Below are positions 1-64,000 of a stretch of DNA of 64,000 bases, piece after piece. The notes under the pieces were generated by a model that worked only from the letters and a program-made list of their open reading frames with translations, made no database searches and was not told the origin of the DNA. Positions within the stretch are counted from its first letter, which is position 1. Each line of letters starts with the position of its first letter. The stretch is from NCBI RefSeq assembly GCF_000021565.1, contig NC_012440.1, positions 760,210-824,209 of the forward strand, in the 5' to 3' direction. Position numbers and translations under genes: made by a program. The stretch is from Persephonella marina EX-H1 (lineage in GTDB: Bacteria > Aquificota > Aquificia > Aquificales > Hydrogenothermaceae).

Positions 1-947
1 CATTCTTTTTCCTCTCTTCATTTACCATATCTACGCTTATTGTCCTATCAAAAGGTCAACAGCTTGGATGGTTTATGTCTGACACTATAGTTTATCTGAC
101 TGTTATATCTGTATTTTCACTTCTTTTATATATCCTATCCGAGATTGTCTCAAAGGAACCTTTAATTGATTTTTCAATATTCAGGATAAAAGAGTACTTT
201 GTTGGTATATCCGTTTTCTTCCTTGTTCTTGGATTTTCTATGTACCAGATCTTTTATCTTCTTCCACTGTATTTTGAGAGATTAAAAGGACTGTCAACAC
301 TTGATGCAGGTATCCATATACTCGGTTTTGCACTTTTTATAGCCCTTTTCTCACCTATAGCAGGTATTCTTTCTGACAAGATCGGTGAAAGGTATGTCCT
401 TTATATGGCTGTTACACTTTACCTTTTCAGCGCACTTTTTATACTGCCATCACTTGAGTATTTCACACCTAATCTTCAGGCAGCTTTACTTCTGATCCCA
501 CTTGGGATATCTATGGGGATGTTTTTTGCCCCTGTTACAACACTTGCCCTCAGAAATCTTGGTGAGAAAACATCTTTGGGAACAGGACTTCTCCACTACT
601 CAAGTTTTATAGGTGGTTCGTTTGGGACAGCTATAGCAACAAATGATCTTTACAGGTTTGGATATCAGCATTATGAAGGTATAAACAATATGCAGGATAC
701 ATCTTATGTTTTTGTATTCTTTGAAAAGTTTAAAGCCCTTTTTTCACAGATATTTGATATTGAAAAGGCTGAGAAATTATCACAGGCAATAATTTACAAA
801 ACGCAGTATCTTTATAGTATGAACTGGTCATTTCAGGACACATTTTTTGTTGCTGGATTATGGGGACTTTTAGGTGCTTTACCTGTTCTGATATTGGTCT
901 ATACTGATATTTTTAGAAAAAAGAGGATGAGTTATGAAAATACTTAG
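1..947 (+). CDS. MFS drug efflux pump, EmrB/QacA type (5' end outside window)
   Basis: This is an inner-membrane proton-driven multidrug exporter of the DHA2 (14-TM) family. The reading frame is open from base 3, so the start lies upstream; about 314 residues are visible. The first visible residues include LSKGQQLGWF, which resembles the loop after the central helices of EmrB proteins. Several strongly hydrophobic helices follow, and a cytoplasmic tail ends in RKKRMS. It overlaps the next gene by 14 bases, and that gene encodes an HlyD/EmrA adaptor, so the two probably form an EmrAB-type pump. The internal ATG at base 75 is not a credible start because homology continues upstream of it. The substrate cannot be read from the sequence. 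Confidence 0.85.
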   Translation, partial: FFFLSSFTISTLIVLSKGQQLGWFMSDTIVYLTVISVFSLLLYILSEIVSKEPLIDFSIFRIKEYFVGISVFFLVLGFSMYQIFYLLPLYFERLKGLSTLDAGIHILGFALFIALFSPIAGILSDKIGERYVLYMAVTLYLFSALFILPSLEYFTPNLQAALLLIPLGISMGMFFAPVTTLALRNLGEKTSLGTGLLHYSSFIGGSFGTAIATNDLYRFGYQHYEGINNMQDTSYVFVFFEKFKALFSQIFDIEKAEKLSQAIIYKTQYLYSMNWSFQDTFFVAGLWGLLGALPVLILVYTDIFRKKRMSYENT

Positions 948-2091
948 GCAGTACTGGATTGGCTTTCTGGTTATTCTACTACTTCTAACGTCAATCTATC
1001 TTATATACAGAAAGCTTTCCCAGAAGGAGATACCGCCTCATCTTATTGTTGGTGTAGGAAGGATTGATGGTGATCTGATAAGTCTGAATACAAAGTATGC
1101 AGGAAGGGTAAAGGAGATATTCGTTGAGGAAGGTAAAGAGGTTAAGAAAGGAGAGATAATCGCCGTCCTATCGGGAAAGGAGTATGAAGCTGAGCTTGAG
1201 GCTGTGAGGTACAACATAAAAGCTAAGGAAAAAGAGATAGAAGCTAAAGAGATAGAGCTTGAGATACTTAAAAAAACATTACCCGAGAATGTTAAGAAGG
1301 CAAGATCATCATTGAAGATAAACCTTTCCCTTCTAAAAGAGCTTGAGAAACAGATAGAGACAGTTAAGAGTATCGTTGAAAAGGATGAGAAAGATTATGA
1401 AAGATTTAAAAATCTTTATGAGAAGAAACTTATCCCTGAGGACAGACTTGAAAAGATAAAACTGAAGCTTGAGTCAGACAGAAATAGATTAAAGGGTTTT
1501 CTTGAAAAGAAAAAACAGATAATACAGCAGATTGATGCAGCAAAGAGCAGTCTAAAACAGGCTGAGGCTACAGTTAAAAAGATAGAGATACTTGAGAAAG
1601 GTATATCTGCACTTAAAATCGGTATCAATGCTTTAAAATCAAGGGAAAAACAGCTGATGGTTATACTTGATGAGCTTAAGATAAGATCTCCCGTAGATGG
1701 TTATATCGTTGATAAAATTGCTGATAAAGGTGAGGTTCTGGGAGAAGGGATGGTTGTTGCAACAGTTATTGATCCAGAGACACTGTATCTCAAGATATTT
1801 GTTGATACGATTAACAACGGGAAGATAAAAATAGGGGACAGGGCTTTGATATTTTTAGATGCCTATCCTGACAGACCTATTGAGGCAAGGGTTGTGAGAA
1901 TATCTCAGAGAGCTGAGTTTACCCCTAAAGAGGTTGCTGTAAAAGAGGACAGGATACAGAGAGTTTATGCTGTTCATATAAAGCCTTTAAAGGTAGAGCC
2001 TGTTCTTAAGCTCGGTCTTCCTGCTGTTGGTGTTATATCCATAACCGGAAAAGGACTTCCAAAAAGTTTGAAAGAACTGCCGGAGATATAA
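934..2091 (+). CDS. HlyD/EmrA-type membrane fusion (adaptor) protein
   Basis: This periplasmic adaptor (385 aa) links an inner-membrane exporter to an outer-membrane channel. It has one N-terminal TM helix (about residues 8-25). A split biotinyl-lipoyl-like hairpin follows (about 40-85, with the AGRVKEIFVEEGKEVKKGE pattern). A long Lys/Glu-rich coiled coil spans about 85-240, and the second lipoyl half and beta-barrel begin at about 250 (IRSPVDGYI). The gene overlaps the upstream MFS gene by 14 bases. It could serve the MFS pump, the downstream ABC-2 exporter, or both: E. coli ybhGFSR pairs an HlyD protein with the same ABC architecture. No outer-membrane TolC gene lies in this operon. Confidence 0.88.
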   Translation: MKILRQYWIGFLVILLLLTSIYLIYRKLSQKEIPPHLIVGVGRIDGDLISLNTKYAGRVKEIFVEEGKEVKKGEIIAVLSGKEYEAELEAVRYNIKAKEKEIEAKEIELEILKKTLPENVKKARSSLKINLSLLKELEKQIETVKSIVEKDEKDYERFKNLYEKKLIPEDRLEKIKLKLESDRNRLKGFLEKKKQIIQQIDAAKSSLKQAEATVKKIEILEKGISALKIGINALKSREKQLMVILDELKIRSPVDGYIVDKIADKGEVLGEGMVVATVIDPETLYLKIFVDTINNGKIKIGDRALIFLDAYPDRPIEARVVRISQRAEFTPKEVAVKEDRIQRVYAVHIKPLKVEPVLKLGLPAVGVISITGKGLPKSLKELPEI

Positions 2092-2092
2092 G

Positions 2093-3181
2093 GTGAGCTG
2101 GAAGGATTTTTTATTTCCTGTTACAGAGCTTGTATTTGTAGTTTTGATCTATTTCCTTCTCAGAAGATACACACCTGTTTTCACAGGTAAGATTAAAGAG
2201 ATCTTTTCAGTTCATGAGGAGAGGATTATATCCTTAAGGGAGTCTATAATAAAACTTCTTGATATATCTGTTTTTGTTCTTTTATTTAATATTCTTCTTG
2301 ATTTTCCTGTAATTGGAGAGTTTTTGAGGAATTATATACTTCCAATACTACACTCAAACATAATTGATACAGAGGCTATCAAACTAAGTTTTTACTCAAT
2401 ACTTAAAGGTTTTATAACATTTTACATACTTCTTCTTATAACAAGGATAATAAGAAAGATAATTGAGATATACATAACATACAGGGCAAAAGGTGAGGAT
2501 GTTGCATCAACCGTTGATATACTTGTTTACCACTTTGCACTTGTCCTTATATTTCTTATAACACTTTCAACTATGGGTATAACATGGAAGCTTCTTATAC
2601 CGATAGCAGGTGCACTTGGAATAGGGATAGGTTTTGGTATTCAGGATGTTGTGAACAACTTTATAAGCGGTTTTATCATACTTATAAGCAAAACTGTAAA
2701 AAGGGGTGACTGGATAACACTTGGTGATAACTTTGGTAAGGTTGTTGATATAGGAATAAGGACATCAACACTCAGAACACTTGATAATATTGATATAATC
2801 ATACCAAACTCACAGCTTGTATCAAATCAGCTTATTAACTGGTCTTATGTTGATCCCGTTGTGAGGGTTCATATACCTGTTGGTGTTTCTTACAGGTCTG
2901 ATGTTAACCTTGTTAAAGAGACACTCCTTGAGATCGCATTAGATACGCCATTTGTACTGGAGTCTCCCTCTCCGGAGGCGAGATTTATAGAGTTTGGAAG
3001 CAGCTCTCTAAACTTTGAACTTCTTGTCTGGATAAATGTTAAAAAGATACCTATACCCCTTGCAAAAAGCGAGCTGAACTACAGAATATGGTCTGCTTTT
3101 AAAGAAAAAGGCATAGAGATACCATTCCCACAGAGGGATGTATGGTTCAAAAATGAGCTTGTTATAAAAAAGAGTGAATAA
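2093..3181 (+). CDS. MscS-family mechanosensitive channel
   Basis: This small-conductance mechanosensitive channel (362 aa) releases solutes under hypo-osmotic stress. It has several N-terminal hydrophobic helices. The pore helix (about 170-200) is Gly/Ala-rich (GALGIGIGFGIQDVVNNFISG), the MscS TM3 pattern. The beta domain follows (RGDWITLGDNFGKVVDIGIRTSTLRT, then IIIPNSQL), as in MscS. The start is GTG one base after the upstream stop, so translation is coupled. Its place inside an export operon is unusual. A second MscS gene lies at 40156-41274 on the other strand. Confidence 0.9.
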   Translation: MSWKDFLFPVTELVFVVLIYFLLRRYTPVFTGKIKEIFSVHEERIISLRESIIKLLDISVFVLLFNILLDFPVIGEFLRNYILPILHSNIIDTEAIKLSFYSILKGFITFYILLLITRIIRKIIEIYITYRAKGEDVASTVDILVYHFALVLIFLITLSTMGITWKLLIPIAGALGIGIGFGIQDVVNNFISGFIILISKTVKRGDWITLGDNFGKVVDIGIRTSTLRTLDNIDIIIPNSQLVSNQLINWSYVDPVVRVHIPVGVSYRSDVNLVKETLLEIALDTPFVLESPSPEARFIEFGSSSLNFELLVWINVKKIPIPLAKSELNYRIWSAFKEKGIEIPFPQRDVWFKNELVIKKSE

Positions 3182-3183
3182 AA

Positions 3184-4797
3184 ATGGCAGACCTTGAAGT
3201 GATTAATGTTACAGTCAGATACAGAAAAAAGATAGGTATAAAGGATGCAACATTCTCAGCAAATGATGGGGAGATAATAGGACTTATAGGTGCTGATGGT
3301 TCTGGAAAAAGCTCTCTCTTACACTCAATTGCAGGTGTTATAAGGTTTGAAGGAAAGATAGTTTATAAGGGGATTGTATACACATCTCCTAAGGAAGCTG
3401 AACCTATTAAGAAATTTACAGGTCTTATGCCCCAGGGGATAGGTCTTGTGCTCTATCCTTTACTCACTGTAAAGGAGCATCTTGAGTTTTTTACAGCTAT
3501 AAGGAATATAAAGAAGGATGAGGAGTACTACAGGTACAGGGAAAGACTCCTTAAGATGGCTGGTCTTTACCAGTTCCAGAACAGAGAAGCAGGAAAGCTT
3601 AGTGGCGGAATGCAGCAAAAGCTCTCTCTAATATGTACGCTCATACACAGACCCAAGCTCCTTATACTTGATGAGCCTACAACAGGTGTTGATCCTTTAA
3701 GCAGGAGGGAGCTGTGGGAGATTATAGACCAGATAAGAAAGAAGGAACATATCATAGCTGTGATAAGTACAGGGTATATGCAGGAAGCTGAAAAGATGGA
3801 CAGGGTTCTTCTTTTTGAGGATGGAAAGATAATAGCTGAAGGAACCGCCGATCAGCTTAAGGAGTCTGTTAAGGAGTACACATATGTTGAGACTTCCTGT
3901 GAGGATGAGTGCTTCAGCTTTAACAGAAAGACATACTCACTCAAGCCTTTACCTGTTCCACATGAAAAACCTGATCTTGAGGCTGTTTTCTTTGTTAACA
4001 CACTGAAGAAGGTAAAGAGAATACCTGAGATACATATAGAGGAAAGGGAAACAGAGCTTGATATACCGGATATCGTTATGGAGGCGAAAGGTCTGACAAA
4101 GAGGTTTGGAAAGTTTACAGCTGTTGATAAGGTCAGTATGATTCTTAAAAAAGGTGAGATACTTGGACTTCTTGGTCCAAATGGAGCTGGAAAGACAACA
4201 TTTATAAAGATGCTTTTAGGTCTTTACCCCATTGATGAAGGGGAGCTTGAACTTCTTGGAAAGAAGATAAAAAGTCCACAGGACAGAATACAGCTTAAAA
4301 GTATGATAGGTTATGTCAGTCAGAGATTTTCACTTTATAAGGATATGACGGTCAGGGAGAATCTACTTTACTTTGCAAATCTCCACAAAATACCCCCATC
4401 AAAATCCTTAAACAGGATAAAAAGACTTTCCGAGAGTTTAGGTTTTTCACAGTATCTTGATTATCTACCTACAGAACTTCCCATAGGTATAAACCAGAGA
4501 TTTTCCGTAGCAGCAGCTATACTTCATGAACCTGTTGTTCTTTTTTTAGACGAGCCTACAAGTGGGGTTGATGCTGTGGCAAGGGCACAGTTCTGGAAGC
4601 TTGTACACCAGCTCAGGGACAAATGGGGTATATCAATACTTGTTACAACACACTATATGAGTGAGGCTGAATACTGTGACAGGGTTGTTCTTTTAAGACA
4701 GGGTAAGAAGGTCGTTGATGATACCGTTGAAAATCTTCATAGAAAATTCCCTGAAGCAGAAAGTTTTGAGGATATATTTGTCAGATTTTACAGATAG
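3184..4797 (+). CDS. ABC exporter ATPase with two fused nucleotide-binding domains (YbhF type)
   Basis: This cytoplasmic ATPase (537 aa) carries both NBDs of an ABC-2 exporter in one chain. NBD1 has Walker A GADGSGKS (36-43), signature LSGGM (139-143) and Walker B LLILDE (about 159-164). NBD2 has Walker A GPNGAGKT (331-338), a degenerate signature LPIGI (about 432-436) and Walker B VVLFLDE (about 451-457). The H-loop His is absent from NBD1 (STGYMQEAE) but present in NBD2 (TTHYM, H490). So one composite site is probably weak; E. coli YbhF, as I recall, has the same asymmetry. Its partners are the two ABC-2 permeases at 5238 and 6344. An arsC gene lies between them. Confidence 0.9.
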   Translation: MADLEVINVTVRYRKKIGIKDATFSANDGEIIGLIGADGSGKSSLLHSIAGVIRFEGKIVYKGIVYTSPKEAEPIKKFTGLMPQGIGLVLYPLLTVKEHLEFFTAIRNIKKDEEYYRYRERLLKMAGLYQFQNREAGKLSGGMQQKLSLICTLIHRPKLLILDEPTTGVDPLSRRELWEIIDQIRKKEHIIAVISTGYMQEAEKMDRVLLFEDGKIIAEGTADQLKESVKEYTYVETSCEDECFSFNRKTYSLKPLPVPHEKPDLEAVFFVNTLKKVKRIPEIHIEERETELDIPDIVMEAKGLTKRFGKFTAVDKVSMILKKGEILGLLGPNGAGKTTFIKMLLGLYPIDEGELELLGKKIKSPQDRIQLKSMIGYVSQRFSLYKDMTVRENLLYFANLHKIPPSKSLNRIKRLSESLGFSQYLDYLPTELPIGINQRFSVAAAILHEPVVLFLDEPTSGVDAVARAQFWKLVHQLRDKWGISILVTTHYMSEAEYCDRVVLLRQGKKVVDDTVENLHRKFPEAESFEDIFVRFYR

Positions 4798-4805
4798 GAG
4801 GTTTT

Positions 4806-5228
4806 ATGGAGACAAAGATAGCGTTTATATGCACAGGAAACTCAGCAAGAAGCCAGATGGCTGAAGGTTTCTGCAAGTATTACGCAGAAATCTCAGGTAA
4901 AGATATAGCTGTTTACTCGGCAGGCTCCAGCCCATCAGGTTATATACATCCATTATCTGTAAAGGTGATGCTTGAGAAAGGTATAGATATATCCGGACAG
5001 AGATCAAAATCCCTTGATGATATACCTTTAAATAAGATTGATTATCTGATCACCTTATGCTCAGATGCTGAGAAAAACTGTCCTGTGGTCAGCTGTAAAA
5101 ACGTTTTTCACTGGAATCTGCCCGATCCGGCAGAGGCTTCAGGAACGGAAGAGGAAAGACTGGTTATATTCAGGAATGTAAGGGATATTATAGAGAATAA
5201 GATACTGGATCTATTAAAAATTATTTAA
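4806..5228 (+). CDS. arsC: Arsenate reductase, low-molecular-weight phosphatase fold (thioredoxin-coupled type)
   Basis: This cytoplasmic enzyme (140 aa) reduces arsenate to arsenite. The phosphatase loop CTGNSAR gives C9 and R15, and the DP motif is in WNLPDPAE. C85 and C92 (CSDAEKNC) are seven residues apart, matching the redox pair C82/C89 of thioredoxin-coupled ArsC. Presence of that pair argues for an arsenate reductase over a plain tyrosine phosphatase. There is one extra Cys at 97. A GGAGGT ribosome site precedes the ATG. The gene sits between the ABC ATPase and its permeases, with no arsR, arsB or acr3 gene in view. Confidence 0.87.
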   Translation: METKIAFICTGNSARSQMAEGFCKYYAEISGKDIAVYSAGSSPSGYIHPLSVKVMLEKGIDISGQRSKSLDDIPLNKIDYLITLCSDAEKNCPVVSCKNVFHWNLPDPAEASGTEEERLVIFRNVRDIIENKILDLLKII

Positions 5229-5237
5229 GGGTGAAGA

Positions 5238-6347
5238 TTGAACAGAGGTGTTATTAAAGCTTATATAATAAAGGAGCTTTCAGAGCTTTTTAGATCAAAG
5301 ATAATAATAATGGTCTATCTTATGCCCTCAATGGTTATGTTCCTTTTTGGTAATGGGATAAAGATGGAGGTAAAAAATGCAGACACGGTTATATTAGACC
5401 ACGACAGATCAAAACTGTCTTTACAGATGATCTCAAAATTTGAACACTCAAAATACTTCAATACAAAAGTTCTCAATATCACAGAGAAAGAAGCGATTGA
5501 TAGAATGAAAAGAGGGGAGATAAGCATACTTATAATAATCCCTGAGGGTTTTGAGAGGAAGGTTCTTAAAAACCAGAAAACGGAGATAGGCGTTTTTGTT
5601 GATGCCGCTTTCCCTATGAGAGGGATGACTATGGAGAGTTATGTTGAGGGTGTTCTGTACCAGATAATGGAGGAAACGGCAAGGGAGAAGATCAGCCTTG
5701 TAAAGATAAACCAGAGAAATCTTTTCAATCAGGCTATGAGAGATGAGGATGCTATAGTTCCAGGATTGTTCGGGATAATACTTCTTGTTGCCCCTGCCAT
5801 ACTTTCAGCACTTCTAATTGTAAAAGAGAAGGAAACTGGAACAATTTTTAACTTTTATTCCTCACCTGTAAAAAAGATAGATTTTCTTGTAGCAAAACTT
5901 ACCCCTGTTTTTTTCCTACACTCAATAAATATCTTTATACTCTTCCTCTGGGCTACTTATGTTTTTAATGTTCCATTTAGAGGAAACTTCTTAATATTCT
6001 GGCTTGTTTCTGAGATATATATAATAATAAGTCTTTCAATAGGTCTTCTGGTTTCTATTGTTACAAGGACACAGATAGTGGCACTTCTGGCTGTTATTAT
6101 TATAACGATCATCCCCGGCTTTCTTTACTCTGGAATTATGATGCCTATATCTTCAATGAAAGGTGAGGCTTACATTGAGGCACATCTTTTCCCTGTTATG
6201 TACTACAACCATATTATCTATGACACATTTCTGATAGGACAGGGATTCTCCTCACCTAAGAATGTTCTTTATCTGATTATTCTTATATTTTACGGCCTGA
6301 CACTTCTTATAGTAGGAAGTCTTCTGATGAAGAAGGAAATGAGATGA
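5238..6347 (+). CDS. ABC-2 type export permease (YbhS/YbhR family), first subunit
   Basis: This inner-membrane permease (369 aa) has the ABC-2 plan: one N-terminal helix, a large extracytoplasmic domain (about 45-170) and five or six C-terminal helices. The intracellular coupling segment is VKEKETGTIFNFYSSPV, typical of the family. The start codon is TTG, ten bases after arsC stops, with GGGTG just upstream. It overlaps the next permease by ATGA, so the two are likely made as a heterodimer served by the double ATPase at 3184-4797. Confidence 0.87.
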   Translation: MNRGVIKAYIIKELSELFRSKIIIMVYLMPSMVMFLFGNGIKMEVKNADTVILDHDRSKLSLQMISKFEHSKYFNTKVLNITEKEAIDRMKRGEISILIIIPEGFERKVLKNQKTEIGVFVDAAFPMRGMTMESYVEGVLYQIMEETAREKISLVKINQRNLFNQAMRDEDAIVPGLFGIILLVAPAILSALLIVKEKETGTIFNFYSSPVKKIDFLVAKLTPVFFLHSINIFILFLWATYVFNVPFRGNFLIFWLVSEIYIIISLSIGLLVSIVTRTQIVALLAVIIITIIPGFLYSGIMMPISSMKGEAYIEAHLFPVMYYNHIIYDTFLIGQGFSSPKNVLYLIILIFYGLTLLIVGSLLMKKEMR

Positions 6348-7420
6348 GAGTTTTTACAGCTATTTTTTTAAAGGAGATAGTTACATTCCTGAGGAACTGG
6401 GGTCTTGTAATTGTCCTGATATACTCCTTTACACTTGATGTTTATATAGCAGGTCAGGGTTTTGAGGTTAAACCGAGGAATGTTTCTGTAGGCTATGTTG
6501 ATTACAGCTCAGGTGTGATATCAAAAAAGATACTGTCACATCTTCATTCACCGGAGTTTAAAGAGCCTGTAAGGTTTAACTCCCAGGAAGAGCTCAGCAG
6601 AGCTATATTTAACAGGGAGATAATTGTTGGTCTTGTATTTGAACCTGATTTTGAGAAAAATTTTTATGAGGGAAAGGCAACACTCAACATCCTTTTAGAC
6701 TCAACAGCAGCAGCACAGGCGTATATAACACTGTCATATCTGAGAAATATTATTCTGAGATTTTACAAGTATGAGATTCATGTTGAGATAAAAACACATA
6801 AGCTTTTTAACCAGAATGCAGACACAAGGAAATTTATCTCATTCTCAGAGTTCCTCTCAATAGTGACACTTATAGGTGTTATTCTTTCAGCTGTTGTCTT
6901 TGTGAGGGAAAAGGAGAACGGGACATGGGATATAATGCTTTTAACACCTGTTGATCCAAAGCTTATAATACTTGCAAAAACATTCTCTCAGATGGTCATT
7001 GTTATGGCTGGAACTGTTGTATCTGTCGGGACGGTTCTGTTTGGTGTTTTTGATGTTCCTATAAATGGAAGCTTTACAGTTTTTATACTCTTCACATTTG
7101 CATTTCTTTTTGCGGTAACAGGTATAGGTCTTTTTATAGCATCTGTAGCAAGAAGTATGCTTCAGGTTGCCCAGCTTTCTGTTGTTATCATGATGCCTAT
7201 GATCTTTTTAAGTGGTGCATGGACTCCTATACATTCAATGCATCCATTTATCCAGTACCTGTCTTATATATCCCCCCTCAGATACTATATAGAGGGTAGT
7301 TTAAGTATATTTTTTAGAGGAATCCACTCTTCAGATCTAATCCCTTACTTTGTTGCATTGACAGTTCTTAGTGTAGCCCTTTACATATTTGGGTTCAGAA
7401 AGATAGGAAAGCTTTTTTAA
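6344..7420 (+). CDS. ABC-2 type export permease (YbhS/YbhR family), second subunit
   Basis: This permease (358 aa) is a paralogue of the gene just upstream. It has an N-terminal helix, an extracytoplasmic domain, and C-terminal helices including the coupling segment VREKENGTWDIMLLTPV. The conserved proline-rich region MPMIFLSGAWTPIHSMHP is typical of drug-export ABC-2 subunits. It starts in the ATGA overlap with its partner and ends the operon. A short dyad that may act as a weak terminator follows its stop. Confidence 0.87.
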   Translation: MRVFTAIFLKEIVTFLRNWGLVIVLIYSFTLDVYIAGQGFEVKPRNVSVGYVDYSSGVISKKILSHLHSPEFKEPVRFNSQEELSRAIFNREIIVGLVFEPDFEKNFYEGKATLNILLDSTAAAQAYITLSYLRNIILRFYKYEIHVEIKTHKLFNQNADTRKFISFSEFLSIVTLIGVILSAVVFVREKENGTWDIMLLTPVDPKLIILAKTFSQMVIVMAGTVVSVGTVLFGVFDVPINGSFTVFILFTFAFLFAVTGIGLFIASVARSMLQVAQLSVVIMMPMIFLSGAWTPIHSMHPFIQYLSYISPLRYYIEGSLSIFFRGIHSSDLIPYFVALTVLSVALYIFGFRKIGKLF

Positions 7421-7460
7421 GACATCCTTCTGTCTTAGATTTAATATTTTTTTTAAAAAA
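7418..7460 (+). terminator. Possible weak terminator after export operon
   Basis: AAGACA (7419-7424) and TGTCTT (7431-7436) form a six-base-pair stem around a six-base loop. It is followed after some AT-rich bases by a run of eight T (7448-7455). The stem is short and AT-rich, so the call is tentative. Confidence 0.35.
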
Positions 7461-7501
7461 GCCGAACTGTATTTAAGACAATCAATTTTAAGGAGAGTGA
7501 T

Positions 7502-8359
7502 ATGGGAAAGATTGTAGGTCTTGTAAACCAGAAGGGAGGTGCTGGAAAGAGCAGTATTACAAATGCTCTTTCAAATGAGTTTGCAAGAAGGGGTTACAGG
7601 GTTCTTGTTGTTGATTACGACCCACAGGGAACCCAGACAATGCTATTCGGTTACAACAGACTTTCACAGTTTATAGGCACAGAGCATGATATGACAAATA
7701 TCTTTAACGGAAAGGATCTAAACCCCATATCTGTTAAGGAAAATCTTGATCTTTTACCTGCAAACCCAAATCTGAGAGAGGAAGCTGAAAGCGGAAAGAT
7801 GGGAAAAGAGCTTGTTCTTTCAAACTTTCTGAGAGGTGGATTTGGTAAAAAAGGTATAGCGGAGGATTACGATATCGTTTTTATAGACTCACCTGCTGAT
7901 TCTGGTGCTTTAACTGTAGGAACGATAGCTGCAAGCGATTATGTTCTTATACCTACAAGGCTGACTTTTGTTGACTCAACAGGACTTGTTGGGACTCTCC
8001 AGACAATCATACAGGCTGTTATCACATTCAGACTTGATCTCTCAATTCTTGGATTTATACCTGTAGCTTACAAATCAAGACTGAGAGAGCATAACGATGT
8101 TCTTGCCTCACTGAAAACGACGATACCCCAGATACTATCAAAGCATGATTTTATAAAAACAGCTTCTGAGGAGCTTTTCCTTGAGCCTTTAAAAGACCGT
8201 ATAGCATGGGCTGAGGCAGCAGGGAAAAGGGTCTCAATCAGGGAGTATATAGAGAAGGAGAAAAAAGGTCAGAGGGATATACTTCTCTCACTTGAGAACA
8301 TAACTGATGAGATTATAAGAAGGGTTATGATCCATTCAGAGATTGGTGTGGAGGTGTAA
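7502..8359 (+). CDS. parA: ParA-type partition ATPase
   Basis: This cytoplasmic DNA-partition ATPase (285 aa) works with the ParB encoded four bases downstream. The deviant Walker A KGGAGKS is at residues 11-17, and Walker A' (VVDYDPQGTQT) and Walker B (VFIDSPAD) follow. An AAGGAGAG ribosome site precedes the ATG. ParA/MinD-type ATPases share this fold, but pairing with parB supports partition. It is adjacent to, and upstream of, the type II secretion operon, with no origin-like sequences visible nearby. Confidence 0.88.
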   Translation: MGKIVGLVNQKGGAGKSSITNALSNEFARRGYRVLVVDYDPQGTQTMLFGYNRLSQFIGTEHDMTNIFNGKDLNPISVKENLDLLPANPNLREEAESGKMGKELVLSNFLRGGFGKKGIAEDYDIVFIDSPADSGALTVGTIAASDYVLIPTRLTFVDSTGLVGTLQTIIQAVITFRLDLSILGFIPVAYKSRLREHNDVLASLKTTIPQILSKHDFIKTASEELFLEPLKDRIAWAEAAGKRVSIREYIEKEKKGQRDILLSLENITDEIIRRVMIHSEIGVEV

Positions 8360-8362
8360 GTT

Positions 8363-9316
8363 ATGGATTTAGGAATTTTTGATGATATTCTTGAAACACC
8401 AAAGGCAAAGAAGATAAAAGAGATAAAACAGACTATAGAAGAGGTCAAACCTGAAGAGATACCTATATCCAGGATAAAGAGTCCAAGATTCCACGACAGA
8501 AGTTATGTCTCACAGGAAAGGATAGCATCCCTTGCTGAGAATATTAAGGAGTTTGGACTTGCCCAGCCTATAGTTGTAAGGAAGCTTGAAGATGGAAGTT
8601 ATGAGAGGGTGATAGGTTATATAAGACTGAAGGCATTTGAGTATCTTGGAAGGGATAAAATCCCGGCGATAGTTCTTGATATAGATGAGGAAACAGCACT
8701 TGCACTTATGATATCTGAGAACGCCCAGAGGGAAGACCTTAACGATTACGACAAGCTTATGTCACATCTTGAGTATCTCTCCTTCATACTTGGAACTGAT
8801 AAAGATGAGGTTATAAGGGTTGCAAGAAAGATATTTAACTACATATCAGGAAATATTAAGGAGCTTCCAGATGAGGACAGGAGAAGGGGTCAGGTGATAG
8901 AAAAGACACTCCAGAAACTTAGCGGAACAAACCTCAGAACCTTTATAGAGAGACTTAAGATCTTAAATGTTGCTGAGGAGATAAAGGATGCTATAAAAAA
9001 ATACGGCTGGTCTTACAGCCTCGCCATAGAGGTAAACAAACTGAGAAGCTACCCTGATAAGATGAGACAGCTTATTGATGAGATCATCATGAATGATCTT
9101 ACAAAAAAGGAGGTTGAGATAAGGGTCAGAGAGATACTTGGTGAGGAAGCGGCAAAAAGGGTTAAAAATCCGTTTAAGGAGTCCTTCAGGGAGATAAACA
9201 AAAAGGTTTCCAGAATTTACAGTAAACTACCTGAGAAGGAGAGAAGTAAGGTTGAGAGAATTATACAGAAAAAGCTCTCAGAGATAGAACAGTTACTTGA
9301 AAGGTATGAGATTTAA
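8363..9316 (+). CDS. parB: ParB-type partition protein, non-canonical CTP-binding motif
   Basis: This DNA-binding partner of ParA has 317 aa. The ParB/Srx-like N-terminal domain shows the LAENIKEFGLAQPIVV and ENAQREDLN motifs (the latter matches the canonical ENLQREDLN). The usual GERRxRA motif reads GYIRLKA here, so the CTP-binding arginines are partly replaced. A central helix-turn-helix region and a basic coiled C-terminus follow. It lies four bases after parA. A full parS palindrome was not found in the window. It may be a plasmid-type or accessory ParB instead of the main chromosomal Spo0J. Confidence 0.82.
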   Translation: MDLGIFDDILETPKAKKIKEIKQTIEEVKPEEIPISRIKSPRFHDRSYVSQERIASLAENIKEFGLAQPIVVRKLEDGSYERVIGYIRLKAFEYLGRDKIPAIVLDIDEETALALMISENAQREDLNDYDKLMSHLEYLSFILGTDKDEVIRVARKIFNYISGNIKELPDEDRRRGQVIEKTLQKLSGTNLRTFIERLKILNVAEEIKDAIKKYGWSYSLAIEVNKLRSYPDKMRQLIDEIIMNDLTKKEVEIRVREILGEEAAKRVKNPFKESFREINKKVSRIYSKLPEKERSKVERIIQKKLSEIEQLLERYEI

Positions 9317-9323
9317 GTATAAT
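9297..9323 (+). promoter_or_regulatory. Possible promoter of the type II secretion operon
   Basis: TTGAAA (9297-9302) and TATAAT (9318-9323) are 15 bases apart, overlapping the end of parB and 28 bases before gspG. The -10 is perfect but the spacer is short, so the -35 is uncertain. The operon could also read through from parAB. Confidence 0.4.
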
Positions 9324-9350
9324 TTTATAAAAACTGTTTAAGGAGAGGAT

Positions 9351-9758
9351 ATGAAAAGGGAAAAGGGTTTTACTTTACTTGAGCTTCTTGTTGTTATCGT
9401 TATTCTTTCTCTTATAGCAGCCCTCGTTATCCCGAAGATAACAGGAAGGGTGGATGAGGCAAAGATAGATACTACAAAGATACAGTTAAAGGAGCTTAAA
9501 AGAACACTTGAGATGTACAAGCTTGATAACGGTATGTATCCTACAACAGAGCAAGGTCTTAAAGCTCTTGTTGAGAAACCAAAAATACCACCCGAACCAA
9601 GAAAATGGAAACAGTACCTTGACTCCCTTCCAAAAGATGCTTGGGGTAACGATTTTATCTATATATCACCTGCTGAAAAACACCCATTTGAACTGAAATC
9701 AAAAGGTCCTGATGGAGAGCTTGGAACGGAAGATGATATATCAGTCTGGGAAGATTGA
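9351..9758 (+). CDS. gspG: Type II secretion major pseudopilin GspG
   Basis: This is the main subunit of the periplasmic pseudopilus (135 aa). The prepilin signal MKREKG^FTLLELL has Glu at +5 of the mature protein and a hydrophobic helix through about residue 28. The C-terminal domain carries the GspG pattern YPTTEQGLKALVEKP and, near the end, SKGPDGELGTEDDIS, the calcium-binding loop of the family. The length is typical. An AAGGAGAGG ribosome site precedes the ATG. It is the first gene of the gsp operon. Cleavage needs a prepilin peptidase not encoded in this window. Confidence 0.95.
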   Translation: MKREKGFTLLELLVVIVILSLIAALVIPKITGRVDEAKIDTTKIQLKELKRTLEMYKLDNGMYPTTEQGLKALVEKPKIPPEPRKWKQYLDSLPKDAWGNDFIYISPAEKHPFELKSKGPDGELGTEDDISVWED

Positions 9759-10065
9759 TCAGGAGGGTTTCACCCTCCTTGAGATTCTTGTTGCAATAAC
9801 AATATTTGCTGTCGCCTTCACGATCCTCGTAAAGATACAGACTGATAACATCTCAAAGGTTGAGGAGAACTTCAAAAAGATTAATGCACTGAAATTTTTT
9901 AAGGAGGAGGTTTACACAATACCTGAGAGGGAAACCTCAAAGGAAGATTTCGGATACAGAGTTGAAAAGAAGAAGATACAGTTTGGGATAAATGAGATCA
10001 TATACAGGATAACAGACAGAAAAACAGGAGAAAAAATCTTAGAAATAAAAACCTATGAGAGATAA
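9712..10065 (+). CDS. gspI: Type II secretion minor pseudopilin, GspI type
   Basis: This is a minor pseudopilin of the tip complex. The prepilin motif is G^FTLLEILVAITIFAVA with Glu at +5, and the protein is short (117 aa from the first ATG), as for GspI. The start is uncertain: ATG 9712 overlaps gspG by 47 bases and gives a 20-residue leader with an AAAGGT ribosome site, while ATG 9733 gives a 13-residue leader with a weaker site. The order G-I-J-K suggests GspI. GspH is the alternative name to rule out. Confidence 0.8.
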   Translation: MESLERKMIYQSGKIDQEGFTLLEILVAITIFAVAFTILVKIQTDNISKVEENFKKINALKFFKEEVYTIPERETSKEDFGYRVEKKKIQFGINEIIYRITDRKTGEKILEIKTYER

Positions 10066-10582
10066 AAGAGGATTTACACTTCTTGAGGTTCTATTAGTTT
10101 TAACACTGATACTCCTTGTTTTTGGTGTTGTCGGTTTTTCATACATCTCAAATGTTAGAGACAGTATGGATCTGACATCAAGGATAAGTAAGTACACACA
10201 GTATCTCTCAGTTACAAACCAGCTTTCAAAACAGATATTTGCCAGATTTGAAAAGAAAGAACAGAATTTCCTGCTTGACAGGGACAGAATCTCCTTTTAC
10301 ACACTTTATCCTCTTTTCTACTCAGGAGCTGTTAGAGCCGAATACAGGATTAAAAAAACGGAGGAAGGCAGGTATATCCTGGTATATGAGGAGTTTCCCT
10401 ATATAGATGGAAAACTTGGCTGGGACGGGATAAAAAAGATAACGATAGGAAATTTTAAAAAGATCTCATTTTTTGCTGTGGATAAGGGGAAGATATATGA
10501 GAACTTTAGAGGAAAAAGCTTTCCAGATATTATAAAGATAATTATTGACGATCAGACATTCTATATAACAGCAGGTAGATGA
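10055..10582 (+). CDS. gspJ: Type II secretion minor pseudopilin, GspJ type
   Basis: This minor pseudopilin (175 aa) has the leader MRDKRG^FTLLEVLLVLTLILLVFG with Glu at +5. Later features fit GspJ better than GspH: a QLSKQIFARF helix, RISFYTLYP and RAEYRIKKTEEGRYILVYEE, like the GspJ pattern in which a beta sheet carries an EYR segment. It overlaps gspI by 11 bases and precedes gspK, the usual place of gspJ. If this is J, the operon lacks GspH. Confidence 0.78.
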   Translation: MRDKRGFTLLEVLLVLTLILLVFGVVGFSYISNVRDSMDLTSRISKYTQYLSVTNQLSKQIFARFEKKEQNFLLDRDRISFYTLYPLFYSGAVRAEYRIKKTEEGRYILVYEEFPYIDGKLGWDGIKKITIGNFKKISFFAVDKGKIYENFRGKSFPDIIKIIIDDQTFYITAGR

Positions 10583-10583
10583 T

Positions 10584-11474
10584 ATGATACTTATTGTTGT
10601 TTTTATGTTGATCTCCTCTCTTGGTGCTGTAGTTCTAAATCTCTCTCATGAGAGATACCTTTTTGAAAGTTATATACAGAACAGTGTTGAAACAGAGGAG
10701 ATATTTTTAGTCTCAAAATCCGCATCTGAGGCTGTGATAAAGCTTCTTGATATGGATGATAAAAAGATTGATTATTTAGGAGAGTTCTGGTCCCAGAACA
10801 TACCTTTAGTTCTGGATGAGGGAAAGATAAACATACAGATAGCAGATCAGGAAAGGTATCTAAATCCAAACTTATTAATAAAAAGAAAAAAGATTGATCA
10901 GAAGATGTTCAGCATTTTTGAGAGACTTTTTGAGATCTTAGATGTGAACCAGCAGATACTTTTCAATATTGTTGACTGGATAGACAGGGACAGCTTCAGC
11001 AGTGGAGGAGAGGAGGATTACGATCTTTATAAGGCAAAAAATGCCCCATTGGACACTGTTGAGGAGCTCAGACTTATAAAAGGTGTTGATGACAGGATAT
11101 ACAACGGGAGGATTGTGAACGGACAGTTTCATCCAGGTCTTAGATCTGTTATATCACCTTACTCTAATGGGAAGGTGAATATAAATACAGCATCTAAATG
11201 GGTTTTAATGGCTCTGGACAGGGATATTGATGAGACTGTTGCGAATGCGATAATCTCTTACAGAAAGGGGAAACCTTTTAAAAGGGTTGATGATCTGATC
11301 AATGTTGATGGTATGAACTCTGATATCTTATACAGGATAAAACCTTATATTGATGTGAAAAGTGAGAACTTTCTGGCTACTATAGATATACAGCTTGGAG
11401 ACAGGAAATATAAACTTGTTATACTATTAAACAGAAAAGGAAAAACAAGAGAGATATGGAAAAAGCTTTACTGA
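10584..11474 (+). CDS. gspK: Type II secretion minor pseudopilin GspK
   Basis: This large tip pseudopilin (296 aa) has an N-terminal hydrophobic helix (about 1-19). The alpha domain has helix-hairpin-helix-like segments including VNINTASKWVLMALDRDID and RKGKPFKRVDDLINVDG, both diagnostic of GspK. There is no Glu at +5, as is normal for GspK. The ATG directly follows the gspJ stop. The basic prepilin leader is almost absent: the upstream codons in frame run only a few residues back to a stop. Confidence 0.88.
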   Translation: MILIVVFMLISSLGAVVLNLSHERYLFESYIQNSVETEEIFLVSKSASEAVIKLLDMDDKKIDYLGEFWSQNIPLVLDEGKINIQIADQERYLNPNLLIKRKKIDQKMFSIFERLFEILDVNQQILFNIVDWIDRDSFSSGGEEDYDLYKAKNAPLDTVEELRLIKGVDDRIYNGRIVNGQFHPGLRSVISPYSNGKVNINTASKWVLMALDRDIDETVANAIISYRKGKPFKRVDDLINVDGMNSDILYRIKPYIDVKSENFLATIDIQLGDRKYKLVILLNRKGKTREIWKKLY

Positions 11475-11483
11475 GGTGTATCT

Positions 11484-12608
11484 GTGATCATTAAGGCTGT
11501 TGATTTAGGCTTAAAAAGGGAGCTTATAGGGGAGGTCAATCCTTTAAAAAAAAATATAAAGATCATCAAAAAGGAGCCTAAGATCTGTAAGAAGGTTTAC
11601 GGTTTTCCTTCTTCAAAATCAACATTTAGAAAGTACTCATTCCCTTTTAAAGACAGATCAAAGATTGAAAAGGCTGTAAGAACACAGCTTCAGATGGATC
11701 TCCCATTTCCTGTAGACCAGATAGAGTACTCATACTTTGAAAGGTATGAGAAAAACAGAACTGAGATCTTCTGTGTGATTGTAAGAAAGGAAGACTTACA
11801 GAAGATAAAGGATGGGGATATTATAGATAGTGAGATATTTGCCCTTCTAAGGCTTGCAAAATATAACGGTTTAAACAACTGTGAGATCTTACACTTCTCA
11901 GAAGGATACTCTGTTTATCTGAAGATAAAAGATCAGTTTATAGATCAGGTCAGGGTTTTCTCCCAGAAACCTGAGATAGATGATAACTTTTACCTCTCAG
12001 GTAACATACCGGAAGATATAAGTAGTAACAGAATACTGAAAAATCCAACAGATGATCCTTCTCTTAATGTTGCGTTTGGACTTTTACTCAGAGGTGTTGA
12101 TGATACAGGTATTGATCTTCTTCACAGATCAGAGGAGCTTTACACTGAGAAGATATTAAAAGGTGCGGTTTACCTTACCTTGGCTGTTGTTCTGTTTAAT
12201 CTTGCTCTTATCTTTAGGCTTGAACTGCTTGAGAGACAGTTGAGATCAATAAAGGAGAAGGAAAAAGAGCTTTTTGTGAAAGGTTTTAACTACACAGGAG
12301 AGGTTTTTGATCCTTTAGAACAGGCGAAGGGTAAGATAGCTTCATTAAAAGCATCCTCTGTTAAAAAGGAAGATGCTGTTGATATACTTGATTTTATAGG
12401 GAGATCAAAAAGGTCTGCAGGTATAAGCAGGATATACAGGATAAGTATAACGTCTGAGAGATTTGTTATTCAGGGGATAGCCTACAGCATCAAGGATGTT
12501 GAAAGATTCAAAAACGGTCTGAACTCAAAGTATGAGGCTAATATTGATGAAACAGTATCAACACCTGAAGGGATGGTAAGGTTCAGCATATCTGGGGTGA
12601 TCAGATGA
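11484..12608 (+). CDS. gspL: Type II secretion inner-membrane protein GspL
   Basis: GspL (374 aa) recruits the GspE ATPase through a cytoplasmic actin-like domain (about 1-220) and spans the membrane once (about 228-247, GAVYLTLAVVLFNLALIF). A short periplasmic ferredoxin-like domain follows. The start is GTG with GAGGTG upstream. It overlaps gspM by four bases. Sequence conservation is low, so the call rests on topology, length and position between gspK and gspM. Confidence 0.82.
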   Translation: MIIKAVDLGLKRELIGEVNPLKKNIKIIKKEPKICKKVYGFPSSKSTFRKYSFPFKDRSKIEKAVRTQLQMDLPFPVDQIEYSYFERYEKNRTEIFCVIVRKEDLQKIKDGDIIDSEIFALLRLAKYNGLNNCEILHFSEGYSVYLKIKDQFIDQVRVFSQKPEIDDNFYLSGNIPEDISSNRILKNPTDDPSLNVAFGLLLRGVDDTGIDLLHRSEELYTEKILKGAVYLTLAVVLFNLALIFRLELLERQLRSIKEKEKELFVKGFNYTGEVFDPLEQAKGKIASLKASSVKKEDAVDILDFIGRSKRSAGISRIYRISITSERFVIQGIAYSIKDVERFKNGLNSKYEANIDETVSTPEGMVRFSISGVIR

Positions 12609-13087
12609 AAAGATTGATACTTTTTATTAACTCACTTGAACAGAGGGAAAGGGTTGTTCTGTTTATAGGTATTTATGCCTTTATACTTATTGGTGGTGTT
12701 CTCCTTGCAGGTTCATACAATCTTGAAAGATTGGAGAAGGTTGAGAAAAAGATAAAAAAGGAGATAGAGAGTTATGTTGAGCTCCAGAAGATAATAAACC
12801 AGTACAGAAGTTACAGCCCTTCTGTAAAAGGGGATAGACTTTCACTATCAAAAGTGGAAGAGCTTGCAGAGAAGGCAGGTATAAAATCAAATATACTATC
12901 CTTAAAACCTTACCAGCAGAATTTTAACAGTATAGAGGTATCATTTGAGAAGATATCAGGTGAGCAGCTTGTTTCATTTTTAAAAAGTGTTAAGGAAAAA
13001 GGTTTTTACATTTTATCTCTAAGTATAAGCGATCCTAAAGGTAACGGAAGGCTAAATGTTAGAACGGTAATAGGGGAAAGGATGTGA
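12605..13087 (+). CDS. gspM: Type II secretion inner-membrane protein GspM
   Basis: GspM (160 aa) partners GspL in the inner-membrane platform. It has a short cytoplasmic N-terminus, one TM helix (about 18-37, VVLFIGIYAFILIGGVLLAG), a coiled coil and a small periplasmic domain. It starts in an ATGA overlap with gspL and overlaps gspN at its stop. Length and topology match GspM, while sequence identity to the family is weak by eye. Confidence 0.82.
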   Translation: MKRLILFINSLEQRERVVLFIGIYAFILIGGVLLAGSYNLERLEKVEKKIKKEIESYVELQKIINQYRSYSPSVKGDRLSLSKVEELAEKAGIKSNILSLKPYQQNFNSIEVSFEKISGEQLVSFLKSVKEKGFYILSLSISDPKGNGRLNVRTVIGERM

Positions 13088-13737
13088 GAAGGTTTCTATT
13101 ATACACTTTACTGTTTCTGGTTTCGTTTATCCTGACTGCTCTGTACACATTTCCAGTGGACAGGTTTGCCGGTTACATTCTTTCAAAAAATGGTGTAAGT
13201 TACAGATCCATTGAGGGTGATATCTTCCATCTTAAGATAAAAGGTCTTTCAGCTGGGAAGTTTGAAGTTAAAAGTCTGGAGATTTTAAACGGATTTACAG
13301 AGCTGGATATAAAAATCAATGGTGAAAAAGCTGGGAGTATTGATATACCTGGGAAAAAGATACATCTTACTTTGAAGGATTTTGATATCTCTTCTGTTCA
13401 GAAGAAAAAAGATATTACTGGAAGGATAACAGCAGACCTGACCATAAAAACAGGGAAAAATATACTGATAGATGGTGAAGGTAAGATTTTTATCTCAAAA
13501 GTGACAGGTATCCCTATCTCTAATGTTACCGTTAACTACACTATAAAAGGTGACGATGATAAAAATAAAGTGTCTGCACAGATAACAGGGGATGTTGTAA
13601 AGGGATTTTTTGAAGGTGAACTTTACCTTCCGGCAGATATAAAAAAAGGTTATATAAAAGGAAGGTTTGATGGAGATATCTTCAACGGGAAGGTAAAAAG
13701 GGAGATCTTTTTAAATTTTTCACAGCTGAATATATAA
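13084..13737 (+). CDS. gspN: Type II secretion protein GspN
   Basis: This optional type II secretion component (217 aa) has an N-terminal membrane anchor (about 1-20) and a beta-rich periplasmic domain (VDRFAGYILSKNGVSYRSIEGDIF, then LKIKGLSAGKFEVKSLEI). The start is GTG overlapping the gspM stop. Its role in secretion is not well defined in any system. Position after gspM is the standard one. Confidence 0.8.
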   Translation: MRRFLLYTLLFLVSFILTALYTFPVDRFAGYILSKNGVSYRSIEGDIFHLKIKGLSAGKFEVKSLEILNGFTELDIKINGEKAGSIDIPGKKIHLTLKDFDISSVQKKKDITGRITADLTIKTGKNILIDGEGKIFISKVTGIPISNVTVNYTIKGDDDKNKVSAQITGDVVKGFFEGELYLPADIKKGYIKGRFDGDIFNGKVKREIFLNFSQLNI

Positions 13738-13747
13738 GGAGAGAGAG

Positions 13748-15511
13748 ATGAGACCTTTGATAATTGTGTTCTTATCCTTTTTTTATCTTACTTATGGTGG
13801 TGCTTTCAAGAATGAAGTTATAGTGATGTTTAAAAATGGTGATATATCTTCAGCGTCTTCAGAATTAAAGCTCTCAAAACTTTCAGTCCCTGAAGGAAAG
13901 GATATTCAGCAGTTTATCCAGGAACTGAAAAAAAGAGATGATATCCTCTATGCAGAACCTAACTACATACTCAGAGCTTTAGCTTTACCTGACGATCCAG
14001 ATTTTTACAACACAGATGGCAGTCCAAAATGGTGGTGGTCGGTTATAAATGCACCTGATGCATGGGATGTATCTACAGGATCAGGGACAGTTTATATAGC
14101 TGTTGTGGATACAGGTGTTGATTACAACCATCCTGATCTGAAAGGAAATCTGTGGGTAAATGCTGGTGAGCTTCTTAATACTGATAATGACGGCAATGGT
14201 ATAGATGACGGCTGTGAAAACGGAGATGATGGGGATGGAAACGGCTATATAGATGACTGTTACGGGATAAATGCCCTTTGCTACCAGTACCAGAATGGAA
14301 ATCTTGTTTACAACAATACTTTACCTGGATGCAGCACACCCGACGCATACGATGATGACGGACATGGGACACATGTAGCCGGAATTATAGGAGCTGTTAC
14401 AAATAACGGTATCGGTGTTGCTGGGGTTAACTGGAATGTGAAGATAGTTCCCTGCAAATTTTTGGATGCAAGTGGAAACGGATCCTTAGATGGTGAGATG
14501 ATCTGTCTTGATTACATCAAAAAGTTAAAGACAGACAAGGGACTGAACATTATCGCTTTAAATGCAAGTTATGGTGGTGAGTATCCATCTTCAGATATTG
14601 AGAGAACAAAGATAAACTCACTGACTGATATACTTTTTGTTTCAGCAGCTGGAAATGAAGGTAAGGATAATGAGTCCATAAATTTCCATCCATGTAACTA
14701 CGATCTTGATAACCAGATCTGTATAGGTGCGTCAGACCAGACAAATAATAAAGCGAGTTTTACAGCATCTTTATCCTCAAACTACGGCATATTTAAGGTA
14801 AAGTTGTTTGCACCTGGAAAGGAGATACTGAGCACATATAAAAACAATCAGTACGTTCTTATCTCAGGAACTTCACAGGCTGCACCTTTTGTTGCAGGAG
14901 CTGCAGGACTTCTATATTCCACAGATACAGCTCTCACAGTATCACAGATAAAGGATAAGCTTATGTTCTCAGGAAAAAATCATCCTGACAAGCTCTCAGG
15001 TTACTCATACACCTGTAATGTTCTAAATCTATACAACCTTTTTATAAATGATAATGAGGAAAAGATCTGTCTTGATAGGATAGCTCATAACTTTGGAGAT
15101 ACCGTTGTTAATACAACAAAAACGGAGAGTATTACAGTGAGGAATACAGGAGAGGTTGATCTTAATGTGAGCTCTGTTTATACAAACAGCGGTAATTTCA
15201 CTGTATCTGAGACATGCTCAGGAACACCTGTTAAAAGTAACAGTATCTGCACGATAAATGTGAGTTTCACCCCAACATCCGTTAATTATTATATAGGGAC
15301 ACTTTTCATAAATTACGGTAACGGAAAAACCCTTACTGTCAAACTTGAAGGTAATGGTGTATCTCAGGCAGAGACAGGAGTTGTATTTCCTGAGGTCAAA
15401 GGTAGTGAAGGATGCAGATTGTCCTCAGGAAGTGATTTTGGGATGCTGACAGCATATATTTTACTGGTTATATCTATGATCTTAAGGAGAAAAATAAGAA
15501 GAGATGGTTAA
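13748..15511 (+). CDS. Subtilisin-like (S8) protease with HYDIN-type domain and C-terminal sorting-like tail
   Basis: This predicted secreted serine protease has 587 aa. A signal peptide (about 1-19) and a short inhibitor-like propeptide (to about 77, ending AEPNYILRA) precede the S8 domain. The triad is D121 (VVDTG), H206 (GHGTH) and S376 (GTSQAAP), with N303 as oxyanion residue. An Asp/Asn/Gly-rich insertion at 145-170 with Cys pairs probably binds calcium. A HYDIN/ASPM-like beta domain lies at about 448-540. The tail has Cys556, a TM helix (about 566-579) and RRKIRR, a C-terminal sorting-signal layout like MYXO- or GlyGly-CTERM tails. It is encoded inside the gsp operon, between gspN and gspC, so it is the likely dedicated substrate. 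Confidence 0.9.
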   Translation: MRPLIIVFLSFFYLTYGGAFKNEVIVMFKNGDISSASSELKLSKLSVPEGKDIQQFIQELKKRDDILYAEPNYILRALALPDDPDFYNTDGSPKWWWSVINAPDAWDVSTGSGTVYIAVVDTGVDYNHPDLKGNLWVNAGELLNTDNDGNGIDDGCENGDDGDGNGYIDDCYGINALCYQYQNGNLVYNNTLPGCSTPDAYDDDGHGTHVAGIIGAVTNNGIGVAGVNWNVKIVPCKFLDASGNGSLDGEMICLDYIKKLKTDKGLNIIALNASYGGEYPSSDIERTKINSLTDILFVSAAGNEGKDNESINFHPCNYDLDNQICIGASDQTNNKASFTASLSSNYGIFKVKLFAPGKEILSTYKNNQYVLISGTSQAAPFVAGAAGLLYSTDTALTVSQIKDKLMFSGKNHPDKLSGYSYTCNVLNLYNLFINDNEEKICLDRIAHNFGDTVVNTTKTESITVRNTGEVDLNVSSVYTNSGNFTVSETCSGTPVKSNSICTINVSFTPTSVNYYIGTLFINYGNGKTLTVKLEGNGVSQAETGVVFPEVKGSEGCRLSSGSDFGMLTAYILLVISMILRRKIRRDG

Positions 15512-16364
15512 GATCCTGACAAAGTTAGATATAGAGAAGATATTTTTTATATTACTTGTAGTATCTTTCGGTACTTCTTTAGCTCTTATAATAAACAGCT
15601 ACATTGAGATGAGATTTTTTACACTTCCTGAGGTTTCTAAACATGAAAGCAGCAGTATAAAAAAGGTTGAAAAGGAGAACAGATCGTACACAGGTATGGT
15701 GTATGTTTTTGAAACTGAAGAGAAAGCTGAGCCTGAAGAGTTTGAAGTTAAAGGTCAGGAAAGGAAAGAATCAGAAAAGGTTGTTGAAACAGCAAAAGAT
15801 ATAAAGCTTATAGGAGTTATAAACTTTAATGGAAAAAAGGTTGCACTGCTGAAAACAAAAAAAGGAACAGCTCTTGTTAAAAAGGACGATCTTGTAGATG
15901 GCTACAGGATAATAAGTATAGAAGATTTCTCCCTTATGATGAAAAAGAATGGGAAGATTTATAGACTGACAGTAAATATTGGATCAGGATCAGTTAAAAG
16001 CTCAAGGATTTACAAAAAAACTGAAAAGGTCTCAAAAGCGGACAGCGAGGTTATAAAAATAGACAGAAGATTTGTTGAGGAAAAAACAGCAGATATTGGG
16101 ACGCTTTTAAAGGATGTTCTCATTGTTCCTGAGATAAAAAACAATGAGACTATCGGATTCAGGTTCAGGTATGTAAAACCTCAGAGCCTTCTTTATAAAT
16201 TCGGTCTGAGATCAGGAGACCTGATAATCAGTATAAACGATATGCCCGTTAGAACAGCAGAAGAGGCATTTAAAATATATAATATGTTAAGAAATGAGCA
16301 GTTTATTAAGCTTGTAATAGAAAGAAATGGAAAAAGGAAGGTTATAACCTATGAGATCAGGTAG
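15504..16364 (+). CDS. gspC: Type II secretion protein GspC
   Basis: GspC (286 aa) couples the inner-membrane platform to the GspD secretin. It has an N-terminal TM helix (about 11-30), a Glu/Lys-rich linker, a homology region (about 93-150, IKLIGVINFNGKKVALLKTKKGTALV) that binds the secretin, and a C-terminal PDZ domain (about 190-286, YKFGLRSGDLIISINDMPV). It overlaps the protease gene by eight bases and gspD by 14. Having gspC-D-E-F after G-N reverses the order of the common gspC-to-N operon. Confidence 0.9.
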   Translation: MVKILTKLDIEKIFFILLVVSFGTSLALIINSYIEMRFFTLPEVSKHESSSIKKVEKENRSYTGMVYVFETEEKAEPEEFEVKGQERKESEKVVETAKDIKLIGVINFNGKKVALLKTKKGTALVKKDDLVDGYRIISIEDFSLMMKKNGKIYRLTVNIGSGSVKSSRIYKKTEKVSKADSEVIKIDRRFVEEKTADIGTLLKDVLIVPEIKNNETIGFRFRYVKPQSLLYKFGLRSGDLIISINDMPVRTAEEAFKIYNMLRNEQFIKLVIERNGKRKVITYEIR

Positions 16365-18360
16365 ATATTTAGTTTTACTGCTTTTATTAATATCCTTTTT
16401 TATAATGCCTGCAAGATCTGAAGATGACAGCTTACAGAGGATAATACAGCAGGCAAAGGAGTTTAAAGAGACAGGTCAGGTTTACTTCAATTTTGAGAAG
16501 ATAGATCTTAAACTTCTCACATACTTCATCTCGGGACTTACAGGTAAAAATATAGTTTTAAGTGCGGATATAAAAGGTCAGATATCACTTATCTTTCCTG
16601 AGCCTGTATCAATTGATGATGCCTGGAATATATACACATCAATACTTAAATCAAGAAATTATATTCTTGTAGATAAAGGCTCTTTTTATGAGGTTATACC
16701 TTCAGGTTTCTCAAGGAATGTGACACCACCTGTAAAGCCCGAACTTGAAGAATCGGAAGATATGGTAACTTACGTTTACAAATTCAAAAATGCCGATGTA
16801 ACACAGGCTGTAAACGTCCTTAGAGGTCTTAAATCACCAAAAGGTCTAATATTCTCATACAATCCAGCAAATATAATAATAATCACAGATTCACAATCAA
16901 ATATTAAAAATCTAAAACAGGTAATCTCCCTTATAGATACACCATCAGAAGGTATGGAGATAAAAGTTTATAAACTTAAATACTCAAGCTCAGGGGAGAT
17001 CGCAGCTGCTCTAACATCACTTTTCTCAGATCTTGCAAAGAAAGGTGTCCAGCTTAAGGCTTACAACTTAAAATCTCAGAATGCTGTTGTTGTCAAAGCA
17101 CCTTCCTATGTATTTAAGGAGATACAGGACATAATATCAATACTTGATCAGCCTACCCCTCACCCAACTTACAGAAGATTCTGGACCATCTACCTGAAAA
17201 ACTCAAAGGCTGAGGATATAGCAAATGTTCTGAACAAACTTCTTGAGAATATAAGGCTTGTTTCACTGAAGGAGGGAGCAAAAAAGGGGAAGACACAGAT
17301 AAAAAATCTGAAAACATACACAAAACCTGTATCAACCCAGAAGACAGACAGACCAAAGGTTGTTGCTGATAAGGCTTCTAACTCGATAATAATCTATGCA
17401 AATAAAACGGAGTACGAGGCTATAAAGGAGCTTGTCCAGAATCTTGACAAACAGAAGAAACAGGTTCTTGTAACGGCACTTATAACTGAGGTGTCAGAGC
17501 AGGCTTTAAAAGAGATAGGTGTAAGATGGCAGGTATTCGGTTCACAGGGTGGAGCCGCTTTCAGAGGTGGTATATCAAAGGAAGGATTTTACAACATTAT
17601 AGGTTCTACTAACTTTGTAGCAGGTGTTCTATCAACATCAGGAGAAAATGTTGAGATAGGTGGAAATGTTCTGTTCTTCCCTGATCTTTTATTCCTGTTC
17701 TCACTGCTTGAGAGGGGAACAGGTTTCAATATAGTATCATCACCAAAAATTCTTACAATGGACAATATTGAGGCATCAATAAATGTTTCACAGGTTACAC
17801 CTTTTGCACAGAGTGTCAAGTTTGATATTAACGGAAATCCGATAATTAACTACGACTATAAAGAGGTTGGTCTTATTCTTAAAGTAACACCCCATATATC
17901 AGGTGATAACATAGTTATGGAGATACATCAGGAGGTGAATGAAGTTATAGGTTATGAAAAGCCTCAGATAGGAGAGATAAGTTATGTTGTCCCGATAACA
18001 TCAAAAAGGGAGCTTAACACAACAATAACTGTAACAAACGGAAAAACCATCGTTTTAGGGGGTCTTGTTTCAAAGAAAACCATAAAAACTATGGAAGGAG
18101 TACCATTCTTCTCATCAATTCCTATAATAGGAAATCTCTTCAAGTACAGGTCTGAGGATCTGAATAAAACTAACCTTTTTGTTTTCCTCACACCTTTTAT
18201 TATTGAAAAGCCTGAGGATCTTGCAAGGATAACTGAAGAGCACCAGAAGTTAAGTGAGGCTCTACTGAAAGGTAAGAAAAAAGAAGAAAAAGCTAAGGAA
18301 GTTGAAAAGAAGGAAAATAAAGATATCTTTGAAAATTACAGAGGTTACTTTGGGGGTTGA
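16351..18360 (+). CDS. gspD: Type II secretion outer-membrane secretin GspD
   Basis: This secretin (669 aa) forms the outer-membrane channel. It has a signal peptide (about 1-23, ending ARS), then N0 (FEKIDLKLLTYFISGLTGKNIVL) and three N-domains with the YVYKFKNADV and VYKLKYSSSGEIA repeats. A long Lys/Thr linker follows, then the secretin core with VPFFSSIPIIGNLFKYRS and LFVFLTPFII. The C-terminus is Lys/Glu-rich. No pilotin gene is in the operon. Length and domain order are normal for GspD. Confidence 0.95.
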   Translation: MRSGRYLVLLLLLISFFIMPARSEDDSLQRIIQQAKEFKETGQVYFNFEKIDLKLLTYFISGLTGKNIVLSADIKGQISLIFPEPVSIDDAWNIYTSILKSRNYILVDKGSFYEVIPSGFSRNVTPPVKPELEESEDMVTYVYKFKNADVTQAVNVLRGLKSPKGLIFSYNPANIIIITDSQSNIKNLKQVISLIDTPSEGMEIKVYKLKYSSSGEIAAALTSLFSDLAKKGVQLKAYNLKSQNAVVVKAPSYVFKEIQDIISILDQPTPHPTYRRFWTIYLKNSKAEDIANVLNKLLENIRLVSLKEGAKKGKTQIKNLKTYTKPVSTQKTDRPKVVADKASNSIIIYANKTEYEAIKELVQNLDKQKKQVLVTALITEVSEQALKEIGVRWQVFGSQGGAAFRGGISKEGFYNIIGSTNFVAGVLSTSGENVEIGGNVLFFPDLLFLFSLLERGTGFNIVSSPKILTMDNIEASINVSQVTPFAQSVKFDINGNPIINYDYKEVGLILKVTPHISGDNIVMEIHQEVNEVIGYEKPQIGEISYVVPITSKRELNTTITVTNGKTIVLGGLVSKKTIKTMEGVPFFSSIPIIGNLFKYRSEDLNKTNLFVFLTPFIIEKPEDLARITEEHQKLSEALLKGKKKEEKAKEVEKKENKDIFENYRGYFGG

Positions 18361-19793
18361 TATTGGGTGTTGATAATCTCCCTGTTGAGTTTTTAAAGGA
18401 GAATCAGATCGTTCCTTCTGAAGACGGAAAGGTTTTTATAACTAAAAAAACACCTTTTTACGCAGTTGAGGATATAAGATTTCTTACAGGAAAAACACCT
18501 GAGACCGTTCTTATATCTGAAGAGGAGTTCAACGAAAAACTTGAGGAGTATATCTCAAATATACAGAACAGCCTTGAGGAAGAGACAGAGATAAAGGAGA
18601 CATTCTTTGAGGATCTTCTTGTCGGTTCAGACGCACCTGTAATCCAGATGTTAAACTCCCTCTTCCTTAAAGCTGTAAGATCAGACGCAAGTGATATACA
18701 TTTTGAGCCTTTCTCAGACAGGGTTGTTGTAAGGTTCAGACTTGATGGTGTTCTACATGAGGTTTCTACAATACCGTTAAATGCATATCCTCAGGTTGTA
18801 TCAAGGATAAAGATAATATCAAAACTTAATGTGGCTGAAAAAAGGCTTCCTCAGGATGGAAGAATAAAGGTCAAGATCGGTGAAAAAAAGCTTGATATGA
18901 GGGTGTCCACACTTCCTACAGTTTTTGGTGAGAGGGTTGTTATAAGACTTTTAGACAGATCGGACACTCTTTTAACACTTGAGGAGCTTGGTTTTGAGCC
19001 TGACGATCTTGAGAAGTACGAAAGGATTATAAGAAAACCACACGGTCTTGTTCTTGTTACAGGACCAACAGGCTCTGGTAAATCAACAACACTTTACGCA
19101 TCACTACTAAAACTTAAAACACCGAGAAAGAACATAATAACTATAGAAGATCCTGTTGAGTACCAGATAGATGGAATAAGCCAGATACAGGTCAATCCAA
19201 AGATAGATCTTACTTTTGCAAACGGACTTAGGAGCATACTTAGACAGGATCCTGACATTGTGATGGTAGGTGAGATAAGGGATCTTGAGACAGCAGAGAT
19301 AGCGATACACGCATCAATGACAGGTCACCTTGTTCTTTCAACACTTCACACAAATGATGCTCCTTCAGCTGTTGCAAGACTTGTTGATATGGGTGTTGAG
19401 CCTTTCCTTGTAGCATCATCACTTGAGGGTGTTATAGCACAGAGACTTGTCAGAAAGATATGTGAAAGCTGTAAGAAAGAGTATATACCGAGGGATGACG
19501 AGGTTGAGGAGATAAACAGGTATATGGGAAGGGAGCTAAAGATCGGTAAGCTTTATAAGGGGGAAGGCTGTGATAACTGTCTCGGAACAGGATTTAAAGG
19601 AAGAATAGCTATATACGAAATTATGGAGATAGACGAGGAGATGAGAGCTGTTATATCTAAACAGCCTGAAAGTATGGCTGTTAAAGAAAAAGCGCTGGAA
19701 AAGGGTATGAGAACTCTGATACAGGACGGACTTTTAAAAGTGGTAAAAGGTGTAACAACAGTTGAGGAAGTTCTCCAGGTGGCACAGGTGTAA
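18357..19793 (+). CDS. gspE: Type II secretion ATPase GspE
   Basis: This cytoplasmic AAA+ ATPase (478 aa) powers pseudopilus assembly. A short N-terminal domain (about 1-90) is followed by the N2 domain and the RecA-like core. Walker A is GPTGSGKS (236-243), the Asp box is TIEDPVEY, Walker B is PDIVMVGEIRD and the His box is HLVLSTLHTND. A zinc-binding tetracysteine loop (CESC about 373, CDNC about 405) separates GspE from most PilB proteins. The TTG start overlaps gspD by four bases; a second TTG lies two codons later. Confidence 0.94.
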   Translation: MILGVDNLPVEFLKENQIVPSEDGKVFITKKTPFYAVEDIRFLTGKTPETVLISEEEFNEKLEEYISNIQNSLEEETEIKETFFEDLLVGSDAPVIQMLNSLFLKAVRSDASDIHFEPFSDRVVVRFRLDGVLHEVSTIPLNAYPQVVSRIKIISKLNVAEKRLPQDGRIKVKIGEKKLDMRVSTLPTVFGERVVIRLLDRSDTLLTLEELGFEPDDLEKYERIIRKPHGLVLVTGPTGSGKSTTLYASLLKLKTPRKNIITIEDPVEYQIDGISQIQVNPKIDLTFANGLRSILRQDPDIVMVGEIRDLETAEIAIHASMTGHLVLSTLHTNDAPSAVARLVDMGVEPFLVASSLEGVIAQRLVRKICESCKKEYIPRDDEVEEINRYMGRELKIGKLYKGEGCDNCLGTGFKGRIAIYEIMEIDEEMRAVISKQPESMAVKEKALEKGMRTLIQDGLLKVVKGVTTVEEVLQVAQV

Positions 19794-19795
19794 GG

Positions 19796-20998
19796 ATGCC
19801 TTTTTACAGATACAGAGCATTCTCAAAGGATGGAAAAGAGGTTACAGCTGTTGAGGAGGCTGTCTCAGTTTCACATCTGAAAAGTATCCTGAGTTCAAAG
19901 GATCTTGTTCCCTACGAGATAGAGGAAGTTACAGCTGAACAGAAGAGAAGATCTGTATTCCAGCTTGAGATATTCAGAAGAAAAAAGATATCAAATGAGG
20001 ATCTATCACTTTTACTTTACGAGATAGGGATACTACTTGAGAGAAATGTCCATATAACACAGATATTTGATATCCTGTCAAAGCAGATGGAAAATCAGGA
20101 GATAAAAAAGGCTGTTTTATCTGCAAAAACATACCTTCAGGAAGGGAGCTCCGTATCTGAGGCGCTTGGAAAAACAAAGATATTTCCCCGGTTTCTTGTT
20201 GAGATGATAAGAGCAGGTGAGACATCAGGTGCACTTGATAAGATATTTTTATCCGCCTCAGAGTTCATAGAGAAACAGGAGGAGTTCAAAAGGAAGATTA
20301 TAAACTCCCTTATATACCCCTCAATAGTAATAGGCGTTGGGTTTTTGGCTATGATAGTTATAATGAATTTTGTCGTTCCAACGATAACAAACATATATCA
20401 GCAGTTTGGGAAGGAACTTCCAACATCAACAAAGATCGTAGTGGCATTCTCAAATATAAGCTCCACTTTTTTAAAGTTTCTCCCCGTTCTTGTGATCCCT
20501 CTATTTTTTATGAGAAAAAGATTTTTAAACAGAAAGGTTTTGGACAGGATCAGACTGAAGATACCTTTTTTTAATAAGGTTCACAGGTACTCAATATACT
20601 CAACATGGAGTAACACACTCGGTATTCTCCTTAAAGGGGGTCTAACACTTGACAGGGCTGTTGAGATATCAAATGAGACCATAAATAATATCTATATAAG
20701 AGAAGGATTTAATACTGTAGCTGAAGAGATAAAGAAGGGTAAATCCCTTTCTGATCTACTGAAAAGGGAAAAACTCTTACCTGAAAACAGCATACAGCTT
20801 TTAAAGATAGGGGAAGAGACAGGACAGCTTGATAAGATGCTTTTACTCGTTTCACAGATATATAAGAAGCAGACAGAAAGGCTTATATCACTGTTCTTAA
20901 GCTATCTTGAACCTGCTGTTCTGATAATACTTTCAGTTCTTATAGGATTTTTCGTTTTCGCAACACTTCTGCCGATATTCAACCTGAGTATTAAATAG
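19796..20998 (+). CDS. gspF: Type II secretion inner-membrane platform protein GspF
   Basis: GspF (400 aa) is the polytopic platform protein that GspE acts on. It has two GspF repeats (about 70-190 and 270-395), each with a cytoplasmic helical bundle, and three TM helices (about 170-195, 220-235, 370-392). The motifs ARLIRAGE-like (VEMIRAGETSGALD) and LLKIGEETGQLD mark the two repeats. It closes the gsp operon and overlaps the convergent methyltransferase gene by eight bases. Confidence 0.94.
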   Translation: MPFYRYRAFSKDGKEVTAVEEAVSVSHLKSILSSKDLVPYEIEEVTAEQKRRSVFQLEIFRRKKISNEDLSLLLYEIGILLERNVHITQIFDILSKQMENQEIKKAVLSAKTYLQEGSSVSEALGKTKIFPRFLVEMIRAGETSGALDKIFLSASEFIEKQEEFKRKIINSLIYPSIVIGVGFLAMIVIMNFVVPTITNIYQQFGKELPTSTKIVVAFSNISSTFLKFLPVLVIPLFFMRKRFLNRKVLDRIRLKIPFFNKVHRYSIYSTWSNTLGILLKGGLTLDRAVEISNETINNIYIREGFNTVAEEIKKGKSLSDLLKREKLLPENSIQLLKIGEETGQLDKMLLLVSQIYKKQTERLISLFLSYLEPAVLIILSVLIGFFVFATLLPIFNLSIK

Positions 20999-21620
20999 AT
21001 TTTCTCCCGTAAGCCATAAAAACAGGATATTTTCTTATCTTCCCTTCTCTTTCCTTATCTATCGTGAAGACAGTCTGGACATTTATATCCTGAAGACCTG
21101 CTGATCTGAACATACTTTCTATCTCTTCCCTATCAAATCCAAAATGTTTAACATCTGTATTGTCAGAATGGAAAGTTCCGTCTTCCTTTTCAAGATCCAC
21201 AACCACAAGATAACCACCGACCTTTAAAAAGTCTGACAGCTTTTTAACAGCCTTATATGTATCCTCAATATGGTGTAATGTCATGGATGTAATAACAAGA
21301 TCAAAATCAGTGTGATCCCCATCCTTATTCAGGATATCTTCTCTGAATATCTTTATATTTTTGATACCTTCCCTTCTGATCTTCTCACTGAAAACTGAAA
21401 GCATGCCTTCGGAAAGATCATAAGCGTGTATCTCTTTAACATAAGGAGATAAAAGAATGTCAACAGTTCCTGTTCCTGCTCCAACATCAAGGACTTTAAA
21501 ATCATTTTTTACAGGTATCTGTGAGAGTATATTTTCAACAAATATCTTTGATCTTTCAAACTTGTCAGGTGTGTCGTATCTGTTTGCAACCTGATCAAAC
21601 CTTTTTCCTATATCCATCAT
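20991..21620 (-). CDS. SAM-dependent class I methyltransferase
   Basis: This small-molecule type methyltransferase has 209 aa. Motif I is [17 protein letters not shown] (about 42-58), followed by the acidic motif II region ([11 protein letters not shown]) and motif post-I ([13 protein letters not shown]). It resembles UbiE-like and generic Methyltransf_11/25 proteins, but no specific substrate can be named. It starts in an ATGA overlap with the rubredoxin gene upstream, so the two are co-transcribed. The C-terminus is convergent with gspF and overlaps it by eight bases. Confidence 0.83.
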
Positions 21621-21808
21621 TCCATCCAGCTTTTAATTGTGAAAAAATGTGATTTTGTGTACTTACATACAGGACATCTGTAACTGTCAGGAAGATCCTC
21701 AAATCTAATACCAGGAGGTATATTTCTTAATGGATCTCCCTTCTGAGGGTCGTATACAAATCCGCATATTCTACATCTTCTTTTGCTGCCGCTGTCTTTT
21801 TTATGCAT
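21617..21808 (-). CDS. Rubredoxin
   Basis: This is a small iron-sulphur electron carrier (63 aa from the chosen ATG). The two C-x2-C knuckles are [10 protein letters not shown] and CPVCKY, with the conserved GDP...[11 protein letters not shown] between them. A longer reading frame to 21877 exists, but its first 23 residues are hydrophobic and unlike rubredoxin, so the internal ATG at 21808 is preferred. No strong ribosome site precedes either. It overlaps the methyltransferase gene by four bases. Confidence 0.88.
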
Positions 21809-21854
21809 AGATAAAAATATAACATAAAGGGTATAAAGAAAAAAATCTCCCACC

Positions 21855-21863
21855 GTGTTAAAA
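21855..21863 (+). promoter_or_regulatory. Possible extended -10 promoter of mtnC
   Basis: TGTTAAAAT (21856-21864, within a base) has the TGnTAnAAT form of an extended -10 element, about 35 bases before the mtnC start. No clear -35 is visible. A similar TGTTAAAAT lies before carB at 54393-54401. Confidence 0.35.
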
Positions 21864-21897
21864 TGTTTCACAGCCAATCTGAAAAAGGAGGTAGATC

Positions 21898-22581
21898 TTG
21901 ATAAAGGCTGTTCTTATTGATATTGAAGGGACTGTATCTCCTATATCATTTGTTAAGGAGGTTCTTTTTCCATACTCTAAGGAGAGAATTGAGGAGTTTA
22001 TAAAGAAAAACCTTGATAATCCAGATATAAAAAGGATCATACAGGATATTAAAAATATAGAAGGAAGGGATCTGACCTTAGAAGAGGTGGTAAATACCCT
22101 TATAAGATGGATAGATCAGGATAAAAAGATAACCCCTCTAAAAGAGATACAGGGGTACATATGGGAGGAAGGTTTCAGATCAGGAAGATTGAAAGCACCT
22201 GTTTATGAAGATGCGTACAGGAAGTTAAAAGAATGGAAGGAGAAGAATATCCCCATGTACATATACTCTTCAGGATCTGTAAAGGCACAGAAGCTTTTTT
22301 TCTCCCATACAGAGTATGGAGATCTGACAGGATTTTTCTCAGGATTTTTTGACACAAAAACAGGAAACAAAAAAGATCCACAGTCCTACTTAAAGATAGC
22401 TGAAGCTGTAGGTCTTAAGCCTGAGAATATACTTTTCCTCTCTGACAATCCTGATGAGATAAGGGCAGCAGCGGAGGCAGGAATGAAGGTTATAAAAATA
22501 TCAAGACCTGAAGACAGCCCTTATATTGATAACTTCCCATACAGGCAGGTTGACAGTTTTGACCAGATCACCGATCTATAA
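21898..22581 (+). CDS. mtnC: Enolase-phosphatase E1 (acireductone synthase)
   Basis: This methionine-salvage enzyme (227 aa) converts 2,3-diketo-5-methylthiopentyl-1-phosphate to the acireductone. It is a HAD-family protein: motif [13 protein letters not shown] (about 8-19), motif [13 protein letters not shown], a conserved Lys region (KKDPQSY) and motif [16 protein letters not shown]. The start is TTG with a strong AAAGGAGGT ribosome site six bases upstream. Other mtn genes are not in the window. Its 3' end overlaps the convergent cbiQ gene by 14 bases. Confidence 0.93.
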
Positions 22582-23122
22582 AGAATCCCCTTGATTTCAT
22601 AGCCTGTGTTATCTCCTTTGAGCTGTTAACAGATCTGTTTGCAAAGAACATAAGAACTGAAGATATAAAGTTATACATATCCCTCTTTGAAGGTGAGACT
22701 ATCATCCTGCTTTTAAATGCAAGTTTGAACTCGTAAAAGTATCTTCTGAATGTATTTATCTGGCTGTAGGAAAGAACAAGTAGGAATGTTAAAGATCTGG
22801 AAAAATCAAAGACCTTGAAGATATTAAACCTGCTGAAAAATAAAAATGTTAAAAATGTTATGCTAAAAACCCTGAGATTTATAAGAAGAAGATAATCGTA
22901 ATGAAACTGGTCTTTTAATGTTGAGATAACAGCATAAGACAGGGAGACAACAAGGTTAAAGGGGAGAACAGATATAAATGTTTTTTTGATTAACCTGAAT
23001 GGGTCTTTGAATGATAGAAGAATTAGTAAAGGTATTATAAACAGGAAAAATCTGTAATCATGTATGGAAGACAGAGTTACAACAGCCAGAAGGTAAAGTA
23101 TAAGAGCGATTCTATATATCAT
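22568..23122 (-). CDS. Energy-coupling transmembrane protein, CbiQ/NikQ type
   Basis: This is the T component of a nickel/cobalt ECF transporter (184 aa), shorter than the usual 220-260. It has several hydrophobic helices and a cytoplasmic segment with Arg-rich coupling patterns (KLAFKSRMI and AMKSRGF); the Ala-Arg-Gly type motif is the ATPase contact in this family. It overlaps the CbiM gene by 11 bases. No CbiO/NikO ATPase follows it here, so the energising subunit must be elsewhere or the system works without it. Confidence 0.82.
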   Translation of the reverse strand: MIYRIALILYLLAVVTLSSIHDYRFFLFIIPLLILLSFKDPFRLIKKTFISVLPFNLVVSLSYAVISTLKDQFHYDYLLLINLRVFSITFLTFLFFSRFNIFKVFDFSRSLTFLLVLSYSQINTFRRYFYEFKLAFKSRMIVSPSKRDMYNFISSVLMFFANRSVNSSKEITQAMKSRGFFIDR

Positions 23123-23753
23123 TTCTTATCTTCCTCAGTATCCTGTAGCCTAAAACTGTTATAATCCCATCAGCTATACCTATAAAAAAGTGGGGGATCA
23201 TTACTGCAGGAACTGTTATACCAATACCGAAAGGGAAAAAAAGAGGCTTTCCATCTGGTGTATGGGCTATCAAAGGCTGAACTCCAAGTATTAAAGCTAT
23301 AAAAAAAGCTGATATATTGACAGATACCCATCCGGAGAGAAAGAGTGCAAGATTTTTATTAAGGTTTTTCAGAGATCTGTAAGTAAAATAGGCTGATAAA
23401 CTGCCTAAGAATCCTATTATTACAGCATTAATCGGGAATGTTGTTATCCCGCCTTCACCAAGTATGACAGCCTGTATGAAAAAGACTATAGAAAGGGCGA
23501 TAAAAGATATATGATACCCGAATATAACTGAGAGCAGAGCTATACCAGATGGATGGGCTGAGCTTCCCCCGGGGAGAGGTATCATTATAAGCATAAGTAT
23601 AAAAGAGAAGGCTGTTAAAACAGAAAGTAAAGGTACTGTTTTCTCATCAAGATATGATTTTATCCTGTTAAAACTGTATACCCATAAACCTGATGCAATT
23701 ATATAAGCCGGAATATAAACCTTTGGAGATATAAACCCATCAGGAATATGCAT
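23112..23753 (-). CDS. Nickel/cobalt ECF transporter substrate-binding membrane protein (CbiM/NikM)
   Basis: This is the S component (213 aa). The N-terminus MHIPDG carries the His at position 2 that, in NikM structures, binds the metal with the N-terminal amine. The conserved loop GGSSAHPSG (about 61-69) also contributes a His ligand. Six or so TM helices follow. Nickel is favoured over cobalt because NikK- and NikL-like genes lie upstream in the same operon and a NikR-like site precedes it. Confidence 0.9.
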   Translation of the reverse strand: MHIPDGFISPKVYIPAYIIASGLWVYSFNRIKSYLDEKTVPLLSVLTAFSFILMLIMIPLPGGSSAHPSGIALLSVIFGYHISFIALSIVFFIQAVILGEGGITTFPINAVIIGFLGSLSAYFTYRSLKNLNKNLALFLSGWVSVNISAFFIALILGVQPLIAHTPDGKPLFFPFGIGITVPAVMIPHFFIGIADGIITVLGYRILRKIRNDI

Positions 23754-23762
23754 ATTTACACC

Positions 23763-24749
23763 TTAAAATAAAGCTGAAAATGTGAATATAATTCTGTAGT
23801 TTTCCTTTCCTTCTGCTCCCTGCTGAATGCTCTGTTCGTTAAGATCCTTCCAGACAGGTTTTTTTATACCAAGTCCAACACTGATAGTCCTGTAGTAAAG
23901 GCGGAATCCTAAAACGGAGTAAACTATATCCCCGCCTGTCCCTTTAAGTTTTACACCGTTCTGGGAGTCTCTCCCCAGATACAGATAGTTAAGTTCAAAA
24001 TTTCCATCAAGTCTGAATTTACTTTTCGGGTCTGTGATTAATCTGTAAGTAAATGCTGTGTTAAATCTGAACTCATCCCCAAATCTGTATTTATTTCCAT
24101 CATTATACCTGTACTCAAAGAACTTCAGATAGTTACTGTCAAGTATAAATGTGAGATCTTCATTTATCTGCTTGGTTCCTGTAAAACCGACTGTAACAGT
24201 TGGTTTGCCGAAACCAAGTGACATTCCAGGATCAATATTTCCATCTCTGTCCCTTATATTTGGATCGCCTGTAGGAAGTGAAATACCTGTGTAAACTGTA
24301 AAATGCCAGTCCATAAGGTCATCAAGGCTTTCTTTTTCCGGAACAGGCATAAAACCTTCATCATACTTGAAGCCGTAAACAGCCATTACAGATATATCAG
24401 CAAATCCAGAGCTGTTAAAAGAGTTGTCCTCAAGTTTTTTTGTGTAGTATGGAACAAAAAGATAAAGGGAAAGGTATGACTTTAAACCGTATCCAATACC
24501 GTATATCCAGAATGTATAACTCTCAGTCTCATCATCAATTTCAGGTGTGTATTTATAAAATGAGGCATAATCAAGCTTCATATAGGCGAGAAACTTTCCC
24601 TCAGGGAGTGTGGCTGAGGATGATGTTTCAAGGGGAGCTCCTGGACCTTCAATACCTGCTGTTCCAAGTGAGGCTACGCCGTGATGGGCTAAAGCCGGAA
24701 GATAAAAAATAAAGAGAATAAAGATCAGAGATTTAATCTTCCTTACCAA
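23763..24749 (-). CDS. Putative outer-membrane beta-barrel of the nickel-uptake operon
   Basis: This predicted exported protein (328 aa) has a signal peptide (about 1-21, ending ALA) and a mature N-terminus starting with HHG. The rest is alternating aromatic/polar beta strands (for example YRTISVGLGIKKPVW) and ends in ...IIFTFSALF, with a C-terminal Phe as in outer-membrane barrels. It overlaps the NikL-like gene and precedes cbiM. A role as an outer-membrane entry port for nickel is an inference from context; no TonB box is obvious. Confidence 0.7.
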   Translation of the reverse strand: MVRKIKSLIFILFIFYLPALAHHGVASLGTAGIEGPGAPLETSSSATLPEGKFLAYMKLDYASFYKYTPEIDDETESYTFWIYGIGYGLKSYLSLYLFVPYYTKKLEDNSFNSSGFADISVMAVYGFKYDEGFMPVPEKESLDDLMDWHFTVYTGISLPTGDPNIRDRDGNIDPGMSLGFGKPTVTVGFTGTKQINEDLTFILDSNYLKFFEYRYNDGNKYRFGDEFRFNTAFTYRLITDPKSKFRLDGNFELNYLYLGRDSQNGVKLKGTGGDIVYSVLGFRLYYRTISVGLGIKKPVWKDLNEQSIQQGAEGKENYRIIFTFSALF

Positions 24750-25161
24750 CCTTTCTCCTCCTTACAGTAAGATAGAAAACCGAGTATATAAGGAATATGA
24801 GTATGATCCCTGATAGAACCTTTATCAGAAATCCTGTTTTATCTTCATCTATCCCCTCTTTTTTTACTTTTTCAACATTTATCTCCTTAACAATACCGTG
24901 ACCATCTTCAGAAAAGGCTTTTATCTTCCATTTACCTGGAGTATCAGGTATAAAGATGATCCTTCCTTCTCTATCTGTTCTTCCAACCTGATAAGGAATA
25001 ACCTCATCTTCCGGAGAGTATATCTCGTATTTTTCATATGAAAATGGTGTTCCGTCAGAGTAGTTTATCTTAACAACAACAGCCTCTGAGTATTCAACAG
25101 CTGTTGTCAGTGAGTGACCGTATGATATAGAGAAGACGATTAAAAATAACAGTACTACCAT
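24733..25161 (-). CDS. NikL-like component of nickel ECF transporter
   Basis: This membrane-anchored extracytoplasmic protein (142 aa) has a signal/TM segment at the N-terminus, a small beta domain with the family-like PDTPGKWKIKAFSEDGHG, and a C-terminal TM helix (about 112-130) with RRRK. NikL proteins accompany NikMQO transporters that lack NikN. It overlaps the barrel gene by 17 bases. It is separated from the DUF4198-like gene by one base. Confidence 0.75.
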   Translation of the reverse strand: MVVLLFLIVFSISYGHSLTTAVEYSEAVVVKINYSDGTPFSYEKYEIYSPEDEVIPYQVGRTDREGRIIFIPDTPGKWKIKAFSEDGHGIVKEINVEKVKKEGIDEDKTGFLIKVLSGIILIFLIYSVFYLTVRRRKVGKED

Positions 25162-25162
25162 C

Positions 25163-25849
25163 TTACCTTAACTCAAAATTAAGTATTAATGTGTGAAGGA
25201 TCTCATCAACCTCTTCAGAATCAAGCTTAATCCTGTATGTTGCCTCTACAGACTGAAGTCCCTTATGTTTTATCCTGATATTTATTCTTCCGTTCCTGTC
25301 TGTCATTCCTCTGAATCTACCATCATAAGCAACAGCAACATTCTCAACAGGTTTCCCATTGAATGTAATAAGGAGTCTGAGTTTATCCCCCACATCAAGA
25401 CTGAAAGGATCATTTACAGGGATTATATCTATACCATCTTTAAATGATCTCTGAAGATCCCTGTTCCATCTATCAATTCTCTTAACCCCTTCGTGGGATA
25501 CCCAGCTGTTTATAGGCATTTTTACAACGCTTTTTTTCTTGTTAACAGTTCCGTAAGGTGTCTTCGTCCAGTACTGTGGCTTTAATATCACATACAGCAA
25601 TGAACATTCAGATCTTATCTTTAAAGGGTAAACCCTGAGTATATTTAGCTTTTTTTTATCTCCTGAACTGTCAACACATACGACAGATTCAATATTTTCC
25701 GGGTTATACCTTATAATATTTTTTCCTTTATGTGATGAGTATCTGTGTCCATAGTAAAGTGTGTAGCTTTTACCCTCTTTTTCAATCCACAGATCATGTG
25801 CGTATACAGAAGATATAAGAAAAATAATTGCTAAAATAAATCTTCTCAT
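25163..25849 (-). CDS. DUF4198/NikK-like periplasmic nickel-uptake protein
   Basis: This exported protein (228 aa) has a signal peptide (about 1-17, ending VYA) and mature N-terminus HDLWIE, the typical DUF4198 opening. Two beta domains follow, the second with GKPVENVAVAYDGRFRGMTDRNGRINI, a carboxypeptidase-regulatory-like fold. DUF4198 proteins are found with nickel/cobalt ECF transporters and are thought to help metal delivery. It is the first gene of the operon, with the promoter and NikR-like dyad directly upstream. Confidence 0.8.
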   Translation of the reverse strand: MRRFILAIIFLISSVYAHDLWIEKEGKSYTLYYGHRYSSHKGKNIIRYNPENIESVVCVDSSGDKKKLNILRVYPLKIRSECSLLYVILKPQYWTKTPYGTVNKKKSVVKMPINSWVSHEGVKRIDRWNRDLQRSFKDGIDIIPVNDPFSLDVGDKLRLLITFNGKPVENVAVAYDGRFRGMTDRNGRINIRIKHKGLQSVEATYRIKLDSEEVDEILHTLILNFELR

Positions 25850-25857
25850 CTCAATCC

Positions 25858-25884
25858 GTATTACTTTTTTTCAATTAGTAATAC
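25858..25884. promoter_or_regulatory. NikR-like operator in front of the nickel operon
   Basis: GTATTAC (25858-25864) and GTAATAC (25878-25884) form a perfect dyad with 13 bases between; counting the next pair, the arms are eight bases with an 11-base spacer. This is close to the GTGTTAC-N13/14-GTAACAC site reported for Geobacter NikR. It covers the predicted transcription start of the minus-strand nickel operon, as expected for nickel-dependent repression. No nikR gene is in the window. Confidence 0.65.
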
Positions 25885-25885
25885 T

Positions 25886-25914
25886 ATATTAATGAATATC
25901 CATTCATCAGTCAA
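25886..25914 (-). promoter_or_regulatory. Sigma70-type promoter of the nickel operon
   Basis: On the minus strand TTGACT (25914-25909) and TAATAT (25891-25886) are separated by exactly 17 bases. The spacer holds a second dyad, ATGAAT-N4-ATTCAT (25892-25907), which could bind another regulator or be chance. The predicted start site falls at about 25879, inside the NikR-like dyad. Confidence 0.65.
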
Positions 25915-25929
25915 CAGTTTTTCTGTTGA
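25911..25929. repeat. Inverted repeat between nickel operon and iclR
   Basis: TCAACAG and CTGTTGA flank five T, a perfect seven-base dyad. It overlaps the -35 of the minus-strand promoter and lies upstream of a TATAAT (25932-25937) facing iclR. It may be a shared operator; there is no T-run suited to a terminator. Confidence 0.4.
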
Positions 25930-26000
25930 TGTATAATCTATTATTGCTTTTTGTGTTTAAAAAACTTAGATTAAAGCTAAATATTCTAACGGGAAGGAAT

Positions 26001-26660
26001 ATGGCTAATCAGGCATTAGAGGATGCACTTAACATTATAGAGATACTTGGTAAAGAGTATTCCATGGGTGTTTCTGAGCTCAGTAAGATCCTTAAACTTA
26101 ACAAGAACAAAGTTTTCAGAATTATAGCAACTTTAGAGCTGAAGGGTCTTGTTGAGCTTGATCAGGAAACAGGAAAATACAAGCTTGGAACTAACTTTAT
26201 CAAACTTGAGTACGCATACATAAAAAGTCTTCCATTTATAGAGATAGCAAAACCTGTACTGAGAGCTTTAAGACAGGAGCTGGATGAAACAGTTTATCTA
26301 TCCATACCACACAAAAAAGATGTTATCTATATATACGAGGAGCAGACGAGAAAACCTGTTATTATAAAATCAAGACTGGCTAAAAGGTTTAAAGCCTCAA
26401 AAACCGCAGCGGGAAAGGTTCTGAAAAGGGCCAAAAAGGAAGTAGGTTTTATATACGAGTACGAGATACATCCTGAGGAGGAGATATCTGAGATTGCAAC
26501 AATAGTAAGAGATGAGTTCTATCATCCTTTAGCTGCTGTATCTATTATCGCACCTATGTACAGAACCCCTCCTGAAAAGATGGAAGGGGAGATAAAAGAT
26601 AAGATCATATCTGCTGCCGAGGAGATAACTGAACTGTTAGCTCCAACATTCTCAATTTAA
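26001..26660 (+). CDS. IclR-family transcriptional regulator
   Basis: This DNA-binding regulator has 219 aa from the chosen ATG. The winged helix-turn-helix lies at about 14-60 (MGVSELSKILKLNKNKVFRIIATLELKGLV), and the effector domain spans about 75-215 with KTAAGKVLKR, typical of IclR. The ATG at 26001 has GGGAAGGA upstream and begins at the family's usual position; an upstream ATG at 25926 would add 25 unrelated residues. It is the nearest regulator to the porin-acs-actP operon that starts 255 bases downstream, so it probably controls acetate uptake. Confidence 0.88.
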   Translation: MANQALEDALNIIEILGKEYSMGVSELSKILKLNKNKVFRIIATLELKGLVELDQETGKYKLGTNFIKLEYAYIKSLPFIEIAKPVLRALRQELDETVYLSIPHKKDVIYIYEEQTRKPVIIKSRLAKRFKASKTAAGKVLKRAKKEVGFIYEYEIHPEEEISEIATIVRDEFYHPLAAVSIIAPMYRTPPEKMEGEIKDKIISAAEEITELLAPTFSI

Positions 26661-26704
26661 GTAATATCAGCTAAATTTTAAAAAATTTTCTGTTCTTATT
26701 TAAA

Positions 26705-26719
26705 TCAAACAGCGTTTGA
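26705..26719. promoter_or_regulatory. Operator dyad copy 1 upstream of acetate operon
   Basis: TCAAAC-AGC-GTTTGA is a perfect six-base dyad with a three-base spacer. It is the first of three like copies between iclR and the porin gene. Confidence 0.65.
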
Positions 26720-26775
26720 AAATTTTTAAGTGAAAAAAATTGATAGTTAGTTTCAACTTCAGTGACTATTTAAAT

Positions 26776-26790
26776 TAAAACGTCGTTTGA
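26776..26790. promoter_or_regulatory. Operator dyad copy 2 upstream of acetate operon
   Basis: TAAAAC-GTC-GTTTGA matches the other two copies with one changed base in the left arm. Its centre is 71 bases from copy 1 and 103 from copy 3. Confidence 0.6.
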
Positions 26791-26846
26791 TCCGTAAGTA
26801 ATTGAAATTGCAGTGTATTTTCTTATAGGGAATTATGTAGATTTGC

Positions 26847-26875
26847 TTGACAATGGTATTTTAAACCTGTATGTT
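26847..26875 (+). promoter_or_regulatory. Sigma70-type promoter of the porin-acs-actP operon
   Basis: A consensus TTGACA (26847-26852) and TATGTT (26870-26875) are separated by 17 bases. The predicted start at about 26882 lies inside operator copy 3, and the gene start is at 26916. The apparent upstream ATG at 26871 is part of the -10. Confidence 0.75.
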
Positions 26876-26878
26876 TTT

Positions 26879-26893
26879 TCAAACTTCGTTTGA
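26879..26893. promoter_or_regulatory. Operator dyad copy 3, on the transcription start
   Basis: TCAAAC-TTC-GTTTGA is a perfect dyad covering the predicted transcription start of the porin operon. This position suits repression. The adjacent IclR-family protein is the likeliest binder, by proximity only. Confidence 0.7.
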
Positions 26894-26915
26894 AAAGAAT
26901 AAAAGGAGGTTAAAA

Positions 26916-28094
26916 ATGAGGAAAAAAGCGTGGAAAATCGTTGTCCCATCACTACTTACAGCTTCTCTACTTTTAAATTCTCCATCTGAGGCAGCAGCAA
27001 AGTTTAAGATCAATGATGAGAGCAACGTATGGATCAGCTTTCTATTACAGCTTAGAGGTGAGTGGCTTGAGGATGGACAGATTGATGGTTCAGGATGGAA
27101 GAGTGATTTTTACATCAGAAGGGCAAGGATACTTTTTGGTGGAAAGATAAACAGGTATGTTGATTTCTTTGTTGAGACTGATAACCCTAATATGGGGAAG
27201 GATACAGCTATTAAAGATAACGCTGGAAATACTATAGGTTACAAAAGCAGTACTGAATCAAGAACATTTATACAGGATGCATGGGTAAGACTTACATTTT
27301 CAAAAGCATTCAAGGTAGTTTTTGGACAGATACTCCTTCCTTTCTCACACAACAACGCTACAGGGGCTACATCACTCCTTGGTCTTGATTACAATCTCAG
27401 TGTAGTCAAGTTTCCTCAGACAGGTCATTTCGTTTGGAGGGATTACGGTGCTGAGGTTATGGGACTAGTATCACTTCCAGCAGGAAGCCTTGACTACAGA
27501 GTTGGAATATTTGATGGTGTAGAAACATTAAAGGGAACAGGTGTTACTATCAACGGTGATGATAACTACAGACTAACTGGAAGAATCCAGTACAACCTTT
27601 TTGACAGTGAAGGCTTTTACTACAAGGGAACGTACCTTGGTAAGAAGAAGATTGTATCAATAGGTGCAGGTTTTGATTACCAGAAGGATGCTGCAGCTGA
27701 CAGTTATGACTCACCTACTAAGGTAGATGATTATAAAGCATGGACTGTAGATCTTTTTGTAGATTATCCACTTGAGAATAGTGATGTTGTTACATTTGAG
27801 GCAGGTTACATAAACTACGATTACGGAAATCTTAACTCAAGTGATGGAAAGGCTGTATATGCCCAGTTTGGTTATCTGTTTAACAAAAATATAGGTATAG
27901 GTAAAGTAGAACCAGTTTTAAGATACCAGAACTTTGATTCATCAATCTCTGGGAATGATACTACAGAGTACTACATAGGATTTGCTTACTGGATAGACGG
28001 ATTCAGGGCAAATATAAAAGCTGAGTACAAGATAAATGAGAGTGATGCATCAAAACAGGACGCTGTGTATCTCCAGACCCAAATACTCTTTTAA
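26916..28094 (+). CDS. Outer-membrane porin, phosphate-selective OprP/OprO-like family
   Basis: This exported beta-barrel has 392 aa. The signal peptide (about 1-27, ending AAA) is followed by strands such as DFYIRRARILFGGKINRYVDFFVETD and WVRLTFSKAFKVVFGQ, the pattern of OprP/OprO-type porins. It ends in QILF with terminal Phe. The ATG at 26916 has AAAGGAGG seven bases upstream. It heads the acs-actP operon, so it may admit acetate or other small organic anions; the ion specificity is inferred from the operon only. Confidence 0.85.
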   Translation: MRKKAWKIVVPSLLTASLLLNSPSEAAAKFKINDESNVWISFLLQLRGEWLEDGQIDGSGWKSDFYIRRARILFGGKINRYVDFFVETDNPNMGKDTAIKDNAGNTIGYKSSTESRTFIQDAWVRLTFSKAFKVVFGQILLPFSHNNATGATSLLGLDYNLSVVKFPQTGHFVWRDYGAEVMGLVSLPAGSLDYRVGIFDGVETLKGTGVTINGDDNYRLTGRIQYNLFDSEGFYYKGTYLGKKKIVSIGAGFDYQKDAAADSYDSPTKVDDYKAWTVDLFVDYPLENSDVVTFEAGYINYDYGNLNSSDGKAVYAQFGYLFNKNIGIGKVEPVLRYQNFDSSISGNDTTEYYIGFAYWIDGFRANIKAEYKINESDASKQDAVYLQTQILF

Positions 28095-28105
28095 GGAGGT
28101 AGGTT

Positions 28106-30007
28106 ATGTCAGCAAATAAAGATGAGGTTCTCCTTAAGGTAAACAAGATATACAATCCACCTGAGAGGGTCCTTGAGAAGGTTTTAATCACTGCTGAAGA
28201 GTTTGACAGAATGTATGAGGAGTCCATTAAGGATCCTGAAGGCTTCTGGTCAAGGCTTGCTGAAAATGAGCTCCACTGGTTCAAAAAATGGGAAAAAATC
28301 AGGGAGTGGGAATTTCCAAATTACAGATGGTTTATAGGCGGTAAGCTGAATATCACCTACAACTGCCTGGACAGACATGTAAAAAATGGGAAAAGAAACA
28401 AAGTGGCTTACATATACACAAATGAGGACAATGAAGAGATAAAGATCACTTACGGTGAGCTTCTTGAGCTTGTTAATAAGATAGCAAATGGACTTAAATC
28501 CTTAGGTGTTGAAAAGGGGGACAGGGTTGTTATTTATATGCCCCTTGTTATTGAACAGCTCGCTACAATGCTTGCGTGTGCAAGGATAGGAGCTATACAC
28601 TCTGTGGTTTATGCAGGGTTCAGTGCAAATGCTCTTAAAATGAGGATTGAGGATGCTAAAGCTAAAGTTGTTGTAACATCAACATGGACAAAAAGAAGGG
28701 GCAAAAAAATAGATCTTAAATCTGTTGTAGATGAGGCTGTAGATGGTGTTGAGACAGTTGAATCAATAGTTGTTCTCCAGAGAGATGGAGATCAGTTTGA
28801 GCTTGTTGAGAGGGAGATAGATTTTTACGAGCTGATAGAGAAACAGTCTCCTGAGTGTGAACCTGAAGTTATGGATGCTGAAGATCCTCTTTTCATACTT
28901 TACACCTCAGGTTCAACAGGAAAGCCAAAAGGTGTTTTACACACAGTTGCAGGTTACAACCTTTATACACACCTGACAACAAAGTATATATTTGACATTC
29001 ATGAGGATGATATCTACTGGTGTACAGCAGATCCAGGCTGGATAACAGGACACAGCTATATGGTTTATGGGCCTTTATCAGTTGGTGCAACATCAGTTAT
29101 AGCTGAAGGTGCTCCAGACTATCCTGATCCAGGAAGATGGTGGTCAATAGTTGAGAAATACAGGGTAAACATATTCTACACGGCCCCTACAGCTATTAGA
29201 CTTTTTATGAAGTACGGAGACGAATGGCCCAAGAAATACGATCTTTCTTCACTGAGAATATTAGGCTCTGTTGGTGAGCCTATAAACCCTGAAGCATGGC
29301 TCTGGTATTACGAGGTTATAGGAAACAGCAGATGTTCAATCGTTGATACATGGTGGCAGACCGAAACAGGAGGTCATATGATCACAACAGTTCCAGCCTA
29401 TCCGCAGAAACCTGGTAAGGCAGGTAAGCCTTTCTGGGGTGTTGAGGTTGATGTTGTTGACAGGGAAGGTTATCCGGAGGAGAACAACAAGGTTGGTTAT
29501 CTTGTGATAAAACAACCCTGGCCTTCTGCACTCAGAGCATGCTGGGGAGAACCGGAAAGATTTGAAAAGTACTGGACGGAGATAGATCATTACTATTTCT
29601 CAGGTGATCTTGCTACAAAAGATGAAGACGGTTACATAATGATACTCGGTAGGGCTGATGATGTTATAAATGTCTCAGGTCACAGAATAGGAACAGCTGA
29701 GGTTGAAAGTGCCCTTGTGTCACATCCTGCAGTTGCTGAGGCGGCTGTGATTGGAAAGCCTCACGATGTGAAAGGGGAATCCATTAAGGCATTTGTGATT
29801 CTTAAGGAAGGTCATGAACCTTCAGAAACTCTTATCAAGGATCTGAAGCTCCACGTAAGAAGGGAGCTTGGTTCTCTTGCCGTTCCGGATGAGATAGAAA
29901 TTATGGACAAGCTTCCAAAAACAAGATCAGGAAAGATTATGAGAAGGGTTCTTAAGGCAAGAGAACTTGGTATGCCACTTGGAGATATATCAACACTTGA
30001 GGATTAA
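28106..30007 (+). CDS. acs: Acetyl-CoA synthetase
   Basis: This cytoplasmic enzyme (633 aa) activates acetate to acetyl-CoA with ATP. The AMP-binding P-loop YTSGSTGKPKGVLH and DTWWQTETGG motif identify an acetate-type acyl-CoA synthetase. YFSGDLATKDEDGY and ILGRADDVINVSGHR are the hinge region. The C-terminal K610 in RSGKIMRR is the lysine regulated by acetylation in the family. An AAGGAGG site precedes the ATG. It lies between the porin and the symporter, a complete acetate uptake and activation unit. Confidence 0.95.
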   Translation: MSANKDEVLLKVNKIYNPPERVLEKVLITAEEFDRMYEESIKDPEGFWSRLAENELHWFKKWEKIREWEFPNYRWFIGGKLNITYNCLDRHVKNGKRNKVAYIYTNEDNEEIKITYGELLELVNKIANGLKSLGVEKGDRVVIYMPLVIEQLATMLACARIGAIHSVVYAGFSANALKMRIEDAKAKVVVTSTWTKRRGKKIDLKSVVDEAVDGVETVESIVVLQRDGDQFELVEREIDFYELIEKQSPECEPEVMDAEDPLFILYTSGSTGKPKGVLHTVAGYNLYTHLTTKYIFDIHEDDIYWCTADPGWITGHSYMVYGPLSVGATSVIAEGAPDYPDPGRWWSIVEKYRVNIFYTAPTAIRLFMKYGDEWPKKYDLSSLRILGSVGEPINPEAWLWYYEVIGNSRCSIVDTWWQTETGGHMITTVPAYPQKPGKAGKPFWGVEVDVVDREGYPEENNKVGYLVIKQPWPSALRACWGEPERFEKYWTEIDHYYFSGDLATKDEDGYIMILGRADDVINVSGHRIGTAEVESALVSHPAVAEAAVIGKPHDVKGESIKAFVILKEGHEPSETLIKDLKLHVRRELGSLAVPDEIEIMDKLPKTRSGKIMRRVLKARELGMPLGDISTLED

Positions 30008-30018
30008 CGGAGGAAGAG

Positions 30019-30330
30019 ATGACTAAAGAAGAGTTAAAAAAGATACTTAATGACCCAGAGTTTCAAAATCTTATGAAGAAGGTAAGCTTTGTCTCAACTG
30101 TGTTTTTTGTTCTGATTCTTATCGTTTACTACTCTTTTATATTCCTGCTTGCTTACGGTAAAGATTTTCTTGGGAAGCCTCTATCTGATTCGTCTGCAAC
30201 AACCGTTGGGATTCCTGTAGGAATTGGTGTGATTATCGCTTCATGGATACTTACAGGTCTTTACGTTTACTGGGCAAATAAGAATTACGATCCGATGGTC
30301 AAGAAACTCAGGGATAGGTTCAGGAGGTAG
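30019..30330 (+). CDS. DUF485 small membrane protein (YjcH type)
   Basis: This inner-membrane protein (103 aa) has two TM helices (about 25-50 and 65-90) and a charged C-terminus. DUF485 proteins are encoded with ActP-type acetate symporters, as in E. coli acs-yjcH-actP, and are thought to support that transporter. Here it sits directly between acs and the symporter, in the same order. The GTG/ATG start of the next gene follows within five bases. Confidence 0.87.
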
Positions 30331-30334
30331 TGTG

Positions 30335-31933
30335 ATGATAAGAGTTTTAGGTATATATCTTACAGTTCTGGCTGTTTCTTTTTCCTCTTTCGCTTCTAAC
30401 GAGGCTATAGTTGGTATGAACCCTGTCGCTATCGCATTTTTCCTGTTTTTTATATCAGCAACACTTGGTATAACCTACTGGGCGGCAAAAAGATCAAGAA
30501 CAGCTACGGAGTTTTATGCTGCTGGTAGATCCGTATCAGGATTTCAGAACGGGCTAGCCCTCGCAGGTGATTATATGAGTGCTGCCTCTTTTTTAGGTAT
30601 CGCCGGTATGGTTGCAACAAAAGGTTATGACGGTCTTATATACTCAATAGGCTTTCTTGTTGGATGGCCTGTTATAATGTTTCTTATAGCTGAACCTTTA
30701 AGAAATCTCGGTAAGTACACATTTGCAGATGTTGTTGCTTACAGGCTTCAGCTAAGACCTATAAAGATACTTGCAGCTTTGGGATCAATAGCTGTAGTTA
30801 TCCTCTATCTTATAGCCCAGATGGTTGGATCAGGTAAACTTATCCAGCTCGTTTTTGGGATACCATATGAGCTTGCTGTTGTTATAATCGGTGGTCTTAT
30901 GATCACTTACGTTCTCTTTGGTGGAATGCTTGCAACAACATGGGTTCAGATAATAAAGGCTGTTCTTCTTTTAGGTGGTGCAACAATAATGACAGTCTGG
31001 ACACTTGCTAAGTTCGGTTTTTCTCCTGAAAATCTCTTCCAGAATGTTAAAGATGTGGCAGGAGAAAAATGGCTTCAGCCTGGTGGACTTGTTTCAGACC
31101 CGATAGATGCTGTTTCTCTGGGACTTGCTCTAATGTTTGGTACAGCAGGACTTCCACATATTCTTATGAGATTTTACACAGTTCCTGATGCTAAGGAGGC
31201 AAGGAAGTCTGTTTTCTACGCAACAGGGTTTATTGGATATTTCTACATACTAACATTTGTTATAGGTTTTGGTGCTGTTGTTCTTGTAGGTCTTGATAAA
31301 ATACTCTCAGTTGGTAAAGGTGGAAATATGGCCGCTCCACTTCTTGCCCAGGCTTTAGGTGGTGATGCATTTTTAGGATTTATAGCTGCTGTTGCCTTTG
31401 CAACAATACTCGCTGTTGTTGCAGGACTGACTCTCGCTGGAGCAAGTGCGTTATCACACGATCTCTATGTAGGTGTTATAAGGAAAGGTGAATCATCTGA
31501 GGAGCAGGAGGTTAAGATAACAAGAATAGCTGTTTTTATACTGGGAATTATAGCCATAATCCTTGGAATTGCATTTGAAAATCAGAATATCGCCTTTATG
31601 GTTGGTCTTGCTTTTGCTATAGCAGCGTCAACAAACTTCCCGGCTCTATTCCTGTCTATAGTCTGGAAAAAGTTTACCACAGCAGGAGCTGTTGCAAGTA
31701 TGGCAACAGGACTTGTTCTCTCAGTTGTTCTTATTATTCTAAGTAAAACTGTATGGGTTGCTATCCTCGGAAATCCAGAACCTGTATTCCCGTACAAAAA
31801 TCCTGCTATTATCTCTATGACAGCGGCTTTCGCAGTTGGGATAATAGTCTCTCTGATGACAAAGGAAAGGGAAGCTGAAGAGAAGTTTGAAGAGATGAAG
31901 GTAAGGAAGTATCTTGGTATTGGTGCTGAATAA
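30335..31933 (+). CDS. actP: Cation/acetate symporter (SSS family)
   Basis: This sodium:solute symporter (532 aa) imports acetate. Its N-terminal signal-like helix and 13 or so TM helices carry the SSS motifs [28 protein letters not shown] and [30 protein letters not shown], the latter characteristic of ActP. ATG 30335 is eight bases from GGAGG; a GTG three bases earlier is also possible. It closes the acetate operon. A strong hairpin follows its stop. Confidence 0.93.
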
Positions 31934-31935
31934 AA

Positions 31936-31954
31936 CAGGGGCTTTTCGCCCCTG
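31936..31954. terminator. Hairpin after actP
   Basis: CAGGGGC and GCCCCTG form a perfect seven-base-pair, GC-rich stem around TTTTC. On the plus strand no T-run follows (GAGGTTAAAATATG, which supplies the next gene's ribosome site). It looks like an mRNA-processing or partial-termination hairpin separating actP from the next gene. On the minus strand it is followed by TTTTATT, but no minus-strand gene needs it. Confidence 0.5.
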
Positions 31955-31964
31955 AGGTTAAAAT

Positions 31965-33770
31965 ATGTCCATTGATCTGCCAGAGCTACTTAAAAATACT
32001 GAGCCTTTTTCACTTCTTTCAGAGGAGGAGATAGACTACATAATATCAAACTCTCTCCTTGATTATATACCTAAAAACAGTATTATCCTTGATGAAAAAA
32101 AGAGATCAGATTATTTATATCTGGTAATAAAAGGTGTTCTTTCCCTACTTAAGGACAACACCGTTATAGAGCTGTTAGAATCTGGGGAGATCTTAAAGGA
32201 TCCATCTGGTTTTAAAGTAAAAGCTGAAGATGACAGTATTCTTCTGTTAATACCATCTAAGGTTATTCAGGCTATTTTAAAGGAGCATCCTGAATTTAAG
32301 GATCATTTTGAGAAAAGTATAACGAAGAAGATCTCTGAAGGATCAAAAAAGTTAAGATCTGTATCATATGATGATATATCATTACTCACCTTAAAAAGTA
32401 TTGATCTCAGACCTGCTGTTTTCTGTGATGAAGAAGATTCTGTAACACAGGTGGCTAAAAAGATGTCGTCAGCTGATACGTCATGCTGTCTTGTTGGAAG
32501 GGAGGATAGTATAAAGGGGATAATTACAGATAAGGATCTTAAAGATAGAGTTCTTGCAAAAGGACACGACCCTTCAAAGATAAAAGCTTCAGATATAAAA
32601 ACCTATCCTGTTGAGTTTATAGAATCGGACAGGTTTCTTTTTGAAGCTGTATTGAAAATGATAAGGAAGAACATTAAAAGGTTACCTGTTTTAGAGGAAG
32701 GTAAAGTTATAGGTGTAGTTGAGGACAGAGATATACTGGTAAGACAGTCAAGGAATATTCTATATCTTATTGGTCAGATAGAAGATGAGTACGACATAAA
32801 AAATCTTTCACAGATATACAAAAGCTTAAAACTTTCAGTTGAGGAGATATTTAACACAGGAAAGGATATAGAGATCATACAGAAATACATCTCGGAGATA
32901 AACGACAGATTTGTCAGAAAAGCTGTTGAGATCTCCCTTGAAAAACTTGATATAAAAGGAAGATTTTCATTTGTTCTGTTTGGAAGTGAGGGAAGAAGGG
33001 AAGTAACCATATCCACTGATATTGATAACGGGATAATATTTTCAGACAGAGATGAGAGGGAAAAATTTTTGAGATTAGGCAGAGAGGTTGTTGGTATTCT
33101 TCTCAGGATAGGTTTTCCAAGATGTGAAGGTAACGTAATGGCATCAAATGAGAGATGGGTTAAAAGTCTTGATGACTGGAAAAATGTCGTTGAGGAATGG
33201 ATCTCAAAACCTGATGCGGAAAATATACTTATGACAGGTATATTCTTTGATTTCAGAAATGCTTACGGAGATGAGACCCTCACAGATCAGCTTCAGGACT
33301 TTATATTCAGCCTTATAGAGAAAAATCAGAACTTTCTCTTATCAATGGCATTAAAAACACTTGAGCTTGAACCACCTGTGGGATTTTTTGGCAGGTTTAC
33401 AGTTGAGAAATCAGGTGAACACAAAAATGAGCTTGATCTTAAAAAGGGAGGAATACTTCCTATAGTTTCTGGTGTAAGGGTTCTTTCTCTGGAAAATAAG
33501 ATCCGTTCAACAAACACTATAGACAGGATCAGAAAGCTGAGAAAAAAATTAGGAGAGAACCTATCTGATGAGCTTATAGAGAGCTTTAAATTTTTACAGA
33601 CATTAAGGCTAAAAAACCAGATTGAGAAGATAAAAGAAGGAAAAAGTCCTGATAACTATATAAATCCAGAAAAACTGACAAGATTTGAAAAGGACATTCT
33701 GAAAGAATCTTTCAGGATTATAAAAAAGTTTCAGGAGATGTTAGGTGTCCATTTCAGACTGAGAGTGTAG
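31965..33770 (+). CDS. CNMP-like/CBS/DUF294 nucleotidyltransferase signalling protein
   Basis: This cytoplasmic protein (601 aa) has a cyclic-nucleotide-binding-like domain (about 12-120) and two CBS domains (about 145-260). The DUF294 nucleotidyltransferase domain has FGSEGRRE (339-346) and TDID (351-354), the GS...DxD metal site, followed by the DUF294 C-terminal domain. Such proteins are often encoded beside ActP and a DnaQ-like exonuclease, exactly as here, and may sense adenylate charge. The biochemical target is unknown. The ribosome site GAGGTT overlaps the hairpin end. Confidence 0.85.
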   Translation: MSIDLPELLKNTEPFSLLSEEEIDYIISNSLLDYIPKNSIILDEKKRSDYLYLVIKGVLSLLKDNTVIELLESGEILKDPSGFKVKAEDDSILLLIPSKVIQAILKEHPEFKDHFEKSITKKISEGSKKLRSVSYDDISLLTLKSIDLRPAVFCDEEDSVTQVAKKMSSADTSCCLVGREDSIKGIITDKDLKDRVLAKGHDPSKIKASDIKTYPVEFIESDRFLFEAVLKMIRKNIKRLPVLEEGKVIGVVEDRDILVRQSRNILYLIGQIEDEYDIKNLSQIYKSLKLSVEEIFNTGKDIEIIQKYISEINDRFVRKAVEISLEKLDIKGRFSFVLFGSEGRREVTISTDIDNGIIFSDRDEREKFLRLGREVVGILLRIGFPRCEGNVMASNERWVKSLDDWKNVVEEWISKPDAENILMTGIFFDFRNAYGDETLTDQLQDFIFSLIEKNQNFLLSMALKTLELEPPVGFFGRFTVEKSGEHKNELDLKKGGILPIVSGVRVLSLENKIRSTNTIDRIRKLRKKLGENLSDELIESFKFLQTLRLKNQIEKIKEGKSPDNYINPEKLTRFEKDILKESFRIIKKFQEMLGVHFRLRV

Positions 33771-33771
33771 T

Positions 33772-34392
33772 ATGGATATTATCAGGAAATTAAAAATACT
33801 GAGGTATAGAAATAACTCTTATTTTAAAAAGTTCTTTAGAGATGTAAATGAGAAGGATATTAATAAAATAACTTTCTGTTCTTTTGATCTTGAAACTACA
33901 GGTCTTGATGTGGAAAAAGATGAGATTATATCCATAGGTGCTGTTAAGATAAAAGAGATGAAGATAGATCTATCAACATCTTTTTACAGGATTGTAAAAC
34001 CAGAGAGGATACCGGAAAAAGAAAATATACTTATTCACAGTATTACGGCATCAGAGATGAAGAAAGGAGAGGATATAAGAGATGTTCTCCCGAAGTTTCT
34101 TGAGTACATAAAAGGAACCGTTCTGATAGGATATTTTGTCAGTTTTGATATAAGTATGCTCTCAAAATACACACAGAAATTTTACGGCTTTCCCATTCTA
34201 AATCCATACATAGACGTTTCACAGCTTTATATAAAGAAAAAAGTAAAATCATACACACCATACGAGAAAATAAAAGAGAAGAGCCTTGATCAGATCGCTG
34301 AGGAACTGAATATCCCAGTAAGGAAGAGACACAACGCCCTTTATGACAGCATAACAACAGCACTTATTTTTTTATCTCTGATGAAGAGATAA
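33772..34392 (+). CDS. DnaQ-like 3'-5' exonuclease (DEDDh)
   Basis: This nuclease (206 aa) has the full DEDDh set: D39 and E41 (SFDLETTGL), D126 (FVSFDISML), H187 and D192 (RKRHNALYDS). It is related to the DNA polymerase III epsilon subunit but lacks the epsilon C-terminal clamp/theta features. The gene starts one base after the CBS/DUF294 gene, a common pairing. It may process DNA or RNA; no substrate can be assigned from sequence. Confidence 0.87.
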   Translation: MDIIRKLKILRYRNNSYFKKFFRDVNEKDINKITFCSFDLETTGLDVEKDEIISIGAVKIKEMKIDLSTSFYRIVKPERIPEKENILIHSITASEMKKGEDIRDVLPKFLEYIKGTVLIGYFVSFDISMLSKYTQKFYGFPILNPYIDVSQLYIKKKVKSYTPYEKIKEKSLDQIAEELNIPVRKRHNALYDSITTALIFLSLMKR

Positions 34393-34408
34393 AGGCAGGT
34401 TGCTGTAT

Positions 34409-34460
34409 TATACTTCTGGTATTATACTAAAAGTATAAAATTTACTATACCAAAGGTATA
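34409..34460. promoter_or_regulatory. Three TATAC-type dyads over the AAA ATPase promoter
   Basis: TATACT-TCT-GGTATT (34409-34423, one arm mismatch), TATACT-AAA-AGTATA (34423-34437, perfect) and TATACC-AAA-GGTATA (34446-34460, perfect) lie just before the ATPase gene. A TTGCTG (34400-34405) N17 TATACT (34423-34428) promoter would put the second dyad on the -10. The arrangement suggests a cooperative repressor site, possibly autoregulatory. The third dyad also supplies the ribosome-site-like AAAGG. Confidence 0.55.
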
Positions 34461-34464
34461 ATAA

Positions 34465-35580
34465 ATGAGAAATCCTTTTTATTACGGTGGGATTGTTTCT
34501 GAAAAGTATTTCTGTAATAGGGAGAATGAAATAAAAGAGCTTAAGAAGGATATACTCAATGGTCTTAATATTCTTATCTATGCACCACGAAGATTTGGAA
34601 AAAGTTCACTTGTAATTCATACTTTAGAAAAGCTGAAAAAAGAAAAAAAACTAAAGTATATATTTGTTGACCTGATGGGGATTTCCTCAAAAGAGGAGTT
34701 TATAAATGAGTACTTCAATGCAGTAGCCCAGTCTCTTGAAGAACCTCTGGACAAGGTTATAAACTTTTTCAAAAATGTTATCAAGTTTAGACCTGTAATC
34801 AGAGTAACAGTTGATGAGTATGGAAGGACAAAGTTTCATCTTGAGTTTTCTCCTGAGAAAACCTTAGAAACCCTTGAAGAGGTACTGGATTTACCTCTTT
34901 TTTATGCTAAAAAAGGCAGAAATATCTGTATAGTTTTTGATGAGTTTCAGGAGATTGAAGTTTTAGGAATAGAGAACAGATTAAGATCAAAACTACAGCA
35001 CCACTCAAACAGAATTTCTTATATTTTTATGGGTTCTAAAAAGAGTATTCTGCAGAAGATATTTCAGGACAAAAAGAGAGCATTTTATAGATCTGTAAAA
35101 CATTTCCAGATAAAGGAAATATCAGAAAAAGACTGGATAAAGTTCATTCAGGATAGATTTAAGAAAACAGGAAAAGATATAGATAAGAGTTTTATAAAAG
35201 AGATAGTAACAATAACAAGAGGATTTCCCTACTACACACAGCAGTTTGCTTATGAACTGTGGGAAAATACGGAAAAAGAGGTAGATGAACAGGTATTTAA
35301 AGAAACACTTAAACTTATAATGGAGAGGGAAGAAGACCTTTTTGCAACAGAGTGGGACAATCTTACATCCAATCAAAAAAAGGTTCTAAAGCTGATAGTG
35401 GAAAAAAACGGCCAAAATCTTTATGATGAACACATACTCGCAAAATACGAGATAAAAGTAGGATCTCTGAGGAAGATCATCCAGATCTTAATGGAGAAGG
35501 ACATAATAGACAGAAGGGAAAACAGGTATTATCTTCAAGATCCGTTATTTGAATACTGGTTAAAGCAGAAGATTTATTAA
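34465..35580 (+). CDS. AAA/STAND-type ATPase, archaeal-ATPase family (PF01637-like)
   Basis: This predicted P-loop ATPase has 371 aa. Walker A is APRRFGKSS (40-48), Walker B ICIVFDE (154-160), and a C-terminal winged-helix region ends RYYLQDPLFEYWLKQ, the typical tail of this family (a YxIxDPxFxFW pattern). Such proteins are abundant in thermophiles and usually lie alone in accessory DNA; their job is not known, though DNA-binding and defence roles have been suggested. It has its own regulated promoter and no overlapping neighbour. Confidence 0.85.
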   Translation: MRNPFYYGGIVSEKYFCNRENEIKELKKDILNGLNILIYAPRRFGKSSLVIHTLEKLKKEKKLKYIFVDLMGISSKEEFINEYFNAVAQSLEEPLDKVINFFKNVIKFRPVIRVTVDEYGRTKFHLEFSPEKTLETLEEVLDLPLFYAKKGRNICIVFDEFQEIEVLGIENRLRSKLQHHSNRISYIFMGSKKSILQKIFQDKKRAFYRSVKHFQIKEISEKDWIKFIQDRFKKTGKDIDKSFIKEIVTITRGFPYYTQQFAYELWENTEKEVDEQVFKETLKLIMEREEDLFATEWDNLTSNQKKVLKLIVEKNGQNLYDEHILAKYEIKVGSLRKIIQILMEKDIIDRRENRYYLQDPLFEYWLKQKIY

Positions 35581-35667
35581 AAAATCACAGATTTATACAG
35601 TAATGCAATAATTTATGTTATGTCTTATTTTTAATTTAAAGTAACTGGAGAAATATGGAGTTATGTG

Positions 35668-36219
35668 ATGAATTTACTGGAAAAAGTTAAAGCAGAAAAG
35701 GATATCTTAAAAAAACATCTTCTTTTTTCAGCATGGCTTTCTCAAAAACTTAAAGAAAAAAATATTCCCTTACCTGTTATTGTTGGTGGTTCAGCGTTAG
35801 AAATCTATACAGGAGGTTTTTATCTAACAGGAGATATTGATCTTGTATCACCGTATAGGGATGAAATAGAGAAAGTTATACTTGATACAGGTTATTTTAG
35901 AAAATCAGGAAAAAATTTAATATCTGAGAAGCTTGGACTGTTTGTGGAAATTGTAGATGAAAAACTCGCAGGGAGTATGGAAAAAACGAACATTATAAAG
36001 ATAGATGAGAATCTGGATATAAGAGTGATAGGATTGGAAGATCTGATTATTGACAGACTTAATGCATGTGTCCACTGGAAATCTTACTCTGACTGTGAAT
36101 GGGCTGAAGTTTTGATAGAGGAGTTCAAAGATAAAATAGATCTTAAATATTTAAAAGAAAGGGCAAAAGAAGAAAAAGTTGATGAAAAGCTGGAGGAATT
36201 AATCAAAGATGAAAATTGA
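35668..36219 (+). CDS. Nucleotidyltransferase-fold protein (DUF6036/AbiEii-like)
   Basis: This protein (183 aa from the ATG, one codon after an alternative GTG) has the minimal nucleotidyltransferase motif GGSALE (about 40-45) and DIDLV with two Asp (56 and 58). A third Asp or Glu in KLGLFVEIVD completes the site. It resembles proteins annotated as toxins or housekeeping nucleotidyltransferases. It overlaps the next small gene by 11 bases, a layout seen in toxin-antitoxin modules. A toxin role is an inference; no target can be named. Confidence 0.72.
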   Translation: MNLLEKVKAEKDILKKHLLFSAWLSQKLKEKNIPLPVIVGGSALEIYTGGFYLTGDIDLVSPYRDEIEKVILDTGYFRKSGKNLISEKLGLFVEIVDEKLAGSMEKTNIIKIDENLDIRVIGLEDLIIDRLNACVHWKSYSDCEWAEVLIEEFKDKIDLKYLKERAKEEKVDEKLEELIKDEN

Positions 36220-36424
36220 GATAGATTTAGAAAATCTCCCTAAATACAGATTAGAGAAGGAGTTAAAAAGAAGAAAAGAGAACAAAAAGATAAGATACAA
36301 AAGAACCAGACCAAGAGATCCTGAGAAATGGAAAGAACTTAAAAAATTTATCCTGTCTCAGCTTCCACCACCGGAAGAGATATTATCAGGCAGATATTTT
36401 AGAGATCTGTTAAGGGGTAGTTGA
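36209..36424 (+). CDS. Small basic protein paired with the nucleotidyltransferase
   Basis: I do not recognise this protein (71 aa). It is strongly basic, with KYRLEKELKRRKENKK and RYKRTRPRDPEKWKELKKF, so it may bind nucleic acid or the partner protein. Its start overlaps the upstream gene by 11 bases, so translation is coupled. The two could be a toxin-antitoxin-like pair, with either one as the neutralising partner. No TM helix or Cys is present. Confidence 0.65.
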   Translation: MKIEIDLENLPKYRLEKELKRRKENKKIRYKRTRPRDPEKWKELKKFILSQLPPPEEILSGRYFRDLLRGS

Positions 36425-36457
36425 ATATACTTATGTATTAAATCTGGAGATATAATT

Positions 36458-36679
36458 ATGAAGGTTTTAAATATCAGTCAGGCTCAAAAAGAATTTACGA
36501 AGATATTAAACGAAAGAGTGCTAATAGTTGATAACAAAAGGAAAGAAAAAAAGGCGGTTATCCTGCCTTACGAAGAATATCTAAAACTTATCTCAAAATG
36601 TAAAGATAAAGAATATTTACTTGGTCTGTTAACGACGGGAAGATTCTCAAAATTTAAAGGAGTTTTGAATAAAAGTTAA
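36458..36679 (+). CDS. Phd/YefM-type antitoxin, no toxin partner seen
   Basis: This short DNA-binding antitoxin-like protein (73 aa) has the N-terminal pattern VLNISQAQKEFTKILN, followed by KKAVILPYEEYLKLI, matching Phd/YefM. The C-terminal half, which would neutralise the toxin, has the segment YLLGLLTTGRFSKFK. No RelE, Doc or other toxin frame follows in the 86 bases before the next small gene. It could be a relic or pair with a distant toxin. An ATTATG start with weak GGAG site precedes it. Confidence 0.68.
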   Translation: MKVLNISQAQKEFTKILNERVLIVDNKRKEKKAVILPYEEYLKLISKCKDKEYLLGLLTTGRFSKFKGVLNKS

Positions 36680-36765
36680 AACAGACTATGGGTAACATGT
36701 CAGAAAAATAAATAAAAGGCGTTTATATTTTAAAGAGAGATTTAATCTAAGGGGGAGGTAGTGAA

Positions 36766-36834
36766 ATGGAGTATTTTATAATCTTTTTTATTGTATTTTT
36801 ACTACACCTCTATGATTATTGGGCAGGAAGATAA
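36766..36834 (+). CDS. 22-residue predicted single-TM membrane peptide
   Basis: A very short gene encodes 22 residues, MEYF through to WAGR, with a hydrophobic helix (residues 4-14, IIFFIVFLLHL) and the tail YDYWAGR. It has a strong GGGGGAGG ribosome site eight bases upstream, which supports real translation. Similar sized membrane peptides act as accessory subunits or regulators of membrane complexes, but I do not recognise this one. It lies 98 bases before the HypF-like gene and could be co-transcribed with it. Confidence 0.55.
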   Translation: MEYFIIFFIVFLLHLYDYWAGR

Positions 36835-36932
36835 GCTTATAATCTGTATCTAAGGTAGTATACTTAACCCCCACCTATACTTCCTCTTTATGGTATCATG
36901 TTATAAACCAAAAACTGAAAGGGTATTCACTA

Positions 36933-39062
36933 ATGGAAAGGATAACATTAAAAACGGAAATAAAGTACTTATCTGAGAACGATACCGTTCTCAGATTTAT
37001 TAAACAGGTAGCAGAAAGAAACGGTATAAAAGGTTATGTCAGCAGAGAGGATGACCGTATACTGATAATCTCTCAGGGAAGTGAGGAACAGCTTACCAGT
37101 TTTATGGAAGAGTTAGGCTCAAAAATGCCTTTCTCAATTTTTATGAGATCTTCATCAACAGAAGTTATAGATCATCCGGAAGAAAAAGGTTTCCATATTA
37201 AAAATGAGGATCTAAATATAATCCCATTAAATAGATCAGTATGTATAAACTGTCTTGAGGAAAGTCTAAACCCTACGGACAGAAGATTTTTTTACCCATT
37301 TATATCCTGTAACTACTGTGGGTCACAGTATGCATTTTTATTTGAGTATCCATTTGAGAGGGAGAAAACAGTATTTAAATTCTTCCATCCCTGTGAAAAC
37401 TGTAAAAAAGAGTATGAAAACAGTAGTAGCTTCAGATACAGGTATGAGCTTATATCCTGTCCTGACTGTTTTGCACCTGTATTTTACAGATCAAAAAGTA
37501 AAGAAAGGATAGCCTTTACACCTGAAGAAAGAGAAAAGCTTTTTAACGCCATAGCAGGACTTGTATCTGAAGGAAAACCTGTAAAAGTTAAGACAGCTAA
37601 CGGCTATAAAGTTATAGGAACCATACATGAGGAAAACATAAAGAAGATAAGAGAGATAGAAAAAACAGGAAGAAAACCTGTAACAGTTCTTATTACGGAT
37701 ATATCAAAACTTGATGATATAGCTTATGTAAATGATACACAGATAAAAGCCCTCTCATCTCAGGAAAGACCTGTTGTTAAACTTCAGGCAAAAGATGCTT
37801 TCTTGGAGAGAGATCTTGTTTCACAGACAGGTTTTGTAAACTTTAAGCTTGTAGATGATCCTGTTCTCAGCTTTATAGCATTTTTCCTGAAAGAGAGAGG
37901 AATTCCCTACATCTTTATTCACGATATCTCAGAAGACAATCTGGATAAGATAAATGACGGCTTAGATCATGATGTCCCAATTGTTAATATCCAGAAAGAC
38001 ACGGAAGTTTTTACAGTTGGAGACAGAATTTTAATAAAGGAAGGAGAAAAGGGGATACTGCCTGCTGTACTGAAAGGAAAACCTGTCTACAACATATCAG
38101 TTGCAGGAGATTACGTTGCTGTTCCTGTTGAGGATGGGGAGTACCTGATAGACAGAAAAGATAAAGTTCTGCCTATTATTGATGGATTTTTATCAAAAGC
38201 AGATGAGGTAAGACTTTTAGATGGAAGATATGAGGTTATAAACATACCATACAACAACATTAGAGATTTTAAAGACTATGAAGGAGCTTTATACTCAGTT
38301 GTTGCCGAGCATAATCTTCTGGATCAGCCTTTTGTAGGTATATATCTATCTACAAAGAGCGATAATAACTGCTTTGCGGTAAGATCCCATACAAAACCTT
38401 TAAAACAGCTTATTAAAATAAAACCAGTTCTGTTATTTGAAGATTTTCTAAAAACGGTTAAATGGGCTTTAGAAGAGATAAAGAGTATGTCACCTGAAGG
38501 CGAGAGGCTGATAAGTAATTATGCAAAAAAGTTTCCTGATATATTTAAAAAGATAGAGAAGATACAGCTGGATGATAATGGAAGAGAGTCAGAGAGTATA
38601 ACAGCTGTTATAAATCTTATATCGGTAATATTGGGAGCGTTTGAGCAAAATGATTTAAGCTATTTTGAAGAACCTGCTGAAATTTTTGAAAATAAAGCGT
38701 TAGATTATCCAAAAAGAAAAGCCTTAAAAGTTGATTTCTTCCTTTATGAAGAGGAAGGAGTATTCTATCTCGACTGGAGAACAACACTGAGAAGCCTTAT
38801 GTCTTATAAAATAGCAGGAACTGATATACCTATGCTTTCTTACTCATTCTTTGAAGGTCTTGGGGAATGGATAGTTAACCAGTCACAGACAGCCCTCACA
38901 AAACTAAAGATAAACAATCTTGTTTTAGCAGGAGATCTTTTCTCAAATCCTGTATTAACAGGTAGGATACTGAAACATCTTCCGGACAGGAATATATTGT
39001 TAAATGAAAGACTGCCTATTGATGTTCAGAATATTGCGTTCGGAGGGCTGTTTGTGGAATGA
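36933..39062 (+). CDS. Degenerate HypF-like protein (acylphosphatase, zinc fingers, YrdC-like, Kae1-like)
   Basis: This 709-aa protein has the HypF plan. An acylphosphatase-like domain spans about 1-90 (R21 may be the conserved Arg, but GRVQGVGF is lost). Two zinc fingers follow (C104, C107, C126, C129 and C154, C157, C176, C179; each C-x2-C-x18-C-x2-C). A YrdC-like domain lies at about 195-385 and a Kae1-like region at about 400-709. The HypF VxHHHAH motif is replaced by YSVVAEHN (453-460), and the C-terminal DGGxxxGQ by QNIAFGG. So the carbamoyl-transfer sites look non-functional. It overlaps an rtcB gene by four bases. It is not a normal hydrogenase-maturation HypF; a scaffold or RNA-related role is speculative. 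Confidence 0.75.
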   Translation: MERITLKTEIKYLSENDTVLRFIKQVAERNGIKGYVSREDDRILIISQGSEEQLTSFMEELGSKMPFSIFMRSSSTEVIDHPEEKGFHIKNEDLNIIPLNRSVCINCLEESLNPTDRRFFYPFISCNYCGSQYAFLFEYPFEREKTVFKFFHPCENCKKEYENSSSFRYRYELISCPDCFAPVFYRSKSKERIAFTPEEREKLFNAIAGLVSEGKPVKVKTANGYKVIGTIHEENIKKIREIEKTGRKPVTVLITDISKLDDIAYVNDTQIKALSSQERPVVKLQAKDAFLERDLVSQTGFVNFKLVDDPVLSFIAFFLKERGIPYIFIHDISEDNLDKINDGLDHDVPIVNIQKDTEVFTVGDRILIKEGEKGILPAVLKGKPVYNISVAGDYVAVPVEDGEYLIDRKDKVLPIIDGFLSKADEVRLLDGRYEVINIPYNNIRDFKDYEGALYSVVAEHNLLDQPFVGIYLSTKSDNNCFAVRSHTKPLKQLIKIKPVLLFEDFLKTVKWALEEIKSMSPEGERLISNYAKKFPDIFKKIEKIQLDDNGRESESITAVINLISVILGAFEQNDLSYFEEPAEIFENKALDYPKRKALKVDFFLYEEEGVFYLDWRTTLRSLMSYKIAGTDIPMLSYSFFEGLGEWIVNQSQTALTKLKINNLVLAGDLFSNPVLTGRILKHLPDRNILLNERLPIDVQNIAFGGLFVE

Positions 39063-40159
39063 AGGACAAGATAAAAAGCCTTATAGATCTTTCACAGATA
39101 GAGCCTGAGGCTTTAAAACAGATATATGATGTTGCATCACTTGATATAGTAAAAAAGCTTGCCATTATGCCTGATGTCCATACAGGCTATGATCTGTGTA
39201 TAGGTGGTGTGGCACTTGTTGAGGATCATATATCACCATCTTTTGTCGGATATGATATAGGCTGTGGGATGTGTTTTGTTAATACAGGTGTTAAAAAAGA
39301 GGAGATCTTCAGATCAAGAAAGGAGAGAGAAAAGATAGCCCAGCAGATATATAAAGCCATTCCTGTAGGGAATAATATAAGGAAAAAGCCTCTTGATTAT
39401 AAACCTTTTAAGTCTGCATCAGGGGACAAAAATCTGACGAAAAAGGTTAATGATAAACTTTACCACTCACTTGGAACACTTGGAAGCGGAAATCATTTTA
39501 TAGAGATAGGTGAAAATCTTGAAGGGTATGTATGCATAACGATACACTCAGGATCAAGGAATATAGGTCATTCTATTGCTTCGTACTACATGAAAAAGGG
39601 AAGATTTCTCCCTTTAAAATCAGATATTGGACAGGCTTATATTCAGGATATGAACTTTGCACTTGAGTATGCACTTGAAAACAGACTGACAATGATGAAA
39701 GAGATACTTAAGATCTTAGGATTTACTGAAAAGGAAGCTAAGAAGATAATTAAGAAAACATTGATAAATGAGAACCACAACCACGCAGTTATAACTGAAG
39801 AGGGAGTGCTACACAGGAAAGGGGCAACACCTGCAGATGAAGGACAGTTAGGTATAATTCCTGCAAATATGAGGGATGGTGTGTATGTTACTGTAGGTCT
39901 TGGAAATAAAGAGTTTCTATCATCTGCTTCACACGGAGCTGGTAGGGTTTTATCAAGGAGAAAGGCAAAAGAGCTTATAGATCTTGAAGAGTTTAAAAAG
40001 GTAATGGATAGTGCAGATATAGTTGCGAAAGTATCACCATCTACACTGGATGAGGCACCTTTCGCATACAAGGATATAAATCAGGTGATAGAAGCCCAGA
40101 GAGGTGTAGTGGTAGAGATCATAGATCAGGTAAAACCTGTTATAAATATAAAAGGTTAA
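39059..40159 (+). CDS. rtcB: RtcB-family RNA ligase
   Basis: RtcB joins RNA 2',3'-cyclic phosphate or 3'-phosphate to 5'-OH ends with GTP and manganese. This one has 366 aa, shorter than the roughly 400-480 aa of well studied members. The metal and nucleotide residues are present: MPDVHTGYD (H41), DIGCGMC (C69), LGSGNHF (N145, H146), HSGSRNIGH (H163) and the guanylated His in SHGAGR (H292). It therefore looks active. It starts in an ATGA overlap with the HypF-like gene, implying a joint role in RNA repair or maturation. Confidence 0.9.
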   Translation: MKDKIKSLIDLSQIEPEALKQIYDVASLDIVKKLAIMPDVHTGYDLCIGGVALVEDHISPSFVGYDIGCGMCFVNTGVKKEEIFRSRKEREKIAQQIYKAIPVGNNIRKKPLDYKPFKSASGDKNLTKKVNDKLYHSLGTLGSGNHFIEIGENLEGYVCITIHSGSRNIGHSIASYYMKKGRFLPLKSDIGQAYIQDMNFALEYALENRLTMMKEILKILGFTEKEAKKIIKKTLINENHNHAVITEEGVLHRKGATPADEGQLGIIPANMRDGVYVTVGLGNKEFLSSASHGAGRVLSRRKAKELIDLEEFKKVMDSADIVAKVSPSTLDEAPFAYKDINQVIEAQRGVVVEIIDQVKPVINIKG

Positions 40160-41274
40160 TCTTTTTTGTCTGGGTCGTAAAAAATAAGCTTCTCAGGAAC
40201 TTTTTCTATATAGATAGACTGGCTTGGATAAGCAAATGATGAGCCATTCCTTTCAACAATCTCCATTATTTTTAGGTTAATATCTTCTTTTATAGCCATG
40301 TACTTTTCCCAGTTTGATGTGTCTGTAAATGTGTATATAAAAATATCAAGTGAGCTGTCTCCAAACTTATCAAAGAACACAAGTGTTATAAGATCTTTTG
40401 ATATCCTTGGGTGTTCTTTCAGCATACTTCTTATATCATCCACTATCTTTTTAACAGTCTCACCGGGCGTATCATAAACGAGACCTATTGTCATCTTTAT
40501 TCTTCTGTTATCCCTTCTTGAGTAGTTCTCAATGGGATTATTGGCTATATAGCTGTTTGGGACAGTTATAAGGGATTTCTCAAAAGTTCTTATCTTTGTT
40601 GTTCTGATACCAAGATCCTCAACGATACCTTCAACAGATCCAACCTTAACCCAATCACCTATCTTTAAGGATTTATCTGCAAGTATCGTAAGACCACCAA
40701 ATAGGTTTGCAACAGTGTCCTTAGCAGCAAGGGCAAATGCAAGACCACCAAGACCGAGAGAGGCTATAAATGCTGTTACATCAATTCCCCACTCCTGAAG
40801 AACAGCGACAAATCCAAGAACAAATATAAATATCTTTGCAGATTTTATGAAGAAACTGCCAAGCTCCCTTGAAAGATCCTTCCCAAACCTTTCAGCAAAC
40901 TTATAGAATCCTTCCTGAAATATGATCACAGCGTTGTATAAAATCCAGAAAACTGTGATTATAAAAAGACTCTTAATGAGATGATTTACTATCTCCTGTT
41001 CAACATTCAATATACTGAATGCAAACCAGACCCCAAAAACTATAAAGAGAAATTTAAAGGGACTTTCTATTACCTTCAGAAGCTTGTCATCAATTGTTGT
41101 TTTCGTTCTAGAGGTAAGTTTTCTGATGATACCTATGATTATATGTGTAAAAAGTTTTCTAAAAAATAGAAAAAGAAGAAAAACCAGAAGGGCTAACGCC
41201 CATTTATAAATGGGCGTCCCTAAAAAAAGCTGTTTCAAAAGATAGTCTATCTGCTGTACTATGCCGTTCTCCAT
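40156..41274 (-). CDS. MscS-family mechanosensitive channel
   Basis: This channel (372 aa) has four or so TM helices. The pore helix ASLGLGGLAFALAAKDTVANLFGG (about 165-190) and beta-domain SLKIGDWVKVGSVEGIVEDLGIRTTKIRT are highly MscS-like, followed by TVPNSYIAN. It is convergent with rtcB and overlaps it by four bases. It is not in an operon with the lipoprotein upstream, whose stop is 39 bases away. It differs clearly from the MscS at 2093-3181 in its N-terminus. Confidence 0.92.
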   Translation of the reverse strand: MENGIVQQIDYLLKQLFLGTPIYKWALALLVFLLFLFFRKLFTHIIIGIIRKLTSRTKTTIDDKLLKVIESPFKFLFIVFGVWFAFSILNVEQEIVNHLIKSLFIITVFWILYNAVIIFQEGFYKFAERFGKDLSRELGSFFIKSAKIFIFVLGFVAVLQEWGIDVTAFIASLGLGGLAFALAAKDTVANLFGGLTILADKSLKIGDWVKVGSVEGIVEDLGIRTTKIRTFEKSLITVPNSYIANNPIENYSRRDNRRIKMTIGLVYDTPGETVKKIVDDIRSMLKEHPRISKDLITLVFFDKFGDSSLDIFIYTFTDTSNWEKYMAIKEDINLKIMEIVERNGSSFAYPSQSIYIEKVPEKLIFYDPDKKD

Positions 41275-41312
41275 ACAGAAATTATAGCATTAATGTAAAT
41301 CATCTTTTTACA

Positions 41313-42254
41313 TTAAAAATTTATAGTCGGTAGTGTATTACCATTACAATCTGTTATTTCTAACGTTCCTGTCTTGCAACCTGTCAAGGTTACAGTCAAT
41401 CTAAATGTTCCCCCAGTATCACATGTTCCGCTGTATGTTATACTTCCTCCGTCTGCACCGTCACAGGTATCTGAAATGTGTAAATCAGTGGCGGTAATAT
41501 TTATAGATGCTGTGCTTGTTCCATCGGACCCTGTTGCTGTTATTGTTCCGTTCCACGTACCACTGTCCCAAGGGTCATTATCCCCATCAGCATCTGGAGT
41601 ATAGCTCAGATCTGTGGATTCTAATATCCCGTAAATGGTAGACGCTGTCGGATCAGAAGGTTTGAAAGTCCATTTATGGTAGAAAGGTGTGAATACATAT
41701 GTAGAGTCTACCTTGTCTATGTTTACATCCGTAATCTTCTCAACGGTTCCTAAAGATGATGTCATTGTTGTTGGCTCTCTTGAGCAGCCGTTGCTGAACA
41801 CACCTGTACATATATCATAACCGCTTAGTCTGTCATTATCGTTGTCGTCCTTCGCACTTATCTTTCCTTTCCATGTGACATAGGTTCCGTATTTACATTC
41901 AAAAGTGTAAGTTCCGTTTACAGGAATACCATCATCATCTATGTCAGTTAGATCTCCTGATGCGCTTCCTGTACAGTTTGTAACCTGCTGAGCAGATATT
42001 GTTGCTGATACTGGACCAAAACCTTGAGGCATTGATGGTAAAACAATGGGAACACCTAAGTTTGGATTTGATACACTACTTGCCAGACTGTTGTACAGCA
42101 CATCACCTATCTCAACACCACTACTGGATAATACGTCCTCAGTTGTTGCCTGATTTGTGGTCTGTGTTGTCTCACCTCCACCACCACCTCCACCACATGA
42201 GATAAGAGCAATACTTAAAGGAATAGTTACAGAAATGACTTTTAAAGCTTTCAT
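41313..42254 (-). CDS. Secreted lipoprotein of unknown function
   Basis: This lipoprotein (313 aa) has a signal peptide ending in LISC (Cys20) followed by seven Gly, a flexible tether. The mature part is Asp/Thr/Ser-rich with several DxDxDG stretches (for example DLTDIDDDGIP and DNDNDRLSGYD) that could bind calcium, and has paired Cys. I do not recognise a domain family. The gene has GGGAGG before the ATG, and a TACTA-N7-TAGTT dyad like those of the BlaI-linked operon lies in its promoter region, so it may belong to the same regulon. Confidence 0.75.
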   Translation of the reverse strand: MKALKVISVTIPLSIALISCGGGGGGGETTQTTNQATTEDVLSSSGVEIGDVLYNSLASSVSNPNLGVPIVLPSMPQGFGPVSATISAQQVTNCTGSASGDLTDIDDDGIPVNGTYTFECKYGTYVTWKGKISAKDDNDNDRLSGYDICTGVFSNGCSREPTTMTSSLGTVEKITDVNIDKVDSTYVFTPFYHKWTFKPSDPTASTIYGILESTDLSYTPDADGDNDPWDSGTWNGTITATGSDGTSTASINITATDLHISDTCDGADGGSITYSGTCDTGGTFRLTVTLTGCKTGTLEITDCNGNTLPTINF

Positions 42255-42288
42255 TTCCGCTACCTCCCTTCAGTACTTCTCTCAGTAC

Positions 42289-42305
42289 TACTATTAAATA
42301 TAGTT
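42289..42305. promoter_or_regulatory. BlaI-type operator copy 1 (lipoprotein side)
   Basis: TACTA-N7-TAGTT differs from the two other copies by one base in the right arm. It lies 35-51 bases upstream of the minus-strand lipoprotein start and overlaps a TATATT that could be its -10. Confidence 0.5.
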
Positions 42306-42350
42306 TTTTAAATTTTAAAGAAAAAGTGAAAAATACCTGTATAATCCCCC

Positions 42351-42379
42351 TTGAAAAATTGAATATTTTTGTTTATATT
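42351..42379 (+). promoter_or_regulatory. Sigma70-type promoter of the metal-efflux operon
   Basis: TTGAAA (42351-42356) and TATATT (42374-42379) are 17 bases apart. The predicted start, about 42386, lies within operator copy 2. The first gene starts at 42414. Confidence 0.7.
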
Positions 42380-42381
42380 AT

Positions 42382-42398
42382 TACTACATTAAATAGTA
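42382..42398. promoter_or_regulatory. BlaI-type operator copy 2 (efflux operon start site)
   Basis: TACTA-CATTAAA-TAGTA is a perfect dyad that covers the predicted transcription start, directly before the AAGGAG ribosome site. The flanking bases also match copy 3 (ATTACTACATT...TAGTA). Confidence 0.7.
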
Positions 42399-42413
42399 AA
42401 AAGGAGATTCAGC

Positions 42414-42809
42414 ATGAGGAGAATATCTTTTACAGCCATTCTACTACTCTTGGTAGGATTTACAGTTTTTTCCTGTACAAAAAAAGAGGCGTACAAGAAA
42501 GAACTAATCTCGGACAGTTATAAAGTGGTTATAGTTTCAGACCAGCCGCCCCATGTGGGAGTAAACAAATGGAAGGTGTATGTTTATACAAAGGATGGTT
42601 CAGCTGTTACTGATGCTTCCGTTAAAATTAATGGTTACATGCCTCCAATGCCGGGAATGCCTGAGATGAGTTTTGATTATCCTGTTAAAAATACTGGACA
42701 ATTTTATGAAAGTGATGTAAATCTATCTATGAGTGGAACATGGCAGATAACCATAGTTGTTGAAAAAGGTGGCAAGAAGGAAAGTATAAAGTTTGGATTT
42801 AATTTATAA
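42414..42809 (+). CDS. Met-rich lipoprotein, YtkA/FixH-like domain
   Basis: This lipoprotein (131 aa) has a signal peptide ending TVFSC (Cys21). The mature domain (about 35-131) is a YtkA-like beta fold. The loop GYMPPMPGMPEMSF (around residues 76-89) has four Met, a typical arrangement for Cu(I) or Ag(I) handling. It is first in the efflux operon and may act as periplasmic metal carrier. The start codon is backed by AAGGAG and the promoter/operator just upstream. Confidence 0.78.
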   Translation: MRRISFTAILLLLVGFTVFSCTKKEAYKKELISDSYKVVIVSDQPPHVGVNKWKVYVYTKDGSAVTDASVKINGYMPPMPGMPEMSFDYPVKNTGQFYESDVNLSMSGTWQITIVVEKGGKKESIKFGFNL

Positions 42810-42825
42810 CCGAAAGGAGCAGGAA

Positions 42826-43257
42826 ATGGTATTGGAATTTTTCAAGAAAGGGTTTAAAAGCCTGAAATTTAAAAAAGACAGGCCCACCCCTCTTGGTGAT
42901 CTTGAAGAGAAAGTTATGAACGTTCTTTGGAAAATAGGAAATGGGACGGTAAGAGAAGTTAGAGAGCAGTTAAATGAGAATTTGGCACATACTACAGTTA
43001 TGACAATACTGGACAGACTTTACAAGAAGGGTCTTTTAAAAAGGATTAAAGAAGGTAAGAGCTACAGATATTTTCCTTTAATATCAAAAGAGGAATTTGA
43101 GAAGAAGGTTGCTGAAAAGGTTATTACAGATATTATCAGATCTCATCCGGAGACAGCTATAGCTGCATTTGAAGGTGCAATTGAAAAACTTTCCGAGGAA
43201 GAGATATACCATCTCAAAAAAATGATTGAAGAGAAAATGAGAGATGAAAAAAAGTGA
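42826..43257 (+). CDS. BlaI/MecI/CopY-family repressor
   Basis: This winged-helix repressor has 143 aa from the chosen ATG. The DNA-binding domain (about 20-85) includes LGDLEEKVMNVLWKIGNGTVREVRE and AHTTVMTILDRLYKKGLLKR, typical of BlaI. A C-terminal dimer helix follows. It lacks the Cys-box CxCxxxxCxC that makes CopY a copper sensor, so induction must come through the protease encoded next door. ATG 42826 has GGAG upstream; an earlier in-frame ATG at 42793 overlaps the previous gene. It overlaps the M56 gene by 14 bases. Confidence 0.88.
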   Translation: MVLEFFKKGFKSLKFKKDRPTPLGDLEEKVMNVLWKIGNGTVREVREQLNENLAHTTVMTILDRLYKKGLLKRIKEGKSYRYFPLISKEEFEKKVAEKVITDIIRSHPETAIAAFEGAIEKLSEEEIYHLKKMIEEKMRDEKK

Positions 43258-44050
43258 TCTAATATTTGTGATCTTTCTATCTGTGGTAGGTTTATACTTT
43301 TATTATTACTACTTCCTTATTACGACAGCACCTACCTGGATTATTGATCTGAAAAACTGTTTTATTGAGATGGACTTTTTACCGTTTCTGGAAAACCATC
43401 TGAACATATTTCTATACCTATCTCTGCTTGTGATCTCCAGTTTTCTTATAGTTAAAACTATCTTTTCTCTTTTCAGATCCATTTTTGGTTACTTTAAGCT
43501 TAACAGTTATATAAATAGAAATCTTTATAAAAGATTTAAGAATCTTTATATCATCAACTCAGATCAGATCGTCGCTTTTAATACGGGATTTTTTAAAAGG
43601 AAGATAGTTATATCAAAGCAGATACTTGACATCTTTTCAAAGGATGAGAAAAAAACCGTTTTCCTCCATGAAAAAGGACATCTGAAAAATGGCGACAGCT
43701 ATAAACTTTTTATATTCTCTGTTCTTGTTAATCTTTTTCCAAAAAAGCTCGCAGATAAACTTCTTAAAGATTTTTCCCTCCTTAAAGAGATTGAAGCTGA
43801 TATGTTCTGCGTATCCGACAGAAAAAAAGTTGAGCTTGCAAACACAGTATTGAGATTTTATACATACAGGACAGGTGTTTCCGTTCCTATGATGAACAGT
43901 TATTTAAGCCAGAGAATTCAGTTTTTACTCGGTCATCTTTCATATGAGGATTTCAAGGTAGAAAGGGTTTATCTCAGTTTTTCTCTCCTTCTTACTGTCT
44001 TTATACTGTTTTCTTACGTCTTTAATTACTGCCTGTGTAGTATGCATTAG
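43244..44050 (+). CDS. M56 (BlaR1-like) membrane metalloprotease without a penicillin-binding sensor
   Basis: This predicted membrane protease (268 aa) has four TM helices (about 6-26, 55-80, and two near 150-165 and 245-265). The zinc motif is HEKGH (142-146), with the second acidic ligand in EIEAD about 45 residues later. It is the BlaR1 protease module only; the C-terminal penicillin sensor is absent, so the signal is unlikely to be a beta-lactam. Pairing with BlaI suggests it cleaves the repressor when the metal signal arrives. The sensing mode is unknown. Confidence 0.82.
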   Translation: MKKSDLIFVIFLSVVGLYFYYYYFLITTAPTWIIDLKNCFIEMDFLPFLENHLNIFLYLSLLVISSFLIVKTIFSLFRSIFGYFKLNSYINRNLYKRFKNLYIINSDQIVAFNTGFFKRKIVISKQILDIFSKDEKKTVFLHEKGHLKNGDSYKLFIFSVLVNLFPKKLADKLLKDFSLLKEIEADMFCVSDRKKVELANTVLRFYTYRTGVSVPMMNSYLSQRIQFLLGHLSYEDFKVERVYLSFSLLLTVFILFSYVFNYCLCSMH

Positions 44051-44059
44051 GAGTTTTAG

Positions 44060-45295
44060 ATGAATATGAGAGGATACTTATTGGTAATAATTACTACATT
44101 GTTTAGTATAGCAATGGTATCTTACGGAGTAGATCTGAAGAGTATTATTGATGAAGGGAGAAAATCCAATCCAGAACTGATAAAGATAAAAGAAAGACTG
44201 AAAGTTTATCAGTATAAAAAGGAGTTTGAAGGTAGTCTTGAAGATCCTGTTGTGTCCTTCAGTATTACGGATATTCAGCTTTTCTATAGACCTTTTTCAA
44301 GGCAGATAGAGCCAATGCAGGCTGTTGTTATAGGTATCTCCCAGAAGATACCTTACTTTGGAAAGCTTGATCTGAAAGAGCAGATCGTCCAAAAAAAGTA
44401 CGACAGTGAGTATTACAGACTGAAAGCATCGGAGCAGAAGGTTTTAAAGAATATTTATATCTCTGCTTATAAACTGTGGAAGATTGATGAGAAACTGAAA
44501 ATAATAAAGAAGTATCAGGATGTTGCGTCACAGATCATAAAGCTCTCAAACACCCTTTATGCTGTAGGTAAATCATCACAGAGTGATGTTATAAATGCAC
44601 AGATATACTACACGCAGCTTAAGGAGATGGAGATAAACCTTAAGAACCTAAAAGAGAGGGTAAAGGCAAAACTTTCATCACTTGTAAACAGAGATATAGA
44701 AAGCGTGAGTCTTGATCTCCCTGAACCTGATGGAAAGCCTGATCTGTCACAGTTTATTGAAAGAATGAAAAATAACAGTCCTTATCTTGCCTACATAAAG
44801 GAGAAGATAAAGGAAAAGGACTACCAGATAAAGCTTTCTAAGAAGGATTACAGACCTGATTTCAGATTTTTTGCAAACTATGCCTACAGACAGGGATTTA
44901 ATGATTATCTTACAGTTGGAGTAAGTTTTAATATCCCAGTATGGCAGAAAAGCCGTCAGGATATGAAGGTTTTAGAGAAAACCCAGGAAAAAACTGTAGT
45001 ACAGAAGGAGTATCAGGAAAAGTTAACCGATCTTACATATCAGCTTGAGGATAGATACTACAAACTTAACGATGCTCTTCAGACTTATAGGCTTTTAAAG
45101 GATATATACATAAAACAGACTGAAAAGGGTTTTGAGAGCATAATAGCTGAGTATAAAGTGGGAAAGAAAAATATGATTGATCTTCTATACTCACTGAAAC
45201 AGATACTCTCTGTAAAACTGAAAATCATAGATGAGATATACAGCTACAACGAGGCATTAATTGAAATAAAAGAACTTTCAGGAGATTTAAAATGA
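44060..45295 (+). CDS. TolC-family outer-membrane efflux channel (CusC/CzcC type)
   Basis: This outer-membrane component (411 aa) of a tripartite metal pump has a signal peptide (about 1-23) and two long coiled-coil repeats (for example LKASEQKVLKNIYISAYKLWK and KTVVQKEYQEKLTDLTYQLEDRYYK), the TolC plan. It overlaps the adaptor gene by four bases. The signal peptide coding region contains a third copy of the BlaI-type dyad (44092-44108). The start could be ATG 44060 or 44066. Confidence 0.9.
   Translation: MNMRGYLLVIITTLFSIAMVSYGVDLKSIIDEGRKSNPELIKIKERLKVYQYKKEFEGSLEDPVVSFSITDIQLFYRPFSRQIEPMQAVVIGISQKIPYFGKLDLKEQIVQKKYDSEYYRLKASEQKVLKNIYISAYKLWKIDEKLKIIKKYQDVASQIIKLSNTLYAVGKSSQSDVINAQIYYTQLKEMEINLKNLKERVKAKLSSLVNRDIESVSLDLPEPDGKPDLSQFIERMKNNSPYLAYIKEKIKEKDYQIKLSKKDYRPDFRFFANYAYRQGFNDYLTVGVSFNIPVWQKSRQDMKVLEKTQEKTVVQKEYQEKLTDLTYQLEDRYYKLNDALQTYRLLKDIYIKQTEKGFESIIAEYKVGKKNMIDLLYSLKQILSVKLKIIDEIYSYNEALIEIKELSGDLK
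44092..44108. promoter_or_regulatory. BlaI-type operator copy 3 inside the tolC-like gene
   Basis: TACTA-CATTGTT-TAGTA lies within codons 11-16 of the outer-membrane channel gene. The 11 bases ATTACTACATT match copy 2 exactly. It might block an internal promoter or readthrough; no convincing promoter is visible beside it. Confidence 0.55.
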
Positions 45296-46482
45296 GCTGG
45301 AAAGGTTTGTTTATAGCTGTCACTCTTTTTGTTTTTGGGCTTGCTGTTGGCGTATTTACCCAGATAGGCTCTCAGATAATTCCTGTTATCCAGTCTTTTG
45401 TTGAAACTCAGCCGGCAGAGATACAGTCTGCAAAGCTTCCTGAAAGTAAGAACAAAAAGGGTATTCTGACGGTGGAACAGCTTTTTAATATAGATACTAC
45501 TGTAGTTTCCCATGTAGATCTGACAAAGAGGATAGAGACTTACGGTGAGCTTGTTCACCCTGAAACAGATGTGAGGGATATAACATTTAAGATAAACGGT
45601 TATGTTGAAAAGCTTTACGCTGATTACACCGGTAAATACATAAAAAAAGGTCAGCCTCTCCTGACAGTTTACAGTCCTGAGCTTGTGTCAGCACAGGAGG
45701 AGTTTATAAGAGCTTACGAGTACCTGTCACAGATAGAAAATGCTGATAATGGGATACTGAAAAAGACAGCTCAGGATATGTATGAGGCGGCTTACAAAAG
45801 ACTTTTATACTGGGATATAACACCCCAGCAGATAGAAAATCTGAAAAAAAGTAAAAAGGTTATGAAAACGCTCACTCTCTACTCCCCATATGACGGTTGG
45901 ATAATGGAAAAGTTTGTTAATCTTGGATCAAAGGTTGAGGCAGGAAAGCCCGTTCTGAGAATAGCAAAACATGAAAATCTATGGCTTATAGCCAAGGTTT
46001 ACGAACAGGATATCCCTTTTATAAAGAAAGGTCAGAAGGTTATGATACATTTTGAGTCCTACCCTGATCAGATCTATCACGGTGTTGTTGATTATATATA
46101 TCCTATGATGGATATAAGGAACAGAACTGTTGATGTGAGGATTGTTATTCCAAACCCTGAGTATAAGCTCATTCCCGGAATGTACTCAAACATACATATA
46201 GATATCCCATTAGGAAAACTTATGGTTCTTCCTGAGACAGCTGTTATTAACACAGGTAAGAAACAGGTTGTTTTTGTCCAGAAGGAGAAAGGGGTTTTTG
46301 AGCCTGTTTTTGTTAAGCTCGGAAGGTATATAGACGGATACTACGAGATACTGTCCGGTGTTGGTCACGGAACTGTTGTTGCAAACTCTGCACTGTTCCT
46401 TTTAGATGCTGATGCACAGTTGAAAGGAAAGTATCAGAAAGAAGGTGAGCAAAAACCTATGAAAATGATGCATCACCACTGA
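45292..46482 (+). CDS. RND metal-efflux periplasmic adaptor (CusB/CzcB type)
   Basis: This adaptor (396 aa) has an N-terminal TM anchor (about 7-28), a lipoyl domain with FKINGYVEKLYADYTGKYIKKGQPLLTVYSPEL, a short alpha hairpin, and a beta-barrel (LIAKVYEQDIPFIKKGQKVMIHFESYPDQ). The C-terminus ends MKMMHHH, likely metal-binding. The start overlaps the channel gene stop. It links the RND pump to the outer-membrane channel and, in CusB, also delivers Cu(I)/Ag(I). Confidence 0.93.
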   Translation: MSWKGLFIAVTLFVFGLAVGVFTQIGSQIIPVIQSFVETQPAEIQSAKLPESKNKKGILTVEQLFNIDTTVVSHVDLTKRIETYGELVHPETDVRDITFKINGYVEKLYADYTGKYIKKGQPLLTVYSPELVSAQEEFIRAYEYLSQIENADNGILKKTAQDMYEAAYKRLLYWDITPQQIENLKKSKKVMKTLTLYSPYDGWIMEKFVNLGSKVEAGKPVLRIAKHENLWLIAKVYEQDIPFIKKGQKVMIHFESYPDQIYHGVVDYIYPMMDIRNRTVDVRIVIPNPEYKLIPGMYSNIHIDIPLGKLMVLPETAVINTGKKQVVFVQKEKGVFEPVFVKLGRYIDGYYEILSGVGHGTVVANSALFLLDADAQLKGKYQKEGEQKPMKMMHHH

Positions 46483-46494
46483 TGGAGTCTGGAT

Positions 46495-49400
46495 ATGATT
46501 GAGAAGATAATAGAATGGTCTGTTAGAAATAAACTTATCGTTGTTTCCCTTTCTCTTATAGTACTTGGAGCATCAATATGGGCTTTAAAGAACACACCCC
46601 TTGACGCGATACCTGATCTATCACCGCCTCAGGTTATCGTTTACACAAAATGGCAGGGTCAGTCCCCTTCCGTTGTTGAGGATCAGATAACCTATCCTGT
46701 AGTCTCTACACTGCTGTCAGCTCCTGAGATAGAAACAGTTAGAGGGATATCCTCATTTGAGACTTCTGCTGTTTATGTGATCTTCAAAGAGGGAACTGAT
46801 ATATACTGGGCGAGGAGCAGGGTTCTTGAGTATCTTTCCCAGATAAAAGATAAACTCCCAAAAACTGCAGAGGTTACACTTGGACCTGACGCTACAGGTG
46901 TTGGATGGGTTTACCAGTACGCCCTTTATTCAGACAAGAGAAATCTGTGGCAGCTAAGAACACTTCAGGACTGGTATCTAAAATATACACTTCTTGGTGT
47001 TGACGGAGTCTCAGAGGTTGCATCTATAGGTGGTTTTGTTAAAGGCTACCAGATAACTTTAAATCCGCAGAAACTGAGAGCTTACGATATCTCACTTAAA
47101 CAGGTAATCAGTTCATTAAAAATGAATAACAATGACACAGGTGGGAGAATAATAGAGAGCAACGGATTTGAGTTTATAATTCAGGGTATCGGCTACATAA
47201 AAACACTGGATGATATAAAGGATATAACCGTTAAGATCACTCCAAACGGTATTCCTGTCAGGATAAAGGATATTGCAAGGGTTGAGCTTGTTCCTATGAA
47301 CAGAAGGGGTATGGCTGATCTGAACGGTCTTGGTGAGGTTGTTGGCGGAATAGTTGTGATGCGTTTTGGAGAGAACGCATACCAGGTTATACAGAGAGTT
47401 AAAGAGAAGATAAAAGAGATAAAGGAAAACCTCCCTGAAGATATAAAGATAATCACTACCTACGACAGATCACAGCTTATAGAGAAGGCTGTTAACACAC
47501 TTAAAAGAACATTGATTGAGGAGAGTATAATAGTTCTGATAGTTATAGGTATATTCCTTTTCCATTTCAGAAGTTCACTTGTGATCATTATCACTCTCCC
47601 ACTTGCTGTGATAACAGGATTTCTGTTTATGAAGTTCTTCAACATAACATCAAATATTATGTCACTTGGTGGAATCGCGATAGCGATCGGAGCTATGGTG
47701 GATGCTGCCATTGTTATGGTTGAAAATGCCCATAAACATCTTGAAAAGCTGAGAAAAGAAAAAGGTGAATACACAGACAGAGAGAGAATAGAAGCTATAG
47801 TAAAGGCAGCAAAACAGGTTGGAAGACCTATATTCTTTGCACTTCTCCTAATTGTTGTCTCATTTCTTCCCGTCTTTGCCCTCTCAGGTCAGGAAGGTAT
47901 GCTATTCAAACCCCTCGCCTTCACAAAGACATTTACAATGCTCGCAGCTTCAGTTTTTGCTGTAACACTTGTTCCTATACTTATGGTATGGCTTATTAAA
48001 GGAAGAATAGTATCTGAGGAAAAAAACCCGGTTAACTGGATACTTATAAAGATATACTCACCTATTATAAAACTGACATTGAAGGTGAGATATCTGGTCA
48101 TAATACTTGCTGTTGTTGCTATAGGAATGGTCTACCCGATATACAAAAAGCTGAGCTGGGAATTTATGCCTATGTTAAACGAACAGACATTTATGTATAT
48201 GCCTGTTACACCTTACGGCATATCTATAACACAGGCAAGGGAACTGACACAGCTTACGGATAAAATACTCGCATCTTTCCCTGAGGTTGATACAGTCTTC
48301 GGGAAAGCAGGAAGGGCTGAAACAGCTACAGATCCAGCACCCCTTTCTATGATTGAGACGATAATCACATTTAAACCGAAGGAGTACTGGAGAGAAGGTG
48401 TAACATTCCAGTCATTAATGCAGGAGATGGAAGAAAAACTCCAGGTTCCCGGGCTCACAAACAGCTGGACATATCCTATAAGGGGAAGGATAGATATGCT
48501 CCTTACAGGTATAAGAACCCCACTTGGTATAAAGCTTTACGGTGATGATCTTGATAAGCTTCAGGAGTATGCTGGAAAGATAGAGAAGGCTCTCCAGAAA
48601 CTTCCCGAAAGTATGTCTGTGTTCGCTGACAGAGTTGCTCAGGGATATTTCCTTAACATAAAGATAGACAGGAAAAAGATAGCAAGATACGGTCTTTCCA
48701 TTGAGGATGTTGAGAGTATTATTCAGATGGGAATAGGTGGAATGCCTGTTTCAACGATATACCACGGTCTTGAGAGGTATCCCTTACTTGTCAGGTATGA
48801 AAAGGATTACAGGGAGAATATTGAGGCATTAAAAAATCTTATAATTCCAACACCTGACGGCAGAGGTATACCGCTAAAGGCTGTTGCGGATGTATACTAC
48901 GACGAAGCCCCATCTGTGATAAAGTCTGAAAAAGGTATGAAGGTGGTTTTTGTATACATAACACCTCACCAGAATGTAACACCTGAAGAGTATGTGGAAA
49001 AAGCAAAAAAAGTTCTATCACAGATAAAACTTCCTCAGGGGTTCTTTATTGAGTGGGCGGGGCAGAGCCAATATTTAGAGCATGCAAAGGAAAGACTTAT
49101 GTATATCATACCTCTAACAGTGGCGATAATATTTTTACTCGTTTATTTCACATTCAGAAGTATAAAGAACACCCTTATTATTCTTCTGTCTATACCTTTT
49201 GCCCTTCTTGGTGGGCTGTGGTATATAGACTACCTGAACTTTAATATGAGTATAGCTGTTGTTGTTGGGTTTTTAGCCCTTTTAGGTGTTGCTGCTGAGA
49301 CAGCTATAGTAATGATAATATATCTTGAAGAGGCTGTAAAAAGCAGACTTAAACAGTTTAAAACGATAACGGAAAAACAGTTCTACGATGCGATATATGA

Positions 49401-49632
49401 AGGAGCTGTTCTCAGAATACGTCCAAAGATGATGACAGTTTCAGCCATACTTGCTGGTCTATTACCGATAATGTACATAACAGGTGTAGGGTCAGAGGTT
49501 ATGCAGAGGATCGCAGCACCTATGATAGGTGGTGTTGTAAGCTCTGCTATCCTTACACTTGTGATAATACCTGCTATATACACGGTCACAAAAAAGTATG
49601 AACTTAAAAGGAATAAACTGTTAAAATCTTAG
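46495..49632 (+). CDS. Heavy-metal RND efflux pump (CusA/CzcA family)
   Basis: This inner-membrane pump (1045 aa) exports metal with the proton gradient. Two RND halves each have a large periplasmic domain. The opening TPLDAIPDLSPPQVIVYTKWQGQSP is HME-RND-specific. The proton-relay helix GGIAIAIGAMVDAAIVMVEN carries the conserved Asp and Glu. Several Met lie along the periplasmic path (MPMLNEQTFMYMPVTP), in line with a Cu(I)/Ag(I)-type pump, but Zn/Co/Cd specificity cannot be excluded. It is the longest gene of the operon. Confidence 0.93.
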   Translation: MIEKIIEWSVRNKLIVVSLSLIVLGASIWALKNTPLDAIPDLSPPQVIVYTKWQGQSPSVVEDQITYPVVSTLLSAPEIETVRGISSFETSAVYVIFKEGTDIYWARSRVLEYLSQIKDKLPKTAEVTLGPDATGVGWVYQYALYSDKRNLWQLRTLQDWYLKYTLLGVDGVSEVASIGGFVKGYQITLNPQKLRAYDISLKQVISSLKMNNNDTGGRIIESNGFEFIIQGIGYIKTLDDIKDITVKITPNGIPVRIKDIARVELVPMNRRGMADLNGLGEVVGGIVVMRFGENAYQVIQRVKEKIKEIKENLPEDIKIITTYDRSQLIEKAVNTLKRTLIEESIIVLIVIGIFLFHFRSSLVIIITLPLAVITGFLFMKFFNITSNIMSLGGIAIAIGAMVDAAIVMVENAHKHLEKLRKEKGEYTDRERIEAIVKAAKQVGRPIFFALLLIVVSFLPVFALSGQEGMLFKPLAFTKTFTMLAASVFAVTLVPILMVWLIKGRIVSEEKNPVNWILIKIYSPIIKLTLKVRYLVIILAVVAIGMVYPIYKKLSWEFMPMLNEQTFMYMPVTPYGISITQARELTQLTDKILASFPEVDTVFGKAGRAETATDPAPLSMIETIITFKPKEYWREGVTFQSLMQEMEEKLQVPGLTNSWTYPIRGRIDMLLTGIRTPLGIKLYGDDLDKLQEYAGKIEKALQKLPESMSVFADRVAQGYFLNIKIDRKKIARYGLSIEDVESIIQMGIGGMPVSTIYHGLERYPLLVRYEKDYRENIEALKNLIIPTPDGRGIPLKAVADVYYDEAPSVIKSEKGMKVVFVYITPHQNVTPEEYVEKAKKVLSQIKLPQGFFIEWAGQSQYLEHAKERLMYIIPLTVAIIFLLVYFTFRSIKNTLIILLSIPFALLGGLWYIDYLNFNMSIAVVVGFLALLGVAAETAIVMIIYLEEAVKSRLKQFKTITEKQFYDAIYEGAVLRIRPKMMTVSAILAGLLPIMYITGVGSEVMQRIAAPMIGGVVSSAILTLVIIPAIYTVTKKYELKRNKLLKS

Positions 49633-49656
49633 TTAAAACTTCTGGAGGAAGTAAAA

Positions 49657-49866
49657 ATGAAAAGGATATTCTCTTCTCTGTTAACATTATTAATATTAAT
49701 AACTTTTTCTGTAGCATCTGATACTGACAGAGGTAAGGATATAAAACAGCTCAATATAGGTAAGCCATGCTGTTCAAATTGTGATGAAAAAAAGGTGGAG
49801 AAGCCTAATAAACCTTCATGTCCTAACTGTGCCGAATCTAAAAAGCCCTGCTGTAAAGATGGTTAA
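49657..49866 (+). CDS. Secreted Cys-rich small protein (putative metal-binding)
   Basis: This small exported protein (69 aa) has a signal peptide (about 1-21) followed by a Lys-rich, seven-Cys segment: KPCCSNC, SCPNC and KPCC. The Cys pairs and C-x2-C knuckles suggest thiol metal binding. A GGAGGA ribosome site precedes the ATG. It closes the metal-efflux operon and may buffer metal in the periplasm. I do not recognise a named family. Confidence 0.7.
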   Translation: MKRIFSSLLTLLILITFSVASDTDRGKDIKQLNIGKPCCSNCDEKKVEKPNKPSCPNCAESKKPCCKDG

Positions 49867-49975
49867 TATCTTGACATAATAGTTAATAAGTCTTATATTG
49901 ATTAATAACCTTTATCTGAAATTTTATCTGAGTTTATCTGACTGAAGAGAAGTGCTACTAACTTCTTCATCTGAA

Positions 49976-49998
49976 GGGGCATTTAGCCCCATTTTTTA
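49976..49998 (+). terminator. Terminator of the metal-efflux operon
   Basis: GGGGC (49976-49980) and GCCCC (49986-49990) pair around ATTTA, followed by ATTTTTTATT. It is 110 bases after the last gene and abuts the convergent amrS stop. A further dyad, AGAAGT-N7-ACTTCT (49949-49967), lies just upstream. Confidence 0.75.
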
Positions 49999-51018
49999 TT
50001 TCCAAACCCCTTTAATCTCAGTATTGCATTTAGGACATCTTCCATCTTTAAGATTGTTCTTTACGAACTGGCCTATATGTCCTGATCTTTCTATAACTTT
50101 AAAGTTACACTCTGGGCAGTATGTTGATTCTCTGTCTTTATCATCGAGATTTCCAACATAAACGTAGTTCAGCCCGGCTTCCTTACCTATCTCGTAAGCT
50201 TTTCTTAGAGTCTCAACAGGAGTTGGTGGAACATCTGTCATCTTGTATGCAGGGAAGAATCTTGATATATGCCATGGTATATCTTTATCTAAGGATGCTA
50301 TCCATTTTGCAGCCTCTTTTAATTCCTTTTCATCATCGTTATAACCGGGGATTATCAGTGTTGTAAGCTCAACCCATATCCCAAGCTCCTTGGCATGTTC
50401 TATCGTTTTTAATACAGGTTTTAGTCTTGCACAGGATATATTTCTGTAAAAATCATCATTAAACGCTTTAAGATCAATATTCATAGCATCAAGATATGGA
50501 GAAAGAGTGTCTAAAGCTTCTTTTGTTTCGTATCCGCTTGATACAAAAACATTTCTTATCCCATTTTCCTTTGCTAACTTCATTGTGTCGTAGGCATACT
50601 CAAAGAAAACAACAGGTTCATTGTATGTGTATGCAATAGATGGGATGTTGTTTGTTTTACAGATATTTACTATCGTTTCAGGCATGAGCTGGATCCCGAA
50701 AACCTCTCCGTTATGCGTCTGTGGATGCTGTGATATCTCCCAGTTCTGACAGAACTTACAGCAGAAGTTACAGCCGACAGTTCCCAATGAAAATATCTGT
50801 GTTGCAGGCAGGAAATGGAATAGAGGTTTTTTCTCAACAGGATCTATATTGTATGAGGCGGCAAGTCCGTAAACTGTGAGATAAAGATTTCCATCCTCTC
50901 CAACCTTCCTTATCCCACATTTACCATACTCACCTTTAGATAAAACACATCTTTGGCTACATGCTGTACACAGAACCTTTCCGTCCTTCTTTTTTGACAT
51001 CCACGCGAGAGCTTCCAT
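49996..51018 (-). CDS. amrS: AmmeMemoRadiSam system radical SAM enzyme
   Basis: This radical SAM enzyme (340 aa) belongs to the AmrS group related to pyruvate formate-lyase activases. The iron-sulphur motif is C83-x3-C87-x2-C90 (CNFCCKFC). N-terminal Cys (C17, C20, C24, C34) and a C-terminal zinc-ribbon pair (YCPEC and RCPKC) are also present. GAGGGG lies five bases before the ATG. Its substrate and modification are not known. Memo and AMMECR1 partner genes, which usually accompany it, are not in the window. Confidence 0.87.
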   Translation of the reverse strand: MEALAWMSKKKDGKVLCTACSQRCVLSKGEYGKCGIRKVGEDGNLYLTVYGLAASYNIDPVEKKPLFHFLPATQIFSLGTVGCNFCCKFCQNWEISQHPQTHNGEVFGIQLMPETIVNICKTNNIPSIAYTYNEPVVFFEYAYDTMKLAKENGIRNVFVSSGYETKEALDTLSPYLDAMNIDLKAFNDDFYRNISCARLKPVLKTIEHAKELGIWVELTTLIIPGYNDDEKELKEAAKWIASLDKDIPWHISRFFPAYKMTDVPPTPVETLRKAYEIGKEAGLNYVYVGNLDDKDRESTYCPECNFKVIERSGHIGQFVKNNLKDGRCPKCNTEIKGVWK

Positions 51019-51078
51019 ACCGTCCCCTCCATTTTAATGATGGAACGGTCTTAAATATATCTTTTAGATAAAAATTAT

Positions 51079-51097
51079 CAACCTTTAGATAAGGTTG
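51079..51097 (-). terminator. Possible weak terminator of the large lipoprotein gene
   Basis: AACCTT (51080-51085) and AAGGTT (51091-51096) form a six-pair stem around TAGAT. The stop codon at 51085-51087 lies in it, and AT-rich sequence with a T-run (minus strand) follows. It is tentative. Confidence 0.3.
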
Positions 51098-54000
51098 CAC
51101 CCCACCCTTTTCTTTAATAACACCGAATCTTCGCTGAAATTTCCTGCAGAGTCAAAAACTGAGGCTTTAAGATAGGCATCTACACAGGCTGGAACCCTTT
51201 CAAATATTACCTGTTTTAGTATGCCGTATCTGTTGCAGCCTAAAGGTGTAGGCTCTAAACATATCTCGTACTCGCTATATGTGCCAACTATTGTATAGTC
51301 AATATCTGGTATGTACAGCATCCAGGTTATATCAGAGCTGTTTATAACACCGTCTTCAGGGTCTGAAGCTGTGTAATCTACAGATATAGTTATATCCTCA
51401 GTTCCATCAGAATAACTGTTCGAAGGATCTGGTATATATGATCCATTTGCTGGAGAGTTTATTGTTATACTTGGGGGATAATCTGTGCAGTTTTCTATAT
51501 TAACAGTTATCTGATCTTCTCCTATTTTTCCACCCTGATCAGCATATCTAACAGTTACAATATACGATCCCGGATTTAAGAATTTTCCTGTAACAGTTCT
51601 TCCGTACTTTTCACCTATATCTCCAAAAATCCACTGTATCCTTGAGTCTATGATATCTTCTCCATTACTGTCCGTCACGTCAGCTCTAAAGGTGATATCC
51701 TGTCCTGTGCAGAATGTAGAGCCGCCAGGGGGAGAAGTAATATTAACAGACGGTGGAAAATTAACAATTTTTATAAAGATATTACTGTAGGTATCATCAA
51801 ATGTATCACACTGGTTTTCCTTAGTTAGACAGGCAATTATCTCAATATAGCCGTCTGTATAAGGAAGAGTTACATCAATAACAGAACCTTCACCTATTAC
51901 GTCATATCCATTCCTTACAGTCCATAAAATCCTGTAATCAGACGATAGTCCATAGTACTTAGCATTTAAAACCTGAGCCTCAAATCTGATATTTCCTGAG
52001 TAAAGCTCACCATAAAAGCCGTATGTCAGATCTGGCTTATTAATAATAACCTTCAAAGGTGGAGGTTTTATCCTTTCAGCATAAAAAGGATACTTTATCC
52101 CGTCCTTTACGTAATATCCTGCCATTCTGTAGGGGTTATTTTTAAAAAGATACCCCTTGTATATTTCCACCGTTTCTTCATAACCTGCACCGGGATTTAA
52201 TTTTCTGTAAGTATGGATTATCTCTACCTCTGAAGGATTGGAGCTGTTTACTTTTAGCTGATAATTATGAATTGTGTGATATCTGATTGTACCATCTGGT
52301 TCTAAATCATAATACTCATCTATTCCAGTGTAAGTCTTTAAATCACCATCAGTAGTAAAACTGTCAAAATTAACACCTTTAATTTCGTCAAAGCCGTCAA
52401 TTATTGTCCACTGACCTTTGTAAGTTTCATCTGTTATTTCTGTTGGATGTTCTCTAAAGTCGTATTTAAAGCAGTAATTACCACCGTATGGACATTCAAG
52501 GAAGTCTTTAAACGCTAAAAAGCCGTATTTACTTCCGTCTATATCGTCTGTATAGTAGCCAGCCATCCATTTTTTGTTTTCACTGAAAAAGCTATTAAAA
52601 ATTTTCCCCTGCTGATTTTCATCAGGTTTCATATCTGGATTGTTTCTGTTGAAATAGAATGTGAAGCTTCTGGTTTTATCAAGATATACATTACCGGTGT
52701 AGTTTCCGTTTACTCTAAACCCGTTGTTATTATTATCAAAGAATGTACCCACTCTATTATCTCTAAATTTAAAACTCATTGAACCGGGAATATGGTAAAT
52801 ATCTAATCTACCAGCAGGTTTTTTAGTGGGTTCTCCTGTTTCAGATCCAGATCCAAAGTGTATCTCCCACCTTCCTAAAATAGTAACCGTAGGTATATAT
52901 CTTTGATTAAAGATTGAAGGATCTATTACACTGTTTATAACAACAGCAGAGTGAACAACCCCTTCCGTTGCCCATTTATAATCCATCAGTATGAATCCGT
53001 CGGAGTCTTCATCTGCCTCAACAGGTCTTCCCTTGAATATCTCATTCCCGTCAGAATCAAGAACAGGGTTTCCATCTTCATCCACAACTTTCTGTAAGCC
53101 CCATGAGTTTTTTACTATAAAGGCATTTTTACTGTCGTCATATCCAACGATCAACATCGCATGACCACCGCTTCTGTCCGAAGGATCATAAGGACTTTTT
53201 GGAACCCAGACTCCATTTTTGAACTCTGCCGGACTTAATGTTGTTCCAAAAACTATGACCCTTCCATCGGCCAGATTTCTTTTGTACCAGTTCAGGTCTG
53301 TAAGTTCTGAGCTGCGTGCTGTTCTTTTTTCAGCTATACCAAACATTGCATTAGCACTGTTTAAAAAAATAAAATGGTTTGAAATATCCTTTTCTACACA
53401 CAGGAATCCGTATTTCTGGGGAAATTTAAACCTGTTTTTGTAATCAGATAGCTCCTTTACACCAAAAAGTTCAAAGCTGTTTGAAAAAACGCCTGACTGA
53501 TAAAGATTAAAATCATTAAAGGCTTTCTGTGTATAGGAAGGATTTTTATTTCTGTAACCATTCCAGCTGTATTTTGGGTTGTCATTTTCTGATGAATCCT
53601 CTGTTGGTGATTCTGCTGTCCTTTCAAAACAGCTGTCAGAGATATAGTCATCTGTTACAGATCTGTAGTTTGGGACAACTATGTAGTATCTCAGGAGATT
53701 CGCCAAATAAGGAACCTGTGAACCTCCCCAGCTTCCCAGCATAGTCTCTGTTACTGGCAGGTCTGTATTTTTTCTGAGATGGAGCATCTTCTGAAGATGG
53801 TTTATATACTGTTCTGAGAGGTTCAGATTTAAACCGAACTGACTTTTATACATCGCCTCAACACCTGCAGCTACAGCAAAGCTCACGCAAGTTCCCCTAC
53901 TACCCTGATTTTTTATACCTGTCTGTATATCTTTTAAAAAGACCTTCTCTGGAAGTTCACCTGCTATAAAGATCCCCTCTTTTTTTGAAAGTTCTTCTTC

Positions 54001-54216
54001 AAACTTTGATATCAGCTCGTTATATTCTATATCTTTTTTTATCTCTTCCTCTGTTAAAAGCTTAAACTCTTTACCATCAGAGGTTTTGTAAACAGGTCTT
54101 TCTGAGTCAGAAGTTTCTATATTACTATCAATTTGGGTCTGATTACCGCCACCGCCGCCACAGGAGTATATATAAACAGATATAAAAAGTATAAAAATTC
54201 TGATAACATTCTTCAT
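51085..54216 (-). CDS. Large lipoprotein with papain-family (C1A-like) peptidase domain and Ig/PKD-like repeats
   Basis: This predicted surface lipoprotein has 1043 aa. The lipobox YSC (Cys19) is followed by five Gly. A papain-fold peptidase spans about 85-440 with Q104, C110 (NQGSRGTC), H352 (GGHAMLIVGYD) and N370 (VKNSWG), so it should be active. A beta-rich region follows (about 450-780), and two PKD/Ig-like repeats (VNITSPPGGSTF near 880 and ITINSPANGSYI near 960) lie near the C-terminus. The SD GGAGGA is clear. Bacterial papain-like lipoproteins of this size are not common; the function may be surface proteolysis. A hairpin in its leader is noted separately. Confidence 0.82.
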   Translation of the reverse strand: MKNVIRIFILFISVYIYSCGGGGGNQTQIDSNIETSDSERPVYKTSDGKEFKLLTEEEIKKDIEYNELISKFEEELSKKEGIFIAGELPEKVFLKDIQTGIKNQGSRGTCVSFAVAAGVEAMYKSQFGLNLNLSEQYINHLQKMLHLRKNTDLPVTETMLGSWGGSQVPYLANLLRYYIVVPNYRSVTDDYISDSCFERTAESPTEDSSENDNPKYSWNGYRNKNPSYTQKAFNDFNLYQSGVFSNSFELFGVKELSDYKNRFKFPQKYGFLCVEKDISNHFIFLNSANAMFGIAEKRTARSSELTDLNWYKRNLADGRVIVFGTTLSPAEFKNGVWVPKSPYDPSDRSGGHAMLIVGYDDSKNAFIVKNSWGLQKVVDEDGNPVLDSDGNEIFKGRPVEADEDSDGFILMDYKWATEGVVHSAVVINSVIDPSIFNQRYIPTVTILGRWEIHFGSGSETGEPTKKPAGRLDIYHIPGSMSFKFRDNRVGTFFDNNNNGFRVNGNYTGNVYLDKTRSFTFYFNRNNPDMKPDENQQGKIFNSFFSENKKWMAGYYTDDIDGSKYGFLAFKDFLECPYGGNYCFKYDFREHPTEITDETYKGQWTIIDGFDEIKGVNFDSFTTDGDLKTYTGIDEYYDLEPDGTIRYHTIHNYQLKVNSSNPSEVEIIHTYRKLNPGAGYEETVEIYKGYLFKNNPYRMAGYYVKDGIKYPFYAERIKPPPLKVIINKPDLTYGFYGELYSGNIRFEAQVLNAKYYGLSSDYRILWTVRNGYDVIGEGSVIDVTLPYTDGYIEIIACLTKENQCDTFDDTYSNIFIKIVNFPPSVNITSPPGGSTFCTGQDITFRADVTDSNGEDIIDSRIQWIFGDIGEKYGRTVTGKFLNPGSYIVTVRYADQGGKIGEDQITVNIENCTDYPPSITINSPANGSYIPDPSNSYSDGTEDITISVDYTASDPEDGVINSSDITWMLYIPDIDYTIVGTYSEYEICLEPTPLGCNRYGILKQVIFERVPACVDAYLKASVFDSAGNFSEDSVLLKKRVGCNLI

Positions 54217-54237
54217 GACATCCTCCGGAAGGAAGAA

Positions 54238-54281
54238 GAGAAAGAATCAGAGATTACAGGAGGTTATCTCTGGACTTTCTC
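54238..54281 (-). promoter_or_regulatory. Leader hairpin of the papain-fold lipoprotein gene
   Basis: GAGAAAG (54238-54244) pairs with CTTTCTC (54275-54281), and CAGAGAT (54248-54254) with ATCTCTG (54266-54272), with small internal loops and an 11-base terminal loop. On the minus strand the loop reads AACCTCCTGTA, so CCTCC could pair with the GGAGG ribosome site about 35 bases downstream. A structured, possibly regulatory leader is implied. Confidence 0.5.
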
Positions 54282-54364
54282 ATTAATAGCTTATTAATAA
54301 TGAAATTTATATTAAGTATATTTATCTAATATTTCAATGTGATTAAAAATTTGATGAAAAAATC

Positions 54365-54408
54365 AATCTTTATATAAAGATTCAGCCTATCATGTTAAAA
54401 TATTTAAC
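54365..54408. promoter_or_regulatory. Two dyads in the carB promoter region
   Basis: A perfect 18-base palindrome, AATCTTTAT plus its complement (54365-54382), is followed by GTTAAA-ATA-TTTAAC (54394-54408). The second contains a TGTTAAAAT extended -10 (54393-54401). Together they look like a regulated promoter for carB and could also affect the divergent lipoprotein gene. AT-richness makes chance dyads more likely here. Confidence 0.45.
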
Positions 54409-54436
54409 CAAATCACTGAAAAACTGAGGTATATGT

Positions 54437-56122
54437 ATGCCTAAAAGAACAGATATAAACAGAATACTTCTGATAGGATCAGGGCCTATCATAATAGGTC
54501 AGGCTGCTGAGTTTGATTATTCAGGAACTCAGGGAGCAAAAGCATTAAAAGAGGAAGGTTATGAGGTAATACTTGTTAACTCTAATCCTGCAACAATAAT
54601 GACAGATCCCGAAGTTGCTGACAAAACATATATTGAGCCTCTTATAACACCTGTTATAGAAAAAATAATAGAAAGGGAGAGACCTGATGCACTTCTCCCA
54701 ACACTTGGAGGACAGACAGCCTTAAATCTCGCTGTTGATCTTTACGAGAAAGGGATACTTGATAAATACAATGTGAAGATGATTGGAGCTAACTACGAGG
54801 CTATAAAGAAGGCTGAGGACAGGGAGCTTTTTAAAGAGGCTATGGAAAAGATCGGTCTTGAGATGCCTAAAAGTGCTGTTGTTAAATCACTTGCTGAAGC
54901 GGAAGAGATAATAGACTGGATAGGATTTCCTGTGATAATCAGGCCTTCATTTACACTTGGTGGAACCGGTGGATCTATAGCTTACAACAGGGATGAGTTT
55001 TACTACAAGGTGAAAGCAGGACTCGATGCATCCCCTGTTCACGAGGTTCTTCTTGAGGAGAGCGTTTTGGGCTGGAAAGAGTTTGAGATGGAGGTTATGA
55101 GGGATAAGAATGATAACTGTGTTATTATCTGTTCAATAGAGAATCTTGATCCAATGGGAATCCATACAGGGGACAGTATAACAATTGCTCCTGCTATGAC
55201 ACTTACAGATAAAGAGTACCAGATGCTGAGGGATTACTCTATAGCTGTTATAAGGGAGATAGGTGTTGAGACCGGAGGATCAAATGTTCAGTTCTCCCAA
55301 AACCCTGAAACGGGACAGTTTTATGTTATTGAGATGAATCCAAGGGTCTCAAGATCTTCAGCTTTAGCATCAAAGGCTACAGGTTTCCCGATAGCAAAGA
55401 TAGCGGCGAAACTTGCTGTGGGGTATACACTTGACGAGCTTCCTAACGATATAACGAAGGAAACTCCTGCATCTTTTGAGCCTACGATAGATTATGTTGT
55501 TACAAAGATACCTAGATTTGATTTTGCAAAATTTCCTGAAGCTGATCCAACACTCACAACAATGATGAAATCTGTTGGAGAGGTTATGGCTATAGGCAGA
55601 ACATTTAAAGAAAGTCTTCATAAAGCTATAAGAAGTCTTGAACTTGGAAGATACGGTTTTTATATAGGTCTTGAAAAAGAAGATGAAGAGGAGATAAGAA
55701 AGAAAGTTATAACGCCGAATGCTGACAGGCTCTGGTATATAGCTGAAGCTTTCAGAAGGGGGTACACAGTTGATGAGATCCACCAGCTCTCACATATAGA
55801 CAGATGGTTCTTACACCAGATAAAAGAGATCATTGATTATGAGATATACCTGTCTGAGAAAAACCTCTCAACAGTTACGGATGAAGAACTTGAAAAGGCA
55901 AAACAGTGGGGTTTTTCAGATAAAGAACTTGCAAGACTCTTAAAGACAACAGAAGATAAGATAAGAGAGAGAAGAATGAATGTTTCTTACAAGGTTGTAG
56001 ATACATGTGCAGCAGAGTTTAAAGCTTACACACCTTACTACTACTCATCCTATGAGAGACCGTTTGGTAGAGTTACAGAAGACGGGGATGTACAGATAGT
56101 CTTTGACAGTGAAAATCTTTAA
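54437..56122 (+). CDS. carB: Carbamoyl-phosphate synthase large subunit, N-terminal half (split gene)
   Basis: This 561-aa protein corresponds to the first ATP-grasp half of CarB, which makes carboxyphosphate and carbamate for pyrimidine and arginine synthesis. The opening [21 protein letters not shown] and the ATP-grasp motifs ([32 protein letters not shown]) are intact. It stops in the [11 protein letters not shown] region, at the end of the oligomerisation domain, so it ends cleanly at a domain boundary. Split carB genes are known in Aquifex and relatives, so this is natural and not a frameshift. The second half is not in this window. Confidence 0.93.
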
Positions 56123-56185
56123 AACACTTTCTCTGCCCTCCTCTTTTCCGTATATTTAAAAAATAAACCCCCAGTGGAGGGCGGT

Positions 56186-58729
56186 ATGATCAAAAAAATC
56201 AGAAAAAGGGACGGGCGTATAGTTCCATTTAATCCTGAAAAGATAACAAATGCCATCTGGAAGGCCATGCAGGCTGTTGGTGAAAAAGATTTCTCAACAG
56301 CTGAAAAGATCTCAAAAGAGGTTGTCAGAGAACTTGAAAGAACATTGAAACCTGGTGAGATACCTGATGTTGAACAGATACAGGATATAGTTGAGAGAAA
56401 ACTTATAGAAGCCGGTCTTGCAAGGGTTGCTAAAGCTTACATCCTTTACAGGCAGAAAAGGGCTGAGATAAGGAAAGAAAAACAGCAGATACTGAATAAA
56501 AAAGAGATAGATGAGGTTGATAAGAGGTTTGATATAAACGCTTTAAGGGTTCTTGCAGCAAGATATCTTAACAAAGATAGAGCAGGAAAGATAATTGAAA
56601 GTCCAAAACAGCTCTTCCAGAGGGTTGCTGTAAATACTGCGCTCCCTTCTTTACTTTATGATGAGAGGGTTTACTCAAAGAAAGAGCTTAAAAAACAGCC
56701 TGTGGAAGATTTTGATCCTGAAAGGTATGAGGGAAAATTAAAGATAGGGGATTACACGCTAAACAGATACCATCTTGAAGGTCTTAAAAGGGTTTACGAC
56801 AGACTTAACAATGAGAGAAGAATGAAGATCCCTTTTTCTAAATTACTGAAGATGATTGAAAAGGGGGATTTTGAAAGCTACGGCAGAGAGATAGATCAGT
56901 ACTACAGCATAATGGTTGAAAAAAAGTTTATGCCTAACACACCTGTTCTTGTAAACTTTGGAAACCCTCTCGGTATGGGGATGGCATGTTTTGTTCTTGA
57001 TATGGAAGACTCTATTGAGTCTATTATGGAAACATTAAAGAGAGCAGCACTCATATTTAAAGCAGGTGGTGGTTGTGGATATAACTTCTCAAAGCTCAGA
57101 CCAAAGGGAGATTTTATCAGCACAACACACGGTAAAAGCTCAGGACCTATAGCGTTTATGACACTTTATGACAAGATGACAGATGTTATAAAGCAGGGAG
57201 GGGTAAGAAGGGGAGCAAATATGGGGATTTTAAACTCAGATCATCCTGATATTGAGGAGTTTATAGTTGCAAAGAAAGGGAATGTTCAGCTTACAAACTT
57301 TAATATATCAGTTTTTTTAAAGGAAGATTTCTGGGATTACTACAGAGAAAACAAACCGTATCCCCTTATAAATCCAAGGGATGGTAAGGTATGGAAGTAT
57401 GTAAACCCAAGAAACCTTTTTGATACTATAGTTTATGAAGGTTGGGAATCTGCAGAACCGGGACTCTTATTTGATGACAATATAAACAGGTACAACCCTT
57501 TCCTTGAAACCTTTGGAAGAATACAGGCAACAAACCCATGTGGAGAGGTTCTTCTTTATCCAAATGAGTCCTGTGATCTTGGGTCAATAAATCTATGGGC
57601 ATTTATAAAGGAGTACTATGACGGAAATGGAAGAAAGGTTGAGGTTGACTGGGATGGTCTTGAAAAAACTGTGAGAATAGCAACAAGATTTTTAGATAAC
57701 GTCCTTGATATTAACAAATACCCGTTTAAAGAGATAGAAAAGGAGACTTTGAAAAACAGGAAGATAGGACTCGGAATAATGGGGCTTGCAGACTTCCTAT
57801 TTGAGCTTGAGATCCCTTATAACTCCGAAGATGGAAGAAGATGGATGGAAAGGGTGATGGAGTTTGTAAATTACTACTCAAAGGAGGAATCTATACAGCT
57901 TGCGAAGGAGAGAGGAAAGTTTCCAAGTTACAACAAAAGCTTTTACAGGAAAGGAAAACTTCCTATAAGAGGGTTTGAAGAGAAGGAAAGCTGGAATTTG
58001 GACTGGGATAAACTTATAGATAAGATAAAGAAACACGGTCTTAGAAATGCTTTCACAACAGTTATTGCTCCAACAGGCTCAATAAGTATGATAGCAGGAA
58101 CTACATCAGGAATAGAGCCGATATTTGCACTTGTTTATGAGAAGAAGGTCACAGTTGGAACATTTTACTATGTTGATCCGGTTTTTGAGAAAACTATGGA
58201 AAGGGAAGGGATATTTGATGATACGCTTATAAAGGATGTATCAAAGAATGAAGGATCAATACAGGATATAAAGTATATACCTGAAAAATGGAAGAAGGTT
58301 TTTGTAACAGCTATGGATATATCAGCAGAGGATCACGTTAAGGCTCTTGCTTCTGTCCAGAAATGGACTGACTCCTCAGTATCAAAAACTATAAACTTCC
58401 CGGAGGATGCCACTGTTGAGGATATGAAAAGGGCTTACCTTCTTGCCCATTACCTTGGATGTAAGGGACTGACAGTTTACAGGTATAAATCTATAAAGGG
58501 TGTCTATGTTGCCGGAGAGGAGAAGAAGGAAGAGGCAAAGCTTACACCTATAAGGGATGTTAAGGCTAAAGGTGTTTCTATATACAAAGAGTCTGTAGTC
58601 CATGAGGAAGCAGAGATTGAGCGAGGAACAAAGGGGAAAGATATCTGTCCTGTATGTGAGACGCCACTGATAAATATAGAGGGATGTAAGAAATGTCCAG
58701 TATGTGGATGGAGTGTGTGTGAGATATGA
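56186..58729 (+). CDS. nrdJ: Ribonucleotide reductase, adenosylcobalamin-dependent (class II)
   Basis: This enzyme (847 aa from the chosen ATG) reduces ribonucleotides with adenosylcobalamin as radical source. The N-terminal ATP-cone (about 1-90) is followed by the catalytic barrel with TNPCGEVLLYPNESCDLGSINL, and APTGSISMIAGTTSGIEPIFA. A C-terminal zinc-ribbon (CPVCET and CKKCPVCGW) ends in CEI with reducing cysteines. ATG 56186 lies after GGAGGGCGGT; a GTG four codons earlier is less likely. It starts the operon that also carries cobO, coupling cofactor supply to use. No B12 riboswitch is visible upstream. Confidence 0.93.
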   Translation: MIKKIRKRDGRIVPFNPEKITNAIWKAMQAVGEKDFSTAEKISKEVVRELERTLKPGEIPDVEQIQDIVERKLIEAGLARVAKAYILYRQKRAEIRKEKQQILNKKEIDEVDKRFDINALRVLAARYLNKDRAGKIIESPKQLFQRVAVNTALPSLLYDERVYSKKELKKQPVEDFDPERYEGKLKIGDYTLNRYHLEGLKRVYDRLNNERRMKIPFSKLLKMIEKGDFESYGREIDQYYSIMVEKKFMPNTPVLVNFGNPLGMGMACFVLDMEDSIESIMETLKRAALIFKAGGGCGYNFSKLRPKGDFISTTHGKSSGPIAFMTLYDKMTDVIKQGGVRRGANMGILNSDHPDIEEFIVAKKGNVQLTNFNISVFLKEDFWDYYRENKPYPLINPRDGKVWKYVNPRNLFDTIVYEGWESAEPGLLFDDNINRYNPFLETFGRIQATNPCGEVLLYPNESCDLGSINLWAFIKEYYDGNGRKVEVDWDGLEKTVRIATRFLDNVLDINKYPFKEIEKETLKNRKIGLGIMGLADFLFELEIPYNSEDGRRWMERVMEFVNYYSKEESIQLAKERGKFPSYNKSFYRKGKLPIRGFEEKESWNLDWDKLIDKIKKHGLRNAFTTVIAPTGSISMIAGTTSGIEPIFALVYEKKVTVGTFYYVDPVFEKTMEREGIFDDTLIKDVSKNEGSIQDIKYIPEKWKKVFVTAMDISAEDHVKALASVQKWTDSSVSKTINFPEDATVEDMKRAYLLAHYLGCKGLTVYRYKSIKGVYVAGEEKKEEAKLTPIRDVKAKGVSIYKESVVHEEAEIERGTKGKDICPVCETPLINIEGCKKCPVCGWSVCEI

Positions 58730-59271
58730 TAATCATTTTTACAGGAAATGGAAAGGGGAAAACAACAGCGGCTGTAGGAACAGGTATAAGAGCTTTGGGA
58801 GCAGGGAAAAAAGTTCTGATGGTTCAGTTTATGAAGGTTAAGGAAAGATCATCTGAGTACAATGTGATTAAGGATCTTAAAGGATTTGATATATACAGTT
58901 TCGGGAGGGAGGGTTTTTATCTCCCTGAAGAGGAGCTTAAAAAAAATCCAGATCTTTTGAAGGCAGGTGTAAAACCTTTTTCAGATATTGATTTTAAACT
59001 TGCTGAGGAAGGTATCAGTTTTGTCAGACAGAGGGCATCGGAATACGATCTGATTATACTGGATGAGATCTGTGTTGCTGTTTACTACAGATTACTGGAT
59101 ACCAGAAAGATTACTGATCTTTTAAAAGAGTTCAGGGATAAACATTTTATACTTACAGGAAGATACTGTCCTGGAGAGATTATTGATATGGCAGATCTTG
59201 TTACAGAGATGAAGGAAGTTAAACATTACTATAGAAAAGGAGTAAAGGCTGTTAAGGGAATTGATTTTTAG
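58726..59271 (+). CDS. cobO: Cob(I)alamin adenosyltransferase (CobO/BtuR/CobA type)
   Basis: This cytoplasmic enzyme (181 aa) transfers adenosyl from ATP to cob(I)alamin or cobinamide. The P-loop is GNGKGKTTAA (about 7-16), with LIILDEICVA as Walker B and a KGIDF end typical of the family. It starts in an ATGA overlap with nrdJ. That supplies adenosylcobalamin directly to the class II reductase, a clear functional coupling. It is convergent with, and overlaps by four bases, the TetR gene. Confidence 0.92.
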   Translation: MIIIFTGNGKGKTTAAVGTGIRALGAGKKVLMVQFMKVKERSSEYNVIKDLKGFDIYSFGREGFYLPEEELKKNPDLLKAGVKPFSDIDFKLAEEGISFVRQRASEYDLIILDEICVAVYYRLLDTRKITDLLKEFRDKHFILTGRYCPGEIIDMADLVTEMKEVKHYYRKGVKAVKGIDF

Positions 59272-59858
59272 TTCAGGATTTTATTTAAAAAATCAGATAG
59301 TTTGTCCGACTCTTCTGATAATGAGTATTTCATACCGGAAAGCATCCAGTAAAGTGATGATGAGATTATAGATCCAAGAAAAAATCTTGTGGCTATCTCA
59401 GGATCAACACTTTTTTTAACCTCTCCCTTTTCAATCCCCTCTTTTATTATCTTCTGTATACTGTCCCTGTAAAAAAATATAGCATCCTTCAGTTTTTCCC
59501 TTTTATCTTCACCGAGGTGTATCTCATCTGCAAAAACTATCCTGGGAAGAACTTTAGTCCTTTCAATAAGATTCAGATGTTCTCTGTACAGTATTTTTAA
59601 TTTTTCCTCTGTTGTCTTACCTTTCTCTGCAGATCTGACTATCTTTTTAAGATTTTCCTTAACCTGTTCTAAAAAGTATTTAATAAGTTCGTCCTTATTT
59701 TTGAAGTATTTGTATATTGCTGGCTGTGAAACACCAAGTCTTCTCGCAATCTCTGTTGTTGAAACCGCTGAAAAGCCACTCTCAGATATTATCTGGGATA
59801 TTATGAAAAAGATCTCCTCTTTCCTTTTTTCAACAGGTTTTCTTTTGTTTTTCCCCAT
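59268..59858 (-). CDS. TetR/AcrR-family regulator
   Basis: This regulator (196 aa) has the N-terminal helix-turn-helix (about 15-60) GFSAVSTTEIARRLGVSQPAIYKYFKNKDELIKYF, typical of TetR. The C-terminal ligand domain is helical, with no clear ligand residues. It probably acts as a self-contained repressor. Its target is unknown: the nearest genes are cytochrome (upstream, same strand, with a terminator between) and cobO. It is not in an operon with either. Confidence 0.85.
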   Translation of the reverse strand: MGKNKRKPVEKRKEEIFFIISQIISESGFSAVSTTEIARRLGVSQPAIYKYFKNKDELIKYFLEQVKENLKKIVRSAEKGKTTEEKLKILYREHLNLIERTKVLPRIVFADEIHLGEDKREKLKDAIFFYRDSIQKIIKEGIEKGEVKKSVDPEIATRFFLGSIISSSLYWMLSGMKYSLSEESDKLSDFLNKILN

Positions 59859-59929
59859 TTTGGCCTCTCAAATAAATAACTCTCAATTAAAAAATAAAAC
59901 GATAACGGTGGAAAGGCAAGTTAAAAAGA

Positions 59930-59952
59930 AAAGACCCCTGAAAGGGGTCTGA
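59930..59952 (-). terminator. Terminator of the cytochrome gene
   Basis: AGACCCC (59932-59938) and GGGGTCT (59944-59950) form a perfect seven-pair stem with a five-base loop. On the minus strand it is followed by TTTTCTTTTT. It lies 8 bases after the cytochrome stop and separates it from the TetR gene. Confidence 0.85.
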
Positions 59953-59957
59953 AATGA

Positions 59958-60674
59958 TTATTTATTTAGAAGTGATTTTAATTCAGGAGGTAGTTTCGCA
60001 GGGTCTGGACTGTAAATCCATGCCTCATTTGGAACAGTCATGTATGCAGGACCTATATCGTTTGGATAATCACCTAAAGGCTTTATATAGTTTGGTGTTG
60101 GATTGAATATAACAAGGTTAGGATCATCAAGACTGAACTGTCCAGGACCTGTTTCTTCGTTCATAGATGTGAATATCTTTATCTGGGTCACACCGTAAAA
60201 TTTAGTATCAACTTTTGCAGGATGGCATGTCATACAGAAAACACCAACCTGACTTCCGTTTTTTGTATCAACTCTGAGGTACTTCCAGTTTGGGTTTGAT
60301 GGATGAGGATCATGACAGCTTACACACTGGAGAACACCGTCCCTTAAAAGCTGTTCGGGGACCTTTGCTATCTTGGGATTTGGCTTTATACCTACAGGGT
60401 GTGTCATATGGAGGAATATTGGTCTTACGCCTGCTCCACCAAACTCAGTAAGGTTATGACATCCAAGACAGAGAGCATTTATACCCTGTGTTTTCTTTCC
60501 AGTTCTTGGATTTATGTATTTATCGTTTTTCACTTTAAATATCTTCTGGGCTTTTGCGTAGTGAGGATCATGACATCCAAGACAGTCTAGACCTTCGTGA
60601 GGTCCTGCCGAGAAAACCTTGGAAGAAGCTAAAAGAAAAAAGACAAACATCAATAATGCTGAAATTTTCCTCAT
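59958..60674 (-). CDS. Periplasmic tetraheme cytochrome c
   Basis: This exported electron-transfer protein (238 aa) has a signal peptide (about 1-23, ending FSA) and four CXXCH heme sites at 31-35 (CLGCH), 69-73 (CLGCH), 117-121 (CVSCH) and 147-151 (CMTCH). Each CH..DPH/THP region resembles the doubled CXXCH cytochromes used in dissimilatory metabolism. The C-terminal third has no heme. AGGAGG precedes the ATG, and a Fur-like box lies upstream. Partner oxidoreductases are not in view. Confidence 0.88.
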   Translation of the reverse strand: MRKISALLMFVFFLLASSKVFSAGPHEGLDCLGCHDPHYAKAQKIFKVKNDKYINPRTGKKTQGINALCLGCHNLTEFGGAGVRPIFLHMTHPVGIKPNPKIAKVPEQLLRDGVLQCVSCHDPHPSNPNWKYLRVDTKNGSQVGVFCMTCHPAKVDTKFYGVTQIKIFTSMNEETGPGQFSLDDPNLVIFNPTPNYIKPLGDYPNDIGPAYMTVPNEAWIYSPDPAKLPPELKSLLNK

Positions 60675-60693
60675 AGAATCCCTCCTGTGTGAT

Positions 60694-60712
60694 TATAATT
60701 ATTATGATTATC
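60694..60712. promoter_or_regulatory. Fur-like box upstream of the cytochrome
   Basis: On the minus strand the bases read GATAATCATAATAATTATA, matching the Fur consensus GATAATGATAATCATTATC at 16 of 19 positions. It fits the hexamer rule NATAAT-NATAAT-N-ATTATN. It lies 20 bases before the cytochrome ATG. The region is very AT-rich, so chance similarity must be considered. Confidence 0.5.
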
Positions 60713-60768
60713 GTAATTATTATTGTTTCTGTTTAATTATATCTGATCATATTATCACAGGCAATATT

Positions 60769-60797
60769 TTGTGATTTTGAGTTTTATTCTCTATAAT
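60769..60797 (+). promoter_or_regulatory. Promoter of ubiX, possibly leaderless
   Basis: TTGTGA (60769-60774) and TATAAT (60792-60797) are 17 bases apart. The predicted start is only a few bases before the ubiX ATG (60807), so transcripts may be leaderless or nearly so. Confidence 0.6.
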
Positions 60798-60806
60798 TAG
60801 GTTACT

Positions 60807-61388
60807 ATGGAGAGTTTTATCGTATGTATTACAGGTGCAAGTGGTTCATTATACGGTATAAGGACTGTTCAGGAACTGTCATTAAGGTATAAAGTATTTC
60901 TTGTTGTTTCCAATGGTGCCTACACTGTTATGGAAAAGGAGCTTGGTATCTCAAGAGATGCTTTCATCAAAAATTTACCTGAAAATGTTGAGATCTACTC
61001 TGAGGAACAGATAGATGCTCCTGTGGCAAGTGGATCAAGATTTTCCAGTGTGAAAGGGGTTATAGTAGCTCCATGTTCAATGGGAACACTTGGCGCTGTT
61101 GCCAATGGAATTTCCAGCAATCTGATACACAGGGTTGTTGATGTTGCTCTAAAGGAAAGGAAAAAGGTATGTCTTCTTGTAAGGGAGATGCCTTACTCCC
61201 TTGTTCATATAGAGAACATGAGGAAGTTTACCCTTGCAGGTGGTATAATAGCTCCTGCATCACCAGGTTTTTACCACAGACCTGAGAGTGTTGATGATAT
61301 TGTAAATTTTGTTGTAGGTAAACTGCTGGATATATTCGGTGTTGAACACTCACTTTACAGAAGATGGAGGGAGGATGAGGATAAGTGA
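60807..61388 (+). CDS. ubiX: Flavin prenyltransferase UbiX
   Basis: UbiX (193 aa) makes the prenylated FMN cofactor needed by UbiD-type decarboxylases. The N-terminal CITGASGSLYGIRTVQEL flavin-binding loop, the VIVAPCSMGTLGAVANGISSNLI segment and the REMPYSLVHIENMRK and PASPGFYHRPES motifs are characteristic. In futalosine-type menaquinone synthesis a UbiX/UbiD-like pair acts late, and an mqnD-like gene lies at the window end. It overlaps the recombinase gene by 14 bases. Confidence 0.93.
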   Translation: MESFIVCITGASGSLYGIRTVQELSLRYKVFLVVSNGAYTVMEKELGISRDAFIKNLPENVEIYSEEQIDAPVASGSRFSSVKGVIVAPCSMGTLGAVANGISSNLIHRVVDVALKERKKVCLLVREMPYSLVHIENMRKFTLAGGIIAPASPGFYHRPESVDDIVNFVVGKLLDIFGVEHSLYRRWREDEDK

Positions 61389-62253
61389 GTGTGTTGAGCT
61401 TTATCTTTCATATATATCGGACAGATCAGCTTATACTGTAAGAAATTACAGGACTGATCTCAAACAGTTTGTCCAGTCTGTTGGGGATAAAGATATAACA
61501 GAGATTACAAAAGCGGATATAGCAAAGTTCAGGATGTTCCTTCAGGCAAACAGGAGAAAGTCATCAACAATAGCGAGAAAGCTTGCATCTGTTAACTCGT
61601 TTTTTGAGTATCTTATTGATCTTGAACTGATAAGCTCATCTCCTGTTTCTAAATCTCACAGACCTAAGGTTTCTCAGAAAATTCCTTCATCTTTATCTAA
61701 CGAGGAGATCCAGAAAGTTCTCAAGTCATGTGAAAATCTCCTTGAAAAAACTGTTATTGTTCTGATGTTAACGACGGGTATAAGGTCATCTGAACTATTA
61801 AGCATCAGAAGATCGGATATACTGATAGAAAAAGACGGGAGAACTTTTGCTCCGGATACTATCCTTGAAAATTATACAGATGGAAGCGAAGTGGCTTATA
61901 TAAAGATAAAAGGAAAAGGTGGAAAGGAGAGGGTTGTTCCGGTTTCAGGAAAACCTCTTAATATTCTTCTTCAGTATCTTGATAAAAACAGGGATGAAAG
62001 ACTCTTTCCTTTTTCATACCATACACTCAGAAGACTGATAAGCAACATAGGCAGTAGATCAGGAATACCTCTTCATCCACATAAACTTAGGCATACAGCT
62101 GCAACAATAGCTTTAAAGTCTGGGGCAGAGCTCAGAGTTATTCAGGAGTTGCTGGGTCACGCATCTCCACTGACAACAGCAAGATATGCAAAAGTAGGTC
62201 ATGAACAGCTTGTTAAGGCAACAAGGACATTGTCTGAAAGTATAGATCTATAA
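61375..62253 (+). CDS. XerC/XerD-type tyrosine recombinase
   Basis: This site-specific recombinase (292 aa from ATG 61375) likely resolves chromosome dimers. The catalytic set is R137 (TGIRSSE), K181 (GKGGK), H236 and R239 (HKLRH), H262 (GHAS) and Y271 (ARYAK), all present. The N-terminal core-binding SAM-like domain is normal. GGAGGG precedes the chosen ATG; a GTG at 61339 would add 12 residues overlapping ubiX. It is not linked to other mobile-element genes, so a chromosomal Xer is preferred over a phage integrase. No dif site was identified. Confidence 0.88.
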
Positions 62254-63006
62254 CCTTACCGGAATCCCTTTTTCCTTTAAAAACTCTTTAAGCTCCCCTA
62301 TTGTAAGCTCTTTGAAATGGAAAAGTGAGGCAGCAAGTGCAGCATCAGCCTTCCCCTCTGTGAATGCATCATAAAAATCTTCCTTTTTTCCTGCTCCACC
62401 TGAAGCTATAACAGGTATTGAAACGGCCTCACTTATGGCTCTTGTTAGAGCTATATCGTAACCATTTTTGGTTCCATCCCTGTCCATTGATGTTAGAAGT
62501 ATCTCCCCTGCACCTAAATCCTCAACAGCTTTAGCCCATTCAACAGCATCTATACCTGTAGCTGTTCTTCCTCCGTTTATATAAACCTCCCATCTATCCT
62601 TGCCTGTTCTTTTTGCATCTATCGCTACCACTATTGTTGACGAACCAAATCTTACAGCAGCTGATTCTACAAGGGATGGATTTTTTACTGCGGCTGTATT
62701 TATAGATACCTTGTCAGCACCACTCTCAAGGAGTTTCCTCACATCCTCAAGTGATCTGACACCTCCCCCAACCGTTAGAGGCATAAAGACTGTCTCAGCT
62801 GTCTGTTTAACAACATCAAGTATTATATCCCTTTCTTCTGCAGATGCTGTTATATCAAGGAAAACAAGTTCGTCAGCCCCTGCCTCGTCATAGGCTTTAG
62901 CAGCCTCTACAGGGTCTCCCGCATCAACAAGATTAACAAAGTTAACACCTTTTACAACCCTTCCTTTATTAACGTCAAGACATGGGATTATTCTTTTAGC
63001 AAGCAT
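62248..63006 (-). CDS. hisF: Imidazole glycerol phosphate synthase subunit HisF
   Basis: HisF (252 aa) is the cyclase of the HisH/HisF complex in histidine synthesis. It is a beta/alpha barrel with the catalytic Asp in [13 protein letters not shown] (D11) and the second catalytic Asp in VVAIDAKR (about 130). The two phosphate-binding loops ([19 protein letters not shown]) are intact. It overlaps the toprim gene by 11 bases. hisH is not next to it. Confidence 0.95.
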
Positions 63007-63382
63007 CTCTCACCTCGTTTTTTTTAAGTTCAGGTTCTCCTTCAAGAGGTATATTTTCTATCTCTTTTATATTGAATTTTTTTAAGAAATCTCTGAAATC
63101 TCTGTTAACAGGTATTCCTTCCCTCTGAAGTATCTGAAAGAACTTACAGAATATCTTTTCTCCGTGTTTATCCAGATCAAATAAAAGTATAACCTCACTG
63201 CAGTTTTCAACTTTTTCCAGAATATCATAAAATTTCTTTCCCTTGAGAGGTATTATATTTTTAATACCTAATTTTTTTAATCTATCCTCATCTTTTTTTC
63301 CTTCTACAAGAACAACAACATTTTCTCTGCTTCCTTCTTCTTTAAGCTTTTCTTTCCAGTCTTCAAAGGAGCTGAATTCCAT
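62996..63382 (-). CDS. Toprim-domain protein of unknown role
   Basis: This small protein (128 aa) has a toprim fold: E27 ([12 protein letters not shown]) and D69/D71 (LLFDLDKHG), the metal-binding set of primases, topoisomerases and RNase M5-like nucleases. It is close to small toprim proteins annotated as RNase M5-like, but lacks their C-terminal domain. It overlaps the response-regulator gene by one base. Nucleic-acid processing is likely; the exact substrate is not known. Confidence 0.8.
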
Positions 63383-63864
63383 TATTTCTTTTTGAAAATA
63401 TTCTTTAAGGCGTTTATGATCTTTTGGATTATGGATTTCAGGAGAGATCTGTCCACCTCTTCCTCTTCTAATCTCTCCCTTATGTACTCCTCACCTTTTA
63501 CTTTTTTAAGGTGCTCAAGTATCTCTGTAAAAACCTCCAGAGGGTTGAATGGTTTTTCAAGAATGGCTGTCACTTTCATATGTTCAAAAAACTCCTTTTC
63601 CTCATCGGAGAGGGGACTGCTGAGGACAATAAAAGGCAGTTCTTTTATATCCTCATTTTTTCTCATAAAGGAAAGTATCTCCCAGGTTGGCTGACCGTTA
63701 AGCCTTATCTCAGCTACTATTCCGTCAATATCCCTTTCAGATGAAAGTATCTCCTTTGCCTCCTGAATTGACCTTACCTGTATCACCTTTGAGTTACTGA
63801 ACTGAGCTACATCCTGTAGTACTCTGTAGGTCTCAACATCATCATCAAGCAGGAGTATCTTCAT
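63382..63864 (-). CDS. Receiver-domain protein with Glu at the phosphorylation site
   Basis: This protein (160 aa) has an N-terminal response-regulator receiver fold: acidic pocket D7-D9, S82/S83 (VLSS) and K104 (EKPFNP). The phospho-acceptor Asp is replaced by E52 (GIVAEIRLNG), which often mimics the phosphorylated state. A Lys-rich amphipathic C-terminal tail follows; there is no DNA-binding domain. It sits between an mqnD-like gene and the toprim gene. It is likely locked active or acts as a protein adaptor. Confidence 0.8.
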   Translation of the reverse strand: MKILLLDDDVETYRVLQDVAQFSNSKVIQVRSIQEAKEILSSERDIDGIVAEIRLNGQPTWEILSFMRKNEDIKELPFIVLSSPLSDEEKEFFEHMKVTAILEKPFNPLEVFTEILEHLKKVKGEEYIRERLEEEEVDRSLLKSIIQKIINALKNIFKKK

Positions 63865-63875
63865 CTATCCTTCCC

Positions 63876-64000
63876 TTATACAAATTTTATTTCTGGCAAG
63901 GTATCTATAAATCCTTTTTCGTAAGCTTCTTTTAAGAAAAGCTCAATGGCCTTTCTTCCCCTTTCTCCGTAATCGACTGTAAGCTCATTTACATACATAC
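63876..64000 (-). CDS. mqnD: C-terminal end of MqnD-like 1,4-dihydroxy-6-naphthoate synthase (gene continues past window)
   Basis: Only the last about 40 residues are present: MYVNELTVDYGERGRKAIELFL and an ending FIDTLPEIKFV. The YVN..T.DYGERGR pattern is the typical C-terminal signature of MqnD, an enzyme of the futalosine route to menaquinone. The call is therefore likely but rests on a short tail. The stop at 63876 is 11 bases before the receiver gene, so the genes form one operon. Confidence 0.7.
   Translation of the reverse strand, partial: MYVNELTVDYGERGRKAIELFLKEAYEKGFIDTLPEIKFV

Follow-up and report, generated by a model that had tools for sequence, protein, structure and literature searches.

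BlaR1 of Staphylococcus aureus carries the protease signature H201EXXH/E242XXXD, relays the penicillin signal jointly through its extracellular EL1 loop and its C-terminal sensor domain, and cuts the repressor BlaI at Asn101-Phe102 (PMC9834060). C-terminal CxC pairs serve the repressor CopY as its copper ligands (PMC5772342). In Synechocystis sp. PCC 6803, copper is reported to activate the protease PetP to degrade the regulator PetR, and this pair switches plastocyanin and cytochrome c6 (Garcia-Canas et al. 2021, as described in PMC7896320, PMC13421787 and PMC12292863). With PetR/PetP as a copper-responsive pair, the idea that BlaI/M56 pairs can serve metals has a precedent (PMC7896320).

The locus studied here lies in a stretch of 64 kb of Persephonella marina EX-H1, hereafter the window. 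It resembles PetR/PetP in that a BlaI-family regulator adjoins a BlaR-type/M56 membrane protease, while the genes controlled differ, being plastocyanin and cytochrome c6 in the cyanobacterium and, at the dyads described below, genes of copper export and detoxification. With BlaR1/BlaI and MecR1/MecI of S. aureus it shares an M56 protease with HEXXH and ExxxD motifs, the phenylalanine of the repressor cut site and an operator dyad, whereas the protease has here 268 residues and a short CxC-Met tail replaces the penicillin-binding sensor domain. The likeness to CopY consists of the same repressor family, a palindromic operator and copper genes as targets; however, CopY itself binds copper through its CxC pairs, and the BlaI of the window is cysteine-free and paired with a protease. 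In other phyla, M56 proteins without a penicillin-binding domain adjoining BlaI were common among the fetched loci, but none of those checked had a CxC at the extreme C-terminus, and several had other cysteines in the loop and tail. A literature search for BlaI/M56 pairs with RND metal pumps found nothing relevant.

The operon and its candidate operators

Analyses of open reading frames with Pfam and NCBIfam revealed that the genes ytkA-blaI-M56-OEP-MFP-RND and a seven-cysteine peptide are all present in the window, on the plus strand, as are all features given below. The first gene encodes a YtkA-like Met-rich lipoprotein (42414..42809; PF13115, 87 bits) and is followed by those for a BlaI-family repressor without cysteines (42826..43257; PF03965, 107 bits; its profile matches MecI/BlaI structures), an M56 membrane metalloprotease (43244..44050; PF05569), a CusC-like outer-membrane channel (OEP; 44060..45295; PF02321, 118 bits), a CusB-like membrane-fusion protein with a Met/His-rich C-terminus (45292..46482; PF16576, 221 bits) and a CusA-type heavy-metal RND pump (46495..49632). 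The list of reading frames opens BlaI at an earlier TTG, but 42826 offers an ATG preceded by a good ribosome-binding site and is the most likely start. Domain matches and gene order confirmed the operon of Met-rich lipoprotein, BlaI, M56 and tripartite RND pump that had been described from the sequence. The small secreted peptide of 69 residues and seven cysteines (49657..49866), attributed to the same operon, is indeed encoded there, but its place as the final operon gene is only probable, and a search 3' of the pump in 10 relatives found no small Cys-rich gene that could be its counterpart.

The RND pump scored 1103 bits against the CusA/CzcA model TIGR00914 (cut-off 701 bits) and matched CusA far better than the zinc pump ZneA (1040 versus 528 bits). 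The alignment also showed that the CusA substrate methionines M573, M623 and M672 are kept as M569, M619 and M668 of the pump, and Cu(I)/Ag(I) is thus the expected substrate, as for the tripartite Cu(I)/Ag(I) pump CusCBA of Escherichia coli. The E. coli cus genes are controlled by the two-component system CusRS, whereas a BlaI/M56 pair is found within the operon here.

The Penicillinase_R domain (PF03965, 106.6 bits versus a cut-off of 22.6) places the repressor in the BlaI/MecI/CopY family, while the CopY_TcrY model gave 63.9 bits, far under its cut-off of 121.95. The prediction that this BlaI lacks the copper-binding Cys box of CopY proved correct, since it contains no cysteine anywhere, so that the C-terminal CxC copper ligands are absent; cysteines are also missing from the aligned BlaI relatives. 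A CxC is found on the protease at this locus, as against on the repressor in CopY. Alignment with Asn101-Phe102 of S. aureus BlaI pointed to A114-F115 (43165..43170) as a candidate cut site, and F115 is invariant.

Perfect TACTA-N7-TAGTA dyads occur twice in the window, where shuffling predicts 0.14 and yields two or more in 4 of 100 cases, and both fall in the ytkA-blaI-M56 operon. The main candidate operator, TACTACATTAAATAGTA (42382..42398), lies 15 bp before ytkA and directly 3' of the -10 hexamer of a sigma70-like promoter, TTGAAA-17-TATATT (42351..42379), in accordance with the placement of this dyad on a predicted sigma70 start. The sigma70 scan was rejected as evidence by itself and the promoter call rests on adjacency to the conserved dyad, because promoter-like matches occur at chance level in the region. 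The second candidate, TACTACATTGTTTAGTA (44092..44108), was found by the same dyad scan within the start of the OEP gene and is partially conserved. Three matching dyads had been claimed, and these two are perfect, but the one at 42289 (TACTA...TAGTT) has one arm mismatch; dyads of this class are about as frequent in the window as chance predicts (14 against an expectation of 14.7), and it was rejected as an operator.

Conservation of the dyad and the putative regulon

Of the 121 genomes searched in the class, 16 have an ortholog of BlaI, and all of these belong to the family of Persephonella; among the 136 searched in the phylum, the M56 profile matched 21 of this family and, weakly, a single outlier. 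The predicted BlaI/M56 orthologs are restricted to part of one Aquificota family. Fifteen relatives were fetched, and the order ytkA-blaI-M56-OEP-MFP-RND was kept in those with long enough contigs; several contigs end within the operon, and the DNA retrieved for one locus (L037) yielded just the first three genes. A perfect TACTA-N7-TAGTA was present upstream of ytkA in all relatives with upstream DNA (14/14), at a distance of 13 to 55 bp in 12 of them and of 406 and 614 bp in the other two, where a DUF302-type gene intervenes. The same held for the five hold-out genomes, which were not used in finding the pattern (5/5). BlaI, M56 and RND genes are thus linked in these Aquificota, and among the relatives with upstream DNA none was found that keeps the operon and lacks the dyad corresponding to 42382. 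In 8 of 13 genomes the OEP gene carries, at +25 to +32, an operator of the 44092 type in which nine or more of the 10 arm bases are kept; its reading frame in the window differs from that of most relatives, so that different residues are encoded, which speaks for selection on the DNA.

The whole genome to which the window belongs contains five perfect dyads, two in the operon and three elsewhere. The latter are located 10 bp before the start codon of a Met-rich secreted protein, 27 bp before the start codon of a secreted CCxxC protein that matches YHS weakly, and 14 bp before that of a 33-residue Met/His peptide, after which comes a CopB-like P-type ATPase that begins with a His-rich segment. 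All five are at genes predicted to be of copper type, and no match to CsoR was detected in this genome. In relatives, dyads outside the operon precede genes for CopB ATPase, multicopper oxidase, and Met-rich and Cys/Met-rich secreted proteins, and the targets in hold-out genomes were a multicopper oxidase (G129) and CopB (G134). Four genomes also have dyads before genes for diheme cytochrome c peroxidases, and one has a dyad before a TlpA-like gene; these targets go beyond what a pure copper response requires. Among these labels, Pfam is the basis for one multicopper oxidase pair, one CopB and one peroxidase, while the others rest on likeness to the Pfam-named genes across genomes and, for the Met/Cys-rich proteins, which carry no Pfam name, on composition. 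With three further perfect dyads of the genome preceding metal-type genes, the regulon of three sites in the original prediction was too small; the putative regulon looks copper-specific and larger, and its target genes point to copper as the metal.

Family genomes without BlaI (n = 18) served as a comparison: 30 of their dyads were examined, of which 26 lay within genes and none before a copper gene. In G135, a genome with no M56 match, three further dyads were all inside genes. Dyads at clear copper-type genes thus amounted to 17 of 45 outside the operon in genomes with BlaI and to 0 of 30 in those without, a contrast that is indicative, with a p value (p = 4e-5) that ignores the relatedness of the genomes and a labelling that was not blind. 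The dyads of G072 outside the operon, all within genes, were counted as chance. At position 6 the likely true sites favour a pyrimidine, and their centre tends to be A/T-rich. A CopB ortholog (75-100% identity) was present in 9 of 16 genomes with BlaI, compared to 0 of 18 without it.

The M56 protease and a proposed copper switch

The match of the protease to PF05569 is just over the threshold (34.1 versus 31 bits), its orthologs are divergent (29-51% identity), and a contig scan with the single M56 protein as query confirmed nothing. The active site HEKGH (43667..43681) is invariant as HExxH and is accompanied by an invariant E182xxxD186 as in BlaR1, and the AlphaFold2 model (mean pLDDT 89) found its best PDB matches in the BlaR1 cryo-EM structures, followed by Ste24p. 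According to Pfam and NCBIfam, no penicillin-binding domain is present in the 268 residues. The description of this M56 protein as a sensor-less protease therefore held for the presence of HEKGH and the absence of a penicillin-binding domain, but overlooked conserved Cys, Met and His residues outside the protease core. The absence of the domain was rejected as an unusual feature, since BlaI-adjacent M56 proteins without it are common in other phyla.

The conserved residues are found in two places. A loop between helices 1 and 2 (43325..43402) contains the invariant W32, D35, C39, M43 and H52, and the C-terminal tail FNYCLCSMH (44021..44047) carries C263 and C265, which are shared by all sequences complete at that end, with a Met two or three residues further on. 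Both were kept in the two complete hold-out sequences, whose tails are CFCGVM and CLCGAM. The segment that follows helix 2 contains six K/R but lacks D/E, while the loop has one K/R and four D/E; from hydropathy and charge, the loop and the tail are predicted to lie on the outer, periplasmic side of the membrane. The loop would thereby occupy the position of the BlaR1 EL1 loop and the tail that of the sensor domain, both with potential Cu(I) ligands, which suggests that the conserved Cys, Met and His residues could form a periplasmic Cu(I) site triggering cleavage of BlaI.

The order of the genes, the conservation of operators and residues, the members of the regulon and the fold were computed, and from them we infer repression, the identity and binding of the metal, and cleavage with its site. 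We consider it probable that the pair is a copper switch, made from the module that underlies the switch for penicillin resistance, in which BlaI represses the dyad regulon and a Cu(I)-activated M56 cuts BlaI. BlaI dimers on the TACTA-N7-TAGTA dyads at the promoter would silence a copper regulon composed of the YtkA-BlaI-M56-CusCBA operon and, depending on the genome, the CopB ATPase, the multicopper oxidase and the Met/Cys-rich secreted proteins. Rising periplasmic Cu(I), possibly also Ag(I), would be bound by the M56 loop (C39, M43, H52) and tail (CxC-Met), standing in for the EL1 loop and penicillin sensor of BlaR1. Binding of the metal would activate the cytoplasmic zinc site of M56, BlaI would be cut, probably at A114-F115, and the regulon would open. 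As copper falls the switch would reset, since blaI and the M56 gene are themselves members of the operon. This reading is the most economical and has a precedent in PetR/PetP; it is favoured because the dyad is conserved with the operon, the additional copper-gene dyads occur, among the genomes examined, only with BlaI/M56, and the pump is of CusA type; the comparative evidence thus favours the claim that proteolysis of a repressor controls metal efflux through these dyads.

Alternative explanations and significance

The dyads outside the operon bear on two other readings. M56 might sense thiol redox or envelope stress through a disulfide between loop and tail, the copper genes responding as copper damage is the usual cause; the dyads before the peroxidase genes in four genomes and the TlpA-like gene in one would agree with this, as would the large share of cysteines among the conserved M56 residues. 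The majority of the extra dyad targets, however, are copper-type genes, and the conserved Met and His fit Cu(I) better than disulfide exchange, so that we regard this explanation as unlikely. The dyads could also have arisen by chance or belong to a regulator other than the BlaI of the window, and control counts indicate that perfect dyads do arise by chance a few times per genome. Their conserved position before ytkA, their absence from copper genes in family genomes without BlaI, and the resemblance of the arms to known BlaI-family operators such as the TACAxxTGTA cop box (PMC5772342) make this a quite improbable account.

Two further explanations concern what the pair itself responds to. 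BlaI could be the copper sensor, with M56 merely tuning the repressor level, in line with CopY, a member of the same repressor family that binds copper by its C-terminal CxC pairs (PMC5772342), but with no cysteine in the BlaI of the window or in its aligned relatives such a role is very improbable. Beta-lactam resistance is the best-known role of BlaI/BlaR1 pairs, and the pair could answer beta-lactams or cell-wall damage, with control of the pump being incidental. Against this stand the absence of a penicillin-binding domain from M56 and the position of the dyads at copper-type genes, with neither a beta-lactamase nor a cell-wall gene found at those examined; we give it hardly any credence.

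M56 proteins that are linked to BlaI in Patescibacteria, Chloroflexi, Bacillota and Ca. Geothermocultor have loop and tail cysteines similar to those of the proposed copper switch. We tentatively suggest, with some doubt, that BlaI-linked M56 proteins without a penicillin sensor might constitute a general receptor class for metals or thiols, in which the ligand is held between the loop at the EL1 position and a short C-terminal tail; the ligand would here be Cu(I), bound via C39, M43, H52 and CxC-Met, and the proteins of other phyla would be variants with different ligands. Pairs of BlaI with an M56 protein that has no penicillin sensor are widespread in bacterial genomes, and for the present one the regulon is defined, the operator is precisely described, relatives lacking the pair provide a natural control, and the residues to change are few. 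A copper-activated M56 protease would thereby have a receptor site open to direct test. If the reading is true, copper control by repressor proteolysis extends from the plastocyanin switch of cyanobacteria to detoxification in thermophilic Aquificota.

Genes beside the predicted BlaI operator

A gene encoding a DUF302 protein separates the operator, the predicted BlaI site TACTA-N7-TAGTA, from ytkA in two genomes, at 6401-6781 of locus L040 (relative G003, of the same family) and at 2491-2880 of locus L027, where it was assigned by likeness, and this position ties DUF302 to the copper operon. Outside the operon, several genomes, including those of loci L008, L065 and L070, encode a peptide of 33-34 residues (MEGMGHGGMW...) between the dyad and the gene of the CopB ATPase; in L008 this Met/His/Trp membrane peptide lies at 1533-1634. 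In four BlaI-bearing genomes (loci L058, L061, L079, and L082), perfect dyads were also located upstream of genes for a diheme cytochrome c peroxidase, not an obvious member of a copper regulon.

State of the switch in relative G003

In G003, the reading frame of the M56 protease gene (L040, about 7618-8400) contains a TAG codon, and only a short frame (6988-7191) was detected for ytkA. Among 34 genomes of the family, CsoR was matched in this one alone. The BlaI/M56 switch is possibly in decay there, with a second copper regulator alongside.

BlaI-linked M56 proteins in other phyla

BlaI-adjacent M56 proteins with cysteines both in their N-terminal portion and close to the C-terminal end were found at seven loci (L120, L128, L144, L141, L123, L115, and L135), whose hosts are Patescibacteria, Chloroflexi, Bacillota, and Ca. 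Geothermocultor. In Ca. Geothermocultor, the stretch L141:2500-12500 includes two BlaI/M56 pairs and, roughly 3 kb away from them, a heavy-metal P-type ATPase that carries two metal-binding domains. The presence of these cysteines suggests that loop-plus-tail sensors may constitute a broader class.
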